From the NCBI RefSeq assembly GCF_011947285.1, contig NZ_JAAOZT010000007.1, positions 248,001 to 312,000 of the forward strand: DNA of 64,000 bases. Reading direction: 5' to 3'. Origin of the DNA: Glaciimonas immobilis. GTDB taxonomy: Bacteria; Pseudomonadota; Gammaproteobacteria; Burkholderiales; Burkholderiaceae_D. Shown piece after piece: positions 1 through 64,000 of the stretch (its first letter is position 1; each line of letters starts with the position of its first letter). The notes under the pieces were generated by a model that did not search any database, was not told the DNA's origin, and worked only from the letters and a program-made list of their open reading frames with translations. A program made the translations under genes and the position numbers.

Positions 1-668
1 AACCAACGGTCATCAACAATGTGATTTCGCTGGCCTCGGTGCCGATTATCCTCGCGCGCGGCGGCGCATTCTATAAGAACTACGGCATCGGACGCTCACT
101 GGGCACGTTACCAATGCAGTTGGCTGGAAATATCAAATTCGGCGGTTTGGTGGAGAAAGCGTTTGGCGTTACGCTGCGCGAACTATTGTTTGATTTTGGC
201 GGTGGCACTGCTAGCGGACGTCCTATACGCGCAGTGCAGGTCGGTGGACCGTTGGGGCCATATTTGCCCGAATCGCTATTCGACACCAAGATCGATTATG
301 AAAGTTTTAGTGCCGTCGGCGGCACGGTCGGGCACGGCGGTATCGTTGTGTTTGATGAAACTGTCGACATGGCCAAACAGGCGCGTTATGCGATGGAGTT
401 CTGTGCGGTTGAGTCATGCGGAAAATGCACACCATGCCGCATCGGGTCGACGCGCGGCGTGGAAGTCATTGACAAAATCGTGGCCGGGTCGGCGGCGGGT
501 TACGACCAGCCGAAGCAAGTGGATCTATTGCGCGATTTATGCGACACCATGATCAACGGATCATTGTGTGCAATGGGAAATATGACGCCGCTGCCAGTGT
601 TGTCGGCGTTGAATAATTTTCCTGAAGATTTTGGTATCGAAGCAGTGCCGGCAGTTGCTGAACATTAA
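1..668 (+). CDS. fdsB: NAD-dependent formate dehydrogenase beta subunit, C-terminal part
   Basis: The reading frame is open from the first base, so the gene begins upstream of the window; the GTG at 21 is an internal valine. FdsB is the NuoF-like diaphorase subunit that carries FMN and a 4Fe-4S cluster and passes electrons from FdsA to NAD+ in the cytoplasm. The visible part starts in the NuoF-typical PTVINNV segment and includes the cluster motif ESCGKCTPCR, with a further cysteine in NGSLCAMG, which together give the expected four ligands. fdsA, fdhD and fdsD follow on the same strand, which separates it from complex I NuoF. The 5' part cannot be judged from here. Confidence 0.93.
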   Translation, partial: PTVINNVISLASVPIILARGGAFYKNYGIGRSLGTLPMQLAGNIKFGGLVEKAFGVTLRELLFDFGGGTASGRPIRAVQVGGPLGPYLPESLFDTKIDYESFSAVGGTVGHGGIVVFDETVDMAKQARYAMEFCAVESCGKCTPCRIGSTRGVEVIDKIVAGSAAGYDQPKQVDLLRDLCDTMINGSLCAMGNMTPLPVLSALNNFPEDFGIEAVPAVAEH

Positions 669-802
669 AAGTATGCAAGCAGGGATAAGTTGGGGAAACT
701 GTTACCCGAGCCGTCCTGAAAGTTTGCAACCGGTAGCTACATAAGTTGTTTTTTGCGTGTTTTTTCGAGCGTTATTTCGACTCTATTTCGAGTGTTAACT
801 AC

Positions 803-819
803 AGTGACCATCAGTCACT
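803..819 (+). promoter_or_regulatory. Short perfect hairpin in the fdsB-fdsA gap
   Basis: AGTGAC (803-808) and GTCACT (814-819) pair around a five-base loop, about 30 bases before the fdsA start. There is no T-run after it, so it is not an ordinary terminator. The fdsB-fdsA gap (669-849) is long for genes of one complex. The hairpin could adjust fdsA translation or mRNA stability; this is inference only. Confidence 0.3.
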
Positions 820-849
820 CCACCTTTCCGGGTGTTAAAGGAATCAGCC

Positions 850-3708
850 ATGAACCAGATGAATGAACTTGACTACGGTACGCCAGCCAAAGTTTCTGAG
901 CAGTTAGTATCGCTCGAAATCGACGGCGTGACCGTGGAAGTCGCTGCCGGTACTTCCGTGATGCGCGCCGCTGTCGAAGCCGGTGTCAACGTGCCTAAAC
1001 TTTGTGCCACCGACAGCTTGGAGCCATTCGGTTCCTGTCGTCTGTGTTTGGTAGAGATCGACGGTAAACGCGGCTATCCGGCATCTTGTACCACCCCATG
1101 CGAACCCGGCATGAAAGTCAGAACCCAGACGCCAAAGCTGGCCGATATTCGCCGCGGCGTGATGGAGTTGTACATCTCGGACCATCCTCTCGACTGCCTG
1201 ACTTGCCCGACCAATGGCAATTGCGAGTTGCAGGATATGGCTGGCGTGGTTGGTCTGCGCGATGTCCGCTACGGTTACGAAGGTTCTAATCATCTGAAAA
1301 TGGAAAAAGATGAATCGAACCCGTATTTCACTTACGATCCATCCAAGTGTATCGTCTGCAATCGCTGCGTGCGCGCGTGCGAAGAGACGCAAGGCACCTT
1401 TGCCCTGACCATTGACGGACGTGGTTTTGAGTCACGCGTGTCTGCCGGTCAGATGGACAGCTTCATGGAGTCCGAATGCGTGTCCTGTGGCGCTTGCGTA
1501 CAAGCCTGCCCGACCGCAACCCTGACGGAAAAAACCGTCATCACGATGGGCCAGGCCGAGCATAGCAAGATCACCACTTGCGCCTATTGTGGCGTCGGTT
1601 GCTCGTTTAAGGCCGAGATGAAGGGCAATGAAGTTGTCCGTATGGTGCCGCATAAAGACGGTAAAGCTAACCACGGTCACTCTTGCGTCAAAGGACGTTT
1701 TGCATGGGGTTATGCAACGCATAAAGACCGCATGACCAAGCCAATGATTCGTAGCAAAATTACCGATCCGTGGCGCGAAGTGTCATGGGAAGAAGCGTTG
1801 GGTTATGCCGCCAGCGAATTCCGCCGGATCCAGGCCAAACACGGTAAGGATTCAATCGGTGGCATTACATCATCACGTTGCACTAACGAAGAAACTTACC
1901 TGGTTCAGAAGTTGGTACGTGCTGCCTTCGGTAACAATAACGTAGACACTTGTGCTCGTGTCTGTCATTCGCCAACCGGTTACGGACTTAAGCAAACCTT
2001 AGGCGAAGCCGCAGGAACCCAGACCTTTGATTCGGTCATGAAGTCTGATGTCATCATGATTATCGGTGCCAATCCTGCCGCTGCACATCCGGTTTTTGCC
2101 TCACAAATGAAGCGTCGTTTGCGTCAGGGTGCCAAGCTGATTGTGGTCGATCCGCGCACGACCGAAATGGTTAAATCGCCGCACGTCGCTGCCGATTATC
2201 ATTTAAAGTTGCGACCCGGTACCAACGTTGCATTGATTTCAGCAATGGCGCACGTTATCGTCTCAGAAGGCTTGGAAGACGCAGCGTTTGTTGCCGAACG
2301 TTGTGACACCAAGTCGTATGCAGATTGGAGAGAATTTGTATTGCGTCCCGAGAATTCGCCCGAAGCCATGGCCGATATCACAGGCGTTCCTGCAGCTGAA
2401 TTGCGCGGCGCGGCGCGTCTGTTTGCGACCAATGGCAATGGCGCGATTTATTACGGTTTGGGCGTGACCGAACATGCACAAGGTTCGACCATGGTGATCG
2501 GTATCGCCAACCTTGCGATGGCGACCGGTAACGTTGGCCGTGAAGGTGTGGGAGTAAACCCATTGCGCGGTCAAAACAACGTCCAGGGATCTTGTGACAT
2601 GGGCTCGTTCCCGCATGAGTTGCCGGGTTATCGCCATGTGTCCGATACCACAGTGCGGACGGAATTTGAGGACGCCTGGGGTGTTCCCTTAAGTCCAGAA
2701 CCGGGCTTGCGGATTCCTAACATGTTTGACGCAGCGCTCGACGGCAGCTTCCTCGGCCTGTATTGCGAAGGCGAGGACATCGTCCAGTCTGACCCTGATA
2801 CCCAGCACGTCATTGCAGCAATGATGGCGATGGAATGTATCGTCGTGCAAGACCTGTTTTTAAATGAGACAGCAAAATACGCACACGTATTTTTACCGGG
2901 CTCATCATTCCTTGAAAAAGACGGCACCTTTACCAACGCAGAACGTCGGATTTCACGCGTGCGCAAAGTGATGCCCGCCAAAGCTGGCAAGTCCGACTGG
3001 GAAGTAACTGTCGCCCTGTCGAACGCGTTAGGCTATCCAATGCATTACAACCATCCGTCCGAGATCATGGACGAGATCGCCGCGTTGACGCCGACCTTCA
3101 AAGGCGTTAGTTATGCCAAGCTGGATGAGGTCGGTAGTCTGCAATGGCCTTGTAATGATGCGGCTCCGGAAGGCACGCCGATCATGCATATCGGTGAATT
3201 TGTACGCGGCAAGGGTAAGTTTATCAATACCCAGTATTTTGCGACGGACGAGAAAGTAACCCTGAATTTCCCGCTGATTCTGACTACCGGCCGGATCTTG
3301 TCTCACTACAACGTCGGCGCTCAAACGCGCCGTACTGAGAACGTTGCCTGGCATAGCGAAGACCGGCTTGAAATCCATCCGCATGATGCTGAGGACCGTA
3401 ACATCAAGCAGGATGACTGGGTGGGAATTGAGTCCCGCGCAGGCCAGACCGTATTACGCGCAACGGTGACGGAGAACGTGCAACCTGGCGTTGTCTACAC
3501 TACGTTCCATCATCCGGAGTCCGGTGCAAACGTGATTACCACCGATAATTCCGACTGGGCCACCAATTGCCCTGAATACAAGGTCACGGCTGTACAAGTG
3601 ATGCCGGTTACGCAACCGTCTGACTGGCAGAAGAATTTCAGTCAGGTTACCGAGCAGCAGTTACGCTTGTTGCAAGGCGAGTCCGCTGAACCAGTGTTTG
3701 CTAAATAA
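850..3708 (+). CDS. fdsA: NAD-dependent formate dehydrogenase alpha (catalytic) subunit
   Basis: This is the molybdenum subunit that oxidises formate to CO2, about 952 residues, the usual FdsA size. The N-terminal third is NuoG-like: a 2Fe-2S domain (CRLCLVEI), a His-Cys3 cluster region (HPLDCLTCPTNGNCELQ) and two ferredoxin-type 4Fe-4S motifs (CIVCNRCVRAC and CVSCGACVQACP). The molybdopterin domain opens with CAYCGVGCSF, and the Mo ligand is a cysteine at about residue 372 in ARVCHSPTGYG, so no selenocysteine is needed. The C-terminal part is the dinucleotide-binding domain. ATG 850 is chosen because AAAGGA ends eight bases before it; an in-frame GTG at 832 lacks such a site. FdhD and FdsD, needed for cofactor sulfuration and assembly, follow. 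Confidence 0.97.
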   Translation: MNQMNELDYGTPAKVSEQLVSLEIDGVTVEVAAGTSVMRAAVEAGVNVPKLCATDSLEPFGSCRLCLVEIDGKRGYPASCTTPCEPGMKVRTQTPKLADIRRGVMELYISDHPLDCLTCPTNGNCELQDMAGVVGLRDVRYGYEGSNHLKMEKDESNPYFTYDPSKCIVCNRCVRACEETQGTFALTIDGRGFESRVSAGQMDSFMESECVSCGACVQACPTATLTEKTVITMGQAEHSKITTCAYCGVGCSFKAEMKGNEVVRMVPHKDGKANHGHSCVKGRFAWGYATHKDRMTKPMIRSKITDPWREVSWEEALGYAASEFRRIQAKHGKDSIGGITSSRCTNEETYLVQKLVRAAFGNNNVDTCARVCHSPTGYGLKQTLGEAAGTQTFDSVMKSDVIMIIGANPAAAHPVFASQMKRRLRQGAKLIVVDPRTTEMVKSPHVAADYHLKLRPGTNVALISAMAHVIVSEGLEDAAFVAERCDTKSYADWREFVLRPENSPEAMADITGVPAAELRGAARLFATNGNGAIYYGLGVTEHAQGSTMVIGIANLAMATGNVGREGVGVNPLRGQNNVQGSCDMGSFPHELPGYRHVSDTTVRTEFEDAWGVPLSPEPGLRIPNMFDAALDGSFLGLYCEGEDIVQSDPDTQHVIAAMMAMECIVVQDLFLNETAKYAHVFLPGSSFLEKDGTFTNAERRISRVRKVMPAKAGKSDWEVTVALSNALGYPMHYNHPSEIMDEIAALTPTFKGVSYAKLDEVGSLQWPCNDAAPEGTPIMHIGEFVRGKGKFINTQYFATDEKVTLNFPLILTTGRILSHYNVGAQTRRTENVAWHSEDRLEIHPHDAEDRNIKQDDWVGIESRAGQTVLRATVTENVQPGVVYTTFHHPESGANVITTDNSDWATNCPEYKVTAVQVMPVTQPSDWQKNFSQVTEQQLRLLQGESAEPVFAK

Positions 3709-3725
3709 ACGGGAGTCTGGCGTTG

Positions 3726-4559
3726 ATGCAAAATTTACCAATGGATGCGCTCTGCGCCGAGTACCCCACCACCGCCGAAGTTGATATTCAAAAATGGCTG
3801 AATGGTGAGGTAACGGCGAGGCGTGACGTGGTCGCTGAAGAGGTGCCGATTGCGTTGGAGTACAACGGCATTTCGCACGTTGTCATGATGGCATCGCCTG
3901 CCGATCTAGCGGATTTTGCGTTGGGTTTTTCGCTCACTGAAGGTATTTTGGCTGACCCGAGCGAGTTATTCGATTGCGAGATCGTGGTGGGCGCTGATGG
4001 CATACAGGTACAGCTGGAGATCGCCGCGCAACGCTTCATGGCGCTCAAAGAAAAGCGCCGCAACCTGACGGGTCGCACCGGGTGCGGATTGTGCGGTGCA
4101 GAAACGTTAGCGCAAGCGATACGCAAGGTGCCTCCGGTGCAGTCAAGCGCCTGCTTTTCGGCCCCAACCTTGCATACGGCGATCGAGCGTATGCAACAGC
4201 AACAGCAACTTCAGCAGACAACCGGCGCGACCCATGCAGCCGCATGGGTACAAAAAAACGGCGATATTCTGGCAGTGCGTGAAGATGTCGGACGCCATAA
4301 TGCACTCGATAAATTGATCGGTATGTTAGCCGCCGCCAGGCAGGATTTTTCGACCGGGGCGGTGCTTATTACGAGCAGGGCTAGTTATGAGATGGTGCAA
4401 AAGTCGGCCGTCATGGGGATCGGCCTGATTGCCGCAATTTCGGCACCGACCGCGCTGGCGATCAAACTGGCGCGTGAGGCCGAGGTCACGTTAGTGGGCT
4501 TCATGCGGCAACATTCGCATGCTGTGTATGCCAACGGACACCGACTGTCGACGAAATAA
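3726..4559 (+). CDS. fdhD: Formate dehydrogenase accessory sulfurtransferase FdhD (FdsC)
   Basis: FdhD passes sulfur from a cysteine desulfurase to the bis-MGD cofactor before it is placed in formate dehydrogenase. The 277-residue protein matches the family length and has the conserved double cysteine in GRTGCGLCG (about residues 120 and 123) and the late motif REDVGRHNALDKLIG. A glutamine-rich stretch near residues 156-165 is an in-frame linker. ATG 3726 lies ten bases after GGAG at 3712; an upstream in-frame TTG at 3723 is less likely. It starts 17 bases after fdsA, so the two are almost certainly cotranscribed. Confidence 0.95.
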   Translation: MQNLPMDALCAEYPTTAEVDIQKWLNGEVTARRDVVAEEVPIALEYNGISHVVMMASPADLADFALGFSLTEGILADPSELFDCEIVVGADGIQVQLEIAAQRFMALKEKRRNLTGRTGCGLCGAETLAQAIRKVPPVQSSACFSAPTLHTAIERMQQQQQLQQTTGATHAAAWVQKNGDILAVREDVGRHNALDKLIGMLAAARQDFSTGAVLITSRASYEMVQKSAVMGIGLIAAISAPTALAIKLAREAEVTLVGFMRQHSHAVYANGHRLSTK

Positions 4560-4670
4560 GTATCCAAGCTTGGTTGCTTATTAAACATAATGCCAAAAAT
4601 AATCTATAAAAATAACGCGTAAGCTGCCCGGGTTCACTTCCGGTTGGCGCATTGGTAAAAGGAAAAAACC

Positions 4671-4898
4671 ATGAACCTGCATCATCTAATTAAAATGGCC
4701 AATCAGATTGGATCATTTTTTGAAACCATGCCTAATCGTCCGCAGGCCATGACCGACTTTGCCAGCCATATCAAACGTCAGTGGGAACCTCGAATGCGAA
4801 CGGCCCTACTTCAATATGCGGCAAACGCGCCGGATGACAATGAATTGCACAGCATCGTGCGCGAAACGATTAAGGTACATGTAGAGGCTATGCGGTAG
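4671..4898 (+). CDS. fdsD: Formate dehydrogenase delta subunit
   Basis: This is a 75-residue soluble protein of the FdsD family, found only with Fds-type formate dehydrogenases and thought to help assemble or stabilise the enzyme. Recognisable features are the N-terminal LHHLIKMANQIGSFF segment and a central HIKRQWEPRMR stretch, both typical of FdsD. An AAAAGGA ribosome site precedes the ATG. It lies 110 bases after fdhD and a strong terminator follows at about 5004, so it is the last gene of the operon. No metal ligands are visible; the assignment rests on sequence pattern and context. Confidence 0.88.
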   Translation: MNLHHLIKMANQIGSFFETMPNRPQAMTDFASHIKRQWEPRMRTALLQYAANAPDDNELHSIVRETIKVHVEAMR

Positions 4899-4916
4899 TG
4901 TAGATAGTCACCACGC

Positions 4917-4964
4917 CCACGGCGCGCAATAGGTCCTCATTATGAAGGCCTTGTGAGTCCGTGG
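4917..4964 (+). other. Nested inverted repeats downstream of fdsD (possible RNA structure)
   Basis: CCACGG (4917-4922) pairs with CCGTGG (4959-4964), and between them AGGTCCTCAT (4931-4940) pairs with ATGAAGGCCT (4942-4951) with one mismatch. The structure sits between the fdsD stop and the terminator at 5004, so it would be in the 3' untranslated part of the fds message. It matches no RNA family I recognise. Confidence 0.3.
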
Positions 4965-5003
4965 AAGCAGTAGCTCAGTGCTCCAGCGAGCGTTCTTTTG
5001 AAC

Positions 5004-5040
5004 AGACCATCATTCTCTTAAATAGAAATGATGGTCTTTT
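5004..5040 (+). terminator. Rho-independent terminator of the fds operon
   Basis: AGACCATCATT (5004-5014) pairs perfectly with AATGATGGTCT (5027-5037), and T residues follow directly. It ends the fdsBA-fdhD-fdsD transcript about 105 bases after the fdsD stop. Confidence 0.85.
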
Positions 5041-5176
5041 AACATGTATAAGTTAGTAACGGGGATTTGTCAGATTCTTCATTTAAGTGGATTTTTTCTG
5101 CTTTCAGTGCGGTGCAATGCTAGTCTTCGTCTGCGGCGGGTCATCCTCCTGCCTTTATCTTAAGCGAACGCATGCA

Positions 5177-5695
5177 ATGGAATTACAATTCATTAGCCCT
5201 AGAAAAAATGCCTTTCTATATTTGATCAAGATACTTACCGGTTCGTTGATCTCATGGTACGGCTTGCGCGCTGTCGGCATTGCCGAACCTTATTGGGCAA
5301 TGATTTCTTTGATTGTCGTGACCGAGCCGGATATTGCTCTAGCCAAATTGAACTTTAAGGCGCGTGTCATCAACACCATCAATGGCGCAGTTGTGGCCTG
5401 CCTGACGCTGGTACTGATCGGTGCAAGTTTTTTTTCCATGCTGATCGCATTGTCGATATCCATTCTCGTTGCGATGTTGCTACATAACTATCCTGCCAAC
5501 TGGCGTCTCGGTCCGGCTACGGTGGTGATTTTGATGTCTGCAGCGGTGGAGGGCACCGGCCTCAATCAAGAGTTGAGTCTCGCGTTATTACGTGTGGGAG
5601 AAGTGCTGGCAGGCAGCAGTGTCGCGCTGCTGCAAACGCTGGCGTATGGCTATATCATAAAACGTGCCACGAACGAAGAAAAGGAATTGCCTTAA
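5177..5695 (+). CDS. Half-length FUSC-type (aromatic acid exporter-like) membrane protein
   Basis: A hydrophobic protein of about 172 residues with several predicted membrane segments. The segment after residue 15 (ILTGSLISWYGLRAVGIAEP, then YWAMISLIVVTEPD) resembles the first membrane block of FUSC/YccS-type transporters. Full FUSC proteins carry two such blocks and a soluble domain; this one has a single block, like the short aromatic acid exporter family members. ATG 5177 is chosen because the 30 codons upstream of it are rich in cysteine and unlike the family, though the ribosome site is weak. It is a stand-alone gene after the fds terminator; the substrate is unknown. Confidence 0.7.
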   Translation: MELQFISPRKNAFLYLIKILTGSLISWYGLRAVGIAEPYWAMISLIVVTEPDIALAKLNFKARVINTINGAVVACLTLVLIGASFFSMLIALSISILVAMLLHNYPANWRLGPATVVILMSAAVEGTGLNQELSLALLRVGEVLAGSSVALLQTLAYGYIIKRATNEEKELP

Positions 5696-5794
5696 TGCAG
5701 GTTCATTGCTAAATTTTGCACTATTAATTTACCTTGCATTTTGTTACCTTAGGGCGGCGATGGACCTGTCGCTTAAATTCATTGATCGAATCTA

Positions 5795-5824
5795 TTGACG
5801 TGGATTGATCGGCAACACTATAGT
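5795..5824 (+). promoter_or_regulatory. Sigma70-like promoter of the ZapB-like/zapA pair
   Basis: TTGACG (5795-5800) and TATAGT (5819-5824) are separated by 18 bases. Transcription would start close to 5831, which is also the start codon of the next gene. The -10 lies in a perfect palindrome CACTATAGTG (5816-5825). Confidence 0.55.
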
Positions 5825-5830
5825 GACGAC

Positions 5831-6058
5831 ATGATTTCAGAATTTCACCAACTATCCGAAAAAATTCAGCAACTTGCTGAATTAACCCAAACCTTGCGAC
5901 ACGAAAACGCAGCCCTTCGCAAAAAAGCGGTGGTACTAAGCAGCGAAAATGCCGACTTAACGCGGCGGATGAGCGAGGCCCATCGACGGGTCGCGGCATT
6001 GCTCGATAAAATTCCTGTGGTGCCACAAGATGAGTCTGAAGTTCAGGAGAATGCATGA
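5831..6058 (+). CDS. Small coiled-coil protein, TIGR02449/ZapB-like
   Basis: A 75-residue protein that is almost wholly coiled coil: a heptad-like pattern runs from EFHQLSEKIQQL through LRHENAALRKKAVV to about residue 60. Such proteins are found directly upstream of zapA in many beta- and gammaproteobacteria and are thought to act with ZapA at the division ring, as ZapB does; that role is an inference from position and shape. ATG 5831 matches the family start, and the stop overlaps the zapA start (ATGA at 6055-6058), which implies translational coupling. No ribosome site is visible before 5831 and the predicted transcript start is at the ATG, so the message may be leaderless. Confidence 0.75.
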   Translation: MISEFHQLSEKIQQLAELTQTLRHENAALRKKAVVLSSENADLTRRMSEAHRRVAALLDKIPVVPQDESEVQENA

Positions 6059-6366
6059 CACAGTTAAGCGTCCAAATTATGGGGCAGCCCTATGTATTAT
6101 CATGCAAAGAGGGCGAAGAGGCGACGTTGAAACAAGCCGTAGCTTACCTGGATGGCAAGATGAGCATCATTCGCGATGCTGGAAAAATCCGGGGCAATGA
6201 CCGCATTGCGGTGATCGCTGCACTCGGTCTGGCGGCCGAGCTGTTATCAGCCAGGGCGCCCGATGGGCCTCTATCGGACTTGACGATGGTAGAAATAAAA
6301 CAGGAAATCGCGGCTATGCATACCGCCCTTGATGATGCTTTAGGATCGCAAGAAGTACTGTTTTAA
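6055..6366 (+). CDS. zapA: Cell division protein ZapA
   Basis: ZapA binds FtsZ and bundles its filaments at the division site. The 103-residue protein shows the family layout: an N-terminal beta-rich head (VQIMGQPYVLSCKEGEEATL) followed by the AVAYLDGKM segment and a long C-terminal helix with NDRIAVIAALGLAAELL, where the tetramer coiled coil forms. It overlaps the upstream coiled-coil gene by four bases and is followed by the 6S RNA gene, the order conserved in many proteobacteria. Confidence 0.95.
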   Translation: MTQLSVQIMGQPYVLSCKEGEEATLKQAVAYLDGKMSIIRDAGKIRGNDRIAVIAALGLAAELLSARAPDGPLSDLTMVEIKQEIAAMHTALDDALGSQEVLF

Positions 6367-6382
6367 TTTTTTATCAAAATGT

Positions 6383-6410
6383 TTGACATGAAGGTCGTTT
6401 AGAGTAGACT
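6383..6410 (+). promoter_or_regulatory. Sigma70 promoter of ssrS (6S RNA)
   Basis: A consensus -35 TTGACA (6383-6388) and a -10 TAGACT (6405-6410), 16 bases apart, place the transcript start near 6414-6417, where the 6S closing stem begins. It lies 17 bases after the zapA stop. Confidence 0.75.
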
Positions 6411-6413
6411 TAG

Positions 6414-6590
6414 GACTCCTGCCGTGTTCGCCATTGCCATAATTCCTTGAACCATTTTTACGCAGCGGTTACGGAATATCGTTTGATGGGCGTGATCGTC
6501 GCTAGTCCGATGAACCCGAAATTGAACTAACTGTAGCCAACTTGAACCTTCTTGGTTCAGGATGCCGGTAAAGCGGCACGCGCGGGAATC
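6414..6590 (+). ncRNA. ssrS: 6S RNA
   Basis: 6S RNA mimics an open promoter and holds sigma70 RNA polymerase in stationary phase. About 177 nt lie between a consensus promoter and a terminator. The ends pair in a long closing stem: GACTCCTGCCGTG at 6414-6426 against CACGCGCGGGAATC at 6577-6590, with one mismatch and one bulge. The right half holds the family-typical CTTGAACC..TTGGTTCA hairpin (about 6541-6559), and the position between zapA and a downstream housekeeping gene is the usual one for ssrS. The ends are estimated to within a few bases. Confidence 0.88.
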
Positions 6591-6600
6591 AAATTTGAAA

Positions 6601-6630
6601 GCAGTTGCATGCAGATGCAACTGCTTTTTT
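6601..6630 (+). terminator. Rho-independent terminator after 6S RNA
   Basis: GCAGTTGCAT (6601-6610) pairs perfectly with ATGCAACTGC (6615-6624) around a four-base loop, followed by six T residues. It may separate ssrS from the EVE-domain gene. Confidence 0.85.
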
Positions 6631-6833
6631 CGTTTTTTGGTAATTTTGATTGGTCACGCGTATATTCTGAGGCTGCCCTTTCGGCGTACTCTATTGTGTC
6701 GTTAGCCTGTCCCTCGGCTGCTCAAGCGGTTCCGTGGAGGTCTCTCGTCCGTCCGACGGCATGGCATCAAGCGTACTCTTGGATGCGCTGCCGGAATTTT
6801 ACTGCATTTAATGTTGAGCTCGGTGATCGCAAA

Positions 6834-7301
6834 ATGCAATATTGGTTAATGAAATCCGAACCGTCAGATGCAAGCATTGATGACGTGTTGGCGTCGCCAA
6901 ATCAGACGATTCCCTGGTATGGCGTGAGAAATTATCAGGCGCGTAATTTTATGCGGGACTTGATGCGGATTGGGGATGGCGTGCTGTTTTATCATTCCAG
7001 TTGCGCGGAGCCGGGGATTGCCGGGATCGCTGAGGTGGCTAGCGTTGCTTTCCCTGACTCTACACAATTTGATCGTGGTGGTAAATATTACGACCCTAAG
7101 GCGACGCCTGAAAATCCGCGCTGGATGATGGTGGATGTGCGTGCGGTAAAAAAGACGCAGTTGATGAGTTTGGCTTTTTTACGGGAAGAGCCTGAGTTGG
7201 CGGAGATGCAGATTTTGCGGCGGGGGAATCGGTTGTCTATTACGCGGGTTGAGGTGGGGGAGTGGCGGTGGTTGATTCGGCATTTGAAGGATGCTTCTTA
7301 G
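6834..7301 (+). CDS. EVE domain-containing protein
   Basis: A 155-residue protein of the EVE/thymocyte nuclear protein 1 family, PUA-like folds that bind modified bases in RNA or DNA. The start MQYWLMKSEPS, the central WYGVRNYQARNFMRDLM motif and the later ENPRWMMVDV are family hallmarks, and the length is normal. The frame is open farther upstream, but the codons before 6834 run into the 6S terminator and do not resemble the family, so ATG 6834 is chosen. The cellular substrate is unknown. The gene is transcribed away from ssrS as a single unit. Confidence 0.9.
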   Translation: MQYWLMKSEPSDASIDDVLASPNQTIPWYGVRNYQARNFMRDLMRIGDGVLFYHSSCAEPGIAGIAEVASVAFPDSTQFDRGGKYYDPKATPENPRWMMVDVRAVKKTQLMSLAFLREEPELAEMQILRRGNRLSITRVEVGEWRWLIRHLKDAS

Positions 7302-7361
7302 GGAGACGTTTTAAGTTATCTAGTTAAGATTCGGTTTTTGGTTCATAGGTCTATAGGTCGA

Positions 7362-7460
7362 TAGCATCCACGGAGCACTAACCATTTTAGCTATCGATCA
7401 ACCGAACTAACCAAATGGCTAGCAATAAACCATAGAATCTCAAACATGTATTCCGACAAT
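7362..7460 (-). repeat. Dispersed intergenic repeat, copy 1 (internally deleted)
   Basis: This stretch matches 41149-41333. From TAGCATCCACGGAGCAC to the CAACCGAAC segment the two copies are virtually identical, then copy 1 lacks about 78 bases and resumes at AACCAAATGGCT, continuing to about TTCCGA with a few changes. The missing piece in copy 2 is bounded by near-identical AACCAAA direct repeats, so copy 1 looks like a slippage deletion. On the minus strand the small ORF of copy 2 is broken: after ATG GTT TAT TGC comes TAG. Confidence 0.85.
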
Positions 7461-7521
7461 TCCTGACTGACAGTCGAAATAACCGGCATCAGCTATGACG
7501 GGGTAGGTCAACTGCCGATCC

Positions 7522-7566
7522 AACTTGAACTTGAACTTGAACTTGAACTTCAACTTCAACTTCAAC
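7522..7566. repeat. Hexamer tandem repeat
   Basis: About four AACTTG units run directly into about four AACTTC units. TTGAA and TTCAA are complementary, so the two halves could also fold on each other with a C-C mismatch each six bases. It lies about 70 bases from the lgt stop and encodes no supported protein. Confidence 0.85.
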
Positions 7567-7638
7567 TGCCTTGGCGGACAACTGCGAGTAGGGGGCCGGG
7601 GCTTCAGTATTAATCGCCCCGGTTATTATCTTCCTTCG

Positions 7639-8463
7639 CTAATTCGCCAACTTGTTCTTAATCCCTGCATAGTGCGGATTGCGATACGCCATCACTAATA
7701 AAATGATCCCGAGTATGACCATTGGTATCGACAGCATTTGGCCTGCAGAAATCGTAATGCCTTCAAATGTGACGTTGTAATCGGGGATCCGAAAATATTC
7801 GGTGAAGAAACGTGCGCAGCCGTAAAGCAGACTGAACATACCGGCGACGGCCATTCTTGGGCGCGGTTTGCGGGAAAATATCCAGAGAATAATGAATAGC
7901 AAAATGCCGTCTACCAGCATTTGATAAATAGGCGACGGATGACGCGGCAGGTTATCGACGTTGGGCCAAATCATGGCCCACGGCAGCGATGCATCGGCTA
8001 CGCGGCCTGGGAGTTCTGCGTTGATAAAATTGCCGAGACGGCCTGCGGCATAACCAAGTGGCACCATCGGCGCGATGAAATCCATGATATCCATTAATTT
8101 CCGGCCTTTTTTTCTGCCCCACCAGGCCATCGCCAGTAGCACGCCTAAGAATCCTCCATGGAATGACATGCCGCCATTCCAGACGGCCATGATCTGGGAA
8201 GGATTATGAAAGTAAAAGACAGGATCATAAAAGAAGACCTGCCCCAGTCTTCCCCCAATGACGACCCCTAGTACGCCATAAAACAGCATATCATCCAGAT
8301 CTTCTTTTTTCCAACCGTCGGCTGCGATGTGCGGTTGTTTAATTCTGATTCTTCCGACCCAAATAAATTGGATAAAAGCTAGCAAGTACATCAGGCCGTA
8401 CCACCGGACGTGAAGCGGTCCGAGAGAGAAGGCAATTGGATCAGGCATTGGATGTATCAGCAT
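7639..8463 (-). CDS. lgt: Prolipoprotein diacylglyceryl transferase
   Basis: Lgt moves a diacylglyceryl group from phosphatidylglycerol to the lipobox cysteine of preprolipoproteins, the first step of lipoprotein maturation, in the inner membrane. The 274-residue protein has about seven membrane segments, the N-terminal [18 protein letters not shown] block, [10 protein letters not shown], and the signature [14 protein letters not shown] (around residue 140) with the essential Arg and Asn. Length and start agree with the family. The start codon directly abuts the stop of the upstream LysR gene, with no bases between, so the two are probably cotranscribed. Confidence 0.97.
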
Positions 8464-9360
8464 TTATTGTTTCTTTCTGAGTAAATCTAAAAAGGCTTGT
8501 AACACGGGTGACGTGTTATCTTTCCGCCACGCGAGGCCGGTTTCTACTAACGAGGTTGCATCCTCCAAATCACGGTAATCCACCCCCGGACGCTTTAAAT
8601 TTGACACCGATTGTGGCACAAGCGCACAACCCATGCCGGCCGAGACCAAACCGACGATGGTTTGCATCTGTATCGCCTCTTGTCCGATATGCGGTGTTTG
8701 ACCGGCATTGCGAAAGCAGGCGAGGATGGTGTCGTGAAACCCGGGCGAAATCCGGCGTGGAAAAATGATCAAGGGCAAATCGTTCACGGCGTGCAAACTG
8801 ATTTTGCCTTTCGTCCGCAACGCTTTGTGACCGGATGGCGCAGCCAGTATAAGCGGTTCCGACAAGAGGGATAAATAGTCGAGCCCCCGCTTGTCCTGAT
8901 CAGGTAGTGGCGGAATTAATAGCCCGGCATCGATCTGGCCTTGCGCTAATTGCTCTAGTTGAAGATCGCTGGTTGCTTCTCTCAAATCGATTTTGACATG
9001 TGGGTAGGCTTCGCGGAACTCTCTTAGCAAGGGCGGCAAAATGCTGTAATCTGCCGTCGACACAAATGCCAGCGTTAATAGTCCTGATTCTCCGGTAGCA
9101 GCGCGTCGTACCAAATCCGGCAAAGCGCCAGCTTGCAATAAAATCCGGCGCGCCTCTGGTAGCAACGCAAGACCGGCGGGCGTCAGCGCGACACTGCGTT
9201 TGGTGCGGGCGAACAGCATCGTGCCGATGTCAATTTCTAACGCCAGAATCGCTTGCGACAACGGTGGTTGCGTCATATGCAAACGGATTGCGGCGCGGCC
9301 AAAGTGTTTTTCTTCTGCAACTGCGACGAAATAACGCAATTGCCGCATTTCTATAACCAT
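8464..9360 (-). CDS. LysR-family transcriptional regulator
   Basis: A 298-residue LysR-type regulator. The N-terminal winged helix is clear (MRQLRYFVAVAEEKHFGRAA, then a recognition helix TQPPLSQAILALE), and the C-terminal part is the two-lobed effector domain of the group that includes CatR/BenM and other aromatic-compound regulators. ATG 9360 has GAGATGG just upstream. The gene runs into lgt without a gap; nothing nearby suggests its target or effector, and lgt is not usually controlled by LysR proteins, so the adjacency may be incidental. Confidence 0.9.
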   Translation of the reverse strand: MVIEMRQLRYFVAVAEEKHFGRAAIRLHMTQPPLSQAILALEIDIGTMLFARTKRSVALTPAGLALLPEARRILLQAGALPDLVRRAATGESGLLTLAFVSTADYSILPPLLREFREAYPHVKIDLREATSDLQLEQLAQGQIDAGLLIPPLPDQDKRGLDYLSLLSEPLILAAPSGHKALRTKGKISLHAVNDLPLIIFPRRISPGFHDTILACFRNAGQTPHIGQEAIQMQTIVGLVSAGMGCALVPQSVSNLKRPGVDYRDLEDATSLVETGLAWRKDNTSPVLQAFLDLLRKKQ

Positions 9361-9475
9361 ATGCCATCTCTATTTGTGCCGGGACAATCATAGCCGCATT
9401 GCCTCATCACTGCAGAGAGGGGCAATTTCAGTGAGAAAAAACTACTCGTTGGCGATTTTAAGGCGGCGGAGTCGG

Positions 9476-9715
9476 TTATTTGCGCCTTGGGCGTTGGTTC
9501 GCCTCAAGGCTTTTCTTAATCCGGTCCTGCTTGATTTTGTCCATTTTGGCGTGTGCGCGCAGCTTGTCCAGCCCCATTGCACGCTCTACAAATTCAAACC
9601 ATATAAAGGCGACACCCATCAACCCAGCTATCCACCACCATGAAAAGTCACCGAACGGACCTATTGTGAAAAACTTTAACGTGGCAAGAACAACGATGAG
9701 AAGAATGAGCGGCAT
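9476..9715 (-). CDS. Small Trp-rich membrane protein (TIGR04438-like)
   Basis: About 79 residues: an N-terminal hydrophobic segment (MPLILLIVVLATLKFF), a tryptophan-rich turn (GDFSWWWIAGLMGVAFIWFEF) with a second membrane segment, and a charged C-terminus rich in Lys and Arg. This layout matches the small Trp-rich protein family of Burkholderiales, whose function is not known. ATG 9715 is chosen over an in-frame start six codons upstream because family members begin with the hydrophobic segment. It is a single gene upstream of the LysR gene. Confidence 0.75.
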   Translation of the reverse strand: MPLILLIVVLATLKFFTIGPFGDFSWWWIAGLMGVAFIWFEFVERAMGLDKLRAHAKMDKIKQDRIKKSLEANQRPRRK

Positions 9716-10162
9716 GGTGTTTCCCACATACAAAGGACGGTTGGTAGCGGCTTAGCATAGGTTGAATTGCTGTAGCGGTCAATGCGGGCACTATCGGCCT
9801 GAAAGAAAATGTACGTGAGAACGTAATCGTTTGGGGTTCTTGGCCGTTTTTATGGCCTATCGGCTTCTATCTGTATTTTAGTTCGCTATTTATTCACTTA
9901 TTTATTCTTCTATTTTTTCTCATTCATTTTCCTGCCACATGCGCGGCATGCCTGGCTCTGATAGCTGTATTTGCTGTCAACTGAGTATAACGGACAGTTT
10001 AAAGCGGTTGCATATTACTTTTGGTTCTTACGGTTTAACCAGAATTCTGATAATGTTTCCTGATTGAAATTAAATAGTAAAAGAAGAAAGAAATTCCTCA
10101 CCGCTTTTAGTTCGATCTTCAGGTCGTGCTGAGCGGTAAAATTTTATCGAAAGGATTTTCAT
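9716..10162. other. AT-rich intergenic region upstream of DUF5993-dsbB
   Basis: No gene is supported in these 447 bases. There are long pyrimidine stretches around 9885-9940 and two short inverted repeats: GGCC at about 9842 and 9856, and ACCGCT/AGCGGT at about 10100-10138, just before the DUF5993 ribosome site. The second could affect expression of the following pair. Promoters for both flanking divergent genes must lie here, but I cannot place them with confidence. Confidence 0.5.
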
Positions 10163-10321
10163 ATGTTCATGTTTTTGCCGTTTTTAATCGCCGTGCTGGC
10201 CGCATTGAGCGTCTTCTACGATAAAAGAAAAATTGGATTCGCCCTGTGGTGCGCTTTAATCATCGTCACTCTCGCCTCGTTCAATTATCACGCGAGCAGT
10301 CCTTTGAATCTCTCCTTTTAA
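10163..10321 (+). CDS. DUF5993 family small membrane protein
   Basis: A 52-residue protein with AAGGA (10151-10155) seven bases before its ATG. It has two hydrophobic helices with the positively charged turn YDKRKIG between them, and ends in NYHASSPLNLSF. The His followed by a PLNLSF tail is the recognisable end of DUF5993 proteins, usually found directly upstream of dsbB-like genes, as here (the stop is one base from an in-frame GTG of the next gene). Function is unknown; the constant pairing suggests it assists or modifies the DsbB partner. Confidence 0.75.
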   Translation: MFMFLPFLIAVLAALSVFYDKRKIGFALWCALIIVTLASFNYHASSPLNLSF

Positions 10322-10337
10322 AGTGAGTGCTAATCCG

Positions 10338-10925
10338 ATGAGTCAACGTTCTGCAGAGACGAAGTCCTCTACCGAAAAATTCCCCGGGGTCAGCGATGGG
10401 CTAAATATTCTTGCGCTTTATAGCATCAGTCTAGCGCTCGGAATTGCCTTTTACTACCAATTGGTACTACATGAACTGCCATGTCCACTATGCTTGCTTC
10501 AGCGCGTAGGGTTAATCGCGATTGGGATCGGTTTTATGATGAACGTGCGGGCAGGCGTGCGCAGCACACATTACGGCGTCGCAATGATCGGTGCTTTGCT
10601 GGCCGGGATCATCGGCATACGTCAGGTATTTTTGCATATTGTCCCGGGGCGCACCAATGGCTACGGCTCCGAGATATGGGGAGTACATTTTTATACGTTA
10701 ACGGTACTTTCCGCGATCGCCGCAGTGCTTTTTATCGCCGTTATGTTAATGCTCAAAACATGGGAGCGCCCAAACAAAGGCAAGCATATAGTGCATTTTT
10801 TGGGGAAGTACGCGATGCTGATCTTTACGGCGCTGATAATCGCCAATTTGTTCTCGACCATATTAGAATGCGCCGCCGGTCAATGTGAAGGCAACCCGAC
10901 CTACTATTTGCTACTGGGTCGATAA
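10338..10925 (+). CDS. DsbB-like disulfide bond formation protein
   Basis: A four-helix inner-membrane protein of the DsbB family, which passes electrons from periplasmic DsbA to quinones. The first periplasmic loop has the redox motif CPLC (in HELPCPLCLLQRVGL), and near the C-terminus a second cysteine pair is close together (LECAAGQCEGNP) rather than in the wide loop of E. coli DsbB; this is typical of the DUF5993-linked subfamily. Total length is near 195 residues. ATG 10338 is preferred; GTG 10323, two bases after the DUF5993 stop, is an alternative that would favour translational coupling. Confidence 0.85.
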   Translation: MSQRSAETKSSTEKFPGVSDGLNILALYSISLALGIAFYYQLVLHELPCPLCLLQRVGLIAIGIGFMMNVRAGVRSTHYGVAMIGALLAGIIGIRQVFLHIVPGRTNGYGSEIWGVHFYTLTVLSAIAAVLFIAVMLMLKTWERPNKGKHIVHFLGKYAMLIFTALIIANLFSTILECAAGQCEGNPTYYLLLGR

Positions 10926-10933
10926 ATGGTAAA

Positions 10934-10963
10934 GGGGGATCGGACAATGGTGAGCCGATCCCC
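10934..10963. terminator. Possible terminator hairpin after dsbB
   Basis: GGGGATCGG (10935-10943) pairs with CCGATCCCC (10955-10963). There is no clear T-run in either direction, so it is only a weak terminator candidate between the convergent dsbB-like gene and the ABC importer operon. Confidence 0.4.
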
Positions 10964-10997
10964 TCGTTGAATAAGCCCTTTTGCTGTGCCGGAGTAA

Positions 10998-11088
10998 TAA
11001 ATGGCGTGACTAAATGGCGTGACTGCGCCACTAGGCCACTAGGCCACTATGTCACTATGCCACTTTGCGACTTTGCGACTTAGTGATT
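10998..11088. repeat. Compound tandem repeat next to the importer ATPase stop
   Basis: An exact 13-bp duplication, TAAATGGCGTGAC (10998-11010 and 11011-11023), is followed by seven degenerate 8-bp units from 11025: GCGCCACT, AGGCCACT twice, ATGTCACT, ATGCCACT, TTGCGACT twice. An eighth, weaker unit runs into the stop codon of the minus-strand ATPase gene at 11087. Confidence 0.85.
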
Positions 11089-11815
11089 AAGCGCTTGCTC
11101 CCAGAAACTGTTGCAGTTCGGTGGTCTTTGGATGCGCAAAAATATCTTCCGGCACACCGATTTCATGGACTTTTCCATCATGCATAAACACTACGCGGTC
11201 GCAGACTTCTCGTGCAAAACGCATTTCGTGCGTGACCATTAGCAACGTCATACCCTCATCAGCCAATCCACGCATCACGCTTAATACCTCGTTCACCAGT
11301 TCCGGATCTAATGACGAGGTAATCTCATCGCAGAGCAGCGCTTGCGGCTGCATGGTCAGGGCGCGTGCAATGGCGACCCGCTGTTGCTGGCCGCCCGATA
11401 GCTGATCTGGGTAGGCGTCGAATTTTTCGGCGAGGCCGACGCGGGCAAGGTTGTCTTCAGCAGATTTACGCGCAGCGCTTTCCGTTGTGCCTTTGACGAT
11501 CATGGGCGACAGCATCACGTTGCGACCAACTGTTAAATGCGGGAATAAGTTGAATTGCTGAAAAATCATGCCGACCTTCAGACGCAATGCACGGAGTTCA
11601 ATCTCAGTATTGCCCAGATGCGATCCGGCGACACTGATGTTGCCTTCATCGATCGATTCAAGGCCGTTGATACAGCGCAGCAGGGTACTTTTTCCAGAAC
11701 CACTTTTACCAATAATCGCGATGACTTCACCGGGCTCGACATTAAGGCTGATCCCCTTCAGGACCTGATTGGTACCAAAGTTTTTTTTAACGTTATCAAT
11801 CGCGATGAGTGGCAT
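11087..11815 (-). CDS. Polar amino-acid ABC importer ATPase (GlnQ/GltL-like)
   Basis: The ATP-binding subunit of a polar amino-acid importer, about 242 residues. It has Walker A (IGKSGSGKS), the Q-loop (MIFQQFNLFPHLT), the ABC signature LSGGQQQRVAIAR, Walker B (ALLCDEITSSLD) and the switch histidine (MVTHEM). ATG 11815 starts the family-typical MPLIAIDNVKKNFG; the frame is open 18 codons farther but those codons overlap the permease. The start overlaps the end of the upstream permease gene by 20 bases. The order is permease-permease-ATPase. Confidence 0.93.
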   Translation of the reverse strand: MPLIAIDNVKKNFGTNQVLKGISLNVEPGEVIAIIGKSGSGKSTLLRCINGLESIDEGNISVAGSHLGNTEIELRALRLKVGMIFQQFNLFPHLTVGRNVMLSPMIVKGTTESAARKSAEDNLARVGLAEKFDAYPDQLSGGQQQRVAIARALTMQPQALLCDEITSSLDPELVNEVLSVMRGLADEGMTLLMVTHEMRFAREVCDRVVFMHDGKVHEIGVPEDIFAHPKTTELQQFLGASA

Positions 11816-12452
11816 TGAATTTTCTTTCGAGAGATTGACTGTATTTGGACAGCGGCCAGCACAACGCAAAATACATCAACGCTACCAGTGCATACACAGT
11901 GAACGGCTGAAAAGTGGCATTGGTGATCATAGTTCCGGCTTTTGATAGTTCAACAAATCCGATGATAGAAGTGACCGCGGTACCTTTAACGATTTGTACG
12001 CTAAAGCCGACCGTAGGCGGTATCCCCATACGGAAGGCCTGCGGCAAGATGACGTGGCGCATTTGTTGGAAATAACTCATTGCCAGGCAAGATGACGCTT
12101 CCCACTGACCGCGTGGAATCGCCTCGACGCAGCCGCGCCATATTTCTGCCAGATAGGCACTGCTCCAGCAGGTCAATGCGATCACGGCGGCAAGCCAGGC
12201 TGGCACTTCGAGGCCGAATAATGCCAGGCCGAAAAAGATAAGAAACAATTGCATGAGCAATGGTGTGCCTTGAAATAGTTCGATGTACAGTCTGGTCACC
12301 CGTCGTAACCAGACGGATTTTGAGGTTCGCAGAAATAAAACGATCAGACCCAGTATGCCGCCCAAAGCAAAGGAAGTCAGCGACAGCAAAACGGTCCAGC
12401 GTAGCGCGAGTAAAAGATTGCGGACGATATCCCATAATGAAAATGAGATCAT
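11796..12452 (-). CDS. Amino-acid ABC importer permease (HisM/GltK-like)
   Basis: A 218-residue inner-membrane permease of the polar amino-acid uptake group. It has about five membrane segments and the ATPase-contact EAA motif region (EASSCLAMSYFQQMRHVILPQAFR), whose conserved glycine is replaced here by Ser/Cys (EASSCLAMS). It overlaps the second permease gene by four bases and the ATPase gene by 20, a tight operon. The substrate cannot be deduced; glutamate, aspartate, glutamine or cystine are all possible. Confidence 0.9.
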   Translation of the reverse strand: MISFSLWDIVRNLLLALRWTVLLSLTSFALGGILGLIVLFLRTSKSVWLRRVTRLYIELFQGTPLLMQLFLIFFGLALFGLEVPAWLAAVIALTCWSSAYLAEIWRGCVEAIPRGQWEASSCLAMSYFQQMRHVILPQAFRMGIPPTVGFSVQIVKGTAVTSIIGFVELSKAGTMITNATFQPFTVYALVALMYFALCWPLSKYSQSLERKFNATHRD

Positions 12453-13129
12453 GTAGCGCTCCCTGTTGCACGGCGACCAAATAACCAGTGTCCTATCAGG
12501 CGCAGCAATTGGCGTAAGCCAATGGCCAGTACCAGATAAATTACCGTCGATAACAGATAAGCTTCGAACGAGCGGAAGTTACGGCCTTGTATGAAGTTGG
12601 CGGCATACGCCAGTTCTTCCACCGCTATCTGGGAACAAACAGCCGAGCCGAGCATCACAATGACCATTTGGCTGGACAATGCCGGCCAGATTTTTTGTAA
12701 TGCGGGCGGCAAAATAATGTGACGAAAAATTTGCATTCGCGTCATCGCCAAACTCTGCCCGGCTTCAATCTGACCGGGTGCAATTGCAGCGATGCCGGCA
12801 CGAATAATTTCGCTACTATAAGCGCCCAGATTGATGACCATCGCCAGGATCGCGGCTTCCATTTCGGTGATGTGAAGGCCGATTCCCGGCAGTCCAAAAA
12901 AAATAAAAAATAGCTGGATCAGAAATGGCGTGTTACGGATGAGTTCTACATACGCGCTGATCGGAGGGCGCAACCAGCGCGGCCCTTGCGTCCTCGCCCA
13001 TGCGCAAAAAATGCCGACGGCGATACCCAGAACACCGCCAATAACGATCAACTCTATCGTCACCAGTACGCCTTTGACGATAACGCTAGTGTAGTCAAAT
13101 GGGGATAAGAAATCGAAGTGATAACGCAT
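12449..13129 (-). CDS. Amino-acid ABC importer permease (HisQ/GltJ-like)
   Basis: A 226-residue permease, first gene of the intact part of the importer operon. The N-terminal segment carries the family block TIELIVIGGVLGIAVGIFCAW, the centre has YVELIRNTPFLIQLFFIFFG (the recurrent ELIRNTPLLVQLF motif of this family), and the EAA loop reads IEAGQSLAMTRMQIFRHIILP. About five membrane helices are predicted. Its start lies about 95 bases after the stop of a binding-protein remnant, with a hairpin in between. Confidence 0.92.
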   Translation of the reverse strand: MRYHFDFLSPFDYTSVIVKGVLVTIELIVIGGVLGIAVGIFCAWARTQGPRWLRPPISAYVELIRNTPFLIQLFFIFFGLPGIGLHITEMEAAILAMVINLGAYSSEIIRAGIAAIAPGQIEAGQSLAMTRMQIFRHIILPPALQKIWPALSSQMVIVMLGSAVCSQIAVEELAYAANFIQGRNFRSFEAYLLSTVIYLVLAIGLRQLLRLIGHWLFGRRATGSAT

Positions 13130-13160
13130 ATGTTTGCCTTTAAGCGGTGAGGGCCTGTCC

Positions 13161-13194
13161 CCGCCAGAAGCCGGGTCTGCAAACTTCTGGTGCG
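13161..13194 (-). promoter_or_regulatory. Hairpin between binding-protein remnant and permease
   Basis: CCGCCAGAAG (13161-13170) pairs with CTTCTGGTGCGG (13183-13194 region) with a two-base bulge. In amino-acid importer operons a hairpin often lies after the binding-protein gene and lowers expression of the membrane genes relative to it. Its survival here supports the view that the remnant next to it was once a full binding-protein gene. Confidence 0.4.
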
Positions 13195-13224
13195 GTAATC
13201 CAGCTACGATGATAAATGACTATT

Positions 13225-13416
13225 TTACGTATTGGGGTAATGTCCCAGCCAATTGACGCTAATTGCATAGAGTTCGCCGTCTTTTCTGGTCTCGGCGAGG
13301 ATCGCATTTACTTTATCCCGCAGATAACGCGCACCGGGCGAGTTTTGCGCCAGCATTGCATCGGTAATTCGCTCGGCGATGTGTGCGGATAATATAAGGG
13401 AGAATTCAGCTGCCAT
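13225..13416 (-). pseudogene. Remnant of the importer's periplasmic substrate-binding protein (C-terminal end)
   Basis: Only about 63 residues remain open. The final 35 look like the C-terminal helix and tail of family-3 solute-binding proteins (RDKVNAILAETRKDGELYA, then ISVNWLG), which normally end in a similar ALAEMKADGTYAKI..KWFG pattern. A full binding protein would be about 270 residues with a signal peptide; neither is present, and upstream sequence to 13636 shows no related frame. The piece sits where the binding-protein gene belongs, ahead of both permeases. I infer a truncated gene; a very divergent small protein is the less likely alternative. Confidence 0.6.
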
Positions 13417-13636
13417 GCCACTGTATATGCAAGTCGTATGCCAGTAAGTGCGCTCTGGTACATCAATCTGAATTACAAGTCTGGTGCATCAGATTGAGGT
13501 ACCAGATTCACCAACTTGGAGAATGTCTGTGTTGCTGATCGCTAAAAAAGGTGATTGACGCCCTAACTTGGTGTTGCCCTTGTCGGTGAGGACGCCTAAG
13601 TCAGTGCGCAAACCCGCGGGGTGGCAGCCCATAAAG

Positions 13637-16600
13637 TTAACGAATAATGGCGCGTTCGCGGGCGATGGCAATCGCTTCGGTGCGCGTATGCGCATCAAGC
13701 TTGATATTGATATTGCGTAAATGGGCGCGCACTGTCGTCACAGAGACAAATAATTTCTCAGCGATCAATTGGTTGCCGTGTCCTTTTGCGAGCAAATGCA
13801 GAACGTCACGTTCACGCTCGGTAATATCGCTAATTTTGGCGTTGCGCAAGAGACTACTGTCGTCCGATGACATGGGGACGATGACGGAAGTGCCTTTGGT
13901 CACGGGATGATCGCCATCACTTTGGGCGGCTAAATGGTTAGCTGAATGCGTAGCTAACAGTTTTTCTGCAAATATAACGAGCGCCATGTGGTGGCGCTTA
14001 TCACAGGATTCGCCGGGCACTTTGCTTGTGGGGCGCTGAAGTTCATCTAGAAAAGCTTCGATCAGCGCTAATAACGCAGGGCCTTCGTCAAGAAAGATAC
14101 GGACAAAATTTTCTGGAAGTGCTTCTTGCAATGCTTCCCTGATTGTGGCGAAAGCGAGGAGCGTTTGTCCGGCATTGGCAAGCGCCAGCGCATAAACTAC
14201 TTTGATGCGAAGCGCAAAGTGCATGCGACCGCGCCGGTAGGCATCGTCCAGATGTGTTTTTAAAACCGGTACCGCGGCGATGGCCTTGGCGCTGTGCACG
14301 TCGAGCCGCATTAACGCCAAAGCTGGATTATCAATGTCATGTGCGATAGGCTGAAAATCGGGATGAACGCTGGCAGACCTGGTCTTGATTAACGCCAGCA
14401 TATCTCTTGCTGTAACCAGATCGCCGTCCATAATTGCACCTCGGGCGCGCTCAATTCGGGCCATGTCGACCAGTCGCGGCAGACCGCGTTGCAGTCCGAG
14501 ATGCTCCATATCGAACAGTGTCTGTAACGCGTCGTTTATGTTGCCCTCGGCGCGCAAAATGCGCGCATAAATCAAATGGCTGGTGATCAAGTGGTCTGGC
14601 GTACCGGCTTCTTTTACGAGCGGAAGATACAGCTTCAGCAGACGTTTTGCTTTATCTAGCAAACCGGTTTCGTAGTAGATTTGGGCCAGATAAATACTGG
14701 AAAATCCGCTATCTGCACCATATCTGGCGCCTCCCGGTGGTGGTTGCTCGCCGATGAGCAGATGCAGTCGAGCGCCAGCAGAACGAAAATTTCCTTGTAA
14801 CATATCAAGCATGCTGTTCATGTAGCCCGCCACGGCGCTACCGAAAAGAGAGCGTTTGTTTGCATCGCGCTGAATGACTCGATCCAGTGCCTGGCGGGCC
14901 TCCTGATAGCGGCCGATGGTGGCATAATAATACGCACAGCCGATCATCAACATAGTCTGTAAAAACGGTTCGTAGGTGTCATTATCGAGCAACTGCGCGC
15001 CCTCCCATAGCGGTGCCGTTTCTTCGATCCGGTCCAGCATGACTAAACTAAAAGTGCGTAACGCCATCGCCGCTGGATAAGAAATTAGCATGTCCGAGTC
15101 GGGCCTAAGATAGGCCGCGTCATCGCTATGGCCCAGCGCTTCCTGCAACGCTAAGGCTTCGCCGCTGCGGTTGGTATGGATTAATACCCAGGCATACACA
15201 AAGATTAATTTTGAATTGCTTTCGAGACTTTGTTGATTAAGCGTATCAAACCAGCGCGCCAGCAACCGGACGCGACCTTGCAGGAGCAACGCCTCTGCTT
15301 TTTGCTCAAGCAGTTCCAGTAGTAGTTGCTTATCGTCGGCGGCAACAGCATGATCGATGGCGAATATTGCCTGATCCTGATCGAGGTGCCAACGGGATGC
15401 GCGACGGTGCAAATCCCGGGCTACACCGGGATGTCGCTGCGCCAGCTGCGATTGTAAAAACGTCGCAAAAAGCGGATGGTAACTGAACCATTTGCGCTGA
15501 TCATCGAGCGGCGTAATAAACATGTTGGAGCCTTCTATTTCCTCCAGTAATTGTTTGCTGTCCGGATGACCGGTCACAGCGATACAGCTCTCGATACAGA
15601 ATTGCGGCAAGATACTGGTTTGTAAAATAAATTCTTGTAAATACTGTGGCTTCTGTGACAGTACATCTTCTGCCAGATAAGCGGCGACGCTACTGTTGGA
15701 GCCAGTAAATGTTTTGATGAATTGGCGCGGATCCGGATTGTTTTCCAGCGCTAATGAAGATAGCCATAATGCCGCTGGCCACCCATCAGTGATCTCATGG
15801 AGCTTTTGCAGGTCCGAATCATTGAGTTTCAGATGACGTTTTTCGCGCAAAAATTCCGTCGTTTCCTTGAGTCTGAATCGCATGTGGGTGGCATTACATT
15901 CCAGTAACTGCTGGCGGGCACGTAGTCGGGCGAGGTTTATAAGCGGTTTGCCGCGGCACCCGATGATAATTTGCTGGCCCGCTCCTAATGCCTCTACGGT
16001 CTGCTGAATCAGGGAAAGGACAGCGGGGTGACGCACAATCTCAAATTCATCAAGTATCAGCACAAAAGGTATGCCGGTCGCGACGACTGCGTCGAACATT
16101 CGGGGACGATATTGATCCAGGTGAGCAAAAGCTTCGGTTTCAAACCCATGAGAAAAAAGGGGGACCGGCAAACGCATTTTTTGTAGTGCTTGCGCCAGAT
16201 TGAAGGTTAGCTGATCGAGGTCGTTATCACCCGCATCAAGTGTTAGCCAGGCAACCGCCTTTTTGTCTGCCGTCAGTAAGTCATGCAGCGAACGCAACAA
16301 CGTTGTCTTGCCAAATCCGGCTGGTGCGTCCAATACCATTAGCTTTGCATTCTCAGCATTGAGCATCCGCGCGAGCACTTTATGGCGTGTGATCAGCGGC
16401 AAAGAATTGGGTGGAGGACTAAACTTGGAGGGCGGAAAATGGCGGGCAACTGGCGGCTTTTTGTTCAACTCCGCGCTGTTGCTTAAGTAATTTTCGGTAC
16501 CGTCTTCAAGGGCCTGGGGACTGGCTTTAATGCTGGTTTTAAACTTATTTCTGGGACGACTAAATGCGTTGATGGCTTTAAATGCCAGTTTTTCAGCCTG

Positions 16601-16720
16601 CTGTGCGAACGGGCAACCATCATCTGTCCTCACCATAGCGCCCCTAGCGGCGTTATCTGGAGGCTTAAACCCATCCATTTGCGGAATTTCAGGATTTTCT
16701 GTGAGAAACATTTTTTTCAT
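13637..16720 (-). CDS. MalT/LAL-type ATP-dependent LuxR-family regulator
   Basis: A 1027-residue STAND-class regulator. After about 110 variable residues comes the NTPase domain with Walker A (APAGFGKTTLL, about residue 135) and Walker B (FVLILDEFE, about 220); a long helical tetratricopeptide-like region follows, and the C-terminus is a LuxR-type helix-turn-helix (ITERERDVLHLLAKGHGNQL, then SVTTVRAHLRNINIKL). MalT and AcoK-type members bind an inducer through the helical region and activate catabolic operons. GAGAAGCGG precedes the ATG. Its target is unknown; the nearest genes are the broken amino-acid importer on the same strand and the ompW gene. Confidence 0.92.
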   Translation of the reverse strand: MKKMFLTENPEIPQMDGFKPPDNAARGAMVRTDDGCPFAQQAEKLAFKAINAFSRPRNKFKTSIKASPQALEDGTENYLSNSAELNKKPPVARHFPPSKFSPPPNSLPLITRHKVLARMLNAENAKLMVLDAPAGFGKTTLLRSLHDLLTADKKAVAWLTLDAGDNDLDQLTFNLAQALQKMRLPVPLFSHGFETEAFAHLDQYRPRMFDAVVATGIPFVLILDEFEIVRHPAVLSLIQQTVEALGAGQQIIIGCRGKPLINLARLRARQQLLECNATHMRFRLKETTEFLREKRHLKLNDSDLQKLHEITDGWPAALWLSSLALENNPDPRQFIKTFTGSNSSVAAYLAEDVLSQKPQYLQEFILQTSILPQFCIESCIAVTGHPDSKQLLEEIEGSNMFITPLDDQRKWFSYHPLFATFLQSQLAQRHPGVARDLHRRASRWHLDQDQAIFAIDHAVAADDKQLLLELLEQKAEALLLQGRVRLLARWFDTLNQQSLESNSKLIFVYAWVLIHTNRSGEALALQEALGHSDDAAYLRPDSDMLISYPAAMALRTFSLVMLDRIEETAPLWEGAQLLDNDTYEPFLQTMLMIGCAYYYATIGRYQEARQALDRVIQRDANKRSLFGSAVAGYMNSMLDMLQGNFRSAGARLHLLIGEQPPPGGARYGADSGFSSIYLAQIYYETGLLDKAKRLLKLYLPLVKEAGTPDHLITSHLIYARILRAEGNINDALQTLFDMEHLGLQRGLPRLVDMARIERARGAIMDGDLVTARDMLALIKTRSASVHPDFQPIAHDIDNPALALMRLDVHSAKAIAAVPVLKTHLDDAYRRGRMHFALRIKVVYALALANAGQTLLAFATIREALQEALPENFVRIFLDEGPALLALIEAFLDELQRPTSKVPGESCDKRHHMALVIFAEKLLATHSANHLAAQSDGDHPVTKGTSVIVPMSSDDSSLLRNAKISDITERERDVLHLLAKGHGNQLIAEKLFVSVTTVRAHLRNINIKLDAHTRTEAIAIARERAIIR

Positions 16721-16802
16721 TGCCGCTTCTCATTTTTAACATTATGCCATGACAGTCATGTATTGAATGCGTTGCGAAAAAAACGCGTAATTTGAATCTG
16801 CG

Positions 16803-16838
16803 CCCAAAATATTGGGACGTAAGTTTCCAATGGGAAAC
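16803..16838. promoter_or_regulatory. Pair of palindromes upstream of the LAL regulator
   Basis: CCCAAAATATTGGG and GTTTCCAATGGGAAAC lie six bases apart, 83-118 bases upstream of the regulator's start codon. Adjacent dyads in that place fit operator sites, perhaps for autoregulation, but neither matches a motif I know. Confidence 0.3.
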
Positions 16839-17067
16839 ACATTGAATTCCCGTGGATCTAAGTTGATTCTATCGCAAAATTTCCCTGCTGAAACGAGGGC
16901 AAATACTATTTAAGTATTTATTGAATGTGTTCAAATCGTGCAATTAACCGCAGATATTGAAAAGAAGGCGTAGAGAGTCGAGATCCGAAGGGATGTTTCA
17001 GGGGCAATTCATGGAGTCGAATTACACCGCTCCAACCTGAAGCAGATGACTATAGGAGGGCTTTTCG

Positions 17068-17154
17068 ATGCCAGAGTGCGTATCTTTCGGCACTTCCGAA
17101 ACAATGGAGTGTTGTTTTCTGGAACGATTAAAAAGGCAGAACCAGCAGACATGA
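17068..17154 (+). CDS. Candidate small ORF (28 codons) with strong ribosome site
   Basis: A perfect AGGAGG (17054-17059) lies eight bases before this ATG. The 28-residue product would be polar, with three cysteines including a CC pair, and shows no recognised family. Its stop overlaps the start of another small ORF (ATGA at 17151-17154), the arrangement of translationally coupled genes. The strong ribosome site is the only positive evidence, and the ORF is short enough to arise by chance. Confidence 0.25.
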   Translation: MPECVSFGTSETMECCFLERLKRQNQQT

Positions 17155-17267
17155 CCGCTTTATCCGTCAGACAGCAAGTGACACGTGTGCTACAGCTTCT
17201 GGCGCAAGTTATGCGGGAGATAGGAACCGGTTCCTGGACTATGTCACGATCTGATTCGCGGACGTAA
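17151..17267 (+). CDS. Candidate small ORF (38 codons), possibly coupled to the previous one
   Basis: It begins in the ATGA overlap with the preceding 28-codon ORF. The product would have one amphipathic helix (SVRQQVTRVLQLLAQVMREI) and a polar tail. It has no ribosome site of its own, so it would depend on coupling. No family is recognised; a longer open frame starting at 17046 contains it but ignores the AGGAGG. Confidence 0.22.
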   Translation: MTALSVRQQVTRVLQLLAQVMREIGTGSWTMSRSDSRT

Positions 17268-17373
17268 TTTGCCGCTTATGGTGGGTAAAAAACCTTTTGG
17301 TATCAACCATTCGGGTTTCTCCGCACCGTAAGCATCAGGTAACGCCCGCGCGTTGCAGATCGCAAACGGGTCC

Positions 17374-18204
17374 TTAGAACTTGTAACCCAGCGTAAAGTT
17401 AGTCGCGATCGCAGGAATATCCAGATGGGCGACGCTGGTAAGAACGGTATTGCCGTTCTTGTCTTTTACCGTAATGATCGAGTCGGTTTTGAGCGGCAGA
17501 TATGACACGCCGAGATTGCCGGACCAGTTGTCGGTGAAGTTAATACTTAGACCAGCATTCAACACAGGCCTGAAAGAGGCCGTCGCTTTAGCTTGTACGG
17601 TCGTCGCATTACTGCCGGTAGACGCGAACGCAAGGTAGCCTCCGGTGTTCTTCAAATCCTGATTGAAGTTGTCGTTCAGCTTGACGTGTGTGAAGAAGTT
17701 ATAGCTGACACCAGCGCCAAGATAGGGACGAAAAGTGGCGTTTGGATCCCGGAAATAGTATTGAAACAGCAAAGTCGGACTCCACTGCATGACACTTGCT
17801 ACGGGATTGTTACTCGGTTTATCCAATACCACAGGCGGTACACCGGCGCCGAGGGGCCCCGGTGTATTGACCGTTCCCTTGCCATAAATTTTAAAAGTTG
17901 GCGGTAGGCCGACGACGTTGGTAACCGCAATATGATCGGTAACAAAGCGGGTGACGGTAAGCAGTGCTGTGGTTGTATTTCCCACTTTCAGGCCAGTACC
18001 CGGCGAATCAAAATGTTGCGGCAGCAACGTCGATTGCGTCAGCAATGACACCCCGAGATCGGTGTGAAGTGGCGTACTGCTACTTTTATTATTATTAATG
18101 TAAAGCCCACCAACGCTGACCACGGTATCACCAGCTTTTTGCGCTGCTGCGATGCTCGAAACAAGTCCCAATGATAGTGCAGCAAGGCAATGACTTATTT
18201 TCAT
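17374..18204 (-). CDS. OmpW family outer membrane protein
   Basis: About 276 residues with a Sec signal peptide (MKISHCLAALSLGLVSSIAAAQ) and an OmpW-type eight-stranded barrel: the early AGDTVVSVGGLYI strand, the central QWSPTLLFQYYF and FRPYLGAGVSYNFF strands, and a C-terminal TNFTLGYKF ending in Phe, the BAM recognition residue. OmpW proteins form narrow hydrophobic channels for small nonpolar compounds. ATG 18204 is chosen because GGAGACG precedes it and the signal peptide starts there. It lies 109 bases after the collagen-like lipoprotein gene and may share its transcript. Confidence 0.9.
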   Translation of the reverse strand: MKISHCLAALSLGLVSSIAAAQKAGDTVVSVGGLYINNNKSSSTPLHTDLGVSLLTQSTLLPQHFDSPGTGLKVGNTTTALLTVTRFVTDHIAVTNVVGLPPTFKIYGKGTVNTPGPLGAGVPPVVLDKPSNNPVASVMQWSPTLLFQYYFRDPNATFRPYLGAGVSYNFFTHVKLNDNFNQDLKNTGGYLAFASTGSNATTVQAKATASFRPVLNAGLSINFTDNWSGNLGVSYLPLKTDSIITVKDKNGNTVLTSVAHLDIPAIATNFTLGYKF

Positions 18205-18313
18205 TTTTCGTCTCCAATTATTATTTACGCAAAAGTGTTGCCAGGCGCACTCTGGCTTCGCGCCAACCAGCTTTAGTGGGCGCGGGATGACATACAACGT
18301 TAACCTGAATCGT

Positions 18314-19447
18314 TTAGTGCGTCTTTGCACCCAGCGTGCCGAGCAGTCCTGTAACCGGTGTTATTGGGCTGGAGGTGCCAACAGAGCTGGAAGCCGAACC
18401 TCCGGCGTTGGTCAATCCACTGATGACAGGGGTCAGCGGATTGCTGGTCGAAGCAGAACCGGTAGCAGTGGTCAAGGCGCTGGTAATTGGGGCAAGAGGA
18501 TTGCTCCCAGACCCGGATGCGTTGGTCAATGCGCCAGTGATCGGTGCAAGCGGACTCGTGCTGCCACCGGTGCCGGGCGAAGTCAATGGGCTTAACGGAT
18601 TAGATGAGGCGGCACCAGAAGTCAATAGTCCGGAGATGCTCGACACCGTGCCGCCAGCGCTGGTAACGATGGCACCCGTATCCGTCGCCAGTACGTTGCT
18701 GGAGCCGCCCGCGATTTGTGTACCAACGTTACCAATGCCCGCGCCCACGGTATTGAGCCCGCCAGCTAAAGGCTGACCCAGACCGGTCGTTTGGCCGACA
18801 GTTTGTGTCGTAGAGACCAGAGTTGTCGTGAGGGGAATGATGGCGGTACTTGCCGATTGTGTGATTTGTTGTACCGGACCCGTTCCCACGGACAGCGCAG
18901 CGAGCTGACCGGCGCTATCAATAGCGACACCCGCATTGCTGACGCCCGAGCCTGCTGGTCCTGTGACGGGGTTAAAGGGGGCCAGCGGACTGCCGGGCGC
19001 ACCAGTATCGGTCACCAACTGACCTGCATTGTTGATCGTAATCCCCGTTTTGCTCACTACGGTGCCTAGACCTGCAACCGTAGTGCCTACCGGATTTGGA
19101 TTGCTGCCCATTTGCCCCAAGCCAATGCTGACGCTAGCGCCCAGGGCCGAGAGTATCTGACCGCTGCTGGCGACAGTATTGCCCAAGTCTTTCTGAGGTG
19201 TAGCAGCGCCAGGAACCGGCACTGGCGTATTGCTGATAATCCCGCCCGTATCCGATACCGCGGTGCCTGTATGGCTGACCGTACCGCCGGTCTGATTAGC
19301 GGGCGCAGCGGCCGACGATGCGGTGGTTGCGGTCGGTGTTGCAGTACCTTGATTTGCGCCTACAGAACCGTTGCTACCGCAACCGGAGAGCGCTAACGTG
19401 GCGATAATGCACGTTAGCATGATGGATTTTTTATGAAGCAGTTGCAT
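18314..19447 (-). CDS. Collagen-like repeat lipoprotein
   Basis: A 377-residue low-complexity protein with a lipoprotein signal (lipobox LALSGC at about residues 18-23), so it should be lipid-anchored and exported. The body is rich in Gly, Ser, Thr, Ala and Val with recurring GxxVSxTGxxI units, and the last 110 residues hold about four copies of a roughly 23-residue repeat with the core NPLAPITxALTxATGS. It resembles the collagen-like triple-helix repeat proteins common in Burkholderiales, though true Gly-X-Y runs are not obvious. Function is unknown; a surface or adhesive role is a guess. The repeats make copy number prone to change. Confidence 0.75.
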   Translation of the reverse strand: MQLLHKKSIMLTCIIATLALSGCGSNGSVGANQGTATPTATTASSAAAPANQTGGTVSHTGTAVSDTGGIISNTPVPVPGAATPQKDLGNTVASSGQILSALGASVSIGLGQMGSNPNPVGTTVAGLGTVVSKTGITINNAGQLVTDTGAPGSPLAPFNPVTGPAGSGVSNAGVAIDSAGQLAALSVGTGPVQQITQSASTAIIPLTTTLVSTTQTVGQTTGLGQPLAGGLNTVGAGIGNVGTQIAGGSSNVLATDTGAIVTSAGGTVSSISGLLTSGAASSNPLSPLTSPGTGGSTSPLAPITGALTNASGSGSNPLAPITSALTTATGSASTSNPLTPVISGLTNAGGSASSSVGTSSPITPVTGLLGTLGAKTH

Positions 19448-19892
19448 TTGGTGTCCCCTATTTATGATTATTTTAACGTCGTACAGTTCCGTATAGTCAG
19501 TTGCGACAGCTGCGTTGTAATACTGATGTTCAAGGCAGTCGATAATTTTTTAATTCCAAATCCTGTCGCAGCAAAATATCGCATTTAGCAAGTTGGACCA
19601 ATGGACGTCAGCTCAAACGCGCCGATGACATGGACCGGTGCTTACCAACCCGATTTTCTTGCAGATAAGTTTTTGGAGTTTCGGTCAATGTACCGAGGTT
19701 CGTTGGTGGCGCGTATCGTCCAATTGGACTATTTTGCGAACCGGCTGAAAATGCGAGGAGCCATGCAGTATCAGATTAAGGAAAATAGTTACCAATAGAC
19801 AATAAATAAATGTGCACGGAAAGCTTGATTTTTTCGGAAAGTCATATGATGATATGTTCACTTTAAAAAATTAAATTAATTTAAAAGAGACC
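19448..19892. other. Intergenic region between the collagen-like gene and gntR
   Basis: This divergent promoter region has no supported gene: a 65-codon open frame at 19601-19798 lacks a ribosome site and any recognisable feature. The end nearest gntR becomes very AT-rich and holds two dyads listed as possible operator sites. Confidence 0.5.
19843..19884. promoter_or_regulatory. Possible GntR operator region
   Basis: CATATGATGATATG (19843-19856) is an inverted repeat with a four-base centre, and TTAAATTAATTTAA (19871-19884) is a perfect 14-bp palindrome just before the gntR start. The sequence AAAAATTAAATTA recurs at about 20749, ahead of ltnD, which would fit one regulator binding both places. 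Binding is inferred, not seen. Confidence 0.35.
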
Positions 19893-20675
19893 ATGTTTCA
19901 AAAATTAGCGGCCAACCGCGCTTCACTTAGCGATACGGTTGCGCAAGAGTTACTTCAAAAAATCCAAAGCGGAGAATACGGACCGGGGGCCAAACTGCCC
20001 ACGGAGCCGGTGCTATCTGAAGCGTACGGCGTCAGTCGCACGGTCGTGCGCGAGGCAATTTCTCGTTTAAAAAATGAGGGGGCGGTCGAGCCGCGACAGG
20101 GCAGCGGTGTGTATGTCAGTGAGCAAGGGCATCTGCGCCCGTTGCGTATTCAGTTTGACGAGGCATCATCCGCCGATGCAGTGTTGCAAATAGTCGAGTT
20201 GCGGCGAGCGATCGACGCCGAGGTGGCTGCGTTGGCGGCAACCCGTCGCACGCCACGTCAGTTAAAAGCGATTGAAACTGCATTACGCGGAATTGAGGCG
20301 GACGTCATTGCGGGCGGTGACGGTGTCAAGGCAGATGTGCTGTTTCATCGTCGCATCGCCGAAGCCACTGGTAACCCTTTTTTATTGCAAACGCTGGCTT
20401 TCCTGAATCAATATCTGGAAGCTGCCACTAAAATTACCCGCACTAATGAAGCCCGACGTGACGATTTCATGCGTCAGGTGTACGAGGAACACGCGGCTAT
20501 CGCCACAGCAATCTCTGCTGGTGACGCGCTGAGTGCTCGGAATGCGGCGCAAACGCACATGTTTAATGCAGCGCGACGGTTGTCGCAGGGCGCGCCAGCT
20601 GGGCCGGTGATTAAGAAAGTCAGCATCAAGAATCCGGCAGGCGTCAGGGCGAAAAAAATCGCGCAAGCTTTATAG
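19893..20675 (+). CDS. GntR/FadR-family regulator of the tetronate operon
   Basis: A 260-residue FadR-subfamily repressor. The N-terminal winged helix (LLQKIQSGEYGPGAKLPTEP, then YGVSRTVVREAISRLKNEGA and the wing RQGSGVYV) is followed by an FCD ligand domain with the metal-binding Asp/His set (LFHRRIAEATGNP and later EEHAAI and THMF). It is transcribed in the same direction as the ltnD-otnK-otnC genes 105 bases downstream, so it very likely controls them, with a four-carbon sugar acid or a product as inducer. An AT-rich dyad lies next to its start. Confidence 0.9.
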   Translation: MFQKLAANRASLSDTVAQELLQKIQSGEYGPGAKLPTEPVLSEAYGVSRTVVREAISRLKNEGAVEPRQGSGVYVSEQGHLRPLRIQFDEASSADAVLQIVELRRAIDAEVAALAATRRTPRQLKAIETALRGIEADVIAGGDGVKADVLFHRRIAEATGNPFLLQTLAFLNQYLEAATKITRTNEARRDDFMRQVYEEHAAIATAISAGDALSARNAAQTHMFNAARRLSQGAPAGPVIKKVSIKNPAGVRAKKIAQAL

Positions 20676-20779
20676 CAGGCTACAAAACGTATCAGTTCAA
20701 CTTCCCATAAAAAACTTCGCTCAATGTTGTGCGACAAGTTTAACTTCAGAAAAATTAAATTATTCAGACGGGATTAATC

Positions 20780-21673
20780 ATGACCATAAACGTAGGTGTA
20801 ATCGGCCTTGGTGCCATGGGGCTGGGCGTTGCCCGTTCATTATTGCGCGCAGGTTTGCGCGCGCATGCGTGCGACCTTCGTCCTGCCGTGCTTGCGCAGT
20901 TTGCCAGTGAAGGCGGGATCGCTTGCCACACGCCAGCCGAGCTGGGCGCGCAGTGTGACGTTGTTATCACGGTGGTAGTCAATGCCGCGCAAACTGAACA
21001 AGTATTATTCGGTGAAAACGGTGCTGCCGCAGTCATGAAGCCGGGCAGCCTGGTCATCGCCAGCGCGACGGTTGCGCCGGATTTTGCGATCGCCTTAGGA
21101 CAGCGTTTAGCCACACTGCAATTGTTAATGCTGGACGGTCCGTTATCGGGCGGTGCCGCGCGCGCCAATGCAGGTGAAATGACGATGATGACCTCCGGAC
21201 CATCGGAGGCTTATGCCAAAGCTGAGGCGGTGCTGGCAGCCATTGCGGGAAAAGTTTATCGCCTGGGGGACGTGCATGGCGTTGGCTCCAAAGTTAAAGT
21301 TATCAATCAATTGCTGGCTGGTGTGCATATCGCCGCCGCCGCCGAAGCGATGGCACTGGGGATGCGTGAAGGGGTTGATCCCGATGCACTTTATGAGGTT
21401 ATCACCAACAGTGCGGGCAGTTCCTGGATGTTTGAGAACCGGGTTCCACATATTCTGAAGGCGGATTACACCCCCCTATCCGCTGTCGATATATTTGTTA
21501 AAGATCTGGGTCTGGTGCTGGATACCGCGCGGGCCAGTAAATTTCCTTTGCCATTGTCTGCTGCGGCACATCAAATGTTCATGATGGCGTCAACCGCAGG
21601 GTACGGCGGCGAGGACGATTCCGCAGTGATCAAAATTTTCCCCGGTATCAATTTGCCGGTCGCGAAGGAATAA
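20780..21673 (+). CDS. ltnD: L-threonate dehydrogenase
   Basis: A 297-residue member of the 3-hydroxyisobutyrate dehydrogenase family that oxidises L-threonate to 2-oxo-tetronate with NAD+. It has the Rossmann motif GLGAMGLGVARSLLRAG at the N-terminus, the substrate signature DGPLSGGAARANAGEMTMM and the catalytic lysine in GSKVKVINQLLAG (about residue 172). The call is specific because otnK, otnC, otnI and denD follow, as in the characterised Cupriavidus tetronate pathway; on sequence alone a related beta-hydroxyacid dehydrogenase would be possible. The stop is two bases from otnK. Confidence 0.88.
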   Translation: MTINVGVIGLGAMGLGVARSLLRAGLRAHACDLRPAVLAQFASEGGIACHTPAELGAQCDVVITVVVNAAQTEQVLFGENGAAAVMKPGSLVIASATVAPDFAIALGQRLATLQLLMLDGPLSGGAARANAGEMTMMTSGPSEAYAKAEAVLAAIAGKVYRLGDVHGVGSKVKVINQLLAGVHIAAAAEAMALGMREGVDPDALYEVITNSAGSSWMFENRVPHILKADYTPLSAVDIFVKDLGLVLDTARASKFPLPLSAAAHQMFMMASTAGYGGEDDSAVIKIFPGINLPVAKE

Positions 21674-21675
21674 AA

Positions 21676-23013
21676 ATGTCGCACTCCTCTAAGTCACCTA
21701 ACGCTTCAGGTCCGCTTCTGGGTTGCATCGCGGACGATTTTACCGGTGCCACCGATCTCGCCAACATGCTGGTGCGTGAAGGTATGCGTACCGTGCAAAC
21801 CATCGGCCTACCAGAGGTTGCGCCAACCGGAGTCGACGCGATTGTTGTTGCCTTGAAGTCTCGCACCGTGCCAGCGGCTCAGGCCGTCGCAGAATCACTG
21901 GCGGCTTTGGCATGGTTGCAGCAACAAGGCTGTCGCCAGTTTTTCTTTAAATATTGCTCTACGTTTGATTCCACCGCAGCAGGCAATATCGGACAGGTCA
22001 CTGACGCCTTACTGGATGCACTGGGTGCGGACTTTACGATTGCCTGTCCGGTTTTCCCGGAGACCGGGCGTACCCTATATCGCGGTCATCTGTTTATCAA
22101 CAATCAGTTGCTCAACGAGTCCGGCATGCAAAACCATCCGTTGACGCCCATGACAGATGCCAATCTGGTGCGCGTGCTGCAACAGCAAACGGCAGGCAAG
22201 GTCGGTCTTATCGCCTACCCAATCGTAGCGCAAGGCGCGCAAGCAATCCGGGCGGAAACGGCTGTCCTGCGCCAACAAGGTGCGCGCATGGCGATCGTGG
22301 ATGCATTAACCAATGCCGACTTATATGCCATCGGAGCGGCGTGCGCCGATTTGCCGCTGGTCACAGGCGGGTCAGGTATCGCGCTCGGCTTACCCGCCAA
22401 TTTCATTCGCGCCGGATTGTTAAATACGTCGCAAGATAGCCAGGCAAGCGCGCTACCAGCAATCGACGGATGGTCCGCAGTGCTGGCCGGAAGCGCATCG
22501 CTGGCCACCAACGCGCAGGTTGCGCACTGGAATCAAAAACGACCGTCCTTCTGCATTGATGCATTGGCCGTCGCCAGAGGTGAGCCGGTCGTTGCAAACG
22601 CACTCGCATTTGCGCACCAGCATCTGGCTGTGCAGGCACCGCTGATATACGCCACCACATCATCGGAACAGGTCAAACAAGTGCAGGCCGCATTAGGTGT
22701 AGAGCGTGCGGGTGCGTTGGTTGAAGATACGCTCGCAGAGATCGCTCGCGGCTTGTTCAAACTAGGGGTCCGTCGCTTTGTGGTCGCAGGCGGCGAGACC
22801 TCCGGGGCAGTCGTGAAAGCACTTCACGTCACCGCGCTACGTATCGGCAAACAGATCGATCCCGGCGTTCCGGCGACCGCATCTATCGGCGACGTACCGC
22901 TGGCGCTAGCGCTCAAATCCGGGAATTTCGGTGCCGTTGATTTTTTCGAAAAGGCCTTAGGACAACTTGGCGATCAGCGCATTGAAATGTCTGATGGAAC
23001 TATTGGACTATGA
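21676..23013 (+). CDS. otnK: 3-oxo-tetronate kinase
   Basis: A 445-residue DUF1537-family kinase that phosphorylates 3-oxo-tetronate at O4. The N-terminal domain opens with the diagnostic GCIADDFTGATDLANMLVREG, followed by KYCSTFDSTAAGNIG, and the C-terminal nucleotide-binding domain has VVAGGETSGAVVKAL. Size and both domains are normal. Its stop overlaps the otnC start by four bases, so kinase and decarboxylase are translationally coupled. Flanking ltnD and otnC fix the substrate class as C4 acid sugars. Confidence 0.93.
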   Translation: MSHSSKSPNASGPLLGCIADDFTGATDLANMLVREGMRTVQTIGLPEVAPTGVDAIVVALKSRTVPAAQAVAESLAALAWLQQQGCRQFFFKYCSTFDSTAAGNIGQVTDALLDALGADFTIACPVFPETGRTLYRGHLFINNQLLNESGMQNHPLTPMTDANLVRVLQQQTAGKVGLIAYPIVAQGAQAIRAETAVLRQQGARMAIVDALTNADLYAIGAACADLPLVTGGSGIALGLPANFIRAGLLNTSQDSQASALPAIDGWSAVLAGSASLATNAQVAHWNQKRPSFCIDALAVARGEPVVANALAFAHQHLAVQAPLIYATTSSEQVKQVQAALGVERAGALVEDTLAEIARGLFKLGVRRFVVAGGETSGAVVKALHVTALRIGKQIDPGVPATASIGDVPLALALKSGNFGAVDFFEKALGQLGDQRIEMSDGTIGL

Positions 23014-23660
23014 CCACGCCATCGTTAAATGAACAATCCTTGCGCGAGGAAATCTGTCGGGTGGGCGCGAGTCTTTACCAGCGCAATTACACCGTCGGCT
23101 CATCCGGTAATATCAGCGCCCGATTGGACGATGGCTGGCTCATTACACCGACTGACGCATGTCTCGGGCTACTGGATCCTGCGCTGATTGCCAAAGTTGA
23201 TACGACCGGACATTGGGTCAGCGGTGATAAGCCATCCAAAACATTGACGTTGCATCGCGCAGTCTACGATAACAATCCGGCAGCACAATCCGTCATCCAT
23301 ACGCACTCCACCAATCTGGTTGCACTGACGCTGGCTGGTACATGGAGCAAGGATGCAGTATTGCCGCCGATCACACCTTATCAGGTGATGAAAGTAGGGC
23401 GGATTCCATTGATTCCCTATTGTCGCCCGGGTCACCCAAAAGTCGCTGAACAAATAAGCATAGTCGCGAACGCAGTGCGTGGCGTGCTACTAGAGCGGTT
23501 GGGGCCGGTGGTATGGCACACCAGTATTTCGCAAGCTGCGGCTGCGTTGGAGGAGCTGGAAGAAACGGCACGTTTGTGGATGATGTTGCCGCAGAAACCG
23601 ACAGCGCTTGATGCGGCCGAGATCGACGATCTTTGCCAGACGTTTGGGGTGCGGTGGTAA
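23010..23660 (+). CDS. otnC: 3-oxo-tetronate 4-phosphate decarboxylase
   Basis: A 216-residue class II aldolase/adducin-fold enzyme that decarboxylates 3-oxo-tetronate 4-phosphate to dihydroxyacetone phosphate and CO2. Visible family features are the phosphate-binding GSSGNISARLDDG (about residue 31), the zinc histidines in VIHTHSTN, and a later histidine in VWHTSIS. In ordinary sugar-phosphate aldolases of this fold the pattern is similar, so context decides: it overlaps otnK. A 148-base gap with no gene follows before the transporter. Confidence 0.92.
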   Translation: MTTPSLNEQSLREEICRVGASLYQRNYTVGSSGNISARLDDGWLITPTDACLGLLDPALIAKVDTTGHWVSGDKPSKTLTLHRAVYDNNPAAQSVIHTHSTNLVALTLAGTWSKDAVLPPITPYQVMKVGRIPLIPYCRPGHPKVAEQISIVANAVRGVLLERLGPVVWHTSISQAAAALEELEETARLWMMLPQKPTALDAAEIDDLCQTFGVRW

Positions 23661-23808
23661 CGGTGAAAAGTAGGTATTGAAACGCAGGCGCTGAATAGTT
23701 AGTGCTTAGCAGGTGCTTAATAAGTGCTGACGAAGAGCGTTGAAAAATAAGCGCTAAATTCGGTAATACATTTTAAATAAATTTTTTAAAAAATAGACGG
23801 AGACTAGG

Positions 23809-25158
23809 ATGTCATCAATAATTAATCCCGGAAATACGGCGAAGAAGCCATCCGGTTCCAGCAATGCAGGCGAACCCAAGAAATCCGTAATCGACGCTGA
23901 CGGGTTATACAAAAAAGTATTCTGGCGTTTTGTACCATTTATCATGCTGTGTTACGTCATCGCTTATCTTGATCGGGTTAACATCGGTTTTGCCAAGCTC
24001 CAGATGTCGTCTGATCTTGGATTTAGCGAAACCGTATTCGGCCTTGGCGCGGGTATTTTCTTTTTGGGGTATTTTCTGTTCGAGTTGCCAAGCAACCTGA
24101 TCATGCATAAAGTCGGTGCCAAGCTATGGATCGCCCGCATCATGATTACGTGGGGTTTACTGTCCGCATGCTTTGTTTTTGTGCAGACGCCGACGCAGTT
24201 TTATGTTCTGCGTTTTCTACTCGGTCTGGCTGAAGCCGGCTTCTATCCCGGCATCATCCTGTATCTGACGTATTGGTTTCCATCGCATCGGCGGGCCAAA
24301 GTTGTCGCGACGTTTATGGCCGCGATTCCGCTATCCGGCATCTTTGGCAATCCGTTGTCCGGCTGGATCATGCAATCCTTTCACGGTTCAAGCGGATGGC
24401 ATGGCTGGCAGTGGATGTTTCTGATTGAAGCCATCCCCGCGATTCTGATTGGTGTCGCTGTTTTTTTTGTGATGGACAACAGCATTCGCAAGGCAAAATG
24501 GTTATCCGAAGATGAAAAAGACTTTCTGGAAGCCGAGATTGTTGCTGACCAGAAAGGCAAAGTCAGCCCTAAATCGACAGCCGGAGTTTTTAAGGACGTA
24601 CGTATCTGGCATATGTGCCTGATCTATTTTTGTATCGTCATGGGCCAATACGGATTGACGTTCTGGTTACCAACACTGGTGAAGGCTTCCGGTGTAGAAG
24701 GCGCCCTGAATATCGGCTTGATCAGTGCAATTCCATTTCTGTGCGCAGTCGTGGCAATGATTCTGATCGGGCGACGTTCTGACCGTATGCGTGAGCGTCG
24801 CTGGCATTTGATGATTCCGGCATTGCTCGGCGCGGTCGGATTTGTTATCTCTGCGCTGGCCGCCGATAATACCGTGATTGCGATCACCTTTTTGTCGCTC
24901 GCTGCGATGGGTGTATTGACCTGTTCGCCGTTGTTCTGGTCGTTACCGACCGCGTTTTTATCAGGAACAGGCGCCGCGGCCGGTATCGCAGTAATTAACT
25001 CGGTCGGTAATCTGGCGGGCTTTGTCAGTCCATTTTTGGTCGGCTGGTTGAAGGACACTACGCACAGCAATCAAACCGGCATGTTTATGCTGGCCGGAAT
25101 GTTAGTTGTCGGCACCATTTCGATTTATCTTACTTCGCCTAAAATGGTGAACAAGTAG
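23809..25158 (+). CDS. MFS transporter (anion:cation symporter family), tetronate uptake
   Basis: A 449-residue, 12-helix major facilitator of the ACS subgroup. The first helix region reads VIAYLDRVNIGFAKLQM, the standard ACS start, followed by the GIFFLGYFLFELPSNLIMHK block and the RFLLGLAEAGFYPGIILYLT helix. ACS members bring in organic and sugar acids with protons. Its place between otnC and otnI points to L-threonate or D-erythronate as substrate. A cytoplasmic N-terminal extension of about 40 polar residues precedes the first helix. Confidence 0.9.
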   Translation: MSSIINPGNTAKKPSGSSNAGEPKKSVIDADGLYKKVFWRFVPFIMLCYVIAYLDRVNIGFAKLQMSSDLGFSETVFGLGAGIFFLGYFLFELPSNLIMHKVGAKLWIARIMITWGLLSACFVFVQTPTQFYVLRFLLGLAEAGFYPGIILYLTYWFPSHRRAKVVATFMAAIPLSGIFGNPLSGWIMQSFHGSSGWHGWQWMFLIEAIPAILIGVAVFFVMDNSIRKAKWLSEDEKDFLEAEIVADQKGKVSPKSTAGVFKDVRIWHMCLIYFCIVMGQYGLTFWLPTLVKASGVEGALNIGLISAIPFLCAVVAMILIGRRSDRMRERRWHLMIPALLGAVGFVISALAADNTVIAITFLSLAAMGVLTCSPLFWSLPTAFLSGTGAAAGIAVINSVGNLAGFVSPFLVGWLKDTTHSNQTGMFMLAGMLVVGTISIYLTSPKMVNK

Positions 25159-25184
25159 TTTCACTGAAATAGCGAAAATTCGCT

Positions 25185-25224
25185 AACTAATACCCAACTA
25201 ATACCCAACTAATACCCAACTAAT
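25185..25224. repeat. 11-bp tandem repeat between the MFS gene and otnI
   Basis: AACTAATACCC is present three times exactly (25185-25217) followed by a partial fourth unit. It lies 27 bases after the transporter stop, inside the operon. Confidence 0.9.
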
Positions 25225-25249
25225 GCTTTCAACGAAAGTCATTAAGCCT

Positions 25250-25271
25250 CGGCAGCACCATTGTGCTGCCG
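25250..25271 (+). promoter_or_regulatory. Perfect 9-bp hairpin before otnI
   Basis: CGGCAGCAC (25250-25258) pairs perfectly with GTGCTGCCG (25263-25271) around CATT, ending 12 bases before the otnI ribosome site. No T-run follows. It could be an mRNA-stabilising or partial-termination element within the operon. Confidence 0.4.
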
Positions 25272-25296
25272 ACGTCAATATTTAAGGAGTTAAGTG

Positions 25297-26085
25297 ATGC
25301 CACGTTTTGCCGCAAATTTAACGATGATGTACACCGAACATGCTTTTGCCGAGCGCTTTCAGGCGGCTGCCAAAGATGGTTTCAAAGCGGTAGAATTCTT
25401 GTTTCCCTACGACTACACCGCGACCGATTTATCATCTCGCTTGCAGGATAGTGGTTTAACGCAAGCGCTGTTTAATGCGCCACCGGGCGATTGGGCCAGC
25501 GGTGAGCGCGGCATCGCTTCACTGCCCGGAAGAGAAGATGAATTTAAACGTAGCATAGATACGGCACTGGAATATGCCCTGGTGTTAGGCAACGATAAGC
25601 TTCACGTGATGGCCGGTTTAATTGGTCCGGATCAGGATCGAGCGCATCATCGTGCCGTGTACCTAAAAAACCTCGCCTATGCGGCGCGGCAGTTGGCGCC
25701 ACACGGTATCACGCTGGTGATTGAGCCCATCAATACCCGCGACATTCCGGGATTCTTTTTAAATCGTCAGGATGACGCACAGGCGATTTGCGCTGAGGTC
25801 GGACTGGATAATCTGCGGGTGCAGTTTGATTTGTATCACTGTCAGATTGTAGAAGGCGATCTTGCTGTCAAGTTAAAGCGCGACATGGCGCGACCGCATG
25901 GCGGTATCGGTCACATACAGATTGCAGGTGTTCCAGACCGGCATGAGCCGGATGGTGGGGAAATCAATTATCCCTACTTATTTAATTTGATTGACGCGTT
26001 GGGTTATGACGGCTGGATCGGTTGTGAGTATCGACCCAAAGCGGGCACCTCCGCAGGATTAAGCTGGCTCAAGCCCTGGTTATAA
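25297..26085 (+). CDS. otnI: 2-oxo-tetronate isomerase (hydroxypyruvate isomerase-like)
   Basis: A 262-residue TIM-barrel enzyme of the hydroxypyruvate isomerase family that interconverts 2-oxo- and 3-oxo-tetronate, linking the dehydrogenase to the kinase. Metal and catalytic residues are visible in [15 protein letters not shown] (Glu), FDLYHCQI (Asp), [13 protein letters not shown] (His/Gln) and GCEYRP (Glu). AAGGAG (25284-25289) lies seven bases before ATG 25297, which is preferred to the GTG three bases earlier. Genes of this family are otherwise annotated hyi; the otn context supports OtnI. Confidence 0.88.
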
Positions 26086-26158
26086 CGTGATCGTTGCGAT
26101 CCGTGTCATCGCGTTGCAAGATAATTTTAGGTAATTCTCTCATTTCAGAAGGTATCCC

Positions 26159-27136
26159 ATGCAAGTAGTCATTACCGGCGGAGCCGGATTTTTAGGGCAG
26201 CGTTTAGCGCGTCAGCTATTGGCGCAAGGTAGTCTGCCGGACAGCACCGGTCAACTTCAGACCATTAGCAAAATCGTGTTGGTAGACATTGTGGCGGCCA
26301 CCGGTTTCGACGATGCGCGGATAGAGCAAATTACCGGCGATATCGCCGATAGCGCATTATTAGAGCGGGCAATTACGACCGAGTCTTCCGCCATTTTTCA
26401 TCTGGCGGCCATCGTCAGCGGACAAGCAGAGTCGGATTTTGAACTCGGTATGCGCATCAATCTGGAAGCCTCACGTTTGCTGCTAGAGCGGTGCCGCATT
26501 TGCGGTCATCAACCGCGTGTGATATTCACGAGTTCAGTAGCAGTATTTGGTGGCGAATTGCCAGCGGTGGTGCAGGACAATACGGCGTTGAATCCGCAGT
26601 CGTCGTACGGTGCGCAAAAAGCGATCGCTGAATTGCTGCTTAACGATTACAGTCGTAAAGGGTTCGTTGATGGTCGTGTGCTGCGCTTGCCGACCATCAG
26701 CGTGCGCCCTGGCAAGCCAAACAAGGCCGCCTCTTCGTTTGCCAGCGGCATCATTCGGGAGCCGCTTAATGGTGAGTCAACCGTTTGTCCGGTCGGCCCG
26801 GAAGTGCGCCTCTGGCTACTCTCGCCGCGCAAGGTCATCGCGTGCCTGATTCACGGCTACACGTTATCTACAGAAGCGCTAGGCGCACGCCGTACTGTCA
26901 ATCTGCCAGGCGTGTCGGTTACGGTTGGCGAAATGGTTGCAGCGTTAGAACGTGTCGCTGGCGCGGACGTTGCGGGTCGCGTTGAATGGAAACATGACCC
27001 TGCCATTGATCGTATTATTTCCAGTTGGCCCGGTGCCTGGGACGCAACCCGTGCAACATCGCTCGGCTTTACATGCGACGCGAGTTTTGACGATATTGTG
27101 CGCGCTTATATCGCGGATGATTTGTCTGTAGCGTAA
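26159..27136 (+). CDS. denD: D-erythronate dehydrogenase
   Basis: A 325-residue extended short-chain dehydrogenase that oxidises D-erythronate at C2 with NAD+, giving 2-oxo-tetronate for OtnI. It has the NAD motif TGGAGFLGQRLARQ, a conserved FTSSVAVFG strand with the catalytic Ser, and the active-site YxxxK in SYGAQKAIAELLL. Last gene of the operon, 73 bases after otnI, with a clear terminator behind it. With both LtnD and DenD present the operon should serve two stereochemically different acids. Confidence 0.92.
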   Translation: MQVVITGGAGFLGQRLARQLLAQGSLPDSTGQLQTISKIVLVDIVAATGFDDARIEQITGDIADSALLERAITTESSAIFHLAAIVSGQAESDFELGMRINLEASRLLLERCRICGHQPRVIFTSSVAVFGGELPAVVQDNTALNPQSSYGAQKAIAELLLNDYSRKGFVDGRVLRLPTISVRPGKPNKAASSFASGIIREPLNGESTVCPVGPEVRLWLLSPRKVIACLIHGYTLSTEALGARRTVNLPGVSVTVGEMVAALERVAGADVAGRVEWKHDPAIDRIISSWPGAWDATRATSLGFTCDASFDDIVRAYIADDLSVA

Positions 27137-27160
27137 GGTATTGGTAGTACGATCCATACT

Positions 27161-27193
27161 AAAATCCACTCATCATAAGGGTGGATTTTTTTT
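27161..27193 (+). terminator. Rho-independent terminator of the otn operon
   Basis: AATCCAC (27163-27169) pairs with GTGGATT (27181-27187) and a run of T residues follows, 25 bases after the denD stop. The A residues ahead of the stem extend it. Confidence 0.85.
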
Positions 27194-27653
27194 ATTATAT
27201 TTTTTTAGTCGCACTCGTATAGCGTGCACGGCTTAAATGCGGATGAATTTTAAAATTCAGCGCTGCAGGCAATGATGTTTTGTTTTCAAAAATGGCCTTG
27301 ATCCAGCCTCGCTAAATTTCGCCAGGAATAACAATACCGGCATCGATTTCTCGAGAGAATGGGACGGTATTCATCGAGCGTTCTTTCCTTATTTTGTTCT
27401 CCATTTTTTCCATATCCCGTTCTAAACACCTGACAAAAATAATTCCGTTAGCAATTTGCAATCTAGCGGAAAAACCTTAACTTTGCCTTATTTTGCCCAA
27501 ACTAAGAATCTTCCTAGAGCTTTTTCGGCGCAAGGCGTTTAGAATTCCCTCATTGTTTTCTGCCGCCGCGATGTCCACCACATCGTTCCCCCCGTAGTGT
27601 CCACGCTTAATTTTTACGTGTAATTTCCACGCTCCTTAGCGGGAGGTTTGTCC
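27194..27653. other. Intergenic region before the small ORF and HAF gene
   Basis: No gene is supported. Near the right end TCCACGCT occurs twice in direct orientation (27600-27607 and 27627-27634 region) around an AT-rich core; the piece starting TGTCCACGC slightly resembles an insertion-sequence end, but there is no transposase frame nearby. Confidence 0.4.
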
Positions 27654-27791
27654 ATGTCCAGCAGTCGCACACTTTGCGCGTATGCCAACACGCTCGACAA
27701 ACATCTGATCGAAACATGCCCAAAGCGCAATTTCCAGAATCTGTACAACGAAACGGATTTCACGTTCTTCAGTCCAGCGGACTGTTTTTGA
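27654..27791 (+). CDS. Candidate small ORF (45 codons) upstream of the HAF gene
   Basis: GGGAGG at 27641-27646 lies seven bases before the ATG, a better ribosome site than any before the following gene. The product would be polar with three cysteines and no membrane segment; I recognise no family. Its stop codon (27789-27791) is one base from the first in-frame ATG of the HAF-repeat gene, so it might act as a coupled leader ORF. It may also be chance. Confidence 0.3.
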   Translation: MSSSRTLCAYANTLDKHLIETCPKRNFQNLYNETDFTFFSPADCF

Positions 27792-27792
27792 A

Positions 27793-28935
27793 ATGATTAA
27801 ATCACATGCACCTATATCTATGAAAAAATCTAAAAAATTTCTATTCGCAATAATCACCATGTTCTGTATCGCTCAATCAGGGTTGAGTAGTGATCAGCCA
27901 ACCGCTAAGCCTTTGGAATTGCAGTACCTGACCACTTCGGTTGGCCCTTCAGGCGATATAGAAGCGCGAGCGATTAGCGCGAATGGCAAGGTTGTAGTTG
28001 GTAGTGCGGATTTTAAGGCAGGGGGATGTGGTTGTGATGCTGATGCTTTCGCATGGTCAAGCACGACCGGCATGATTGATATTAATAACGGCGCAGTCCC
28101 TTGGTCATGGGCGTCTGCCGTCAATGCTGATGGGACCGTTATTGCCGGAATATTGCAATATACGATGGAAGAACATACGCGTCCGTTTAGATGGACCGCC
28201 GAAACCGGTCTCGTTGATTTGATAAAGGCCAATCCGCAATTAGAAAATTTTTATCCTGTTGCGCTGAGTGCCAATGGCACAATTATGGCTGGTCGAGTAC
28301 ATCTATCAGACCAAGGCGCTCGCACACGAGGCGCGATAGTGTCGAATGGAGCTCTCATCTATTTAGCATCACAGCAAGATAAGAAGGAAAACTCCAATGT
28401 TACTGCGATGACACCGAATGGTGAAATTGTCGTCGGCAACATAGACGTAGATGGTACGGGTAATCGGGCTTTTCTATGGAAAAAAAATGAAGGAATGAAA
28501 GATATCACTACGATAAAAGGTCGTTTTTTATCAAGTTATGCAACTGGTGTAAGCGCGGATGGTTCTGTCGTTGTCGGGTCGGTATTTGTTGATGGGATTA
28601 GGCATGCTTTTCGATGGACAGAAAAGAATGGCATGAAAGACTTGGGTGCGCTTACTAAAGATGAAGACGAATCATTGGAAGCTTTATCTGTCAGTGAAAA
28701 CGGCGCGGTTGTTTTTGGAATTTCTTCGAGACGTAGAGCCAAAGAATATCGCTTATTTCAATGGAGCGTGGACAAAGGTATGGTGGATTTAGGGCCGGCA
28801 CCTGGCAATATTGACAAGTCAAATATCGAAGGTGCGTCATCTGACGGCAATATCTTGACTGGATCGGTTTTTCGCAGCGGCTTAAAAAATGCTTTTGTGC
28901 TTGAGTTGAGAAATACTGGCAAGCCGCAACAGTGA
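27793..28935 (+). CDS. HAF-repeat exported protein
   Basis: A 380-residue protein made of about six or seven HAF-type repeats with a core like GxVVVGSxxxDGIRHAFRWTExxGMxDLG (recognisable copies near residues 60-95, 105-150, 205-240, 250-290 and 300-370). A signal peptide is likely (KKSKKFLFAIITMFCIAQSG). Such proteins are predicted to form extracellular beta-propeller-like structures of unknown role. Two starts are possible, ATG 27793 and ATG 27820; neither has a ribosome site, which makes coupling to the small ORF upstream plausible. The gene is noticeably more AT-rich than its neighbours, suggesting later acquisition. Confidence 0.8.
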   Translation: MIKSHAPISMKKSKKFLFAIITMFCIAQSGLSSDQPTAKPLELQYLTTSVGPSGDIEARAISANGKVVVGSADFKAGGCGCDADAFAWSSTTGMIDINNGAVPWSWASAVNADGTVIAGILQYTMEEHTRPFRWTAETGLVDLIKANPQLENFYPVALSANGTIMAGRVHLSDQGARTRGAIVSNGALIYLASQQDKKENSNVTAMTPNGEIVVGNIDVDGTGNRAFLWKKNEGMKDITTIKGRFLSSYATGVSADGSVVVGSVFVDGIRHAFRWTEKNGMKDLGALTKDEDESLEALSVSENGAVVFGISSRRRAKEYRLFQWSVDKGMVDLGPAPGNIDKSNIEGASSDGNILTGSVFRSGLKNAFVLELRNTGKPQQ

Positions 28936-28951
28936 CGATATTTATCGTCAC
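28932..28951 (+). terminator. Hairpin overlapping the HAF gene stop
   Basis: GTGACGATA (28932-28940) pairs perfectly with TATCGTCAC (28943-28951); the stop codon lies inside the stem. No T-run follows, so termination is uncertain. Confidence 0.4.
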
Positions 28952-29266
28952 AATCGTATCAAATCTTGTCATCAGCAGTTATGCCCGTTAGCTATGAAGA
29001 GTAAAGACTATGTGGGAGGGCGTTAGTGTCACGGAGTTACGCAGCGCACTCATTTCTTCGCATACCAACAAGCGGCGTGAGGGCAGCGGCTATTTGCGGC
29101 AACGGCATGAGTTTGAATAAGCAGCAGTGACGGAGCGCAGAACGAACCGTCTACTTGCCTATAAAGAGGGACGAGAATAATCGGGGGATGTGGTGACACT
29201 GCACTATATATAATAACAAAATATCGTTCTGTTCGCCAAATTCAACACGCTGACCGCATGCGTTTT
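28952..29266. other. Intergenic region between convergent HAF and hlyD genes
   Basis: About 315 bases with no supported gene, RNA or obvious terminator besides the hairpin at the HAF stop. The fragments CACGGAG..ACGCAGCGC and GACGGAGCGCAG (about 29030-29140) resemble each other slightly; I draw no conclusion. Confidence 0.4.
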
Positions 29267-30184
29267 CTAGGTCTTTTTAACCTCAACACTTTTTTGTCCA
29301 GCAACCTTCTCACCGGGTTTAATCACCACGGTGCAGGTCATTCCCGCAGCTAACGTGATGCCGTTCGGGACCGTGTCAATATGAATCCGTACCGGTACGC
29401 GTTGTGCCAGTCTGACCCAGTTGAAGCTAGGGTTTACGTTTGCCAAGCCATTACTGCTTGGGGCGTTGTCGCGGTCTGTGATGCCGCGGGCGATACTGTC
29501 AATGTGGCCAGCAAGTAGCATATCGCTGCCTAACAGGCGGATTTCGGCTTTATCGCCGACCTGCATTAGCGGTATTTTATTTTCTTCGAAATAGCCGTAG
29601 ATCCAGAATGAATTGGCATCGACTACGGTCATTTTTGGCACACCGATTTGTGCAAAATCGCCGGCATGCACATTGAGGTTAGCAACCCAGCCGTCTGCTG
29701 GTGCGAGCACGCTGGTGCGATCCAGATTGAGTTTCGCCATGTCGCGGGCCGCCAATGCCGCCCTATATACTGCCTCTGCGGAGGAAGCATCTGAACTGGA
29801 ATTTTCCCGGCTTTCATTGGAAATGACATCGCCGTCGAGTAATGCACGGCGTGCGGCGTCGCGCTGTTTTGTGGTGAGCGCAACCCGGCTTTGCGCGACC
29901 ATTGCTTCCGCCTGCACCAATGCCAACGTGTAGTGCGCGGGGTCAATTTTCATTAAAACGTCGCCCTTATGCACATAGGCGTTGTCGCGTATAGGGACTT
30001 CCATCACCCGCCCGGCGACATCGGCAGCGACACTAATGACATCGGCGCGGACTCTGCCATCGCGCGTCCAGGGCGAATTCATGTAGTGATCCCACAGCGA
30101 GCGGGTCAACAGGAAGGCGATGGTGACGACGATCAGGGTGATCGCTATTTTTAAAACGTTCTTAATAATTGTCAATGATTTCAT
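29267..30184 (-). CDS. HlyD-family periplasmic adaptor of an AaeA-like efflux pump
   Basis: A 305-residue membrane fusion protein anchored by one N-terminal helix (LKIAITLIVVTIAFLLTRSL). Then come the beta-barrel/lipoyl halves (VAGRVMEVPIRDNAYVHKGDVLMKIDP and APADGWVANLNVHAGDF) around an alpha hairpin. Size and order match AaeA of the hydroxybenzoate efflux system. It is the last gene of the nodT-FUSC-DUF1656-hlyD operon and would bridge the FUSC inner-membrane protein and the NodT outer-membrane channel. Confidence 0.92.
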   Translation of the reverse strand: MKSLTIIKNVLKIAITLIVVTIAFLLTRSLWDHYMNSPWTRDGRVRADVISVAADVAGRVMEVPIRDNAYVHKGDVLMKIDPAHYTLALVQAEAMVAQSRVALTTKQRDAARRALLDGDVISNESRENSSSDASSAEAVYRAALAARDMAKLNLDRTSVLAPADGWVANLNVHAGDFAQIGVPKMTVVDANSFWIYGYFEENKIPLMQVGDKAEIRLLGSDMLLAGHIDSIARGITDRDNAPSSNGLANVNPSFNWVRLAQRVPVRIHIDTVPNGITLAAGMTCTVVIKPGEKVAGQKSVEVKKT

Positions 30185-30191
30185 AAAATTC

Positions 30192-30395
30192 TCAAGCTAC
30201 GTGCAGTAAGAGGCCGAAGCCGCCAAAAATACAAAAGAACAAGGCGATCCGGAACAGGCTGGGATGCCAGACATAGCGATACAACCGCAAGCGCGTGAGC
30301 AGCCAGTCAACCGCGAATTGCAAGATGACGCAGCCGAGAAATACGATTAGTAAGGTTGGTACGAGGGCATCAAAGATGGCGATTTCACGCGGCAT
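30192..30395 (-). CDS. DUF1656 (AaeX-like) small membrane protein
   Basis: A 67-residue protein with two membrane segments (DALVPTLLIVFLGCVILQFAV and ALFFCIFGGFGLLL) joined by an LTRLRLYRYVWHPSLF linker, which is typical of DUF1656/AaeX proteins. They always accompany FUSC-HlyD pumps and are of unknown function. ATG 30395 is chosen because the family starts there; it overlaps the end of the FUSC gene by 11 bases, and the hlyD start follows seven bases after its stop. Confidence 0.88.
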   Translation of the reverse strand: MPREIAIFDALVPTLLIVFLGCVILQFAVDWLLTRLRLYRYVWHPSLFRIALFFCIFGGFGLLLHVA

Positions 30396-32658
30396 TATTA
30401 ATTCCTGATGATGTGTTGAAGGGCGGCGCAGGAGCAGGATCAAAAGCAGAGGCGGCGGCTGTTGGTACAGCGTGTTCTAGTAGCGAGGTGCGGATAAGAT
30501 GCAGATTGGCCAGCACCGCTTGATAGTTCGGCAATGCTTGTACTTCTACCGTTGACACCACCCGGCACGCTTCAATCGCTGCCAAAACAGAGGCTAGTGC
30601 GAGGTCCAGTTTGCGCGTATCGGGAGCAGAAAAAAAGTCTGCAACGGTCTTGATGCTAAGGCGAATCGCTGTATAGGCGTAATCTGACGATTGTTGTGAC
30701 TGATCGTTGGCTGCAATAATATTATTTCCGGATCGAGTTTTAGGAGCAATATCTTCACGCAAATGGATAATGGCGCGCCCGATTTCAAAGACGGAGAGTA
30801 GCCATCCCATCACTCCACGATCATCTTCATTGGGTACAGTGTGTCCCATCGCAAAGCGACCAACGAGTTCGCGCGTGCCACTTTCGAAACGGGCAAGTAA
30901 GCCCGGTATGGCGTTATTGCAGCCATCGACTACCTGATGTCGCAACGCTCGAATCAAGCGCGTCTTTTCCCAATGACTGTCGACCGGATCAATGATCATA
31001 TACATGGCCGCGGCGATGGCACAGCCTATCAGACCACCGGCCATGCCATTTAAGAATCCCACATAGTCAAATTCATAAACATTGCCTACAGCAGCATAAG
31101 AAAAGAAAAAAACCAGCATTCCCATCCCCATTCCTGCATATTGGGGTTTAGTCGTCAGCCACGCAAAAACTAAGATAAAAGGTGTCAGCGAGAGGCATAG
31201 CATAAAGAAATTTTGTGCGCCTGGCTGGATGAAATAGGCGCAGATAAATCCGCACGCACCACCGATAAATGCGCCTTGCATAAAGCCGATGACCGTTTTG
31301 GTGGGAGACGGGAATGCCGCGAATAGCGCACTGACTACCGTCGCAAAAATTGCTGCATCCAACCCGGAAGGCCAGCCACTTTGCCACCAAAAGAGCATCG
31401 ACACAACGAACCCGACCATCGCCCGCAATGAAGACATCGCAACCATGACAGGGTCGGTGCGATTCACATAATGTGCGGTGATGCTAATGTCATCCGGTAA
31501 CCGATTGTCGCGGTTTATTACGGCGTTGTGAATCCGCGTAGAGATACGTAGCTCATCGGTAAAGCGTTGTAATAGCGCTGCAGCTGCATCGAAGTCTAGC
31601 AAGGCATCGTTAACGTAAGTCGTGTCGAGATTGAGCATTTCAGCAAAACTTAAAATCAATCCCCGTCTTAACGCGGCCAGGCGCTCGGTCAACTGTTGGC
31701 GACAATGCTGTAACTTCGCCGGAATCTCGGCTTTATCCTCTTTCATAATACTGACGATGGCGTCATATTCCATCATCACGGCATTGAAAGTGTTGATCTT
31801 GCCAGTGTTGCGCAAGCGCAGTAAGAGTTGATCAAGAGAATGAAATGTCGTCGATACTGTCATGAAGGCGGTATTTAATTGACGCAAATGGTCGCCTTTG
31901 ACGTGGCCGGTAGCGCTTTCAAACGTTGAAGAAGTCCGTAGATTTTCAAGCGCAATGACTTCGCCGATAAGGCGCAACATCATGCTGTCGCGATCCAGTT
32001 GCGAACGCGCGGAGTGCGCCTGGCCCTGATCGCATTGCACAAACTGGGCGAAGTGGGCGAAGCGCTTGTTGACGGTTGTGAGCACCATGTCCGATAACCG
32101 TATTGGAAACAGCACGTCACTGACGACGCCAGCGCACAGCAGGCCAAGCGTGACTTCGCTGAGACGGGTGGTGGCAATATCGAAAGCGTTAGCCGGGTCT
32201 AATGCAGCGGGCAAACCTACGATCATCAGGGTGTAGCCAGCCAGAACAAAAGCATAGGACTGAAAGTTGCGAAAGGTTATCGCGCCTGCGGTGCAAAGGC
32301 CTATCCAGCAAGCCCCTGCAAACAGAAATAACATCGGTTGTTGGGAAAAACATGCCGCCAGAACCAGCGACGCTGCGACGCCGACGAAGGTGCCGACAAA
32401 GCGATAGAAGCCTTTTGCCATCACCAGTCCACTGCCCGGCTGGGTAACGATAATGACCGTGATCATCGCGGTGCCTGGCTTGGATAAATTGAAGAGCATC
32501 GACAAACCCATTGCCAGAAAAATCGCGAGCAGCATTTTTATCATGTGCAACAGGGCCGGTGCCTGAACGAGTATCCACTTGCCGCCGCTAATTCTCAGGC
32601 GAGAAAATAGGCGGTAGAAGTTATCTGGGCTAGCTGAATTTTGGACGAGTTCACTCAT
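30385..32658 (-). CDS. FUSC-family inner-membrane efflux protein (AaeB-like)
   Basis: A 757-residue transporter with two blocks of about five or six membrane helices (roughly residues 35-180 and 405-540), each followed by a soluble helical region, the AaeB/FUSC layout. The first block contains MLLAIFLAMGLSMLFNLSKP and MITVIIVTQPGSGLVMAKG, the hallmark TQP segment. Such pumps export aromatic carboxylates or similar acids. The operon partners (NodT channel, DUF1656, HlyD) make a complete tripartite system. Given the benzoate genes in the same window, an aromatic acid is a fair guess for the substrate. Confidence 0.92.
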   Translation of the reverse strand: MSELVQNSASPDNFYRLFSRLRISGGKWILVQAPALLHMIKMLLAIFLAMGLSMLFNLSKPGTAMITVIIVTQPGSGLVMAKGFYRFVGTFVGVAASLVLAACFSQQPMLFLFAGACWIGLCTAGAITFRNFQSYAFVLAGYTLMIVGLPAALDPANAFDIATTRLSEVTLGLLCAGVVSDVLFPIRLSDMVLTTVNKRFAHFAQFVQCDQGQAHSARSQLDRDSMMLRLIGEVIALENLRTSSTFESATGHVKGDHLRQLNTAFMTVSTTFHSLDQLLLRLRNTGKINTFNAVMMEYDAIVSIMKEDKAEIPAKLQHCRQQLTERLAALRRGLILSFAEMLNLDTTYVNDALLDFDAAAALLQRFTDELRISTRIHNAVINRDNRLPDDISITAHYVNRTDPVMVAMSSLRAMVGFVVSMLFWWQSGWPSGLDAAIFATVVSALFAAFPSPTKTVIGFMQGAFIGGACGFICAYFIQPGAQNFFMLCLSLTPFILVFAWLTTKPQYAGMGMGMLVFFFSYAAVGNVYEFDYVGFLNGMAGGLIGCAIAAAMYMIIDPVDSHWEKTRLIRALRHQVVDGCNNAIPGLLARFESGTRELVGRFAMGHTVPNEDDRGVMGWLLSVFEIGRAIIHLREDIAPKTRSGNNIIAANDQSQQSSDYAYTAIRLSIKTVADFFSAPDTRKLDLALASVLAAIEACRVVSTVEVQALPNYQAVLANLHLIRTSLLEHAVPTAAASAFDPAPAPPFNTSSGINNAA

Positions 32659-32681
32659 GTTTGCAGGGTCTGGTATTGCGC

Positions 32682-34268
32682 TTATTGCGTTTTTTGCGCG
32701 GAAGAGGGCGAAGAGGCAGAGGACGCAGACGTCGCGGTTCCGTCTACCGTCGGAAGCGGTAAATCATCGCCTAGTCCGCCGCCCAGCGCTTGCATCAGCT
32801 GCGCCCATGCGTCTAAATATGCGGCGCGAGACTGTGCCACCTGTTGTTGCTCTTGTAGCATCGCCATTTGGGTCTGGATGACATTCAAATAAGAAGTCAG
32901 ACCGGCTTTAAATCCTCGCTGAGCGATACTTGCTGACTTGGTCGCCAGCGTCATCGCGCTTTCGGATTGATTGCGCTGCAACGCTATCGACTTTAACTTG
33001 ACGATTTGATCGGCGACGCTTTGCAGCGATTGCAGTAACGTATTGTTGTAAGTTTCAATCGCAGCATCAAGCGTCGCGGTTTGTGCGCCGAGATTAGCGC
33101 GTAAACGGCCGCCGTCAAAAATAGGCAATGAAATAGCGGGTGCGAATCCTCGCACGTTAGAATCGGTGGTCAAAAAGTGACTTAGTCCGATTGACTCTAA
33201 TCCGATAAAAGCAGAAATATTGATATTGGGATAAAAAGCTGCTTTGGCAACCGCAATATTTTTAATCATCGATTCAACGCGCCACCGTTGGGCAATGACA
33301 TCCGGGCGACGCCCGATCAGATTGGCAGGGACATTATCCGGCAAACTAATGGGTAATTCTGCGTAAGGTTCGACGTAAGGTTCGTCATTTTTTGCCAGTT
33401 GGCTCTTCGCCATCGTATCTGCCAGTGTGGGACGCTGGATAGCATCGCCCGCAGATGGTCCCTGGCCCGTCAACGCCGCCAATTGATTACGTGAAAGTGC
33501 GATCGCCTCATTGATCTTTTCGATCGCTGCGCGTGTGGTCGGTAAACTGGTTTCCGCCTGATTGACTTCAAGTCCGGTGCCGATGCCCGCATGCAGCCGA
33601 CGCTGGGCAATATGCACAATACTTTGACGCTGCGCCAACGACGCTTCAGCAATATCCTTTAACACATATTGGGTGGCCAGTTGCAGATAGCTGCGAACGA
33701 TAATGCTTTCAAGATTCAGTTGGGCGGCGCGTGCCTCTGCCGCGCTGACGCGTACGTTGTCGAGCGCCGCCTCTAACGTATTGCGATCTTTATCCCACAG
33801 ATCAAGGTCGTAACTCGCTTTGATCCGCGCATCATTGCTCCAGTCCCAGCCGCCGCCTAATGGCGCGGGGTAGAGGCCGTCGCTGGTAAATAACTCCCGC
33901 GTTATAGACGCGGCGGCACCGACTTTGGGTAGGGTCGCGGCTTGCGCCACGCCAGCCAGGGCAGTTGCCTGGCGAATGCGTGCTTGTGCGACCTTGATCG
34001 ATGGGCTGTCAGTAATTGCTTGGTTGACTAAACGATCGAGTTGGGGATCGCGGTAGGCTTGCCACCAGTGTTCTGTGGGCCACAACGCATTTATTTGGGT
34101 GGCGTTCATAGCGGCGCTACCGTCCAGCTTGCGGCCGTCCATTGTGTAACCGTCACTCATGGTCGCTAGCGGCTTGATACCCGAAAAACTGGCACATCCA
34201 CTTAAGAGTAGCGCCAAAGCACTAACAGCGACGAATCCAGTAGTGGATTTTCGGCGCCCTGTAGCCAT
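32682..34268 (-). CDS. NodT-family outer-membrane efflux lipoprotein
   Basis: A TolC-like outer-membrane channel of the RND/FUSC-associated NodT family, about 528 residues. The N-terminus is a lipoprotein signal (VSALALLLSGCASFSG), then WWQAYRDPQLDRLVNQAITD, and two repeated OEP domains with long helices, including TLPKVGAAASITRE and AKAAFYPNINISAFIGLES. The C-terminal tail is Ser-rich. The frame is open 29 codons upstream of ATG 34268, but the signal peptide fits best from there; the ribosome site is weak. It is the first gene of the pump operon, 23 bases before the FUSC gene. Confidence 0.9.
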   Translation of the reverse strand: MATGRRKSTTGFVAVSALALLLSGCASFSGIKPLATMSDGYTMDGRKLDGSAAMNATQINALWPTEHWWQAYRDPQLDRLVNQAITDSPSIKVAQARIRQATALAGVAQAATLPKVGAAASITRELFTSDGLYPAPLGGGWDWSNDARIKASYDLDLWDKDRNTLEAALDNVRVSAAEARAAQLNLESIIVRSYLQLATQYVLKDIAEASLAQRQSIVHIAQRRLHAGIGTGLEVNQAETSLPTTRAAIEKINEAIALSRNQLAALTGQGPSAGDAIQRPTLADTMAKSQLAKNDEPYVEPYAELPISLPDNVPANLIGRRPDVIAQRWRVESMIKNIAVAKAAFYPNINISAFIGLESIGLSHFLTTDSNVRGFAPAISLPIFDGGRLRANLGAQTATLDAAIETYNNTLLQSLQSVADQIVKLKSIALQRNQSESAMTLATKSASIAQRGFKAGLTSYLNVIQTQMAMLQEQQQVAQSRAAYLDAWAQLMQALGGGLGDDLPLPTVDGTATSASSASSPSSAQKTQ

Positions 34269-34493
34269 CGAACGCAGATATGTTACCAACCGTGTCGGGG
34301 AAAAAAGGCAAAGACGCAAAGACGAAGGAAGCAATGTGGAATCTAGGAACCGCATGAAAAACCCGATGTGTGATAAATATTACCAATCCGAATATTGCCA
34401 AGCCGAATATTGCTTAACCAGCTGCGCAAATCCTTGATCTGACGCGTTATATTTTATTAAAAGCAAGGTGTTGATTGGGTCGATAAACACCAA

Positions 34494-34520
34494 AACGCCA
34501 CTTGCGGTGGCGTTTTTTTA
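34494..34520. terminator. Bidirectional terminator after the DUF4148 gene
   Basis: AACGCCAC (34494-34501) pairs with GTGGCGTT (34507-34514), with A residues on the left and seven T residues on the right. Read leftward it would end the minus-strand DUF4148 transcript, 60 bases beyond its stop. Confidence 0.75.
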
Positions 34521-34579
34521 GCAGCGACAGTATTGCGTACTTGACATACGTACTATCGCATACCTGGTGCTACCGGCGA

Positions 34580-34855
34580 TTAGTTGCCTGTGTTTACCGA
34601 TGTATCCGATTTCTCAGAGACTTGTTGCTGTACTTGCGCACGTGTCAACGGATTTTTTTCTGATGGCAGAACTGGATAGCTGGCGTGGCTTTCCTGCATC
34701 AAGCCGTTGGCTTCAGCCGAAACGAGTTCTGCTGTGACATCAGCGCGGGTTTTGGTCGAGACGAAATGGTCTTCTGCAGGGTAAGGCTTTACAGCAAAGG
34801 CGCTACCGGCAGCAACTAATACAACTAAACCAGCGATCAATTGTTTGGTGTTCAT
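34580..34855 (-). CDS. DUF4148 domain-containing exported protein
   Basis: A 91-residue protein with a Sec signal peptide (MNTKQLIAGLVVLVAAGSAFA) and a short mature part with the DUF4148 core STKTRADVTAELVSAEANGL and a later LTRAQVQQQV. Such proteins are small, abundant and periplasmic in Burkholderiales, with no known function. ATG 34855 has GGAGAAA just upstream and starts the signal peptide; the frame extends 47 codons farther without support. The gene stands alone. Confidence 0.85.
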   Translation of the reverse strand: MNTKQLIAGLVVLVAAGSAFAVKPYPAEDHFVSTKTRADVTAELVSAEANGLMQESHASYPVLPSEKNPLTRAQVQQQVSEKSDTSVNTGN

Positions 34856-35435
34856 ATATTTCTCCATAAAGTTGGCTTCAACACAGGGCTTGGCGGGACA
34901 AGCTTCTTGCCTGTCGGGTCCCGCCTCGGCGAACGTGCTGACTACATATCTCCGGCCTGTGTCGCTTTTCTGGCTAACCGGAGTATGTCGTTTCATCGAT
35001 AAGGTTTATTGTAGATAATCCTATCTCTGCAATAAACAACGAAATTCGGAATGCACTATTTCTGTATTAGAAATAATAGATAGGTGCCGTCGCAATTCTG
35101 ATTGCCGAACGGACGCGGACTTATCGATTCTGAAGTATGAGACCCGGGTCACGACACCCTGATAGTGCTGGGTGCAACGAAGTGCCGCAGAGGCGCAAAG
35201 CGAAAGAGGGGAAGACGGACTGGGTCAAGGGGCTATGAGTTTGGGAGCGTAGTAGTAAAGCCCCACTGGCTCAGCTATTTACTGTATTTTTGAAGGCGTA
35301 TCGACTTCCTGGTGGCGGCGAACCAGCAATTCTTTCGGAACGTGGGCATCATGCTCTGACGCGTTCGCGCCAGAACATAATGTTGAGCGAGGACTCACTT
35401 CAGCGCAGACGTTTCTATGGGCTTACCTACGAGAC
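34856..35435. other. Intergenic region between DUF4148 and mnmA
   Basis: These 580 bases precede the DUF4148 gene and follow the mnmA stop. Two palindromes are close together: TTTATTG...CAATAAA with an inner AGATA/TATCT (35005-35036), and TATTTCT/AGAAATA (35057-35075). They could be operators or a terminator for leftward mnmA transcription. No gene is supported; an open frame crossing into mnmA on the other strand is a shadow. Confidence 0.5.
35005..35075. promoter_or_regulatory. Two adjacent AT-rich palindromes upstream of DUF4148
   Basis: The first dyad is TTTATTG (35005-35011) with CAATAAA (35030-35036) and an inner AGATA/TATCT pair. The second is TATTTCT (35057-35063) with AGAAATA (35069-35075). 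They lie 150-220 bases upstream of the DUF4148 start. The function is unknown. Confidence 0.3.
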
Positions 35436-36590
35436 TCACTTACAGTTACTTGCAGTGGTAGAAGACATAATAATGCCACCTCCCAGGCAAACGTCACCGT
35501 CGTACAGTACCGCGGATTGCCCTGGAGTAACTGCCCATTGTGCAGCGTCAAAGTCCAACGTAAAGATTTCTGGCACATCGGCTACCACCATCTGATCACC
35601 GGCGAAGTTGCACGCCATATCGGCCTGACGATAGCGCGTTTTAGCTGACAGTCGCGCTTGCTTTGGCGCTTCACCTGCGACCCAGCTCACCTGTCCTGCC
35701 TGTAAAGTGGAGGAGAGCAACCACGGATGGTCATGGCCTTGCACAATGTGTAAGGTATTGCTTTCTATGTCTTTTTTGGCAACATACCATGGATCGCTAT
35801 CGCCAGCCGCGTTTTTGTGGGATTGCATGCCGCCGATGCCGATGCCCTTGCGCTGACCGAGCGTATAAAAGCTGAGTCCTACATGCTCGCCAACGGTATC
35901 GCCAGCGTCCGTTTTCATTGGCCCATGTTGATACGACAGATAGCGGTTGAGAAACTCTCTGAATGGACGTTCGCCAATGAAACAAATACCGGTTGAATCC
36001 TTTTTGGTCGCGTTGGGTAATTTAATTTGTTCGGCAATTTTCCGTACTTCGGTTTTGTGTATTTCTCCCAGAGGAAATAAAGTCTTCGATAACTGCGCTT
36101 GATTCAGACGATGCAGGAAGTAACTTTGATCCTTGCTGGCATCAAGTGCTTTTAATAGCTCAAAATTACCTGCTGGCGCTTGCCGCACACGGGCGTAATG
36201 GCCGGTCGCAATCATATCAGCACCCAGCTTCATGGCATGATCAAGGAATGCTTTAAATTTGATTTCGGCATTGCAGAGAACGTCGGGATTGGGTGTGCGT
36301 CCGGCCTGATATTCGCGCAGGAATTCGGCAAACACGCGGTCCTTGTATTCGGCAGCAAAATTGACCGCTTCAATATCCACACCAATGACGTCGGCGACGC
36401 TGACAGCATCAATCCAGTCTTCGCGGGTCGAGCAATATTCCGAGTCATCATCGTCTTCCCAGTTTTTCATGTAGAGACCGATGACTTCATACCCTTGCTG
36501 CTTTAACATCCAGGCGGCGACCGATGAATCAACGCCGCCCGACATACCGATGACAACACGTTTTTTTGCATTACTCAACTTGTTACTCAT
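35436..36590 (-). CDS. mnmA: tRNA-specific 2-thiouridylase MnmA
   Basis: MnmA adds sulfur to the wobble uridine-34 of tRNAs for Lys, Glu and Gln, using ATP and the Tus relay. The 384-residue protein has the PP-loop [17 protein letters not shown] at the N-terminus, [10 protein letters not shown] shortly after, and the catalytic cysteines in [12 protein letters not shown] (about residue 105) and [12 protein letters not shown] (about 205). ATG 36590 is chosen for its GGAGTC site and because the family begins there. It overlaps the NUDIX gene upstream by eight bases, the same order as nudJ-mnmA in E. coli. Confidence 0.96.
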
Positions 36591-37098
36591 CTTTGACTCC
36601 ATCGATTCCATTGATTTCGCTATTACTCCGCAGTGCTGCGGGATCGGTGTGTAAGGTCGACAATGGGACCCGGTCACCGCGTAAGTAATCGTCGATACAT
36701 TGCAAAACCTGGGGACTGCGGTGGCGCTCCGGGCAGGCCGCTATTTCTTCTCGCGACATCCACAGCACCCGTAAGATGCCATCATCCAGCGCCTGATCGT
36801 GGGCTTCGCCGACGCTTCCGCAAAACGCAAAACGTACATAGGTAGCGCTTTCGCCGGTGAGTGCCGAAAAATAACGCGACAGATAGGTGCCAACCAACGC
36901 AACCGGTACGAAATCGTGGGCGGCTTCTTCCAGCGTTTCGCGCACTACGGCCTGAATCAGGGATTCGTTTGCGTCAAGGTGACCGGCTGGTTGATTAATG
37001 CGGATGCCTTCACGAGTACGCTCTTCAATCAACAAAAAGCGGCCGTCACGTTCGATGATGGCCGCAACCGTGACAGAGGGTTTCCAAACTTCAGTCAT
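36583..37098 (-). CDS. nudJ: NUDIX hydrolase (NudJ-like)
   Basis: A 171-residue NUDIX pyrophosphatase. The Nudix box is complete: G(x5)E(x7)RETLEEA within [21 protein letters not shown] (around residues 40-60), preceded by RINQPAG. NudJ enzymes release phosphate from nucleoside and thiamine-precursor pyrophosphates. The assignment to NudJ rests on similarity of the N-terminal [18 protein letters not shown] block and on the overlap with mnmA, an arrangement kept in many gamma- and betaproteobacteria. Confidence 0.88.
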
Positions 37099-37532
37099 AA
37101 ATTCCTCAGGTAAGCCGACATTTTAACGTGGCTGTCAAATTTTCGACCGATCGTAGCCAAAGTCGTGTATCTGTCACAACAAAATGTCGCGACTGACCAA
37201 GCGGGCAAGCTAATAGAATGCCTTCTCACCATCTTCATATGGTTGCGTTACAAATATTCCGTGTAATATCCCTACCAGCATTGTCGATGCACATCCCGAC
37301 ACTGCATTCTTTCGGTCCGTTGAGATCCCACCCCGGTCTCGCAGACATTGGTGGCTTAAGAGGTCATCCCGAGAGTCATCGCAAGAACAACGGTCTGGAA
37401 GTTAGATATCGATGGTGATTATTGCGCTGACCGCACGCCTTCAGCGACTAAGGATTTTAACAACAATCGTTTTGCCTATAGATTAATACAATCCTATAGA
37501 CGACAAGAATTTCTACAATAAGGGAGAATCTT
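37099..37532. other. Divergent promoter region between nudJ and pntAA
   Basis: This region of 434 bases has no supported gene. Near pntAA the octamer CCTATAGA occurs twice, 18 bases apart (37475-37482 and 37493-37500). A possible promoter for the transhydrogenase operon uses TTGCCT (37473-37478) and TATAGA (37495-37500), 16 bases apart. Confidence 0.45.
37473..37500 (+). promoter_or_regulatory. Possible promoter of the pnt operon
   Basis: TTGCCT and TATAGA are spaced 16 bases apart, about 33 bases before the pntAA start, and a direct repeat of CCTATAGA overlaps both boxes. Evidence is limited to consensus similarity. Confidence 0.35.
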
Positions 37533-38648
37533 ATGAAAATCGGCATCCCCGCCGAGACGCGACCGGGTGAAACCCGGGTTGCAGCGACCCCAGAGACGGT
37601 CAAAAAGTTAGTCGCAGCAAAACATGTAGTAGTGGTGCAATCCGGTGCGGGCATTTCGTCCAGCATTCCTGATGATGCGTTTGCGGCAGCAGGTGCGCAA
37701 ATCGGCACTGCCGCCGAGGCGTTCGGACAGGAAACTATTCTCAAAGTGCGTGCTCCTGCGGCAGAAGAGTACGCGCTGCTGAAAAGTGGCACCGTCGTAA
37801 TCGGCATGCTGAACCCGTTTGATGCTGAGAACATCGCCTTGATGGCCAGCCATGGTCTGACGGCTTTCGCCCTCGAAGCCGCGCCGCGTACCTCGCGTGC
37901 GCAATCCATGGATGTATTATCGTCGCAAGCCAATATTGCCGGTTATAAAGCCGTGCTGATGGCGGCCAACACTTATCAACGCTTCATGCCAATGCTGATG
38001 ACTGCCGCCGGGACCGTCAAGGCCGCGCGGATGTTAATTATGGGTGCCGGTGTTGCTGGTTTGCAAGCCATTGCCACGGCTAAACGGTTGGGCGCGGTGA
38101 TAGAAGCCTCGGACGTGCGTCCAGCGGTAAAAGAGCAGATTGAATCGCTTGGTGCCAAGTTTCTGGATGTCCCGTTTATTACCGACGAAGAGCGTGAAGT
38201 CGCGCAGGGCGTCGGTGGTTATGCGCGGCAAATGCCGGCAGACTGGATGCGCCGTCAGGCAGAACTGGTGCATGAACGTGCCAAACTAGCTGACATCATC
38301 ATCACAACGGCGTTGATTCCGGGCCGCAAAGCCCCGATTCTGATCAGCGAAGAAACCGTTAAAGCGATGAAACCCGGTTCGGTCATTCTGGATATGGCGG
38401 TGGATCAAGGCGGCAATTGTCCTTTATCCGAATCCGGAAAGACCGTCATCAAACACGGTGTGTACATCATCGGCGAAGGCAATCTGGCCGCGTTAGTGGC
38501 TGCGGACGCGTCGGCGTTGTATTCCCGCAATGTACTGGATTTCTTAAAGTTGATTGTCAATCCTGAGGGCGGACTAGTGATTAACCGTGAAGACGATATC
38601 GTGGTCGCTACCTTGTTGTGTAGCGGCGGTGAAGTTCTTCGCAAATAA
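37533..38648 (+). CDS. pntAA: NAD(P) transhydrogenase subunit alpha, part 1 (domain I)
   Basis: The soluble NAD(H)-binding domain I of the proton-pumping transhydrogenase, 371 residues, which stands as a separate protein as in Rhodospirillum. The start MKIGIPAETRPGETRVAATPE is diagnostic, the dinucleotide fold has MGAGVAGLQAIATAKRLGA (about residue 170), and PGSVILDMAVDQGGNCPLSE lies near the C-terminus. GGGAGA precedes the ATG. The partner membrane pieces, pntAB and pntB, are downstream but separated by panD. Confidence 0.96.
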   Translation: MKIGIPAETRPGETRVAATPETVKKLVAAKHVVVVQSGAGISSSIPDDAFAAAGAQIGTAAEAFGQETILKVRAPAAEEYALLKSGTVVIGMLNPFDAENIALMASHGLTAFALEAAPRTSRAQSMDVLSSQANIAGYKAVLMAANTYQRFMPMLMTAAGTVKAARMLIMGAGVAGLQAIATAKRLGAVIEASDVRPAVKEQIESLGAKFLDVPFITDEEREVAQGVGGYARQMPADWMRRQAELVHERAKLADIIITTALIPGRKAPILISEETVKAMKPGSVILDMAVDQGGNCPLSESGKTVIKHGVYIIGEGNLAALVAADASALYSRNVLDFLKLIVNPEGGLVINREDDIVVATLLCSGGEVLRK

Positions 38649-38721
38649 ATTACGCATATTTGGCGCGTCTGCGCCGGTGATAGCGGGTGTAGATCGCTAG
38701 CGAACACAGGAGATAGAAGCA

Positions 38722-39087
38722 ATGCAACGCATCATGTTACGCGCGAAAATTCATCGCGCAACCGTTACCCAGGCTGACCTGCATTACGAAGGATCGTGCG
38801 GTATCGACGAAAATCTGCTGGAAGCGGCCGATATTCTTGAAGGCGAAAAAATCGAACTGTATAACGTCAATAATGGCATGCGCTTTTCGACTTATGCAAT
38901 TCGGGCCGAGCGTGGCAGTGGCGCCATTGCACTCAATGGTGCCGCAGCACGTTGTGCCCATTTGGGCGATTTGCTGATCATTTGCACCTATGCACCGTTT
39001 GCAGATGCTGAAGCCGCCACGTACGTGCCGAAAGTCGTGTTTGTTGATGACAACAATCGCATCACAGGAATGAAAAATTCTAGCTAA
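38722..39087 (+). CDS. panD: Aspartate 1-decarboxylase
   Basis: PanD makes beta-alanine from aspartate for pantothenate and CoA. It is a 121-residue pyruvoyl enzyme that cleaves itself between Gly24 and Ser25, visible in HYEGSCGID, and has the conserved [10 protein letters not shown] and [12 protein letters not shown] segments. The start [20 protein letters not shown] is typical. It lies between pntAA (73 bases upstream) and pntAB (63 bases downstream), all on the same strand, so it is probably transcribed with the transhydrogenase genes, an unusual setting. Confidence 0.96.
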
Positions 39088-39150
39088 ATAAAGTTGACCG
39101 CATCGTCGCTCATCTGCGCGTGCGGTTTGCAAATCATAAGGGGAGAACAC

Positions 39151-39495
39151 ATGGAAGTGTCACACACCATCACCAATCTAATCATATTTGTACTGGCGAT
39201 TTATGTCGGTTACCACGTGGTCTGGACGGTTACACCAGCATTGCATACGCCATTGATGGCGGTCACCAACGCGATTTCTGCGATCATTATTATCGGCGCG
39301 ATGTTAGCTGCCGGACTGACTGAAGGTCTGGTCGGACAGATCGCCGGTACGCTGGCCGTAGCCTTGGCCGCGGTCAATGTATTCGGTGGCTTTCTGGTCA
39401 CGCAACGAATGCTTGAAATGTTTAAGAAAAAAGAACCGAAGGTAAAAGTACTTGCCGTTGAAGCCGAAACCAAAGTTAAAGCAGGAGCGCATTAA
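39151..39495 (+). CDS. pntAB: NAD(P) transhydrogenase subunit alpha, part 2
   Basis: A small membrane subunit of 114 residues with three or four helices (NLIIFVLAIYVGYHVVW, AISAIIIIGAMLAAGL and GTLAVALAAVNVFGGFLVTQ), the membrane part that in E. coli is fused to PntA. GGGGAG lies just before ATG 39151; the frame is open 19 codons farther but those have no ribosome site. The stop codon overlaps the pntB start by one base. Confidence 0.94.
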   Translation: MEVSHTITNLIIFVLAIYVGYHVVWTVTPALHTPLMAVTNAISAIIIIGAMLAAGLTEGLVGQIAGTLAVALAAVNVFGGFLVTQRMLEMFKKKEPKVKVLAVEAETKVKAGAH

Positions 39496-40955
39496 TGGGT
39501 GCTGAAATCGCTAGTTTGTTAAGCATGAATCTGGTCACGATGTTTTACCTGATTGCGTCGGTGTGTTTCATACAGGCGCTCAAAGGACTGTCGCATCCTT
39601 CTACTGCACGGCGCGGCAACGCGTTTGGCATGGGCGGGATGGCGCTGGCGATTGTCACCACGATTGCACTTATCATCAAACTCAAGGTGGAATCGCAAGG
39701 TGCCGGATTCGGTTTTTGGTTAGTCGCCGGCGGTGTCGTGGTCGGTGGCGGTATTGGTGCGTATTTAGCCAAGAGCGTTGAGATGACCAAGATGCCGGAA
39801 CTGGTCGCGGCGATGCATTCGCTGATCGGTCTGGCAGCGGTCTGTATCGCGGTCGCAGCAGTGTCGGAGCCATGGGCGTTCGGGATTGCCGCGCATGGCG
39901 CAGCGTTGCCGGTTGGTAACCGGATCGAGCTATTTATCGGGACCTTTGTCGGCGCGATTACGTTCTCGGGATCGGTGATTGCTTTCGGTAAATTGTCGGG
40001 AAAATACAAGTTCCGTCTGTTCCAAGGTGCACCGGTCAGCTTTGCCGGTCAACACTTTATCAATCTGTTACTGGCCGTCGCCATGCTGGTGCTTGGCATT
40101 ATCTTTGTCATGACGCAGGCATGGTTGCCGTTCATATTGATGGCATTGATCGCGTTTGTGTTGGGCGTGCTGATCATTATTCCTATCGGTGGTGCGGACA
40201 TGCCAGTGGTGGTGTCTATGTTGAACAGCTACTCTGGCTGGGCTGCGGCCGGTATCGGTTTTTCGTTGAATAATTCGATGCTGATTATTGCCGGTTCACT
40301 GGTTGGTTCTTCCGGTGCCATTCTGTCGTACATCATGTGTAAGGCGATGAATCGTTCGTTCTTTAATGTGATTTTGGGGGGCTTTGGTGGGGATACTGCG
40401 ACGGCTGCGGCGACTGGCTCACAAGTGCAGCGTCCCGTTAAATCGGGTTCTGCTGACGATGCTGCGTTTCTTTTGGGTAATGCAGAAACGGTCATCATCG
40501 TGCCGGGGTATGGCTTGGCGGTGGCACGTGCACAACATGCATTGAAAGAGTTGACTGAGAAGCTGACGCACAAAGGCGTGATTGTCAAATATGCGATTCA
40601 TCCGGTGGCAGGGCGTATGCCGGGTCACATGAACGTATTGCTGGCGGAAGCGGAAGTGCCTTACGATCAGGTGTTTGAGATGGAAGACATCAATAACGAC
40701 TTTAGTCAGGCGGACGTGGTGCTGGTGCTGGGGGCGAATGATGTGGTGAATCCTGCTGCTAAAGATCCGAAATCATCGATTGCGGGGATGCCGATTTTGG
40801 AAGTTTATAAGGCTAAAACTGTTATCGTCAACAAGCGTTCAATGGCTTCTGGTTACGCCGGGTTGGATAATGAATTGTTTTATATGGATAAAACTATGAT
40901 GGTGTTTGGGGATGCCAAGAAGGTGATTGAGGCGATGGTTAAGGCGGTCGACTAA
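39495..40955 (+). CDS. pntB: NAD(P) transhydrogenase subunit beta
   Basis: PntB holds the proton channel (about eight helices in the first 280 residues) and the NADP(H)-binding domain III at the C-terminus. The 486-residue protein shows the domain-III signature IVPGYGLAVARAQHALKEL and YAIHPVAGRMPGHMNVLLAE, with later VVLVLGANDVVNPAA. The complex couples hydride transfer from NADH to NADP+ with proton flow. It is the last gene of the operon, and a terminator follows at 40976. Confidence 0.97.
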   Translation: MGAEIASLLSMNLVTMFYLIASVCFIQALKGLSHPSTARRGNAFGMGGMALAIVTTIALIIKLKVESQGAGFGFWLVAGGVVVGGGIGAYLAKSVEMTKMPELVAAMHSLIGLAAVCIAVAAVSEPWAFGIAAHGAALPVGNRIELFIGTFVGAITFSGSVIAFGKLSGKYKFRLFQGAPVSFAGQHFINLLLAVAMLVLGIIFVMTQAWLPFILMALIAFVLGVLIIIPIGGADMPVVVSMLNSYSGWAAAGIGFSLNNSMLIIAGSLVGSSGAILSYIMCKAMNRSFFNVILGGFGGDTATAAATGSQVQRPVKSGSADDAAFLLGNAETVIIVPGYGLAVARAQHALKELTEKLTHKGVIVKYAIHPVAGRMPGHMNVLLAEAEVPYDQVFEMEDINNDFSQADVVLVLGANDVVNPAAKDPKSSIAGMPILEVYKAKTVIVNKRSMASGYAGLDNELFYMDKTMMVFGDAKKVIEAMVKAVD

Positions 40956-40975
40956 ACTTTTTGCTGTCTTAATTG

Positions 40976-41018
40976 AACCGCGCTGGTGAATTTTATATTC
41001 ACTTGCGCGGTTTTTTTT
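40976..41018 (+). terminator. Rho-independent terminator of the pnt operon
   Basis: AACCGCG (40976-40982) pairs with CGCGGTT near 41006-41012 and an inner GTGAAT/ATTCAC extends the stem; eight T residues follow. It is about 20 bases after the pntB stop. Confidence 0.88.
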
Positions 41019-41077
41019 ATGGGATGTAGCTATTGGGTAGCGCAACACGTTCGATTATTCGGTAATTAAAGCGGTTT

Positions 41078-41165
41078 GTGCTTCGTGGATGCTGGCCGCG
41101 TATGGCCCGGCAGCGAGTTATTTTTTTGCTTCGCTAGGCGCCCCCGACTAGCATCCACGGAGCAC
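41078..41165. repeat. 16-bp inverted repeat at the edge of the dispersed repeat
   Basis: GTGCTTCGTGGATGCT (41078-41093) and AGCATCCACGGAGCAC (41150-41165) are complementary at 15 of 16 positions and 56 bases apart. The right arm is exactly where similarity to the other repeat copy (7362) begins, so the arm marks an element boundary. The spacer holds an AGCGA/TCGCT pair and a T-run. Confidence 0.8.
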
Positions 41166-41333
41166 TAACCATTTTAGCTATCGATCAACCGAACCAACCA
41201 AAACGGCTCAACGTCGTCGGCGCTCCATTCACATCCTTAAATTTAATATTCACCGCATCGCCAAACAATAAGTAACCAAATGGCTTGCAATAAACCATAG
41301 TATCTCCAACTTGTTTCCGATACTAAAAGCAGG
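41149..41333 (-). repeat. Dispersed intergenic repeat, copy 2 (longer form)
   Basis: This is the longer partner of 7362-7460. It contains about 78 bases that copy 1 lacks, bounded by AACCAAA direct repeats (41196-41203 and 41274-41280). On the minus strand it carries an uninterrupted 37-codon ORF with a ribosome site. It lies between the pntB terminator and the stop of the ubiquinone hydroxylase gene. Confidence 0.85.
41185..41298 (-). CDS. Candidate 37-residue protein encoded in the dispersed repeat
   Basis: An ATG-to-TGA frame with GGAG seven bases before the start (GTTGGAGATACTATG on the minus strand). The product starts MVYCKPFGYLLFGDAVNIKF, continues with a polar KDVNGAPTTLSR stretch and ends FGWFG: aromatic and Gly-rich at both ends, with one cysteine and no charged tail. 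The match between the element and the frame, and its loss by a stop and a deletion in copy 1, suggest it may once have been a real small gene. No family is recognised. Confidence 0.4.
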   Translation of the reverse strand: MVYCKPFGYLLFGDAVNIKFKDVNGAPTTLSRFGWFG

Positions 41334-42509
41334 TTAGCGTCGCCCAAACATCATTTGCTCGGCCAGCATATTTTTTGCTGGCTGAATAGCATCCACTAAA
41401 CCGAGTGATAACCCTAGCAGGGTTTGTGAGAGGGCGCCTTCCGGGGCGCTGGCGAATATACGGGCCATTATGTCTGTCATGCGGATTGTTATGCTGCGGT
41501 CGGATTTTCTGCTGAGGGTGAACTTTTCCAGCGCTGCAGGGGTGACTTCCTGGGCTAACAATTTAGCTAATACCGTGGCATCGCGTAGTCCCAGATTGAG
41601 ACCTTGGCCTGCGACCGGGTGGAGGGTCTGGGCGGCGTTGCCGATGGCGACGGTATGGGTGGAAGTGGTAGGGTTTGCGTTTAGGCCTAGTGGAAAACTG
41701 TTCCGTTGGGAGGTACGGATAAAACGTCCTATGCGAGCGCCAAAGGCCTCCGCCAGCGCTTGTAGAAATAGTGCGTCATTCAACCCCAGCAGTTGTGCAG
41801 CGTTAGCGGTGCGCACGCACCAGACTAACGCGTAGCCGTCGTCCTGCGGGAGTAGCGCTAGCGGGCCCTGATCGGTAAAGCGCTCAAAGGCGCGATGGGG
41901 AATTGGTGCGCTGGTGTGCACGTGCGCGACGATGGCAATCTGGTTGTAATCGCGTTGCAGCTCTTTGCAGGTTTGTGCGCCGAATAAACCGCCTTCGGCT
42001 TGTACCATCACTTTGCAATGCATACGGTGGCCATCCGATAGCGTCATCGTAACGCCGCGCGTGTGATCGTCGCTTGTGCTGACCTGAAGCGGACGCAAGA
42101 GCGTGATCTCTTGCAGCGCTGGCAAGGCGGCCAGCGCTGTGACCAGATTGCCGTAACGACTGACGTAACCCAGCGCTGGTAATTGATATTCATCGCGTTC
42201 AATAAATGTTCGGCCAAAATGTCCCCGTCTTGAGACGTGAATCTGGTGGATGGCGGTGGCGGCTACTGGCCACGCGCCGATGTCTTCCAGAATCTGGCGA
42301 CTGCCGTAAGAAAGCGCCAGCGCGCGAGGATCAAGACGGGCCTGATCAATTGTTTTGCCATCGATTAGCGCTATCCGGTCTGGTGCGATGCCGCGTTTGA
42401 CCAGTAAGGCGGCGAACGCCATTCCCACCGGTCCGGCACCGCAAATCGCGATATCGGCATGGATGATATTGCCTGCATCTGATGTTGTTTTTGATGTGCT
42501 GTCGGTCAT
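41334..42509 (-). CDS. UbiH/UbiF/VisC-family FAD-dependent hydroxylase
   Basis: A 391-residue flavin monooxygenase of the ubiquinone-ring hydroxylase group. It has the N-terminal FAD dinucleotide motif IAICGAGPVGMAFAALLVKRG, the middle MTLSDGHRM region, and the family signature GNAAQTLHPVAGQGLNLGLRD (about residue 290). It probably adds one of the ring hydroxyls in ubiquinone synthesis; which position (C1, C5 or C6) cannot be told from sequence alone. It starts seven bases after the pepP stop, so the two form an operon. Confidence 0.9.
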   Translation of the reverse strand: MTDSTSKTTSDAGNIIHADIAICGAGPVGMAFAALLVKRGIAPDRIALIDGKTIDQARLDPRALALSYGSRQILEDIGAWPVAATAIHQIHVSRRGHFGRTFIERDEYQLPALGYVSRYGNLVTALAALPALQEITLLRPLQVSTSDDHTRGVTMTLSDGHRMHCKVMVQAEGGLFGAQTCKELQRDYNQIAIVAHVHTSAPIPHRAFERFTDQGPLALLPQDDGYALVWCVRTANAAQLLGLNDALFLQALAEAFGARIGRFIRTSQRNSFPLGLNANPTTSTHTVAIGNAAQTLHPVAGQGLNLGLRDATVLAKLLAQEVTPAALEKFTLSRKSDRSITIRMTDIMARIFASAPEGALSQTLLGLSLGLVDAIQPAKNMLAEQMMFGRR

Positions 42510-42516
42510 GGTGGCG

Positions 42517-43857
42517 CTATTTTCGCATCAATGCTTCGATATCGGCGACAGTACGCGGCGCGCCAGTGGTCATCAGTTCGCAGCCGTTGTCGGTGACTAA
42601 AGCGTCGTCTTCAATGCGGATGCCGATGTTCCAGTATTTTTCTGGAACGCCTTCTGCTGGCCGCACGTAAATGCCGGGTTCGATAGTGGTCACCATGCCG
42701 GGTTGCAGCCCGCGCCATGGCCTTTGCCCGCCTTCTGTTAGCGCGGCATTCAGATCCCTGTATTCGCCCACATCATGCACGTCCATGCCTAGCCAATGAC
42801 CAGTTCGGTGCATATAAAACTGTCTGAAATCACCGTTGGTAATGACGTCTTCTAACGAACCGACTTTGTCCTTCTTGAGTAATCCGGTATCCAGCATGCC
42901 TTGGGCCAGCACGCGCACTGCCGCGTCGTGACCGTCCATAAAATGGTTGCCCGGACGCGTCACTGCTATGGCCGCGTTTTGCGCCGCCAATACAATCTCG
43001 TATAACTCTTTTTGTGGGCCTGAAAAGATGCCGTTGGCCGGAAAAGTACGGCTGATATCACCAGCATAGCTGTCAAATTCGCAACCGGCATCGATCAGCA
43101 CCAGATCACCGTCTTGCAGAACCGCATCGCCGGCCCGATAGTGCAATACGCAGGCGTTGGCACCGGTCGCGACGATCGATCCATAGGCGGGATATTGCGA
43201 TCCTTGACGACGAAATTCGTGGAGTAATTCTGCTTCCAATTCATATTCATGCAGGCCGGAGCGCGACATCCGCATGGCACGACAATGGCCTTCGGCGGAA
43301 ATGATGCCCGCACGTCGCATCAACGCAATCTCGTCTGCGTCTTTAATTAAACGCATTTCATCCATCAGCACCTGAACGTTATGGATGGCAGACGGCGCAA
43401 CCACGCCTGCACGGCTCATGGCGCGCACACTATCTAACCAGCCCTGCAATTTTTCATCGTATGCACGTTGCTGGCCTTGGGTATAAAAGACTGAAGGCGC
43501 GTCGGCTAGCAATTTTGGGATTTCAACTGACATCGCTTCAATGGGAAACGCGGCGTCGAAGCCAAACTTTTGTCGTGCAGCCTCCGGGCCGTAGCGGACG
43601 CCGTCCCAGATTTCACGTTCCAGATTTTTTTCACGGCAAAACAGAATTGATTGTGGCTTTTCGCCTGCAACGATGACGACAACCGATTCTGGTTCCATAA
43701 AGCCCGACATGTAATAGAAGTAGCTATCGTGACGATACGGGTAGTCGGCATCCCGGTTGCGCATCACTTCAGGAGCGGTAGGGATGATCGCTACACCGCC
43801 GCCTTTGGCTTGCATCAGACTTATTAACTGCGCGCGACGTGTGGAGTAGGGGTTCAT
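42517..43857 (-). CDS. pepP: Xaa-Pro aminopeptidase
   Basis: PepP removes the N-terminal residue when the second is proline. The 446-residue protein has the AMP-N domain followed by a pita-bread metallopeptidase fold with all five metal ligands: the two Asp in LIDAGCEFDSYAGDISRTFP, the His in HRTGHWLGMDVHDVGEY, and Glu in TTIEPGIYV and IRIEDDALV. The start ATG 43857 (MNPYSTRRAQLI) matches the family; the open frame is 14 codons longer. A gene for the Ubi hydroxylase follows directly, the same pairing as pepP-ubiH in E. coli. Confidence 0.95.
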   Translation of the reverse strand: MNPYSTRRAQLISLMQAKGGGVAIIPTAPEVMRNRDADYPYRHDSYFYYMSGFMEPESVVVIVAGEKPQSILFCREKNLEREIWDGVRYGPEAARQKFGFDAAFPIEAMSVEIPKLLADAPSVFYTQGQQRAYDEKLQGWLDSVRAMSRAGVVAPSAIHNVQVLMDEMRLIKDADEIALMRRAGIISAEGHCRAMRMSRSGLHEYELEAELLHEFRRQGSQYPAYGSIVATGANACVLHYRAGDAVLQDGDLVLIDAGCEFDSYAGDISRTFPANGIFSGPQKELYEIVLAAQNAAIAVTRPGNHFMDGHDAAVRVLAQGMLDTGLLKKDKVGSLEDVITNGDFRQFYMHRTGHWLGMDVHDVGEYRDLNAALTEGGQRPWRGLQPGMVTTIEPGIYVRPAEGVPEKYWNIGIRIEDDALVTDNGCELMTTGAPRTVADIEALMRK

Positions 43858-43968
43858 AAGCATCCTTGCATGTTGGTGAGTGGCACCGCTGGGCGTCATT
43901 CTGGTAGCTAATCTGGAATACTCATCCTGATAAAATAAGTCGATCAGGACGATTGATTCTGAGATTCT

Positions 43969-43998
43969 TTAGCGAAATCTATATTAGCGAAATCTATA
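43969..43998. repeat. Exact 15-bp tandem duplication
   Basis: TTAGCGAAATCTATA occurs twice head to tail between pepP and the end of murU. It encodes nothing that I can support. Confidence 0.9.
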
Positions 43999-44084
43999 TT
44001 CGATTGTCGCCCATTCAACGCTGGTCTGGTTGTGGTAACTAATATTCCTGACCCGTCCGAATAACGCGACATCTGTTGCATCGA

Positions 44085-44786
44085 TTACATTGGTGCGTTT
44101 AACTGTTCCAACCGCGCAACCGTCCCGACATCGGTCCAGTCGCCACGATAGACCTCGCCGCCGAGTTGGCCGCGATCCGCGTAGTCACGCAGTATCGGGG
44201 CCAACTTACCGAATTCACCTGGTGCAATAGAATCGAAAATCATCGGACGGAATACCCCGATACCGGAGTAAGTAAAGCGCGGCTCGCCTTCGTTAGACAC
44301 CGAAAAACTATGCACCGCAAAGTCGCCATCAGGGTGATGTGCCGGATTTTTGACCAGATAAATCCAGCCGACGTCTCTGGTTTCAATCGGATGCGGAACG
44401 CCCCAGAGATCATTGTCCTCCAGCGTTGTTTTGACTTGTTCAAAATTGAAAAAAGGGCAGTAGATATCGGCCGAAATGGCAATAAATGGCGCCTCACCGA
44501 GTAAGTGTCGCACCTTAGCCACGCCGCCCGCAGTCTCTAGCGCCGTGCCTTCTGCCGAGTAGGTGATTTTAGCTCCGAATTTGCTGCCGTCGCCGAGCGT
44601 ATCTTCGATCAATTGGCCTAAATGGGCGTGATTAATGATGATATCGGTAATACCAGCGCGTACCAGATTGACGATGTGCCAGACGATGAGCGGGCGACCA
44701 CGGACTTTTAGCAGCGGTTTAGGAGTGGTGTCGGTCAGTGGGCGCATGCGCTCACCACGACCGGCGGAAAAAATCATTGCTTTCAT
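44085..44786 (-). CDS. murU: N-acetylmuramate alpha-1-phosphate uridylyltransferase
   Basis: MurU makes UDP-MurNAc from MurNAc-1-phosphate and UTP, part of the cell-wall recycling route that bypasses MurA (and so fosfomycin). The 233-residue nucleotidyltransferase has the signature MIFSAGRGERMRPLT, then PKPLLKVRGRPLI, a metal Asp in FIAISADIYCPF, and a late YRGDWTDVGT. The amgK kinase gene lies 121 bases upstream on the same strand, as in pseudomonads, which supports MurU over a general sugar nucleotidyltransferase. Confidence 0.92.
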   Translation of the reverse strand: MKAMIFSAGRGERMRPLTDTTPKPLLKVRGRPLIVWHIVNLVRAGITDIIINHAHLGQLIEDTLGDGSKFGAKITYSAEGTALETAGGVAKVRHLLGEAPFIAISADIYCPFFNFEQVKTTLEDNDLWGVPHPIETRDVGWIYLVKNPAHHPDGDFAVHSFSVSNEGEPRFTYSGIGVFRPMIFDSIAPGEFGKLAPILRDYADRGQLGGEVYRGDWTDVGTVARLEQLNAPM

Positions 44787-44907
44787 GGTGGCTCAGTTAT
44801 TTAGTTATTGGTTATTGGTATTGGTACTATTAATTATCGTGCCCGGCAATGATGTTATCAACAAATATACCGAGAAAACATTGCAGGGCAGGTGCGACGA
44901 ATCAACC

Positions 44908-46029
44908 TTAAAAGGTATAGCCAATCTGCTGCGGCGTGTCTTCCAGTTTATCGATCAGGCGTACCAGAGGGATCAGCTCGCGGTAGCGCAATGCCGCTTT
45001 GCGCACATAATCCATTACTTGCGGTATGTGCTGCATGTATTCTGGTTTGCCATCACGATATTTGAGACGCGCGAACAGGCCAAGAATTTTCAGGTGACGC
45101 TGCAATCCCATGTATTCAAAATCCCGATAAAACGTGTCGATATCTGGCGCAACCGGCAAGCCCACGCGTTTAGCGCGCTCCCAATAGCGAATCACCCAGT
45201 CGAGAATCTGTGCTTCATCCCATGAGCGGTAGACGTCGCGCAACAGAGACGCGAGGTCGTACGTAATCGGGCCATAAAGCGCACCCTGAAAATCCAGAAC
45301 GCCGGGATTGCCTGTCGGTATCACCATCAGATTACGCGAATGATAATCGCGATGGACGTACACCTGAGGCTGGGCCATATTATTGGCCAAAATAACATTA
45401 AAAACTTCCTCCAGGCTGGCGCTCTGTTCCGTCGTCAGCGTAACATTCAGATGTTTGCCTATATACCACTCAGAAAATATTTGGAGCTCTTTTAATAAAA
45501 ATGCCCGGTCATATTCTGGCAACACGTCCGGCTTGCTGTGGGTTTGCAACGTTACTAAAGCATTGATTGCGTCAAGATAGAGCGCGTTGGCGTCAGCGTT
45601 CTCTTCATTCAGTTGTTGCAGATAGGTGGTCGGACCCATATCGGACAGCAGCAAAAAGCCTTGTTCAACGTCTTGCGCGAGGATAGCAGGCGTTGACATT
45701 CCGGCATCATTGAAGATGCCCGCGATAGCGATGAACGGGCGCACGTCTTCTTGTGGTTGCGGCGCATCCATGACGATTAAAGTGTCTGGTGCGGTGGCGC
45801 CGGAGGCAGTGACCCCTGAGCTAGCCCGGTCAACCCTAAAATAACGTCTGAAGCTGGCATCGGCTGAGGCGGGTCGCATTGACGCTGCGATAGTTGGGTA
45901 GTCTGCTAAAGTTGAAAGCCACGCAAGTATTTTGATCAGACGCAGATCGGTCGCCTCAGGGGGTAAAGAAGGTGCGCACTCTGCGGCTAACAGAGGTGGA
46001 GTCGGAGTTGATGTCCGGTTTGATGTCAT
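44908..46029 (-). CDS. amgK: N-acetylmuramate/N-acetylglucosamine kinase
   Basis: A 373-residue kinase of the aminoglycoside phosphotransferase fold that phosphorylates MurNAc and GlcNAc at the anomeric position for MurU. It has the catalytic loop YVHRDYHSRNLMV and the metal Asp in VLDFQGALYGPITYDLASLL, with the N-terminal FRRYFRV strand. The first 50 residues are Pro/Ala-rich and longer than in Pseudomonas, so the true start may be internal. It is divergent from lptD across an 89-base gap that must hold both promoters. Confidence 0.92.
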   Translation of the reverse strand: MTSNRTSTPTPPLLAAECAPSLPPEATDLRLIKILAWLSTLADYPTIAASMRPASADASFRRYFRVDRASSGVTASGATAPDTLIVMDAPQPQEDVRPFIAIAGIFNDAGMSTPAILAQDVEQGFLLLSDMGPTTYLQQLNEENADANALYLDAINALVTLQTHSKPDVLPEYDRAFLLKELQIFSEWYIGKHLNVTLTTEQSASLEEVFNVILANNMAQPQVYVHRDYHSRNLMVIPTGNPGVLDFQGALYGPITYDLASLLRDVYRSWDEAQILDWVIRYWERAKRVGLPVAPDIDTFYRDFEYMGLQRHLKILGLFARLKYRDGKPEYMQHIPQVMDYVRKAALRYRELIPLVRLIDKLEDTPQQIGYTF

Positions 46030-46118
46030 TTAGCGGTCCAGGAATACGGTTGTAGGTAGTGAGTTCCCCTATAATAAGGTATTAATTTTAAAAAATCGCC
46101 TACGATGGTGTTTGCTCA

Positions 46119-48515
46119 ATGCATTTTTTGACACGGTTTTCCTCAGTGCTCCTTTCCCAAGCCTCGCCGCAACCACTGCTGTCGACCCAATTACGCTCGC
46201 CAATACGCGGACGTTTGGTCGTGCCCTCCCGTCAAATCGGGTCGTTACCGCTGCCTCGCATGCGACGGCTTACGTGGCTAATTGCGTCGGTACTGGCTTC
46301 TTCGGTGCCGATATTGACGTCATCTGTTGCCATGGCGCAAGCAGTTGCGGTCAGGCCTCCGCATGTCGATGAGAGCAATTTACCAATCACTGTTGAAGCT
46401 GACCAGATGACAGGTCGCCCGGATCGGGTGCTCAACCTTGACAGTAACGCTGAGTTGAAGCGTGGCCAGACCGAGGTTAAAGCCGATAAGGCAACTTACC
46501 GGATTGTTGAAAATGAGGTCGAGGCGCACGGTTGCGTGCGGATGAATCGTTACGGTGACGAGTACACCGGCGATGATCTCAAGCTCAATATGGACTCTGG
46601 ACAAGGATTTTTGACCAAGCCGACTTATAAGTTTGGTATCAACGGCGGGCATGGGGGTGCCGAACGTTATGATTTTGTGGATGAAGATCATGCCAAGGCG
46701 ATTACCGGAACGTACACTACTTGTCCCGGTATCAATCCGGACTGGTATATCAAATCAAGCACCATGGATATCGATACCGGTCGCTCGGAGGGCTTGGCGC
46801 ATGGCGGTGTATTGTATTTCAAGGATATCCCGATTCTGGCTTCCCCTATTCTGTCCTTTCCGCTTTCCAGCGATCGCCAGTCCGGGTTTTTGCCACCGAC
46901 CATCGGTGCCACCAGTACCGGCGGCTTTGAAGTCAGTCAGCCGTATTATTTTAATATCGCACCCAATCGCGACATGACTTTCAGTCCTAATGTGATTACC
47001 AAGCGCGGTGTGCAACTGGGGGTTGAAGGGCGCTATCTAAGCGATACTTATAGCGGTATTACCCGTTTTGAGTACCTGCCAAACGATATGTTAACAAAAA
47101 GTAATCGTTATGCCATTGAGTCAACACACGCACAAAAATTGGGTGGTGGTTTTGGCATGTCGTGGAATGTAAACTACGCATCCGATAATAAATATCCAGA
47201 TGATTTTTCCCGATCTATTACACAGAGTGCGCAACGACTACTGAATCGCGAGCTTGATCTGACCTATGGCGGTACTTTAGGCAGCGTGACAGCGATCGCG
47301 TCGCGGTATCAGGTGTTGCAAGATTTCGATTCCAAAGGCAACCCGTTGATATCTCGGCCGTATGATCGGTTGCCGCAGGTCACGTACGGCGTGGGGCGAC
47401 AGGACGTTGGCGGGTTTGACTGGACCGTGGCTGCCCAATATACCCGCTTTAAAAATAGCCAGTACGATATCGCGCCGAGCAGGCAACTGCCGGGTGAAGG
47501 CGATCGTATTTACATTAATCCGCAGATTTCGTATCCGATCATCGGGGCTAGTTATTTTTTAACACCTAAGATTCAGCTCGATGCAACGTCGTACAGCCTT
47601 ACCAACGTGGTGCCGGGATCGCCGACCAGTTTCAGTCGTGTTTTGCCAACGTTCTCAATCGACGGGGGGCTGACCTTTGAGCGAGATGCAAAATTATTTG
47701 GTAACGCGGTAACCCAAACCTTAGAGCCACGCCTGTTTTATGTACGGACGCCATATAAAGATCAGAATAACTATCCACTGTTCGATACTGGTGTGGCCGA
47801 CTTCAATTTCGCCCAGATTTTTACTGAAAATAAGTTTTCCGGTCATGATCGCATTAGCGATGCGAACCAGTTGACGACGGCCATTACCTCGCGTTTTATC
47901 GAAGAAAGCGGGATTGAACGTTTGCGGCTCGCGATTGGTCAACGCTTTTACTTTACGCCGCCATTGGTATCGCTGGATAACAGTATCGTCAACAGTCGTT
48001 CCGATTTATTGTTCGGCGCAAGTGGTCAATTGACGCGCACGCTTGGACTGGACAGCAATCTGCAATACAGTCAAAGTAACAATACGATTCAGCGCGCCAA
48101 TTACAGTATTCGCTGGCAGCCTGGTCCTAAAGAAGTTGTCAACCTGGCGTATCGGCTGGATCGCACGCCAGCGGACGTCGCACTGAATAATAACGAAATA
48201 TTGAAACAAGTCGACTTATCGGCGCAATGGCCACTCGCCAAACGTTGGTATGGCGTTGGGCGCATCAATTACTCGCTCCAGGATCGAAGAATTGCTGAAG
48301 GTTTGCTCGGTGTAGAGTATAAAGCTGATTGTTGGGTTTTTCGCGTAGTGGCGCAACGGACCCCGACCTCGACTGCTAAAACCAGTTCCGCGTTATTTTT
48401 CCAGCTTGAATTGAATGGTTTGACGAAACTAGGCTCCAACCCGATGCAAGCATTAAAAGGCAGCATCCCCGGTTATCAAAATGTAAATCAACCTGACAAG
48501 ATCATCAGTAACTGA
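46119..48515 (+). CDS. lptD: LPS-assembly protein LptD
   Basis: LptD is the outer-membrane barrel that inserts lipopolysaccharide together with LptE. The protein has a signal peptide (RRLTWLIASVLASSVPIL, cut after AMA), an OstA-like periplasmic domain beginning ITVEADQMTG and containing RGQTEVKADKATY, and a large beta barrel to the C-terminus. Cysteines in AHGCVR, TTCPG and YKADCW could make the disulfides needed for activation; only one lies in the C-terminal pair position. The signal peptide starts at residue 48 of the longest frame, so ATG 46260 is an alternative start. surA follows 17 bases downstream. Confidence 0.95.
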   Translation: MHFLTRFSSVLLSQASPQPLLSTQLRSPIRGRLVVPSRQIGSLPLPRMRRLTWLIASVLASSVPILTSSVAMAQAVAVRPPHVDESNLPITVEADQMTGRPDRVLNLDSNAELKRGQTEVKADKATYRIVENEVEAHGCVRMNRYGDEYTGDDLKLNMDSGQGFLTKPTYKFGINGGHGGAERYDFVDEDHAKAITGTYTTCPGINPDWYIKSSTMDIDTGRSEGLAHGGVLYFKDIPILASPILSFPLSSDRQSGFLPPTIGATSTGGFEVSQPYYFNIAPNRDMTFSPNVITKRGVQLGVEGRYLSDTYSGITRFEYLPNDMLTKSNRYAIESTHAQKLGGGFGMSWNVNYASDNKYPDDFSRSITQSAQRLLNRELDLTYGGTLGSVTAIASRYQVLQDFDSKGNPLISRPYDRLPQVTYGVGRQDVGGFDWTVAAQYTRFKNSQYDIAPSRQLPGEGDRIYINPQISYPIIGASYFLTPKIQLDATSYSLTNVVPGSPTSFSRVLPTFSIDGGLTFERDAKLFGNAVTQTLEPRLFYVRTPYKDQNNYPLFDTGVADFNFAQIFTENKFSGHDRISDANQLTTAITSRFIEESGIERLRLAIGQRFYFTPPLVSLDNSIVNSRSDLLFGASGQLTRTLGLDSNLQYSQSNNTIQRANYSIRWQPGPKEVVNLAYRLDRTPADVALNNNEILKQVDLSAQWPLAKRWYGVGRINYSLQDRRIAEGLLGVEYKADCWVFRVVAQRTPTSTAKTSSALFFQLELNGLTKLGSNPMQALKGSIPGYQNVNQPDKIISN

Positions 48516-48550
48516 ATCCGTCATACTTATATATGAATGCTCTCATCACT

Positions 48551-49987
48551 ATGCGTAAAACCATCAAGCCCCGCTCGTCCAACCAGACTCACATTGCGAT
48601 GATTATTGCATCGCTGCTCATCAGTACCTCCAGTGCATGGGCGCAAAAGCCAGTCAGCCCGTTGAGTCCACCCCTGATGGACTCGCCGACCACAGTGGCT
48701 GCCCCGGCTGCCCGAAAGCCAAGAGCGGCCGGCACCCCCGAGACAATAGATTCGATTGCGGCGGTAGTTAACAATGAAGTCATTACCCGTCAGGAGCTGG
48801 CACTGCGCCTGAAGGACGTGATTGCGCGGATGCAAGGGCAGGGCGTTGAAGTGCCGCCCCCGGCTGAATTGCAAAAGCAGTTGCTTGAGCGTTTAATCCT
48901 TGAGCGGGCGCAAGTGCAGGCCGCTAAAGAGGCGGGTTTGTCGGTCGACGACAAAATGCTGGACACTTCAATTGGCCGCATTGCAGAACAAAATAAATTG
49001 TCGATGAGCGACTTCCGCAAGCAACTGGATCACGACAAGATTTCTTATACTGCTTTTCGGGAAGATATCCGTCGCGAAATCTTGTTGCAACGCCTGCGTG
49101 AGCGTGAGGTCGATAACAAAATTACCATCACCGAATCAGAAGTCGATAATTATCTGACCGCCGAAGCCAATAACAAGCAATCGCAACAGGCGCAGCAAGA
49201 ATTTAATTTGTCACAGATTTTAGTGCGCGTGCCAGAAAATGCTACGCCAGCGCAAGTCAGTGAGCGTCGTAAACGTGCAGAAGAAGTGTTGCAGCAATTG
49301 CGCTCTGGTGGCAATTTCGGCAAGGTCGCGGCAACCTATTCTGATGCTCCCGATGCTTTGTCGGGGGGCGAGCTAGGATGGCGCGCACAGGATCGCTTGC
49401 CGAAAATGTTTCTCGATGCAATTGCAACCCTGACGCCGGGTCAGGTCACTACTATCCTACAAAGTGCGAATGGTTTTCACATCGTTCGGCTTAACGATAA
49501 ACGTGCTGCTGCCAATACACCAAAACCTGACGCCGCACCGGTAGAGCAAACACACGCCCGTCATATCCTGATAAAAGTCACCCCAACGGTATCAGCGGCA
49601 GATGCTAAACGCCGTTTGCTGGAACTAAAAGATCGTCTGGACAATAAAGCGGCCACGTTTGAAGATTTGGCTAAATTATATTCGAATGATTTGTCCGCCT
49701 CTAAAGGTGGTGATCTGGGTTGGATCTATCCCGGTGATACCGTCCCGGAATTTCAACGTGCGATGGATACACTGAAACCCGGTCAAATCAGCGAACCGAT
49801 TCAAACCCCTTTCGGTTATCACCTTATTCAGGTGCTGGAGCGCAAAACCGATACCGTCTCGTCTGATCGTAAACGCCTTGCAGCGCGTGCTGCCATTCGT
49901 GAGCGTAAGCAGGAAGAAGCGACCAACGACTGGTTGAGAGAGCTGCGCGACCGCGCCTACGTGGAATATCGCACCGACGATAATTGA
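48551..49987 (+). CDS. surA: Periplasmic chaperone and peptidyl-prolyl isomerase SurA
   Basis: SurA escorts outer-membrane proteins such as LptD to the BAM machine. About 478 residues: a signal peptide (MIIASLLISTSSAWAQ), an N-terminal chaperone domain (IAAVVNNEVITRQELALRL and ILERAQVQAAKEAGLSVDD), two parvulin domains (QILVRVPENATPAQV to about residue 320 and HILIKVTPTVSAADAKRR to about 440) and a final helix. ATG 48551 is placed before the signal peptide; ATG 48533 is six codons upstream. A Pro-rich stretch of about 40 residues follows the signal peptide. The order lptD-surA-pdxA-rsmA is the conserved one. Confidence 0.95.
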   Translation: MRKTIKPRSSNQTHIAMIIASLLISTSSAWAQKPVSPLSPPLMDSPTTVAAPAARKPRAAGTPETIDSIAAVVNNEVITRQELALRLKDVIARMQGQGVEVPPPAELQKQLLERLILERAQVQAAKEAGLSVDDKMLDTSIGRIAEQNKLSMSDFRKQLDHDKISYTAFREDIRREILLQRLREREVDNKITITESEVDNYLTAEANNKQSQQAQQEFNLSQILVRVPENATPAQVSERRKRAEEVLQQLRSGGNFGKVAATYSDAPDALSGGELGWRAQDRLPKMFLDAIATLTPGQVTTILQSANGFHIVRLNDKRAAANTPKPDAAPVEQTHARHILIKVTPTVSAADAKRRLLELKDRLDNKAATFEDLAKLYSNDLSASKGGDLGWIYPGDTVPEFQRAMDTLKPGQISEPIQTPFGYHLIQVLERKTDTVSSDRKRLAARAAIRERKQEEATNDWLRELRDRAYVEYRTDDN

Positions 49988-50085
49988 TGGCTTAACCCCG
50001 CGTGTTATTTTGCACGCGGGGAGTCTCTAAGATGCGGTGAAATGCGGCGATTTGCTCCAAAGTGCTGTTACGACTACTAATTGAC

Positions 50086-51174
50086 ATGGCAATGACTGCT
50101 GAAAAATCCCTCAACACAGGAACTCGTGCCGTGAGTACTGCCGCCTCGCGCCCCATCCTAGCGATAACCTGTGGTGAACCGGCCGGTATCGGTCCGGAAA
50201 TATCAATCAGAGCGGCGTGGGAGTTACGCGCCACTATCAATAGTGTTCTGATTGGTGACGCTGCATTTTTGGCAATGATTGCAGAGGAGATCGACCCTGC
50301 TATAAAACTGGTTGCACTCTCTGAGCAAGCATTCAAATTTAGCGGGTTGCCTGACTTTGGGCCGGAGCGCGTAGCGGTGATTGATTGTCCCTTTAGCGTC
50401 CACGTGCGGCCGGGCGTACTCGATCCGCGCAATGGCAGGGCGATTTTAAAGACACTGGATATTGCGATCAGTGGGGCCATGGAAAAAGCCTTCGACGCTA
50501 TCGTCACCGCGCCGTTGCAAAAAAGCACGATTAATGACGCTGGTGTACATTTCACTGGCCATACAGAATATCTGGCAGAAAAAACCGACACCGAACACGT
50601 AGTAATGATGCTGGCGACGGACCGCACCACGCCGCCGTTACGGGTTGCGCTGGCGACGACACATCTCGCCTTGAAGGATGTGGCGGCGGCTATTACTGCC
50701 GATAGTCTGAGCCGTACATTGGATATTTTGCAGCATGATTTGCGCGCCAGATTTGGCATAGCGCAGCCGCGTATATTGGTCACCGGCCTCAATCCGCATG
50801 CCGGTGAAGGCGGTTATCTGGGTCGCGAAGAGATAGACATCATTATCCCGGTATTGGCGGCAGCAAAGGCTAAAGGCATGTTAGTCAGCGGTCCTTATCC
50901 TGCCGATACCTTGTTCCAGCAAAAATATCTGGATCAGGCCGATTGCGTACTGGCGATGTATCACGATCAGGGTTTGCCAGTGCTCAAATACGCCAGCTTC
51001 GGACATGGCATCAATATTACACTCGGCTTGCCTGTCATTCGTACTTCGGTCGATCACGGAACGGCGCTCGATTTAGCAGCGGCTGGCTTGGGAAGAGCCG
51101 ATCATGGCAGTATGCTGGCAGCGCTTAACGCGGCGGCACAGCTGGTGCGCGCGACCGCCGCTGTCGCTGAATAA
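50086..51174 (+). CDS. pdxA: 4-hydroxythreonine-4-phosphate dehydrogenase
   Basis: PdxA oxidises 4-phosphohydroxy-L-threonine in pyridoxal phosphate synthesis. About 362 residues with the start block [17 protein letters not shown], the [11 protein letters not shown] metal histidine region (about residue 160) and [20 protein letters not shown] (about 290), all typical. The start is uncertain: ATG 50086 and 50092 are near each other and neither has a good ribosome site, and about 20 extra residues precede the conserved block. It lies after surA in the conserved cluster, with rsmA downstream. Confidence 0.94.
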
Positions 51175-51446
51175 CTCCGCTTTACTTTGCGTTGAACGGC
51201 GCATAGTAGCTAGCGTAAAAGTATGGCAAGGGGACGGCAATCCTTAAACCACTCGAATCGGCAGCGTATCAAATTTAGAATTAAGCAAAACCTTCCCTAA
51301 ATGGCTTTAAGTTGCCGACGCATAACGCAGGCAAGTCTATGGTCTCGCATGGGGAAAGTAACGCCCCGCCGAGGCAATTTTGCGTAAGTCCTATTTTTAT
51401 CATCAACCTTTGGCATCACCTATTACACAGCTCATCGCATCCATAA

Positions 51447-52217
51447 ATGAAACATATTGCACGTAAGCGCTTCGGCCAGAATTTCCTCACTGATAAGCAG
51501 GTATTAACCGACATTATCAGCGCCATAGCACCACAGCCGGACGACAACATGGTCGAAATTGGCCCCGGCCTGGCGGCGATGACCACGTTGCTACTCAAGT
51601 CGTTAAAGCAATTACACGTAGTCGAGCTGGACCGCGATCTGGTGACGCGGCTGGAAAAAACTTTCGATCCTGCGCGCTTGCATGTGCATTCCGCCGATGC
51701 ATTGAAATTTGATTTCAGCAGTATTCCTTTAATTGGCGAAGGAAAGCTGCGGGTCGTCGGCAATCTGCCGTACAACATTTCAAGCCCTTTATTATTTCAG
51801 CTGACCGAGATCGCGCCGTTGGTGCAGGATCAATATTTTATGCTGCAAAAGGAAGTCGTCCAGCGTATGGTCGCCGAGCCCGGTAGCAAAACTTTCGGAC
51901 GACTTTCGGTCATGCTGCAATGGCGCTACAAGATGGAATTATTATTTATCGTGCCACCGACCGCATTTGATCCGCCACCGCGGGTTGAGTCTGCCATTGT
52001 AAAAATGGTGCCGATTGCGGAGCCGTTGGTGTGCGACCAGCAGAAACTGGAAGATGTCGTTTTGAAAGCCTTCACCCAACGCCGCAAAGTGATTCGCAAT
52101 AGCCTGGCGGGTATGTTTACCGAAAATGATTTGATCGACGCCGGTGTTGATCCGCAGGCACGTCCCGAAACCATATCGATGGAATTATTCGTCGGCCTGG
52201 CGAATCGACTCAAATAA
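51447..52217 (+). CDS. rsmA: 16S rRNA (adenine1518/1519-N6)-dimethyltransferase
   Basis: RsmA (KsgA) dimethylates two adenines in helix 45 of 16S rRNA, a late step of small-subunit assembly. The 256-residue protein has the N-terminal KRFGQNFLTDKQ, the SAM-binding VEIGPGLAAMT, the acidic loop VELDRDLV, and the catalytic NLPYNISSPLL. Length and motifs are complete. It follows pdxA with a gap of 272 bases in which I find no gene, so it may have its own promoter. It converges on gloA. Confidence 0.96.
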   Translation: MKHIARKRFGQNFLTDKQVLTDIISAIAPQPDDNMVEIGPGLAAMTTLLLKSLKQLHVVELDRDLVTRLEKTFDPARLHVHSADALKFDFSSIPLIGEGKLRVVGNLPYNISSPLLFQLTEIAPLVQDQYFMLQKEVVQRMVAEPGSKTFGRLSVMLQWRYKMELLFIVPPTAFDPPPRVESAIVKMVPIAEPLVCDQQKLEDVVLKAFTQRRKVIRNSLAGMFTENDLIDAGVDPQARPETISMELFVGLANRLK

Positions 52218-52249
52218 ATTTCTAGCGCGCGCCTTAAACTTAAAGCTAC

Positions 52250-52660
52250 TTAAAGCTTTTCGTTAGGCCAATGCCCCGGCTTACGTTCAATTAATTCAAT
52301 TTTATAGCCGTCAGGATCTTGTACGAAGGCGATATTAGTAGTGCCGCCTTTGACAGGACCGGCTTCGCGGGTGACATTGCCGCCCTGAAGTTTGACGTCG
52401 GCACACGCCTTATGCACGTCTTCAACCGCAAGCGCGATGTGGCCGTAAGCCGTGCCCTGTTCGTAACTATCGACGCCGTAGTTATAGGTCAGTTCCAATT
52501 CGGCGTGTCCCGGATTGGTGCCGTAACCGACGAAGGCCAGCGTGTATTTGTATTCCGGATTGTCATTCGTGCGCAGTAGTTTCATGCCAAGCACTTTGGT
52601 ATAAAAATCGATGGAGCGTTGCAGATTGCCGACGCGCAGCATGGTATGGAGGATTAGCAT
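52250..52660 (-). CDS. gloA: Lactoylglutathione lyase (glyoxalase I)
   Basis: Glyoxalase I converts the hemithioacetal of methylglyoxal and glutathione to S-lactoylglutathione. The 136-residue protein has the metal ligands His5 ([19 protein letters not shown]), Glu in HAELELTYN, His in YGHIALAV and Glu in [10 protein letters not shown], so the set is complete and the size normal for the Ni-type enzyme. It is transcribed alone, converging on rsmA. A 10-bp tandem duplication (ACTTAAAGCT, 52238-52257) runs across its stop codon. Confidence 0.95.
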
Positions 52661-52875
52661 ATTTTTTTCTCGTGATGGAAATGGGAAGGGATCGATAACT
52701 GGGACAAGTATCTGCGCTTAAAATCTATCTTCTTAAATTTGACTGATTTTCCCCAGCATTTGAACATTTGTATTTCAAGTATGACGATTCTAACTTCTTC
52801 GGTGATATGTTGCAGCGTTGTTGCGCACTGCGGTGGGGGTCTCCCATTTTTATCGATAGCATTATGGTCAAAAAC

Positions 52876-53790
52876 TCACAAAGATTCTTTGACATGCGGA
52901 ATTTTCTCAGCATCATAGATATCGTAGATAAGTCGCAATAACTGTCCCAGTTCCTCTGACTGATCTGCCATTCGAACGCTAAAAATGATCGGGGAGGTCG
53001 TGTTCTTTTCCTCCAGTTCCATATAACTGACATCCTCCCGTTTCATGCCTTGCAAGCTGGCGGGAACAATCGCGACCCCTTGTTCCGCCGCCACCAGGCC
53101 GATTGCAATCTGAAGCTCTCTGACCTCGATAATTTTTTCGAGTTTGATTGCACGGTCGCTAAAAGCGGAAAGCACCTGATCCGCAAAACTGGGACGGGGG
53201 GCCTTCGGAAAGATAATCAGCGTTTCGGGAATTAAGTCCTTCAAATTAAGATGTGTTCCCAATCCGGTAAGGCGGTGACCTGTCGGTAACGCCACGATCA
53301 ATCGTTCTTCGCGCAATACGATGCGTCGTACATCCGCATCCTCATATCTGATCCGCCCGAATCCAACGTCAATACTGCCATCCTTCAACGCTTTGATCTG
53401 TTGCATGGTAGTCATTTCATGCAGGCTGATCTCGACCGCGTTGTACTCTGATCGAAACCGCCGGATAATTTTTGGTAACAGTCCGTACAGGGTGGAGGCG
53501 ACAAATCCGATCGAAAGCGTCCTTTCAATTTTCCCCACACGCTGTGTCATTGATTTTAGATCCGCTGCCTTACCTAGTAATTGCTGCGCATGCGCGTAAA
53601 AAAAGCGTCCGGCTTCCGTCAGTTGGAGGGGACGTGAGCCGCGTTCAAATAAAGAGACTTCTAATTCCTCTTCCAGTTGCTGTATCTGGCGACTTAACGG
53701 CGGCTGGGCGATAAATAGCCGTTTAGAGGCGCGCGTGAAGTTTTTCTCCTCGGCAACGGCCACAAAGTAGCGTAAATGGCGCAATTCCAT
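52876..53790 (-). CDS. catR: LysR-family regulator of the cat/ben genes (CatR/BenM-like)
   Basis: A LysR-type regulator of about 304 residues with the winged helix MELRHLRYFVAVAEEKNFTRASKRL and the recognition helix QPPLSRQIQQLEEELEVSLF. The effector domain is of the CatR/BenM/CatM group, which responds to cis,cis-muconate and sometimes benzoate. ATG 53790 is chosen because the domain begins there. The gene diverges from catB, and an ATAC-N7-GTAT dyad lies just ahead of its start, as expected for autoregulation and catB activation. The gene symbol rests on context. Confidence 0.85.
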   Translation of the reverse strand: MELRHLRYFVAVAEEKNFTRASKRLFIAQPPLSRQIQQLEEELEVSLFERGSRPLQLTEAGRFFYAHAQQLLGKAADLKSMTQRVGKIERTLSIGFVASTLYGLLPKIIRRFRSEYNAVEISLHEMTTMQQIKALKDGSIDVGFGRIRYEDADVRRIVLREERLIVALPTGHRLTGLGTHLNLKDLIPETLIIFPKAPRPSFADQVLSAFSDRAIKLEKIIEVRELQIAIGLVAAEQGVAIVPASLQGMKREDVSYMELEEKNTTSPIIFSVRMADQSEELGQLLRLIYDIYDAEKIPHVKESL

Positions 53791-53794
53791 GTTT

Positions 53795-53809
53795 ATACCT
53801 AAAAAGTAT
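53795..53809. promoter_or_regulatory. LysR-type operator, ATAC-N7-GTAT
   Basis: ATAC (53795-53798), seven bases, GTAT (53806-53809): the exact consensus described for BenM/CatM sites in Acinetobacter. It lies four bases before the catR start codon and 83 bases ahead of catB, in the divergent promoter region. Confidence 0.6.
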
Positions 53810-53891
53810 TGAAACGATAGCAAATCGGTGTTGGACGGGTCTGATGGCATGCTCTAACCTGCAGATATTCGTTTAATTATACAAATAAAAT

Positions 53892-55001
53892 ATGATCAAA
53901 ACTATAGAAACTATCCTTGTCGATGTACCCACCATACGTCCTCATAAATTATCGGTAGCGATCATGAACGCGCAAACGCTGGTGCTGGTACGTGTGGTTT
54001 GTGGAGACGGTATCGAAGGCTGGGGCGAGGCAACCACCATCGGCGGATTGAGTTACGGCGAAGAAAGTCCTGAGAGCATCAAGACCAATATCGATACCCA
54101 TATTGCACCCTTGTTGCTCGGCATGGACGCCAGCCAGGTTGGCAAGGCGATGGCAAAGATACGCAAAATTATTCAAGGTAACCGATTTGCCAAATGCGCG
54201 ATTGAAACTGCCTTGCTGGACGCGCAGGCGCGCCGCTTAAAAATTCCTTTGAGCGAATTATTGGGCGGACGGGTACGCGATGCCTTACCCGTCGCCTGGA
54301 CGCTTGCCAGTGGCGATACCAGCAAGGATATTGCGGAGGCGGAAAAAATGCTTGCGCTACGGCGTCATCGTATTTTTAAATTAAAAATCGGTTTGCGTTC
54401 GGTAGCCGACGATGTCGCCCACGTGCTGACAATTAAAAAAGCCCTAGGTGATGACGTCAGCGTGCGGGTGGATGTGAATCAGGCCTGGAGCGAACTAGAT
54501 GCCGTCAATGGTATCGCAGCGCTTGAAGCGGGCGGGATTGATTTAATTGAACAGCCAATCCGCGCAGACAATAAAGCAGGGTTGGCACGTTTGGCGAGCC
54601 GCTTTTCTGTCGCGCTGATGGCGGACGAATCATTGCATGGCCCTTTGGATGCGTTCGATCTCGCAACTATCGCCGGGGCAGACGTTTTCGCTGTAAAGAT
54701 TACCCAATCTGGCGGATTGATCCCCGCCATTCAGGTCGCCACTGTCGCGCAGCTTGCCGGGATTGGTTTGTATGGAGGAACGATGCTGGAAGGTGGCGTC
54801 GGGACTGCGGCATCTGCCCATGTGTTTTCCACCTTCAGTGATCTGTCTTACGGCACGGAACTCTTCGGGCCGTTGTTGTTGACAGAGGAAGTGTTGGTCG
54901 AACCACTGGTCTATAAGGACTTCATGTTGCAAGTCCCAAATAAGCCGGGTCTTGGCGTAGAAATTGACCGAGAGAAATTAAACTTTCTCCGCCGAAAGTA
55001 A
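53892..55001 (+). CDS. catB: Muconate cycloisomerase
   Basis: CatB turns cis,cis-muconate into (+)-muconolactone. It is a 369-residue enolase-superfamily enzyme with the KxK motif in FKLKIGLRS (about residue 165), metal ligands Asp in VRVDVNQAW, Glu in LIEQPIRAD and Asp in MADESLHG, and a late GGTMLEGGVGTAAS loop. It heads the catBCA-ben gene set, divergent from catR. The start ATG 53892 follows an AT-rich stretch with no strong ribosome site. Confidence 0.94.
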   Translation: MIKTIETILVDVPTIRPHKLSVAIMNAQTLVLVRVVCGDGIEGWGEATTIGGLSYGEESPESIKTNIDTHIAPLLLGMDASQVGKAMAKIRKIIQGNRFAKCAIETALLDAQARRLKIPLSELLGGRVRDALPVAWTLASGDTSKDIAEAEKMLALRRHRIFKLKIGLRSVADDVAHVLTIKKALGDDVSVRVDVNQAWSELDAVNGIAALEAGGIDLIEQPIRADNKAGLARLASRFSVALMADESLHGPLDAFDLATIAGADVFAVKITQSGGLIPAIQVATVAQLAGIGLYGGTMLEGGVGTAASAHVFSTFSDLSYGTELFGPLLLTEEVLVEPLVYKDFMLQVPNKPGLGVEIDREKLNFLRRK

Positions 55002-55039
55002 TAGCGCCGCTTACATCATTATAAAAATAGGAGAAGACC

Positions 55040-55330
55040 ATGTTGTTTCACGTGCGAATGGACGTCAATTTACCGCAGACTATGCCGGAAAATCAGGCGA
55101 CCGCATTAAAGAAAACAGAAAAAGACATTGCGCAGGGTTTACAAGAAAGTGGCAAATGGCGGCATCTATGGAGGATCGCTGGCCAGTACGCCAACATCAG
55201 CGTTTTCGATGTTAGTAGCGTTGATGAACTACACACCCTGATTTCGACTTTGCCATTATTTCCTTACATGCAAATTCAGATCATGCCTTTGTGCCGTCAT
55301 CCATCATCAATCAGGAGTAATGACGCATAA
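55040..55330 (+). CDS. catC: Muconolactone delta-isomerase
   Basis: CatC moves the double bond of muconolactone to give 3-oxoadipate enol-lactone. The 96-residue protein has the usual start MLFHVRMDVNLP, the central GKWRHLWRIAGQYANISVFD and the DELHTLISTLPLFPYM stretch, at the usual size for the decameric enzyme. GGAGAAG precedes the ATG. It lies 38 bases after catB and 85 bases before catA. Confidence 0.96.
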   Translation: MLFHVRMDVNLPQTMPENQATALKKTEKDIAQGLQESGKWRHLWRIAGQYANISVFDVSSVDELHTLISTLPLFPYMQIQIMPLCRHPSSIRSNDA

Positions 55331-55415
55331 AGGCTGCGCTCGCTTGCCATGTAAACGGTAGCGCTGCAACAGAATTTTAATATCCCTATAAGTAAATATA
55401 TCTAAGGAGACAACA

Positions 55416-56336
55416 ATGACACATACTGAAATCGACACTTTAGTGAAAAGCTGGATCATCGATTCCGCTATCCGGGAAGCAAATCCCCGTGTGCAACAGA
55501 TCGTACTGCGTGTAGTCGGCGATTTGTGCAAAACAATTGAAGACCTGGATATACAGGCAAGTGAATTCTGGAAGGGCCTGGAGTATTTGTCAGCGGCGGG
55601 CGCCAATAATGAACTTGGTTTGATTGCACCAGGTTTGGGGCTGGAACGATTTTTTGATATTCGTGCTGATGAGGCGGAAGTCAAGGCAGGACTGACCGGA
55701 GGCACACCGCGTACTATTGAGGGTCCTTTATACGTCGCAGGTGCGCCGCAAAGCAAAGGATTTGCGCGTTTGGACGAAGACGCGGTAAGCGACGAAGCAG
55801 AAGTCCTGTTCATGCAGGGAACGGTCTTTGATGCGCATGGCAAAGCAATGCCAGGTGCTAAGGTTGAAGTCTGGCACGCCAACTTGATGGGCAATTATTC
55901 CTTCTTTGACCAGACGCAGTCCCCATTCAACCTGCGTCGCACCATCATCGCAGATAAAAACGGCCGTTACCAGTTCCGCAGCATCATACCGGTCGGATAC
56001 GGTTGTCCACCGAATGGTTCCACCCAGCAATTATTGGATCTGTTAGGTCGTCACGGTCGTCGTCCTGCGCACATTCATTTCTTCGTCACCGGCGCAGGTC
56101 ATCGTAAGCTGACGACGCAAATTAATATCGATGGCGACGAATACCTGTGGGATGACTTTGCATTTGCCAGTCGCGAAGGTCTGGTGCCCGCCATCCACAA
56201 AATCACGGACAAGGAAGAACTTGCGGCTAAAGAGTTGACCCGTCCTTTCTCGTCGATTGATTTTGATTTTAATCTGTACTCAGAAACGCCTGCTGCGCCT
56301 TCGACTGAAGTTGCGCGTATCCGCGCTGCTGCATAA
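55416..56336 (+). CDS. catA: Catechol 1,2-dioxygenase
   Basis: CatA is the intradiol ring-cleavage enzyme that opens catechol to cis,cis-muconate using ferric iron. The 306-residue protein has the expected ligands: Tyr in MGNYSFFD, Tyr in GRYQFRSIIPVGYGCPP, and two His in RRPAHIHFFVTGAGHRKLTTQ. The first 100 residues form the helical dimer-linker domain that binds lipid. AAGGAGA precedes the ATG. A terminator follows, separating cat from ben. Confidence 0.96.
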   Translation: MTHTEIDTLVKSWIIDSAIREANPRVQQIVLRVVGDLCKTIEDLDIQASEFWKGLEYLSAAGANNELGLIAPGLGLERFFDIRADEAEVKAGLTGGTPRTIEGPLYVAGAPQSKGFARLDEDAVSDEAEVLFMQGTVFDAHGKAMPGAKVEVWHANLMGNYSFFDQTQSPFNLRRTIIADKNGRYQFRSIIPVGYGCPPNGSTQQLLDLLGRHGRRPAHIHFFVTGAGHRKLTTQINIDGDEYLWDDFAFASREGLVPAIHKITDKEELAAKELTRPFSSIDFDFNLYSETPAAPSTEVARIRAAA

Positions 56337-56344
56337 TAAAAAAT

Positions 56345-56370
56345 GGGCAGTGCATATTCACTGTCCTTTT
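56345..56370 (+). terminator. Terminator between catA and benA
   Basis: GGGCAGTG (56345-56352) pairs with CACTGTCC (56359-56366) with one G-T pair, followed by TTTT. It lies nine bases after the catA stop and suggests separate cat and ben transcripts. Confidence 0.75.
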
Positions 56371-56379
56371 CTTAAACAT

Positions 56380-56494
56380 AGAACTTACACAAATCGCCCC
56401 AGATGCGTTGTGCCTTCTTAACCGCCAACCTGGCGCGGTCGTCACATTCTGTCTTAATCCGCACGCCTTGTAGGGACAGTTTTGTGTAAGTTCT
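56380..56494. promoter_or_regulatory. Perfect 14-bp inverted repeat spanning the benA upstream region
   Basis: AGAACTTACACAAA (56380-56393) and TTTGTGTAAGTTCT (56481-56494) are exact complements 87 bases apart; the right arm ends 19 bases before the benA ATG. The spacer holds a small CCGCCA/TGGCG dyad. The arms could be two operator sites, the stem of an RNA leader or the ends of a small element. Confidence 0.65.
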
Positions 56495-56513
56495 GGAACA
56501 GAAGGAATTCATC

Positions 56514-57884
56514 ATGATCCCCATTTATCCTGACAACACGCCAAAGCTCAAAAACCTCGACGAATATCTGATCGAAGATGAAGCCAAAGGTGACTATCGC
56601 TTGCATCGCAGCGCCTTCACCGATGACGCTTTATTTGAATTGGAAATGAAGCATATTTTTGAAGGCAACTGGATTTACCTGGCCCATGAAAGTCAGGTTC
56701 AAAATAATAATGACTACTACACCACGCATATAGGTCGTCAACCAATATTCATTGCGCGTAATCGTCAGGGTGAATTGAATGCATTCATTAATGCCTGCAG
56801 CCATCGGGGAGCGCAGTTGTGCCGCCATAAACGGGGTAACAAGGCGACGTATACCTGCCCGTTTCATGGCTGGACTTTTAATAACAGCGGCAAGTTACTC
56901 AAGGTCAAAGATCCTGATGAAGCCGGTTATCCAGAGTGCTTCAATAAAGAAGGCTCGCATGATTTGAAAAAAGTTGCGCGCTTTGAGAACTATAAAGGGT
57001 TTCTGTTTGGCAGCGTGAATGAAAACGTGGCACCGCTCACTGAATTTCTGGGTGAAGCAGCCAAGATTATCGACATGATTGTCAATCAGTCTGCGGAAGG
57101 GCTGGAAGTATTGCGTGGCGCATCCACCTACACGTTTGATGGCAACTGGAAGCTGCAAGCGGAAAATGGCGCGGATGGCTATCACGTCTCCGCCGTGCAC
57201 TGGAACTATGCGGCTACGACCAATCGCCGCAAGGACGCAGATGCGACACGTGAGGATAATGTCAGAGCGATGGATGCCGGTAAGTGGGGCAAACAGGGCG
57301 GTGGATTTTATGCTTTCGAACATGGGCATCTTGTGTTGTGGTCCAAATGGGCGAATCCACAAGACCGTCCAAACCATCCGCGCCGGGATGAGTTTGCTAG
57401 GAGTTTTGGCCCCGCAACCGCTGACTGGATGATCGAACGCTCGCGCAATTTGTGCCTGTATCCCAACGTTTATCTGATGGATCAGTTCGGTTCCCAAATC
57501 CGTGTGTTGCGTCCAATTTCCGTCAACAAAACGGAAGTAACGATTTATTGCATCGCACCCAAAGGGGAGTCCGATGAAGCGCGTGCGCATCGCATCCGCC
57601 AATACGAAGATTTCTTTAATGTCAGCGGCATGGCAACGCCCGACGATCTGGAAGAATTCCGCGCTTGTCAGCAAGGCTACGCCGGTATTGCAGCCCCATG
57701 GAACGATATGTGCCGCGGCTCGCAACACTGGATTGAGGGCGCTGATGAGGCCGCCAAAGAACTCGGTCTGAAGCCTTTGATGAGTGGTGTCAAAACCGAA
57801 GATGAAGGCCTGTACACGATCCAGCATCGCTATTGGCTGAACGTGATGAAAAAAGCCTTGCTGGAAGAAGGAGCCAAAGCATGA
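56514..57884 (+). CDS. benA: Benzoate 1,2-dioxygenase, large (alpha) subunit
   Basis: BenA is the catalytic oxygenase subunit that, with BenB and BenC, makes benzoate cis-diol. The 456-residue protein has the Rieske 2Fe-2S motif CSHRG (about residue 93) and CPFHGW (about 115), and the mononuclear iron site in [13 protein letters not shown]. Size and C-terminal domain match the benzoate/toluate group. AGAAGGAA precedes the ATG. It overlaps benB by four bases. Related anthranilate or toluate enzymes differ little, so the substrate call leans on the cat genes next to it. Confidence 0.95.
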
Positions 57885-58372
57885 AGAACATTAGCCTGAC
57901 CGACATAAGCAGCTTTTTATACTATGAAAGCCGGTTGCTGGACGATGAACAATGGGACGAGTGGCTGGACTGCTATCACCTTGATGCGCAATTCTGGATG
58001 CCGTCATGGGACGACGACGATAAGCTGGTCATCGATCCGCAACGCGAGATTTCGTTGATTTTTTATCCGAATCGCCAAGGCCTGGAAGATCGGGTATTTC
58101 GCATCAAGACAGAGCGCTCCAGCGCAACCATGCCGGACACCCGTACCTGTCATAACATCGCGAACGTGGAGTTGGAATTGCAGGAAGGCGATATTTGTAC
58201 AGTCCGATTCAATTGGCAAACATTGAGTTACCGCTATAAAACCAATTACAGCTATTTTGGCATGTCGCGGTATGTGATTGATTTTTCCGCTGAGAGTCCA
58301 AAAATTTTGAACAAATACGTGGTGCTGAAAAACGATTACATCAATCAGGTCATCGACATTTACCACATTTAA
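57881..58372 (+). CDS. benB: Benzoate 1,2-dioxygenase, small (beta) subunit
   Basis: The structural beta subunit of the dioxygenase hexamer, 163 residues of cone-like fold. Recognisable segments are [20 protein letters not shown] near the start and [20 protein letters not shown] near the middle. ATG 57881 overlaps the benA stop (ATGA) and GGAG precedes it, so it is preferred to an earlier in-frame start within benA. Translational coupling keeps the two subunits balanced. Confidence 0.95.
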
Positions 58373-59416
<1,044 letters not shown>

Positions 59417-59418
59417 TC

Positions 59419-60204
59419 ATGGAACATTCTCAACGGTTCCAAAATAAAGTCGTTATTGTGACCGGTGCCGCACAAGGTATCGGACGCGGTGTCGCGTTAG
59501 CGATTGCGCGTGAAGGCGGCCAAATAGTGCTGGCAGATCGCTCTGATCTGATCAATGACGTTGTAGCTGAAATCAGTCAATTAGAAGCCAAAGCAATTGT
59601 CGCAAATGTCGACCTAGAAACTTATGCAGGCGCGCGACAAATGGTCGAGGCCAGTCTTGCAATCTTTGGACGCGTCGATATTCTCATCAATAACGTCGGT
59701 GGCACAATCTGGGCGAAGCCCTATCAGGAATACGAAGAAGCGCAAATCGAAGCGGAAATTCGTCGCTCATTATTTCCTACGCTATGGTCCTGTCGTGCCG
59801 TCTTACCAGCCATGATCGCGCAGCAGCACGGTGTCATCGTCAACGTATCCTCCATCGCGACACGCGGCATTAATCGCGCCCCTTATGCCGCCGCAAAAGG
59901 TGGCGTCAATGCGGTGACTGCCAGTCTCGCATTTGAACATGCGGAGGACGGTATTCGGGTCAATGCGGTAGCAACCGGCGGCACAGAAGCGCCGCCTAGA
60001 AAAATCCCTCGCAATGCGAATAAGCTGAGTAAGGATGAGGAAGTCTGGTATCAGGGCATTGTCGATCAGACGCTCTCGACCAGTCTGATGCATCGCTACG
60101 GGACGATAGCAGAACAAGTGAGCGCCATCTTGTTTCTGGCATCGGATGAATCTTCTTACATCACCGGCACGGTGCTCCCGGTGGGCGGCGGCGATCAGGG
60201 GTAA
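59419..60204 (+). CDS. benD: cis-1,6-dihydroxycyclohexadiene-1-carboxylate dehydrogenase
   Basis: BenD oxidises and decarboxylates benzoate cis-diol to catechol with NAD+. A short-chain dehydrogenase of about 261 residues with VTGAAQGIGRGVALAIAREG, NNVGGTIWAKPYQEYEE, and the catalytic set Ser in VNVSSIATRG and YAAAKGG. The ATG lies two bases after the benC stop; an in-frame TTG at 59413 overlaps that stop and is less likely. It completes BenABCD. Confidence 0.94.
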   Translation: MEHSQRFQNKVVIVTGAAQGIGRGVALAIAREGGQIVLADRSDLINDVVAEISQLEAKAIVANVDLETYAGARQMVEASLAIFGRVDILINNVGGTIWAKPYQEYEEAQIEAEIRRSLFPTLWSCRAVLPAMIAQQHGVIVNVSSIATRGINRAPYAAAKGGVNAVTASLAFEHAEDGIRVNAVATGGTEAPPRKIPRNANKLSKDEEVWYQGIVDQTLSTSLMHRYGTIAEQVSAILFLASDESSYITGTVLPVGGGDQG

Positions 60205-60246
60205 GTATCTGTTGATGCTCTTCTCAAAAATATCAGACGACGTTTC

Positions 60247-60275
60247 CCCGCATTAGCGTAAGCTATCGGGGCAGC
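60247..60275 (+). other. Hairpin between benD and pcaD
   Basis: CCCCG followed by a TAGC (about 60247-60258) pairs with GCTA and CGGGG (about 60263-60272) with two bases bulged. It lies 50 bases before the pcaD start. No T-run follows, so it may be a processing or attenuation site rather than a terminator. Confidence 0.35.
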
Positions 60276-60323
60276 GTTCTTCTGATTTTTAGCGCTTTAC
60301 AATCGATAGATCCAAGGAGCATT

Positions 60324-61103
60324 ATGCCTCTCGCACGCATCAATCAAACCGACATCTTTTTTCTCGCCGAAGGCAATCCCTGCAACCCTGCTATCGTATT
60401 CTCCAATTCGCTGGGAACCGATCACGCGATGTGGCAAGCGCAGGCCGAGGCGCTGGTCAGTGATTTTTATGTTATTCGCTACGATACGCGTGGGCATGGT
60501 CAATCAGCCAGCCCAAAAGGTCCGTATCAGTTGCAACAATTAGGTCAGGATGTGATAGCACTGCTAGATTTTCTTGGCATAGATAAAGCACATTTTTGCG
60601 GTTTATCGATGGGTGGAGTGACCGGGCAATGGCTCGGTATTCATGCACCGCAGCGTGTAGAAAAATTAGTCGTCTCAAATACTGCCGCCAAAGTAGGAAC
60701 GACGGATGGATGGCTGAGCCGGGCGCACGCAGTCAGAGCTGAAGGCCTGAATGCGATTGCCGATAGCGCGGCTTCACGCTGGTTCAGTCCTGCTTTTGTA
60801 GAGAATCAATCACCGGTTATTGGTAAATTAATCGCTCATCTGCGCGCTGAAAATCCAGAGGGTTATGCGAGTTGCTGTGAAGCGTTGGCAAGCGCTGATC
60901 TACGCGATCAAATTCACGCTATTCCTAACGCAACCCTGATTATCGCAGGTCAATACGACCCCGTGACAACCGAGTCGGATGCGGTGCTGATGCAACAAAA
61001 AATCAAAGACTCTACAATAGTGGTGTTACCGGCTTCACATATCTCCAATGTCGAAGCGGAGCATTTATTTACCGAGGCTTTAGCTAATTTTTTGAAAGTC
61101 TGA
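60324..61103 (+). CDS. pcaD: 3-oxoadipate enol-lactonase
   Basis: PcaD (CatD) hydrolyses 3-oxoadipate enol-lactone to 3-oxoadipate. A 259-residue alpha/beta hydrolase with the oxyanion segment IVFSNSLGTDHAMW, YDTRGHGQS, the nucleophile Ser in FCGLSMGGVTGQWLG (about residue 95), the acid in AGQYDPVTT and the final His in LPASHISNVE. CCAAGGAGC precedes the ATG. With it the cluster carries benzoate through to 3-oxoadipate; the CoA transferase and thiolase genes (pcaIJF) are not in the window. Confidence 0.93.
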   Translation: MPLARINQTDIFFLAEGNPCNPAIVFSNSLGTDHAMWQAQAEALVSDFYVIRYDTRGHGQSASPKGPYQLQQLGQDVIALLDFLGIDKAHFCGLSMGGVTGQWLGIHAPQRVEKLVVSNTAAKVGTTDGWLSRAHAVRAEGLNAIADSAASRWFSPAFVENQSPVIGKLIAHLRAENPEGYASCCEALASADLRDQIHAIPNATLIIAGQYDPVTTESDAVLMQQKIKDSTIVVLPASHISNVEAEHLFTEALANFLKV

Positions 61104-61157
61104 CCTCGTACATTTTGCTTGCAGCCGTCAGATTGTCGTGCTGTGACAGGAAATAAT

Positions 61158-63065
61158 ATGCCTCAAGTAATGCTTACTTCCGCGGCGGTTACGCAAGCGC
61201 GGCAGCTCTTTTTTGAAGAAGGTACGCTACCTAACGGTCTGGTGCACGATGCCGTGTGGCGCTCGTGGCAACGTTGCCTGGGAGACGGGCGCAAAGCTGG
61301 CGAGGTGATGGCGTTCAATCCGATCAGGCGTAATTCCGTTGCAGGATTGTTAGAGCGTAACAGGCAATTAATTATTGCATCTGAACCCGCCATCTTGCTA
61401 CTAGCAAAGGCGATGACCTGCACCGGTTATGGCATTCTTTTGACTGATCGTGATGGCGTCTGTCTGGCGGTGAGTGGCCCGATTGAACACTGCGGGAACA
61501 TGTTGCGTCAGGCGTTGTGCCCCGGCGTGGATCTTTCTGAGCGCGCGATAGGTACCAATGCGATGGCGACCGCGATGGCGGAAGGTCTGCCGATTGGTAT
61601 TTTTGGCGGCGAACATTTTTTTGCGCAAAATGAGACTTTTCAATGCGTGGCCGCGCCAATTTTTGATCCCCACGGAACGCTGGTCGGCTCTATCGACATT
61701 ACCCGCGATGCGCCCGGTGCACAATTTGGCGCCCTGTCGTTGATGCTCGACTGCGCCGCAGCGATTGAAACCTCGCTGTTTCTTCAGTCCCCGGCCCACA
61801 TCACGATAGGCCTGAACTGGCGGGCCGATGCCAACGATAAATTTTCGGTTGTCATCGTGGCGTTCGGAAAAGATGGCGAGGTGCAGGCAATCAATCGCGC
61901 CGCGCGTCGGTTTCTGGGTATCGGTGCGACGGTTTCCGGCCTGCGTTACCAGGATTTGTTTCAGGGAAATTTTGCCGGATTGATGGATGCGATAAAAACC
62001 GCCCGTCATCCGATACCACTGACGTTGCAGTCCGGTCTTTGCCTGTTCGCGCAACCGTTGTTCCTCAAGCCGCATGAGACCGTTACGGTGCGGTCCAGCG
62101 CGGCAAACGCGCCGCTAAAACAAACCGTGATGCCAGCGTTCGGTGATGCAGCTATTCAACTTTCTCTGCATAGGTCTATCCGTGCTCTAAGCGCCGGATT
62201 GCCGATATTAATACAGGGAGAAACCGGAACCGGAAAAGAGGTTGCCGCACGTGCTCTGCATGCTAACAGCGCCGGGTGTAAAGGACCGTTCATCGCGATC
62301 AATTGCGGGGCGATTCCGAGGGATCTTATTGAGGGTGAGTTGTTTGGTTATGCCGACGGTGCCTACACTGGCGCTCGCCGTGGCGGAGCAAAAGGAAAAA
62401 TAGAAGACGCAAATGGCGGAACATTATTTCTCGACGAAATTGGCGATATGCCGATCGACTTACAGACGCGCCTGTTACGTGTGCTCGAAAGCCGGGAGGT
62501 CACGCGCCTTGGAGAAAGTACATTGCGCAAACTGGATATTCAACTCATCAGCGCAACGCATCAAGACCTTGATACGCTGGTGCTTGAGAAGCGCTTCAGA
62601 AGCGATTTGTATTTCCGCCTGAACGGGATGATGCTGTATCTGCCGCCACTACGGCTGCGCAGTGATTTATCCACCCTGATCGATGCGCTGCTCAGCGAGG
62701 AAGGAATTGATCCGGCACGACTGGCGGTGGATAAACGCCTCACGCTGGAAAGTTATCCTTGGCCGGGTAACACCCGAGAATTACGTACCGCACTGCGCTT
62801 CGCTCAGGTGATGGCCGATGATCTGGCACCTATCCTTTTATGTCATCTGCCCGATGCGGTGCGCGGTTTGAAATCTGCGCCGTCCTTACTTCCTGCTTCA
62901 TCGCAGCAGTTGCAAGGGGAGATCGTTGCGGTAAAGCCACTGAAAGAACTTGCAAGCGAAGTCATTACCAGCGCGCTATATGAAAGCAAAGGAAATATTA
63001 CCTGTGCGGCGCTGCAGCTCGGGATCAGTCGTGCAACCTTGCATCGCTGGTTGAATAAAAATTGA
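61158..63065 (+). CDS. Sigma54-dependent activator (AcoR-like) in the ben cluster
   Basis: A 635-residue enhancer-binding protein. The N-terminal GAF-type sensor has the AcoR-family segment LSERAIGTNAMATAMAEGLP; the AAA+ domain has Walker A (GETGTGKEVAARALH), the sigma54-contact loop as GAYTGA (consensus GAFTGA), Walker B (GGTLFLDEIGDMP) and an R-finger region, and the end is a Fis-type helix-turn-helix (GNITCAALQLGISRATLHRW). ATG 61158 follows AGGAAA. AcoR-like proteins sense acetoin or aromatic compounds; here it is 54 bases after pcaD and upstream of a divergent-facing porin gene. Its target promoter is not visible. Confidence 0.93.
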   Translation: MPQVMLTSAAVTQARQLFFEEGTLPNGLVHDAVWRSWQRCLGDGRKAGEVMAFNPIRRNSVAGLLERNRQLIIASEPAILLLAKAMTCTGYGILLTDRDGVCLAVSGPIEHCGNMLRQALCPGVDLSERAIGTNAMATAMAEGLPIGIFGGEHFFAQNETFQCVAAPIFDPHGTLVGSIDITRDAPGAQFGALSLMLDCAAAIETSLFLQSPAHITIGLNWRADANDKFSVVIVAFGKDGEVQAINRAARRFLGIGATVSGLRYQDLFQGNFAGLMDAIKTARHPIPLTLQSGLCLFAQPLFLKPHETVTVRSSAANAPLKQTVMPAFGDAAIQLSLHRSIRALSAGLPILIQGETGTGKEVAARALHANSAGCKGPFIAINCGAIPRDLIEGELFGYADGAYTGARRGGAKGKIEDANGGTLFLDEIGDMPIDLQTRLLRVLESREVTRLGESTLRKLDIQLISATHQDLDTLVLEKRFRSDLYFRLNGMMLYLPPLRLRSDLSTLIDALLSEEGIDPARLAVDKRLTLESYPWPGNTRELRTALRFAQVMADDLAPILLCHLPDAVRGLKSAPSLLPASSQQLQGEIVAVKPLKELASEVITSALYESKGNITCAALQLGISRATLHRWLNKN

Positions 63066-63066
63066 C

Positions 63067-63104
63067 CAAAAAAACCCTGCCGTTCGAAATAAACGAACGG
63101 CAGG
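63067..63104 (-). terminator. Terminator of the COG4313 gene
   Basis: CCTGCCGTTCG (63076-63086) pairs perfectly with CGAACGGCAGG (63094-63104). Read leftward, it is followed by a T-run (AAAAAAA on the plus strand at 63068-63074), so it ends the minus-strand transporter gene and may also halt the plus-strand regulator message. Confidence 0.88.
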
Positions 63105-63137
63105 TATTGAAGCATCAGCGCCTGCTTAAGTCTTTCA

Positions 63138-64000
63138 TCAAAATACTTTTACCAGCCGCAGATGGACCCGGTTAGACTCTTCTGCACCATTGCCAACCTT
63201 CAGCGCCCGACCAGCCTGAATCTGCAACTGCACTGTAGGTGTAACGAATGATGCAAGGGTAGCCAGCCAGCGACTATTATTCATTCGATCGTTTTGTGAA
63301 GCCCCATTCAACTGGCTTTGGCCGCCGAAGTCGTGATAATACGATAGCCCTACATAGGTGGCAGGCGACAGGACATACCGGAGATGCGTCTGTATGCCGT
63401 AGCTAGCATCCTGTTTTTTGATCAGGCCAATAAAATTATTGTTGTTGCCGTATATCGCATATTCCCCGGCTACGTCCAGCATGAAGCTTTTGCCTAGCGC
63501 GGTTGTATAGACTGCCTGAAAAATTCCTTTCCAGCGGTTTTCGCCGATATTTACCGGCCCCTTGGAAGGATCGTAGTTGCCCGCCGGTAGCGAGGCAAAG
63601 GCCGAAACAGCAAACCATTGCTGTTGTTCGGGACGATTCAATAGCCACAAGGCTGATCCTATTATCGGATCGCCTACGCCGTTTGCAGAGACCGGTGAGA
63701 GCGGGCCGAATGGGGTGCTCAGATTAACTTTACCGAACGGGATCACGATCTGTGGATCGATAATGAAATCGCCTATCTTCATGTAATGTACGAACCGCGC
63801 CAGGCCGATATCGGTCACCAGCTTGAACGATCCCGGCGTCTTGTCGCCATCAGCGTAATAGGCGTTGCGCTCGGTATGCTGATAATAGACGATACCCAGA
63901 TTGACACCCGGCGGCAACGCGACATAGTCGCCGGGATCGGTGGCGATTTCCGCTGCGCCGCTGGTGCAGGCCAGCGCCGCGAAGCCGACGCTGGTGATTG
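63138..64000 (-). CDS. COG4313-type outer-membrane protein (SphA-like), 5' end beyond the window
   Basis: The frame is open through 64000 on the minus strand, so the start lies outside. The visible N-terminus is the end of a signal peptide (VGFAALACTSGAAE) followed by PPGVNLGIVYYQHTERNAYY, and the rest shows barrel-like strands (VHYMKIGDFIIDPQIVIPFG, FVGLSYYHDFGGQSQLNG) ending in HLRLVKVF with a C-terminal Phe. This matches the family linked to meta-cleavage and phenol degradation, thought to be channels for aromatic compounds. Its place next to the ben genes supports uptake of benzoate. Confidence 0.85.
   Translation of the reverse strand, partial: ITSVGFAALACTSGAAEIATDPGDYVALPPGVNLGIVYYQHTERNAYYADGDKTPGSFKLVTDIGLARFVHYMKIGDFIIDPQIVIPFGKVNLSTPFGPLSPVSANGVGDPIIGSALWLLNRPEQQQWFAVSAFASLPAGNYDPSKGPVNIGENRWKGIFQAVYTTALGKSFMLDVAGEYAIYGNNNNFIGLIKKQDASYGIQTHLRYVLSPATYVGLSYYHDFGGQSQLNGASQNDRMNNSRWLATLASFVTPTVQLQIQAGRALKVGNGAEESNRVHLRLVKVF

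Follow-up and report, generated by a model that had tools for sequence, protein, structure and literature searches.

The genome of Glaciimonas immobilis carries a family of intergenic repeats whose fold is specific to one strand and is kept by matching mutations, and two worn members of this family lie in the 64,000-nt stretch of DNA analyzed here (the window). The family is spread widely over the phylum, takes positions that relatives seldom share and avoids gaps that would hold two promoters. On balance, we read the window copies as decayed members of a non-autonomous, mobile family of structured repeats that would work like REP/BIME elements; what we propose below on the enzyme, the inserted form and the effect on the host is what we infer from these observations.

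Two mosaic copies in the window

An initial annotation had described a 185-bp intergenic repeat in the window, present as one intact and one deleted copy. The recurrence itself was confirmed, as positions 7362-7415 match 41149-41202 over 54 nt at 98%, and a similar right part is present in both copies (7405-7449 and 41270-41314, 45 nt, 89%). The spacings of these two matches are 33787 and 33865, exactly 78 apart, and the 78-nt difference between AACCAAA repeats was thus correctly given. Both sites are intergenic, copy 1 in a gap bounded by ORFs at 6552-7301 (+) and 7639-8463 (-) and copy 2 in a gap bounded by ORFs at 39495-40955 (+) and 41334-42509 (-). The repeat is real, but 185 bp is not the extent of the unit, which is longer at both sites. 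The following features were assigned, with the corresponding stretches of the loci L097 (copy 1) and L098 (copy 2) in parentheses:

7345-7364, no strand: (ATAGGTCG)2.5 tandem, a repeat array at the left border of copy 1
7363-7415, minus strand: unit end with the terminal box (unit positions 5-56, inverted), then the short-form junction, in copy 1 (L097 1164-1216, converted)
7439-7532, plus strand: right half of a unit (unit positions 206-299), with one arm of the long hairpin and the start of the hexamer tail (L097 1240-1333)
7522-7567, no strand: (AACTTG)7.7 hexamer array, of the type of tail that ends a unit
41049-41134, plus strand: unit remnant (unit positions 13-99) with the terminal box at 41078-41095, H1 and half of H2 (L098 1150-1235)
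41141-41202, minus strand: end of a second unit with its terminal box, inverted (unit positions 5-65) (L098 1242-1303)
41203-41333, plus strand: long-form linker module, which holds the 78 nt missing from copy 1 and is partly present elsewhere in the genome

Both copies are worn, decayed mosaics of a unit of about 270 bp, and the distinction between an intact and a deleted copy was not supported. In copy 1 (7362-7567), an inverted unit end with the terminal box is joined by a short linker to the right half of a unit, through which the copy runs on into a hexamer array that ends at 7567. In copy 2 (41049-41333), two unit starts, the second of them inverted, are fused and precede the long linker. 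The copy begins at about 41049 with the inverted partner of its own left end, and, as read by eye, a deletion between C-rich stretches apparently joined its second unit (41141-41202) to the first. The 78 nt, taken at first for a deletion, separate two recurring sub-forms, short and long. Since the short-form junction recurs in four copies of the genome (L075, L077, L079 and L097, the last being window copy 1), the short linker represents a sub-form rather than a deletion private to copy 1. A covariance model of the unit gave a weak match on copy 1 (7351-7492, minus strand, 14.7 bits, E 0.045) and none at E <= 0.1 in a larger search. The sole Rfam match of the window at gathering score is a 6S RNA gene at 6413-6592 (+).

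Copy number and anatomy of the unit

The supposition that the repeat belongs to a family with many intergenic members was borne out. With the 185-nt copy 2 as query, 58 matches (E <= 10, self included) were found in the genome (4.91 Mb, 31 contigs), 49 of them at E < 0.01, and a longer query taken from one family place gave 131 matches at E <= 1. We compared 41 stretches around matches, and the repeat is common to 39 of them, with none in L073 and L089. Because the model found no unit in 20 hand-picked 20-kb stretches outside the clusters already listed, the cluster list of this genome is close to complete. Four contig ends (the end of C1, the start of C2, the end of C9 and the start of C31) fall inside units, so that the unit count is a lower bound.

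Alignment of these places gave a complete unit that is asymmetric and about 270-300 bp long. It comprises, after the terminal box (GCTCCGTGGATGC), a pair of hairpin modules, then a long hairpin whose conserved loop reads TTTGAG..GCGAGTT, and lastly a tail of (CAACNN)n. Read with the terminal box first, the order is GGTTNCTGCTCCGTGGATGC, the H1 module, the hairpin H2 with its GTTACTT arm, then GGCGACCGC, a small hairpin, the long hairpin, GGCAACG and the hexamer tail CAACNN. Units occur singly, with the terminal box at one end only, or as inverted pairs with a common tail region, and diverging pairs have the box inverted at both ends.

Genes were also seen next to units. At five places of the own genome (L071, L078, L096, L099 and L101), unit ends adjoin another repeated block, which is about 600 bp long and carries a small gene pair; its second gene encodes about 130-140 aa, and the L078 copies of this gene gave no match in Pfam. 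In another genome (G565, L185 1540-4709), two short inverted units with equal model scores enclose genes for a PAAR-motif protein and a Tae4 amidase effector, an arrangement that resembles a passenger cassette.

A fold specific to one strand

Three alignments were used: A1, with 41 of the 69 units that were near complete (own genome 21 of 42, relatives 20 of 27); the core alignment A2, with 39 of these 41 (L074 and L088 excluded); and A4, with 142 model matches from many families (136 distinct), which is fitted to the model and so leans to it, and which includes a few weak antisense overlaps. The strand that folds is the reverse of the one read above with the terminal box first. It runs from the hexamer tail, here (GTTGNN)n, through P1, which closes a junction with the very long hairpin P2 (conserved loop) and the small hairpin P3, to a polypyrimidine tract, the hairpin H2, two interlocking short helices and the terminal box.

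In A1, the consensus energy was -69.9 on the folded strand and -29.7 on the other, and for 40 of the 41 sequences the folded strand also had the lower individual energy; the preference holds with the 20 relatives alone (-78.7 vs -62.6). Each strand, tested on its own predicted pairs, leans to itself (229 vs 48 and 17 vs 255), and thus only the 25 pairs predicted on both strands make a fair test; among these, 39 wobble cells favor the folded strand and 6 the other. Across the 52 pairs of A2, 96.7% of the cells are paired, compared to 34-48% in slid versions, both sides change in 38 pairs, and double-change cells number 303 against 80.5 +- 8.4 in shuffles. Both-side changes reach 52 of 52 pairs in A4, with 1631 double-change cells vs 397.3 +- 23.0. 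The loop halves TTTGAGC and GCGAGTT (one mismatch allowed in each) are found together in 41 of 49 A4 rows from the own genome, 38 of 39 from the same family and 40 of 54 from others. Template switching can even out long imperfect palindromes and so imitate compensatory change where no selection acts; the wobble bias and the two short interlocking helices speak against its being the whole cause of the covariation.

The H1 module contains these interlocking helices, which overlap in pseudoknot order (A1 positions 30-34/42-46 and 38-41/48-51). Their double-change cells number 36 vs 12.8 +- 2.8 in shuffles; a contrary measure, however, the count of further pair types, falls below the shuffles (5 vs 7.8), and the number of pairs with both-side changes is not unusual, with 91 of 500 shuffles reaching the same value.

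The polypyrimidine tract that precedes H2 is a parallel match to the H2 purine arm, exact in 28 of 45 informative units, compared to 8.5 +- 2.2 (maximum 17 in 1000 shuffles) with shuffled arms and 5 exact antiparallel matches. This test took the 7 nt directly after the loop under the rule A-T, G-C, T-G, in an interval refined after the data had been seen, and dropped 97 of the 142 rows (40 duplicates, 10 without the arm, 7 short or with N, 40 mirror-symmetric); 3 of the 28 matches depend on the T-G rule. In three units of the own genome, a T in the H2 arm faces a G in the tract. Three tests with badly placed intervals had given 4 of 101 exact matches in either direction; 6 of 93 exact vs 8.5 shuffled, with a mean score of 6.39 vs 6.14 +- 0.06; and 2 exact, with a mean over 69 informative units of 0.818 vs 0.739 +- 0.008. 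The parallel match may be the signature of a base triple or of a mirror repeat, and we treat it as a post hoc lead rather than a proof.

Spread over the phylum and comparison with databases

Within the GTDB family of the window, blastn found a match in 94 of 245 genomes and 25 of 44 genera (E <= 1e-5). Over the phylum, the covariance model R1, run with strict filters and six candidates scored per genome, found a unit in 61 of 398 genomes and 41 of 213 genera (E <= 0.001). Raw model matches in the five genomes of the genus were 50 (own), 24, 9, 20 and 23, and units often stand as diverging inverted pairs, both in this genome and in those of several other families. A 24-nt loop pattern occurred in 12 stretches, 10 from Collimonas, one from Glaciimonas soli and one from Oxalicibacterium solurbis, and the exact 23-mer of the terminal box in none, in a collection of genome contigs that may omit records of or near the own genome.

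Single units used as blastn queries gave no match in 72,556 plasmid records (L069), in 50,697 phage records (L110) or in E. coli genomes (L203). L110, L203, L188, L197 and L113 had no Rfam match at gathering score, and a permissive Rfam scan of six loci returned 12 matches, all under gathering, and the best of them, MIR7526 and isrG, were far under it. No name for the element was seen in the literature searched, which mostly excludes subscription literature, and a search with the motif letters gave nothing relevant on bacterial repeats. Our claim of novelty is limited to this absence from Rfam 15 and from the literature searched.

Units lie behind genes and at positions that relatives seldom share

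By hand tally, the 38 own gaps are 17 convergent, 21 co-directional and 0 divergent, compared to 47, 158 and 45 among 250 background gaps (Fisher 0.0012 for convergent and 0.0014 for divergent). The own set is 44 rows less 5 at contig ends and less 1 repeated gap, and its gaps were called with ORFs >= 70 aa, those of the background with ORFs >= 100 aa. In other genomes, 38 of 48 loci had both flanks, with one place counted twice (L117 = L166), and these were 13 convergent, 23 co-directional and 2 divergent. In 20 of 25 co-directional gaps with a single unit, the folded strand lies in sense (10 of 12 own gaps and 10 of 13 from other genomes; two-sided p 0.004), a count that rests on hand-entered rows.

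Members sit mostly at positions not common to relatives. In comparison with 60 unit loci of four other genomes of the genus, a unit lies between both orthologous flanks for 3 of 39 own clusters (L072 with L258, L082 with L301 and L100 with L254), which is a lower bound, as 60 relative loci were compared for 76 raw matches of these genomes. In L075, L076 and L097, one flank lies near a unit of a relative. The gap of L100 has no unit in G096 (L298, 3942-4187), and the lgt-EVE gap, where window copy 1 lies, carries no element in L142 and L144, which by eye keep the gene order. The pntB-hydroxylase gap of window copy 2 holds in L137 a shrunken inverted pair of terminal boxes, also by eye. Among the five genus genomes, no empty site was found at base resolution, and the gaps of relatives do not align. 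The low sharing of positions could partly reflect loss rather than gain.

Loss is also part of a different explanation, namely that the units are an inherited, selected RNA element of gene 3' ends (terminator, processing or protection) that does not move, its positions differing through rearrangement and loss. Such an element would account for the strand-specific fold and its strong pairing constraint, for the enrichment at gene 3' ends, mostly in sense, and for the base-triple-like match between tract and H2 purine arm (post hoc). We consider it rather unlikely, given that a unit between both orthologous flanks was seen for just 3 of 39 clusters, that the genomes of the genus carry 9-50 raw copies, and that inverted pairs and partial copies occur.

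A Y1 transposase as candidate mover

The own genome has one Y1_Tnp match (L031 1408-2121), which scored 22.5 bits as an ORF protein, the cut-off being 23, and 24 bits in another search. Its protein reads NQVQ where an HUH motif is expected, and no units were found around it. Overall, 0 of 21 Y1_Tnp loci from 14 unit-bearing genomes contained a unit at model E <= 1 (L031 and L311-L330, stretches of 2.3-4.5 kb, some ended by contig ends); loci L217-L221, from an earlier set of six, came from genomes without a unit match. A Y1_Tnp match is present in 49 of 61 unit-bearing and 164 of 337 unit-free genomes (Fisher 3e-6, lineage ignored, hand tally), and 12 of the 61 have none. The sequence of L031, its surroundings and the 21 loci do not support RAYT as the mover.

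By eye, an inverted GGGTCAGAGT pair flanks the Y1_Tnp gene in L031. A palindrome with GGGGTC(A/G)GAGT-like arms, similar to this pair, was likewise seen just upstream of the unit in L107, L110-L113, L117, L118 and L120, which belong to other genomes of the GTDB family, in the genus g28.

These data bear on the proposal that the repeats are a true REP/BIME family, moved by a RAYT (Y1 tyrosine transposase) that would cut the folded strand beside the terminal box. Inverted pairs and mosaics do resemble BIMEs, hairpins specific to one strand would suit single-strand cutting, and Y1_Tnp is commoner in unit-bearing genomes. That association ignores lineage, however, and a dozen unit-bearing genomes lack the domain; with a single own candidate that scored below the cut-off as an ORF protein, has NQVQ for the expected motif and lacks flanking units, and no unit at any Y1_Tnp locus scanned, we regard this proposal as unlikely.

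REPs have the size of one short palindrome, whereas the core here spans about 180 nt and combines several stems with a conserved loop. Further differences are the hexamer tail, the single fold found across many families and the lack of a unit-flanked Y1 gene among the loci scanned. In REP/RAYT systems, according to the passages of Nunvar et al. (2010, PMC2817692) used here, the RAYT gene is flanked by two inverted repeats of the family and REP copy number is usually > 100 per genome; our five genomes have 9-50 raw model matches, the own count being a lower bound. Intergenic palindromic repeats with alternating orientation, mosaics and positions that differ between species are likenesses to such systems, and the alternating paired arrangement of BIMEs has its counterpart in the diverging inverted pairs of the own genome and several families. 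We use RAYT-REP as an analogy, membership not being demonstrated.

The ends of the unit

The initial annotation had named target-site duplications and fixed boundaries as marks to look for. The longest word shared by the flanks of 14 single copies averaged 4.71, compared to 4.65 for mismatched flanks, and no target-site duplication was found in these copies, with power limited by the fuzzy right border. The right end is not fixed, the unit passing gradually into a hexamer array whose length varies.

In a bolder reading, quite unlikely in our estimate, the family would be a phylum-wide selfish RNA, a bacterial counterpart of SINEs. The folded strand, with its three-way junction, its interlocking helices and a parallel third strand that would form base triples on the H2 purine arm, would be the form that is copied and inserted, would leave the short tandem hexamer tail behind and would double as a protected 3' end of host messages.

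MITEs are small and non-coding, with terminal inverted repeats and a target-site duplication. The units are likewise small and non-coding, with inverted ends in paired copies; it is very unlikely, nonetheless, that they are deleted DNA transposons of this kind, served by an ordinary transposase. While the box inverted at both ends of diverging pairs and the short inverted box pair in L137 (by eye, at the copy-2 gap of one relative) would agree with this origin, in single units just one end has the box and terminal inverted repeats are lacking, no target-site duplication was found, and the part conserved across families is the internal fold. A one-off local duplication, which the mere two copies within the window might suggest, is refuted by the 58 matches in the genome and by the dozens of genera with units.

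Discussion

We return to the reading that we favor on balance, a non-autonomous mobile family of structured repeats. An enzyme acting in trans would recognize the folded single strand or the terminal box and thereby spread the copies. Insertion would be found behind genes, where harm is least, and, with the folded strand mostly sense, messages would acquire folded 3' tails, which might be tolerated or used in end protection, processing or termination. Inverted pairs may recombine, producing truncated mosaics like the window copies, and may sometimes bracket passenger genes. Against this reading stand the mover, the target-site duplication and the base-resolution empty site that were sought and not found, and the lack of a plasmid or phage match for the one unit compared with each, which is unusual for a mobile element.

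Diverging unit pairs are also present in L197 and L198, which we take, by eye, to carry Pasteurellaceae uptake-signal motifs. Intergenic dyad sequences of Haemophilus influenzae, thought to be important for the mobility of gene loci (PMC4144887), are alike in being intergenic, a comparison made by description; the source passage is silent on a strand-specific fold and on wide spread. The stem-loop sequence families, among which Hin-1 and Pam-1 are described as built from uptake-signal repeats (BMC Genomics 2008, PMC2267715), are similarly multi-copy, often intergenic, structured and thought to fold as RNA, and the passages used here hold no description of the fold of the present unit.

If our reading is true, one conserved folded element, absent from Rfam 15, lies behind many genes in many proteobacterial families. 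The family would then be a natural test bed for the movement of gene-less folded repeats, and for asking whether message ends in bacteria may hold a conserved base triple and a pseudoknot. The units also account for assembly breaks, as at the four contig ends of the own genome, and for some spurious small ORFs.
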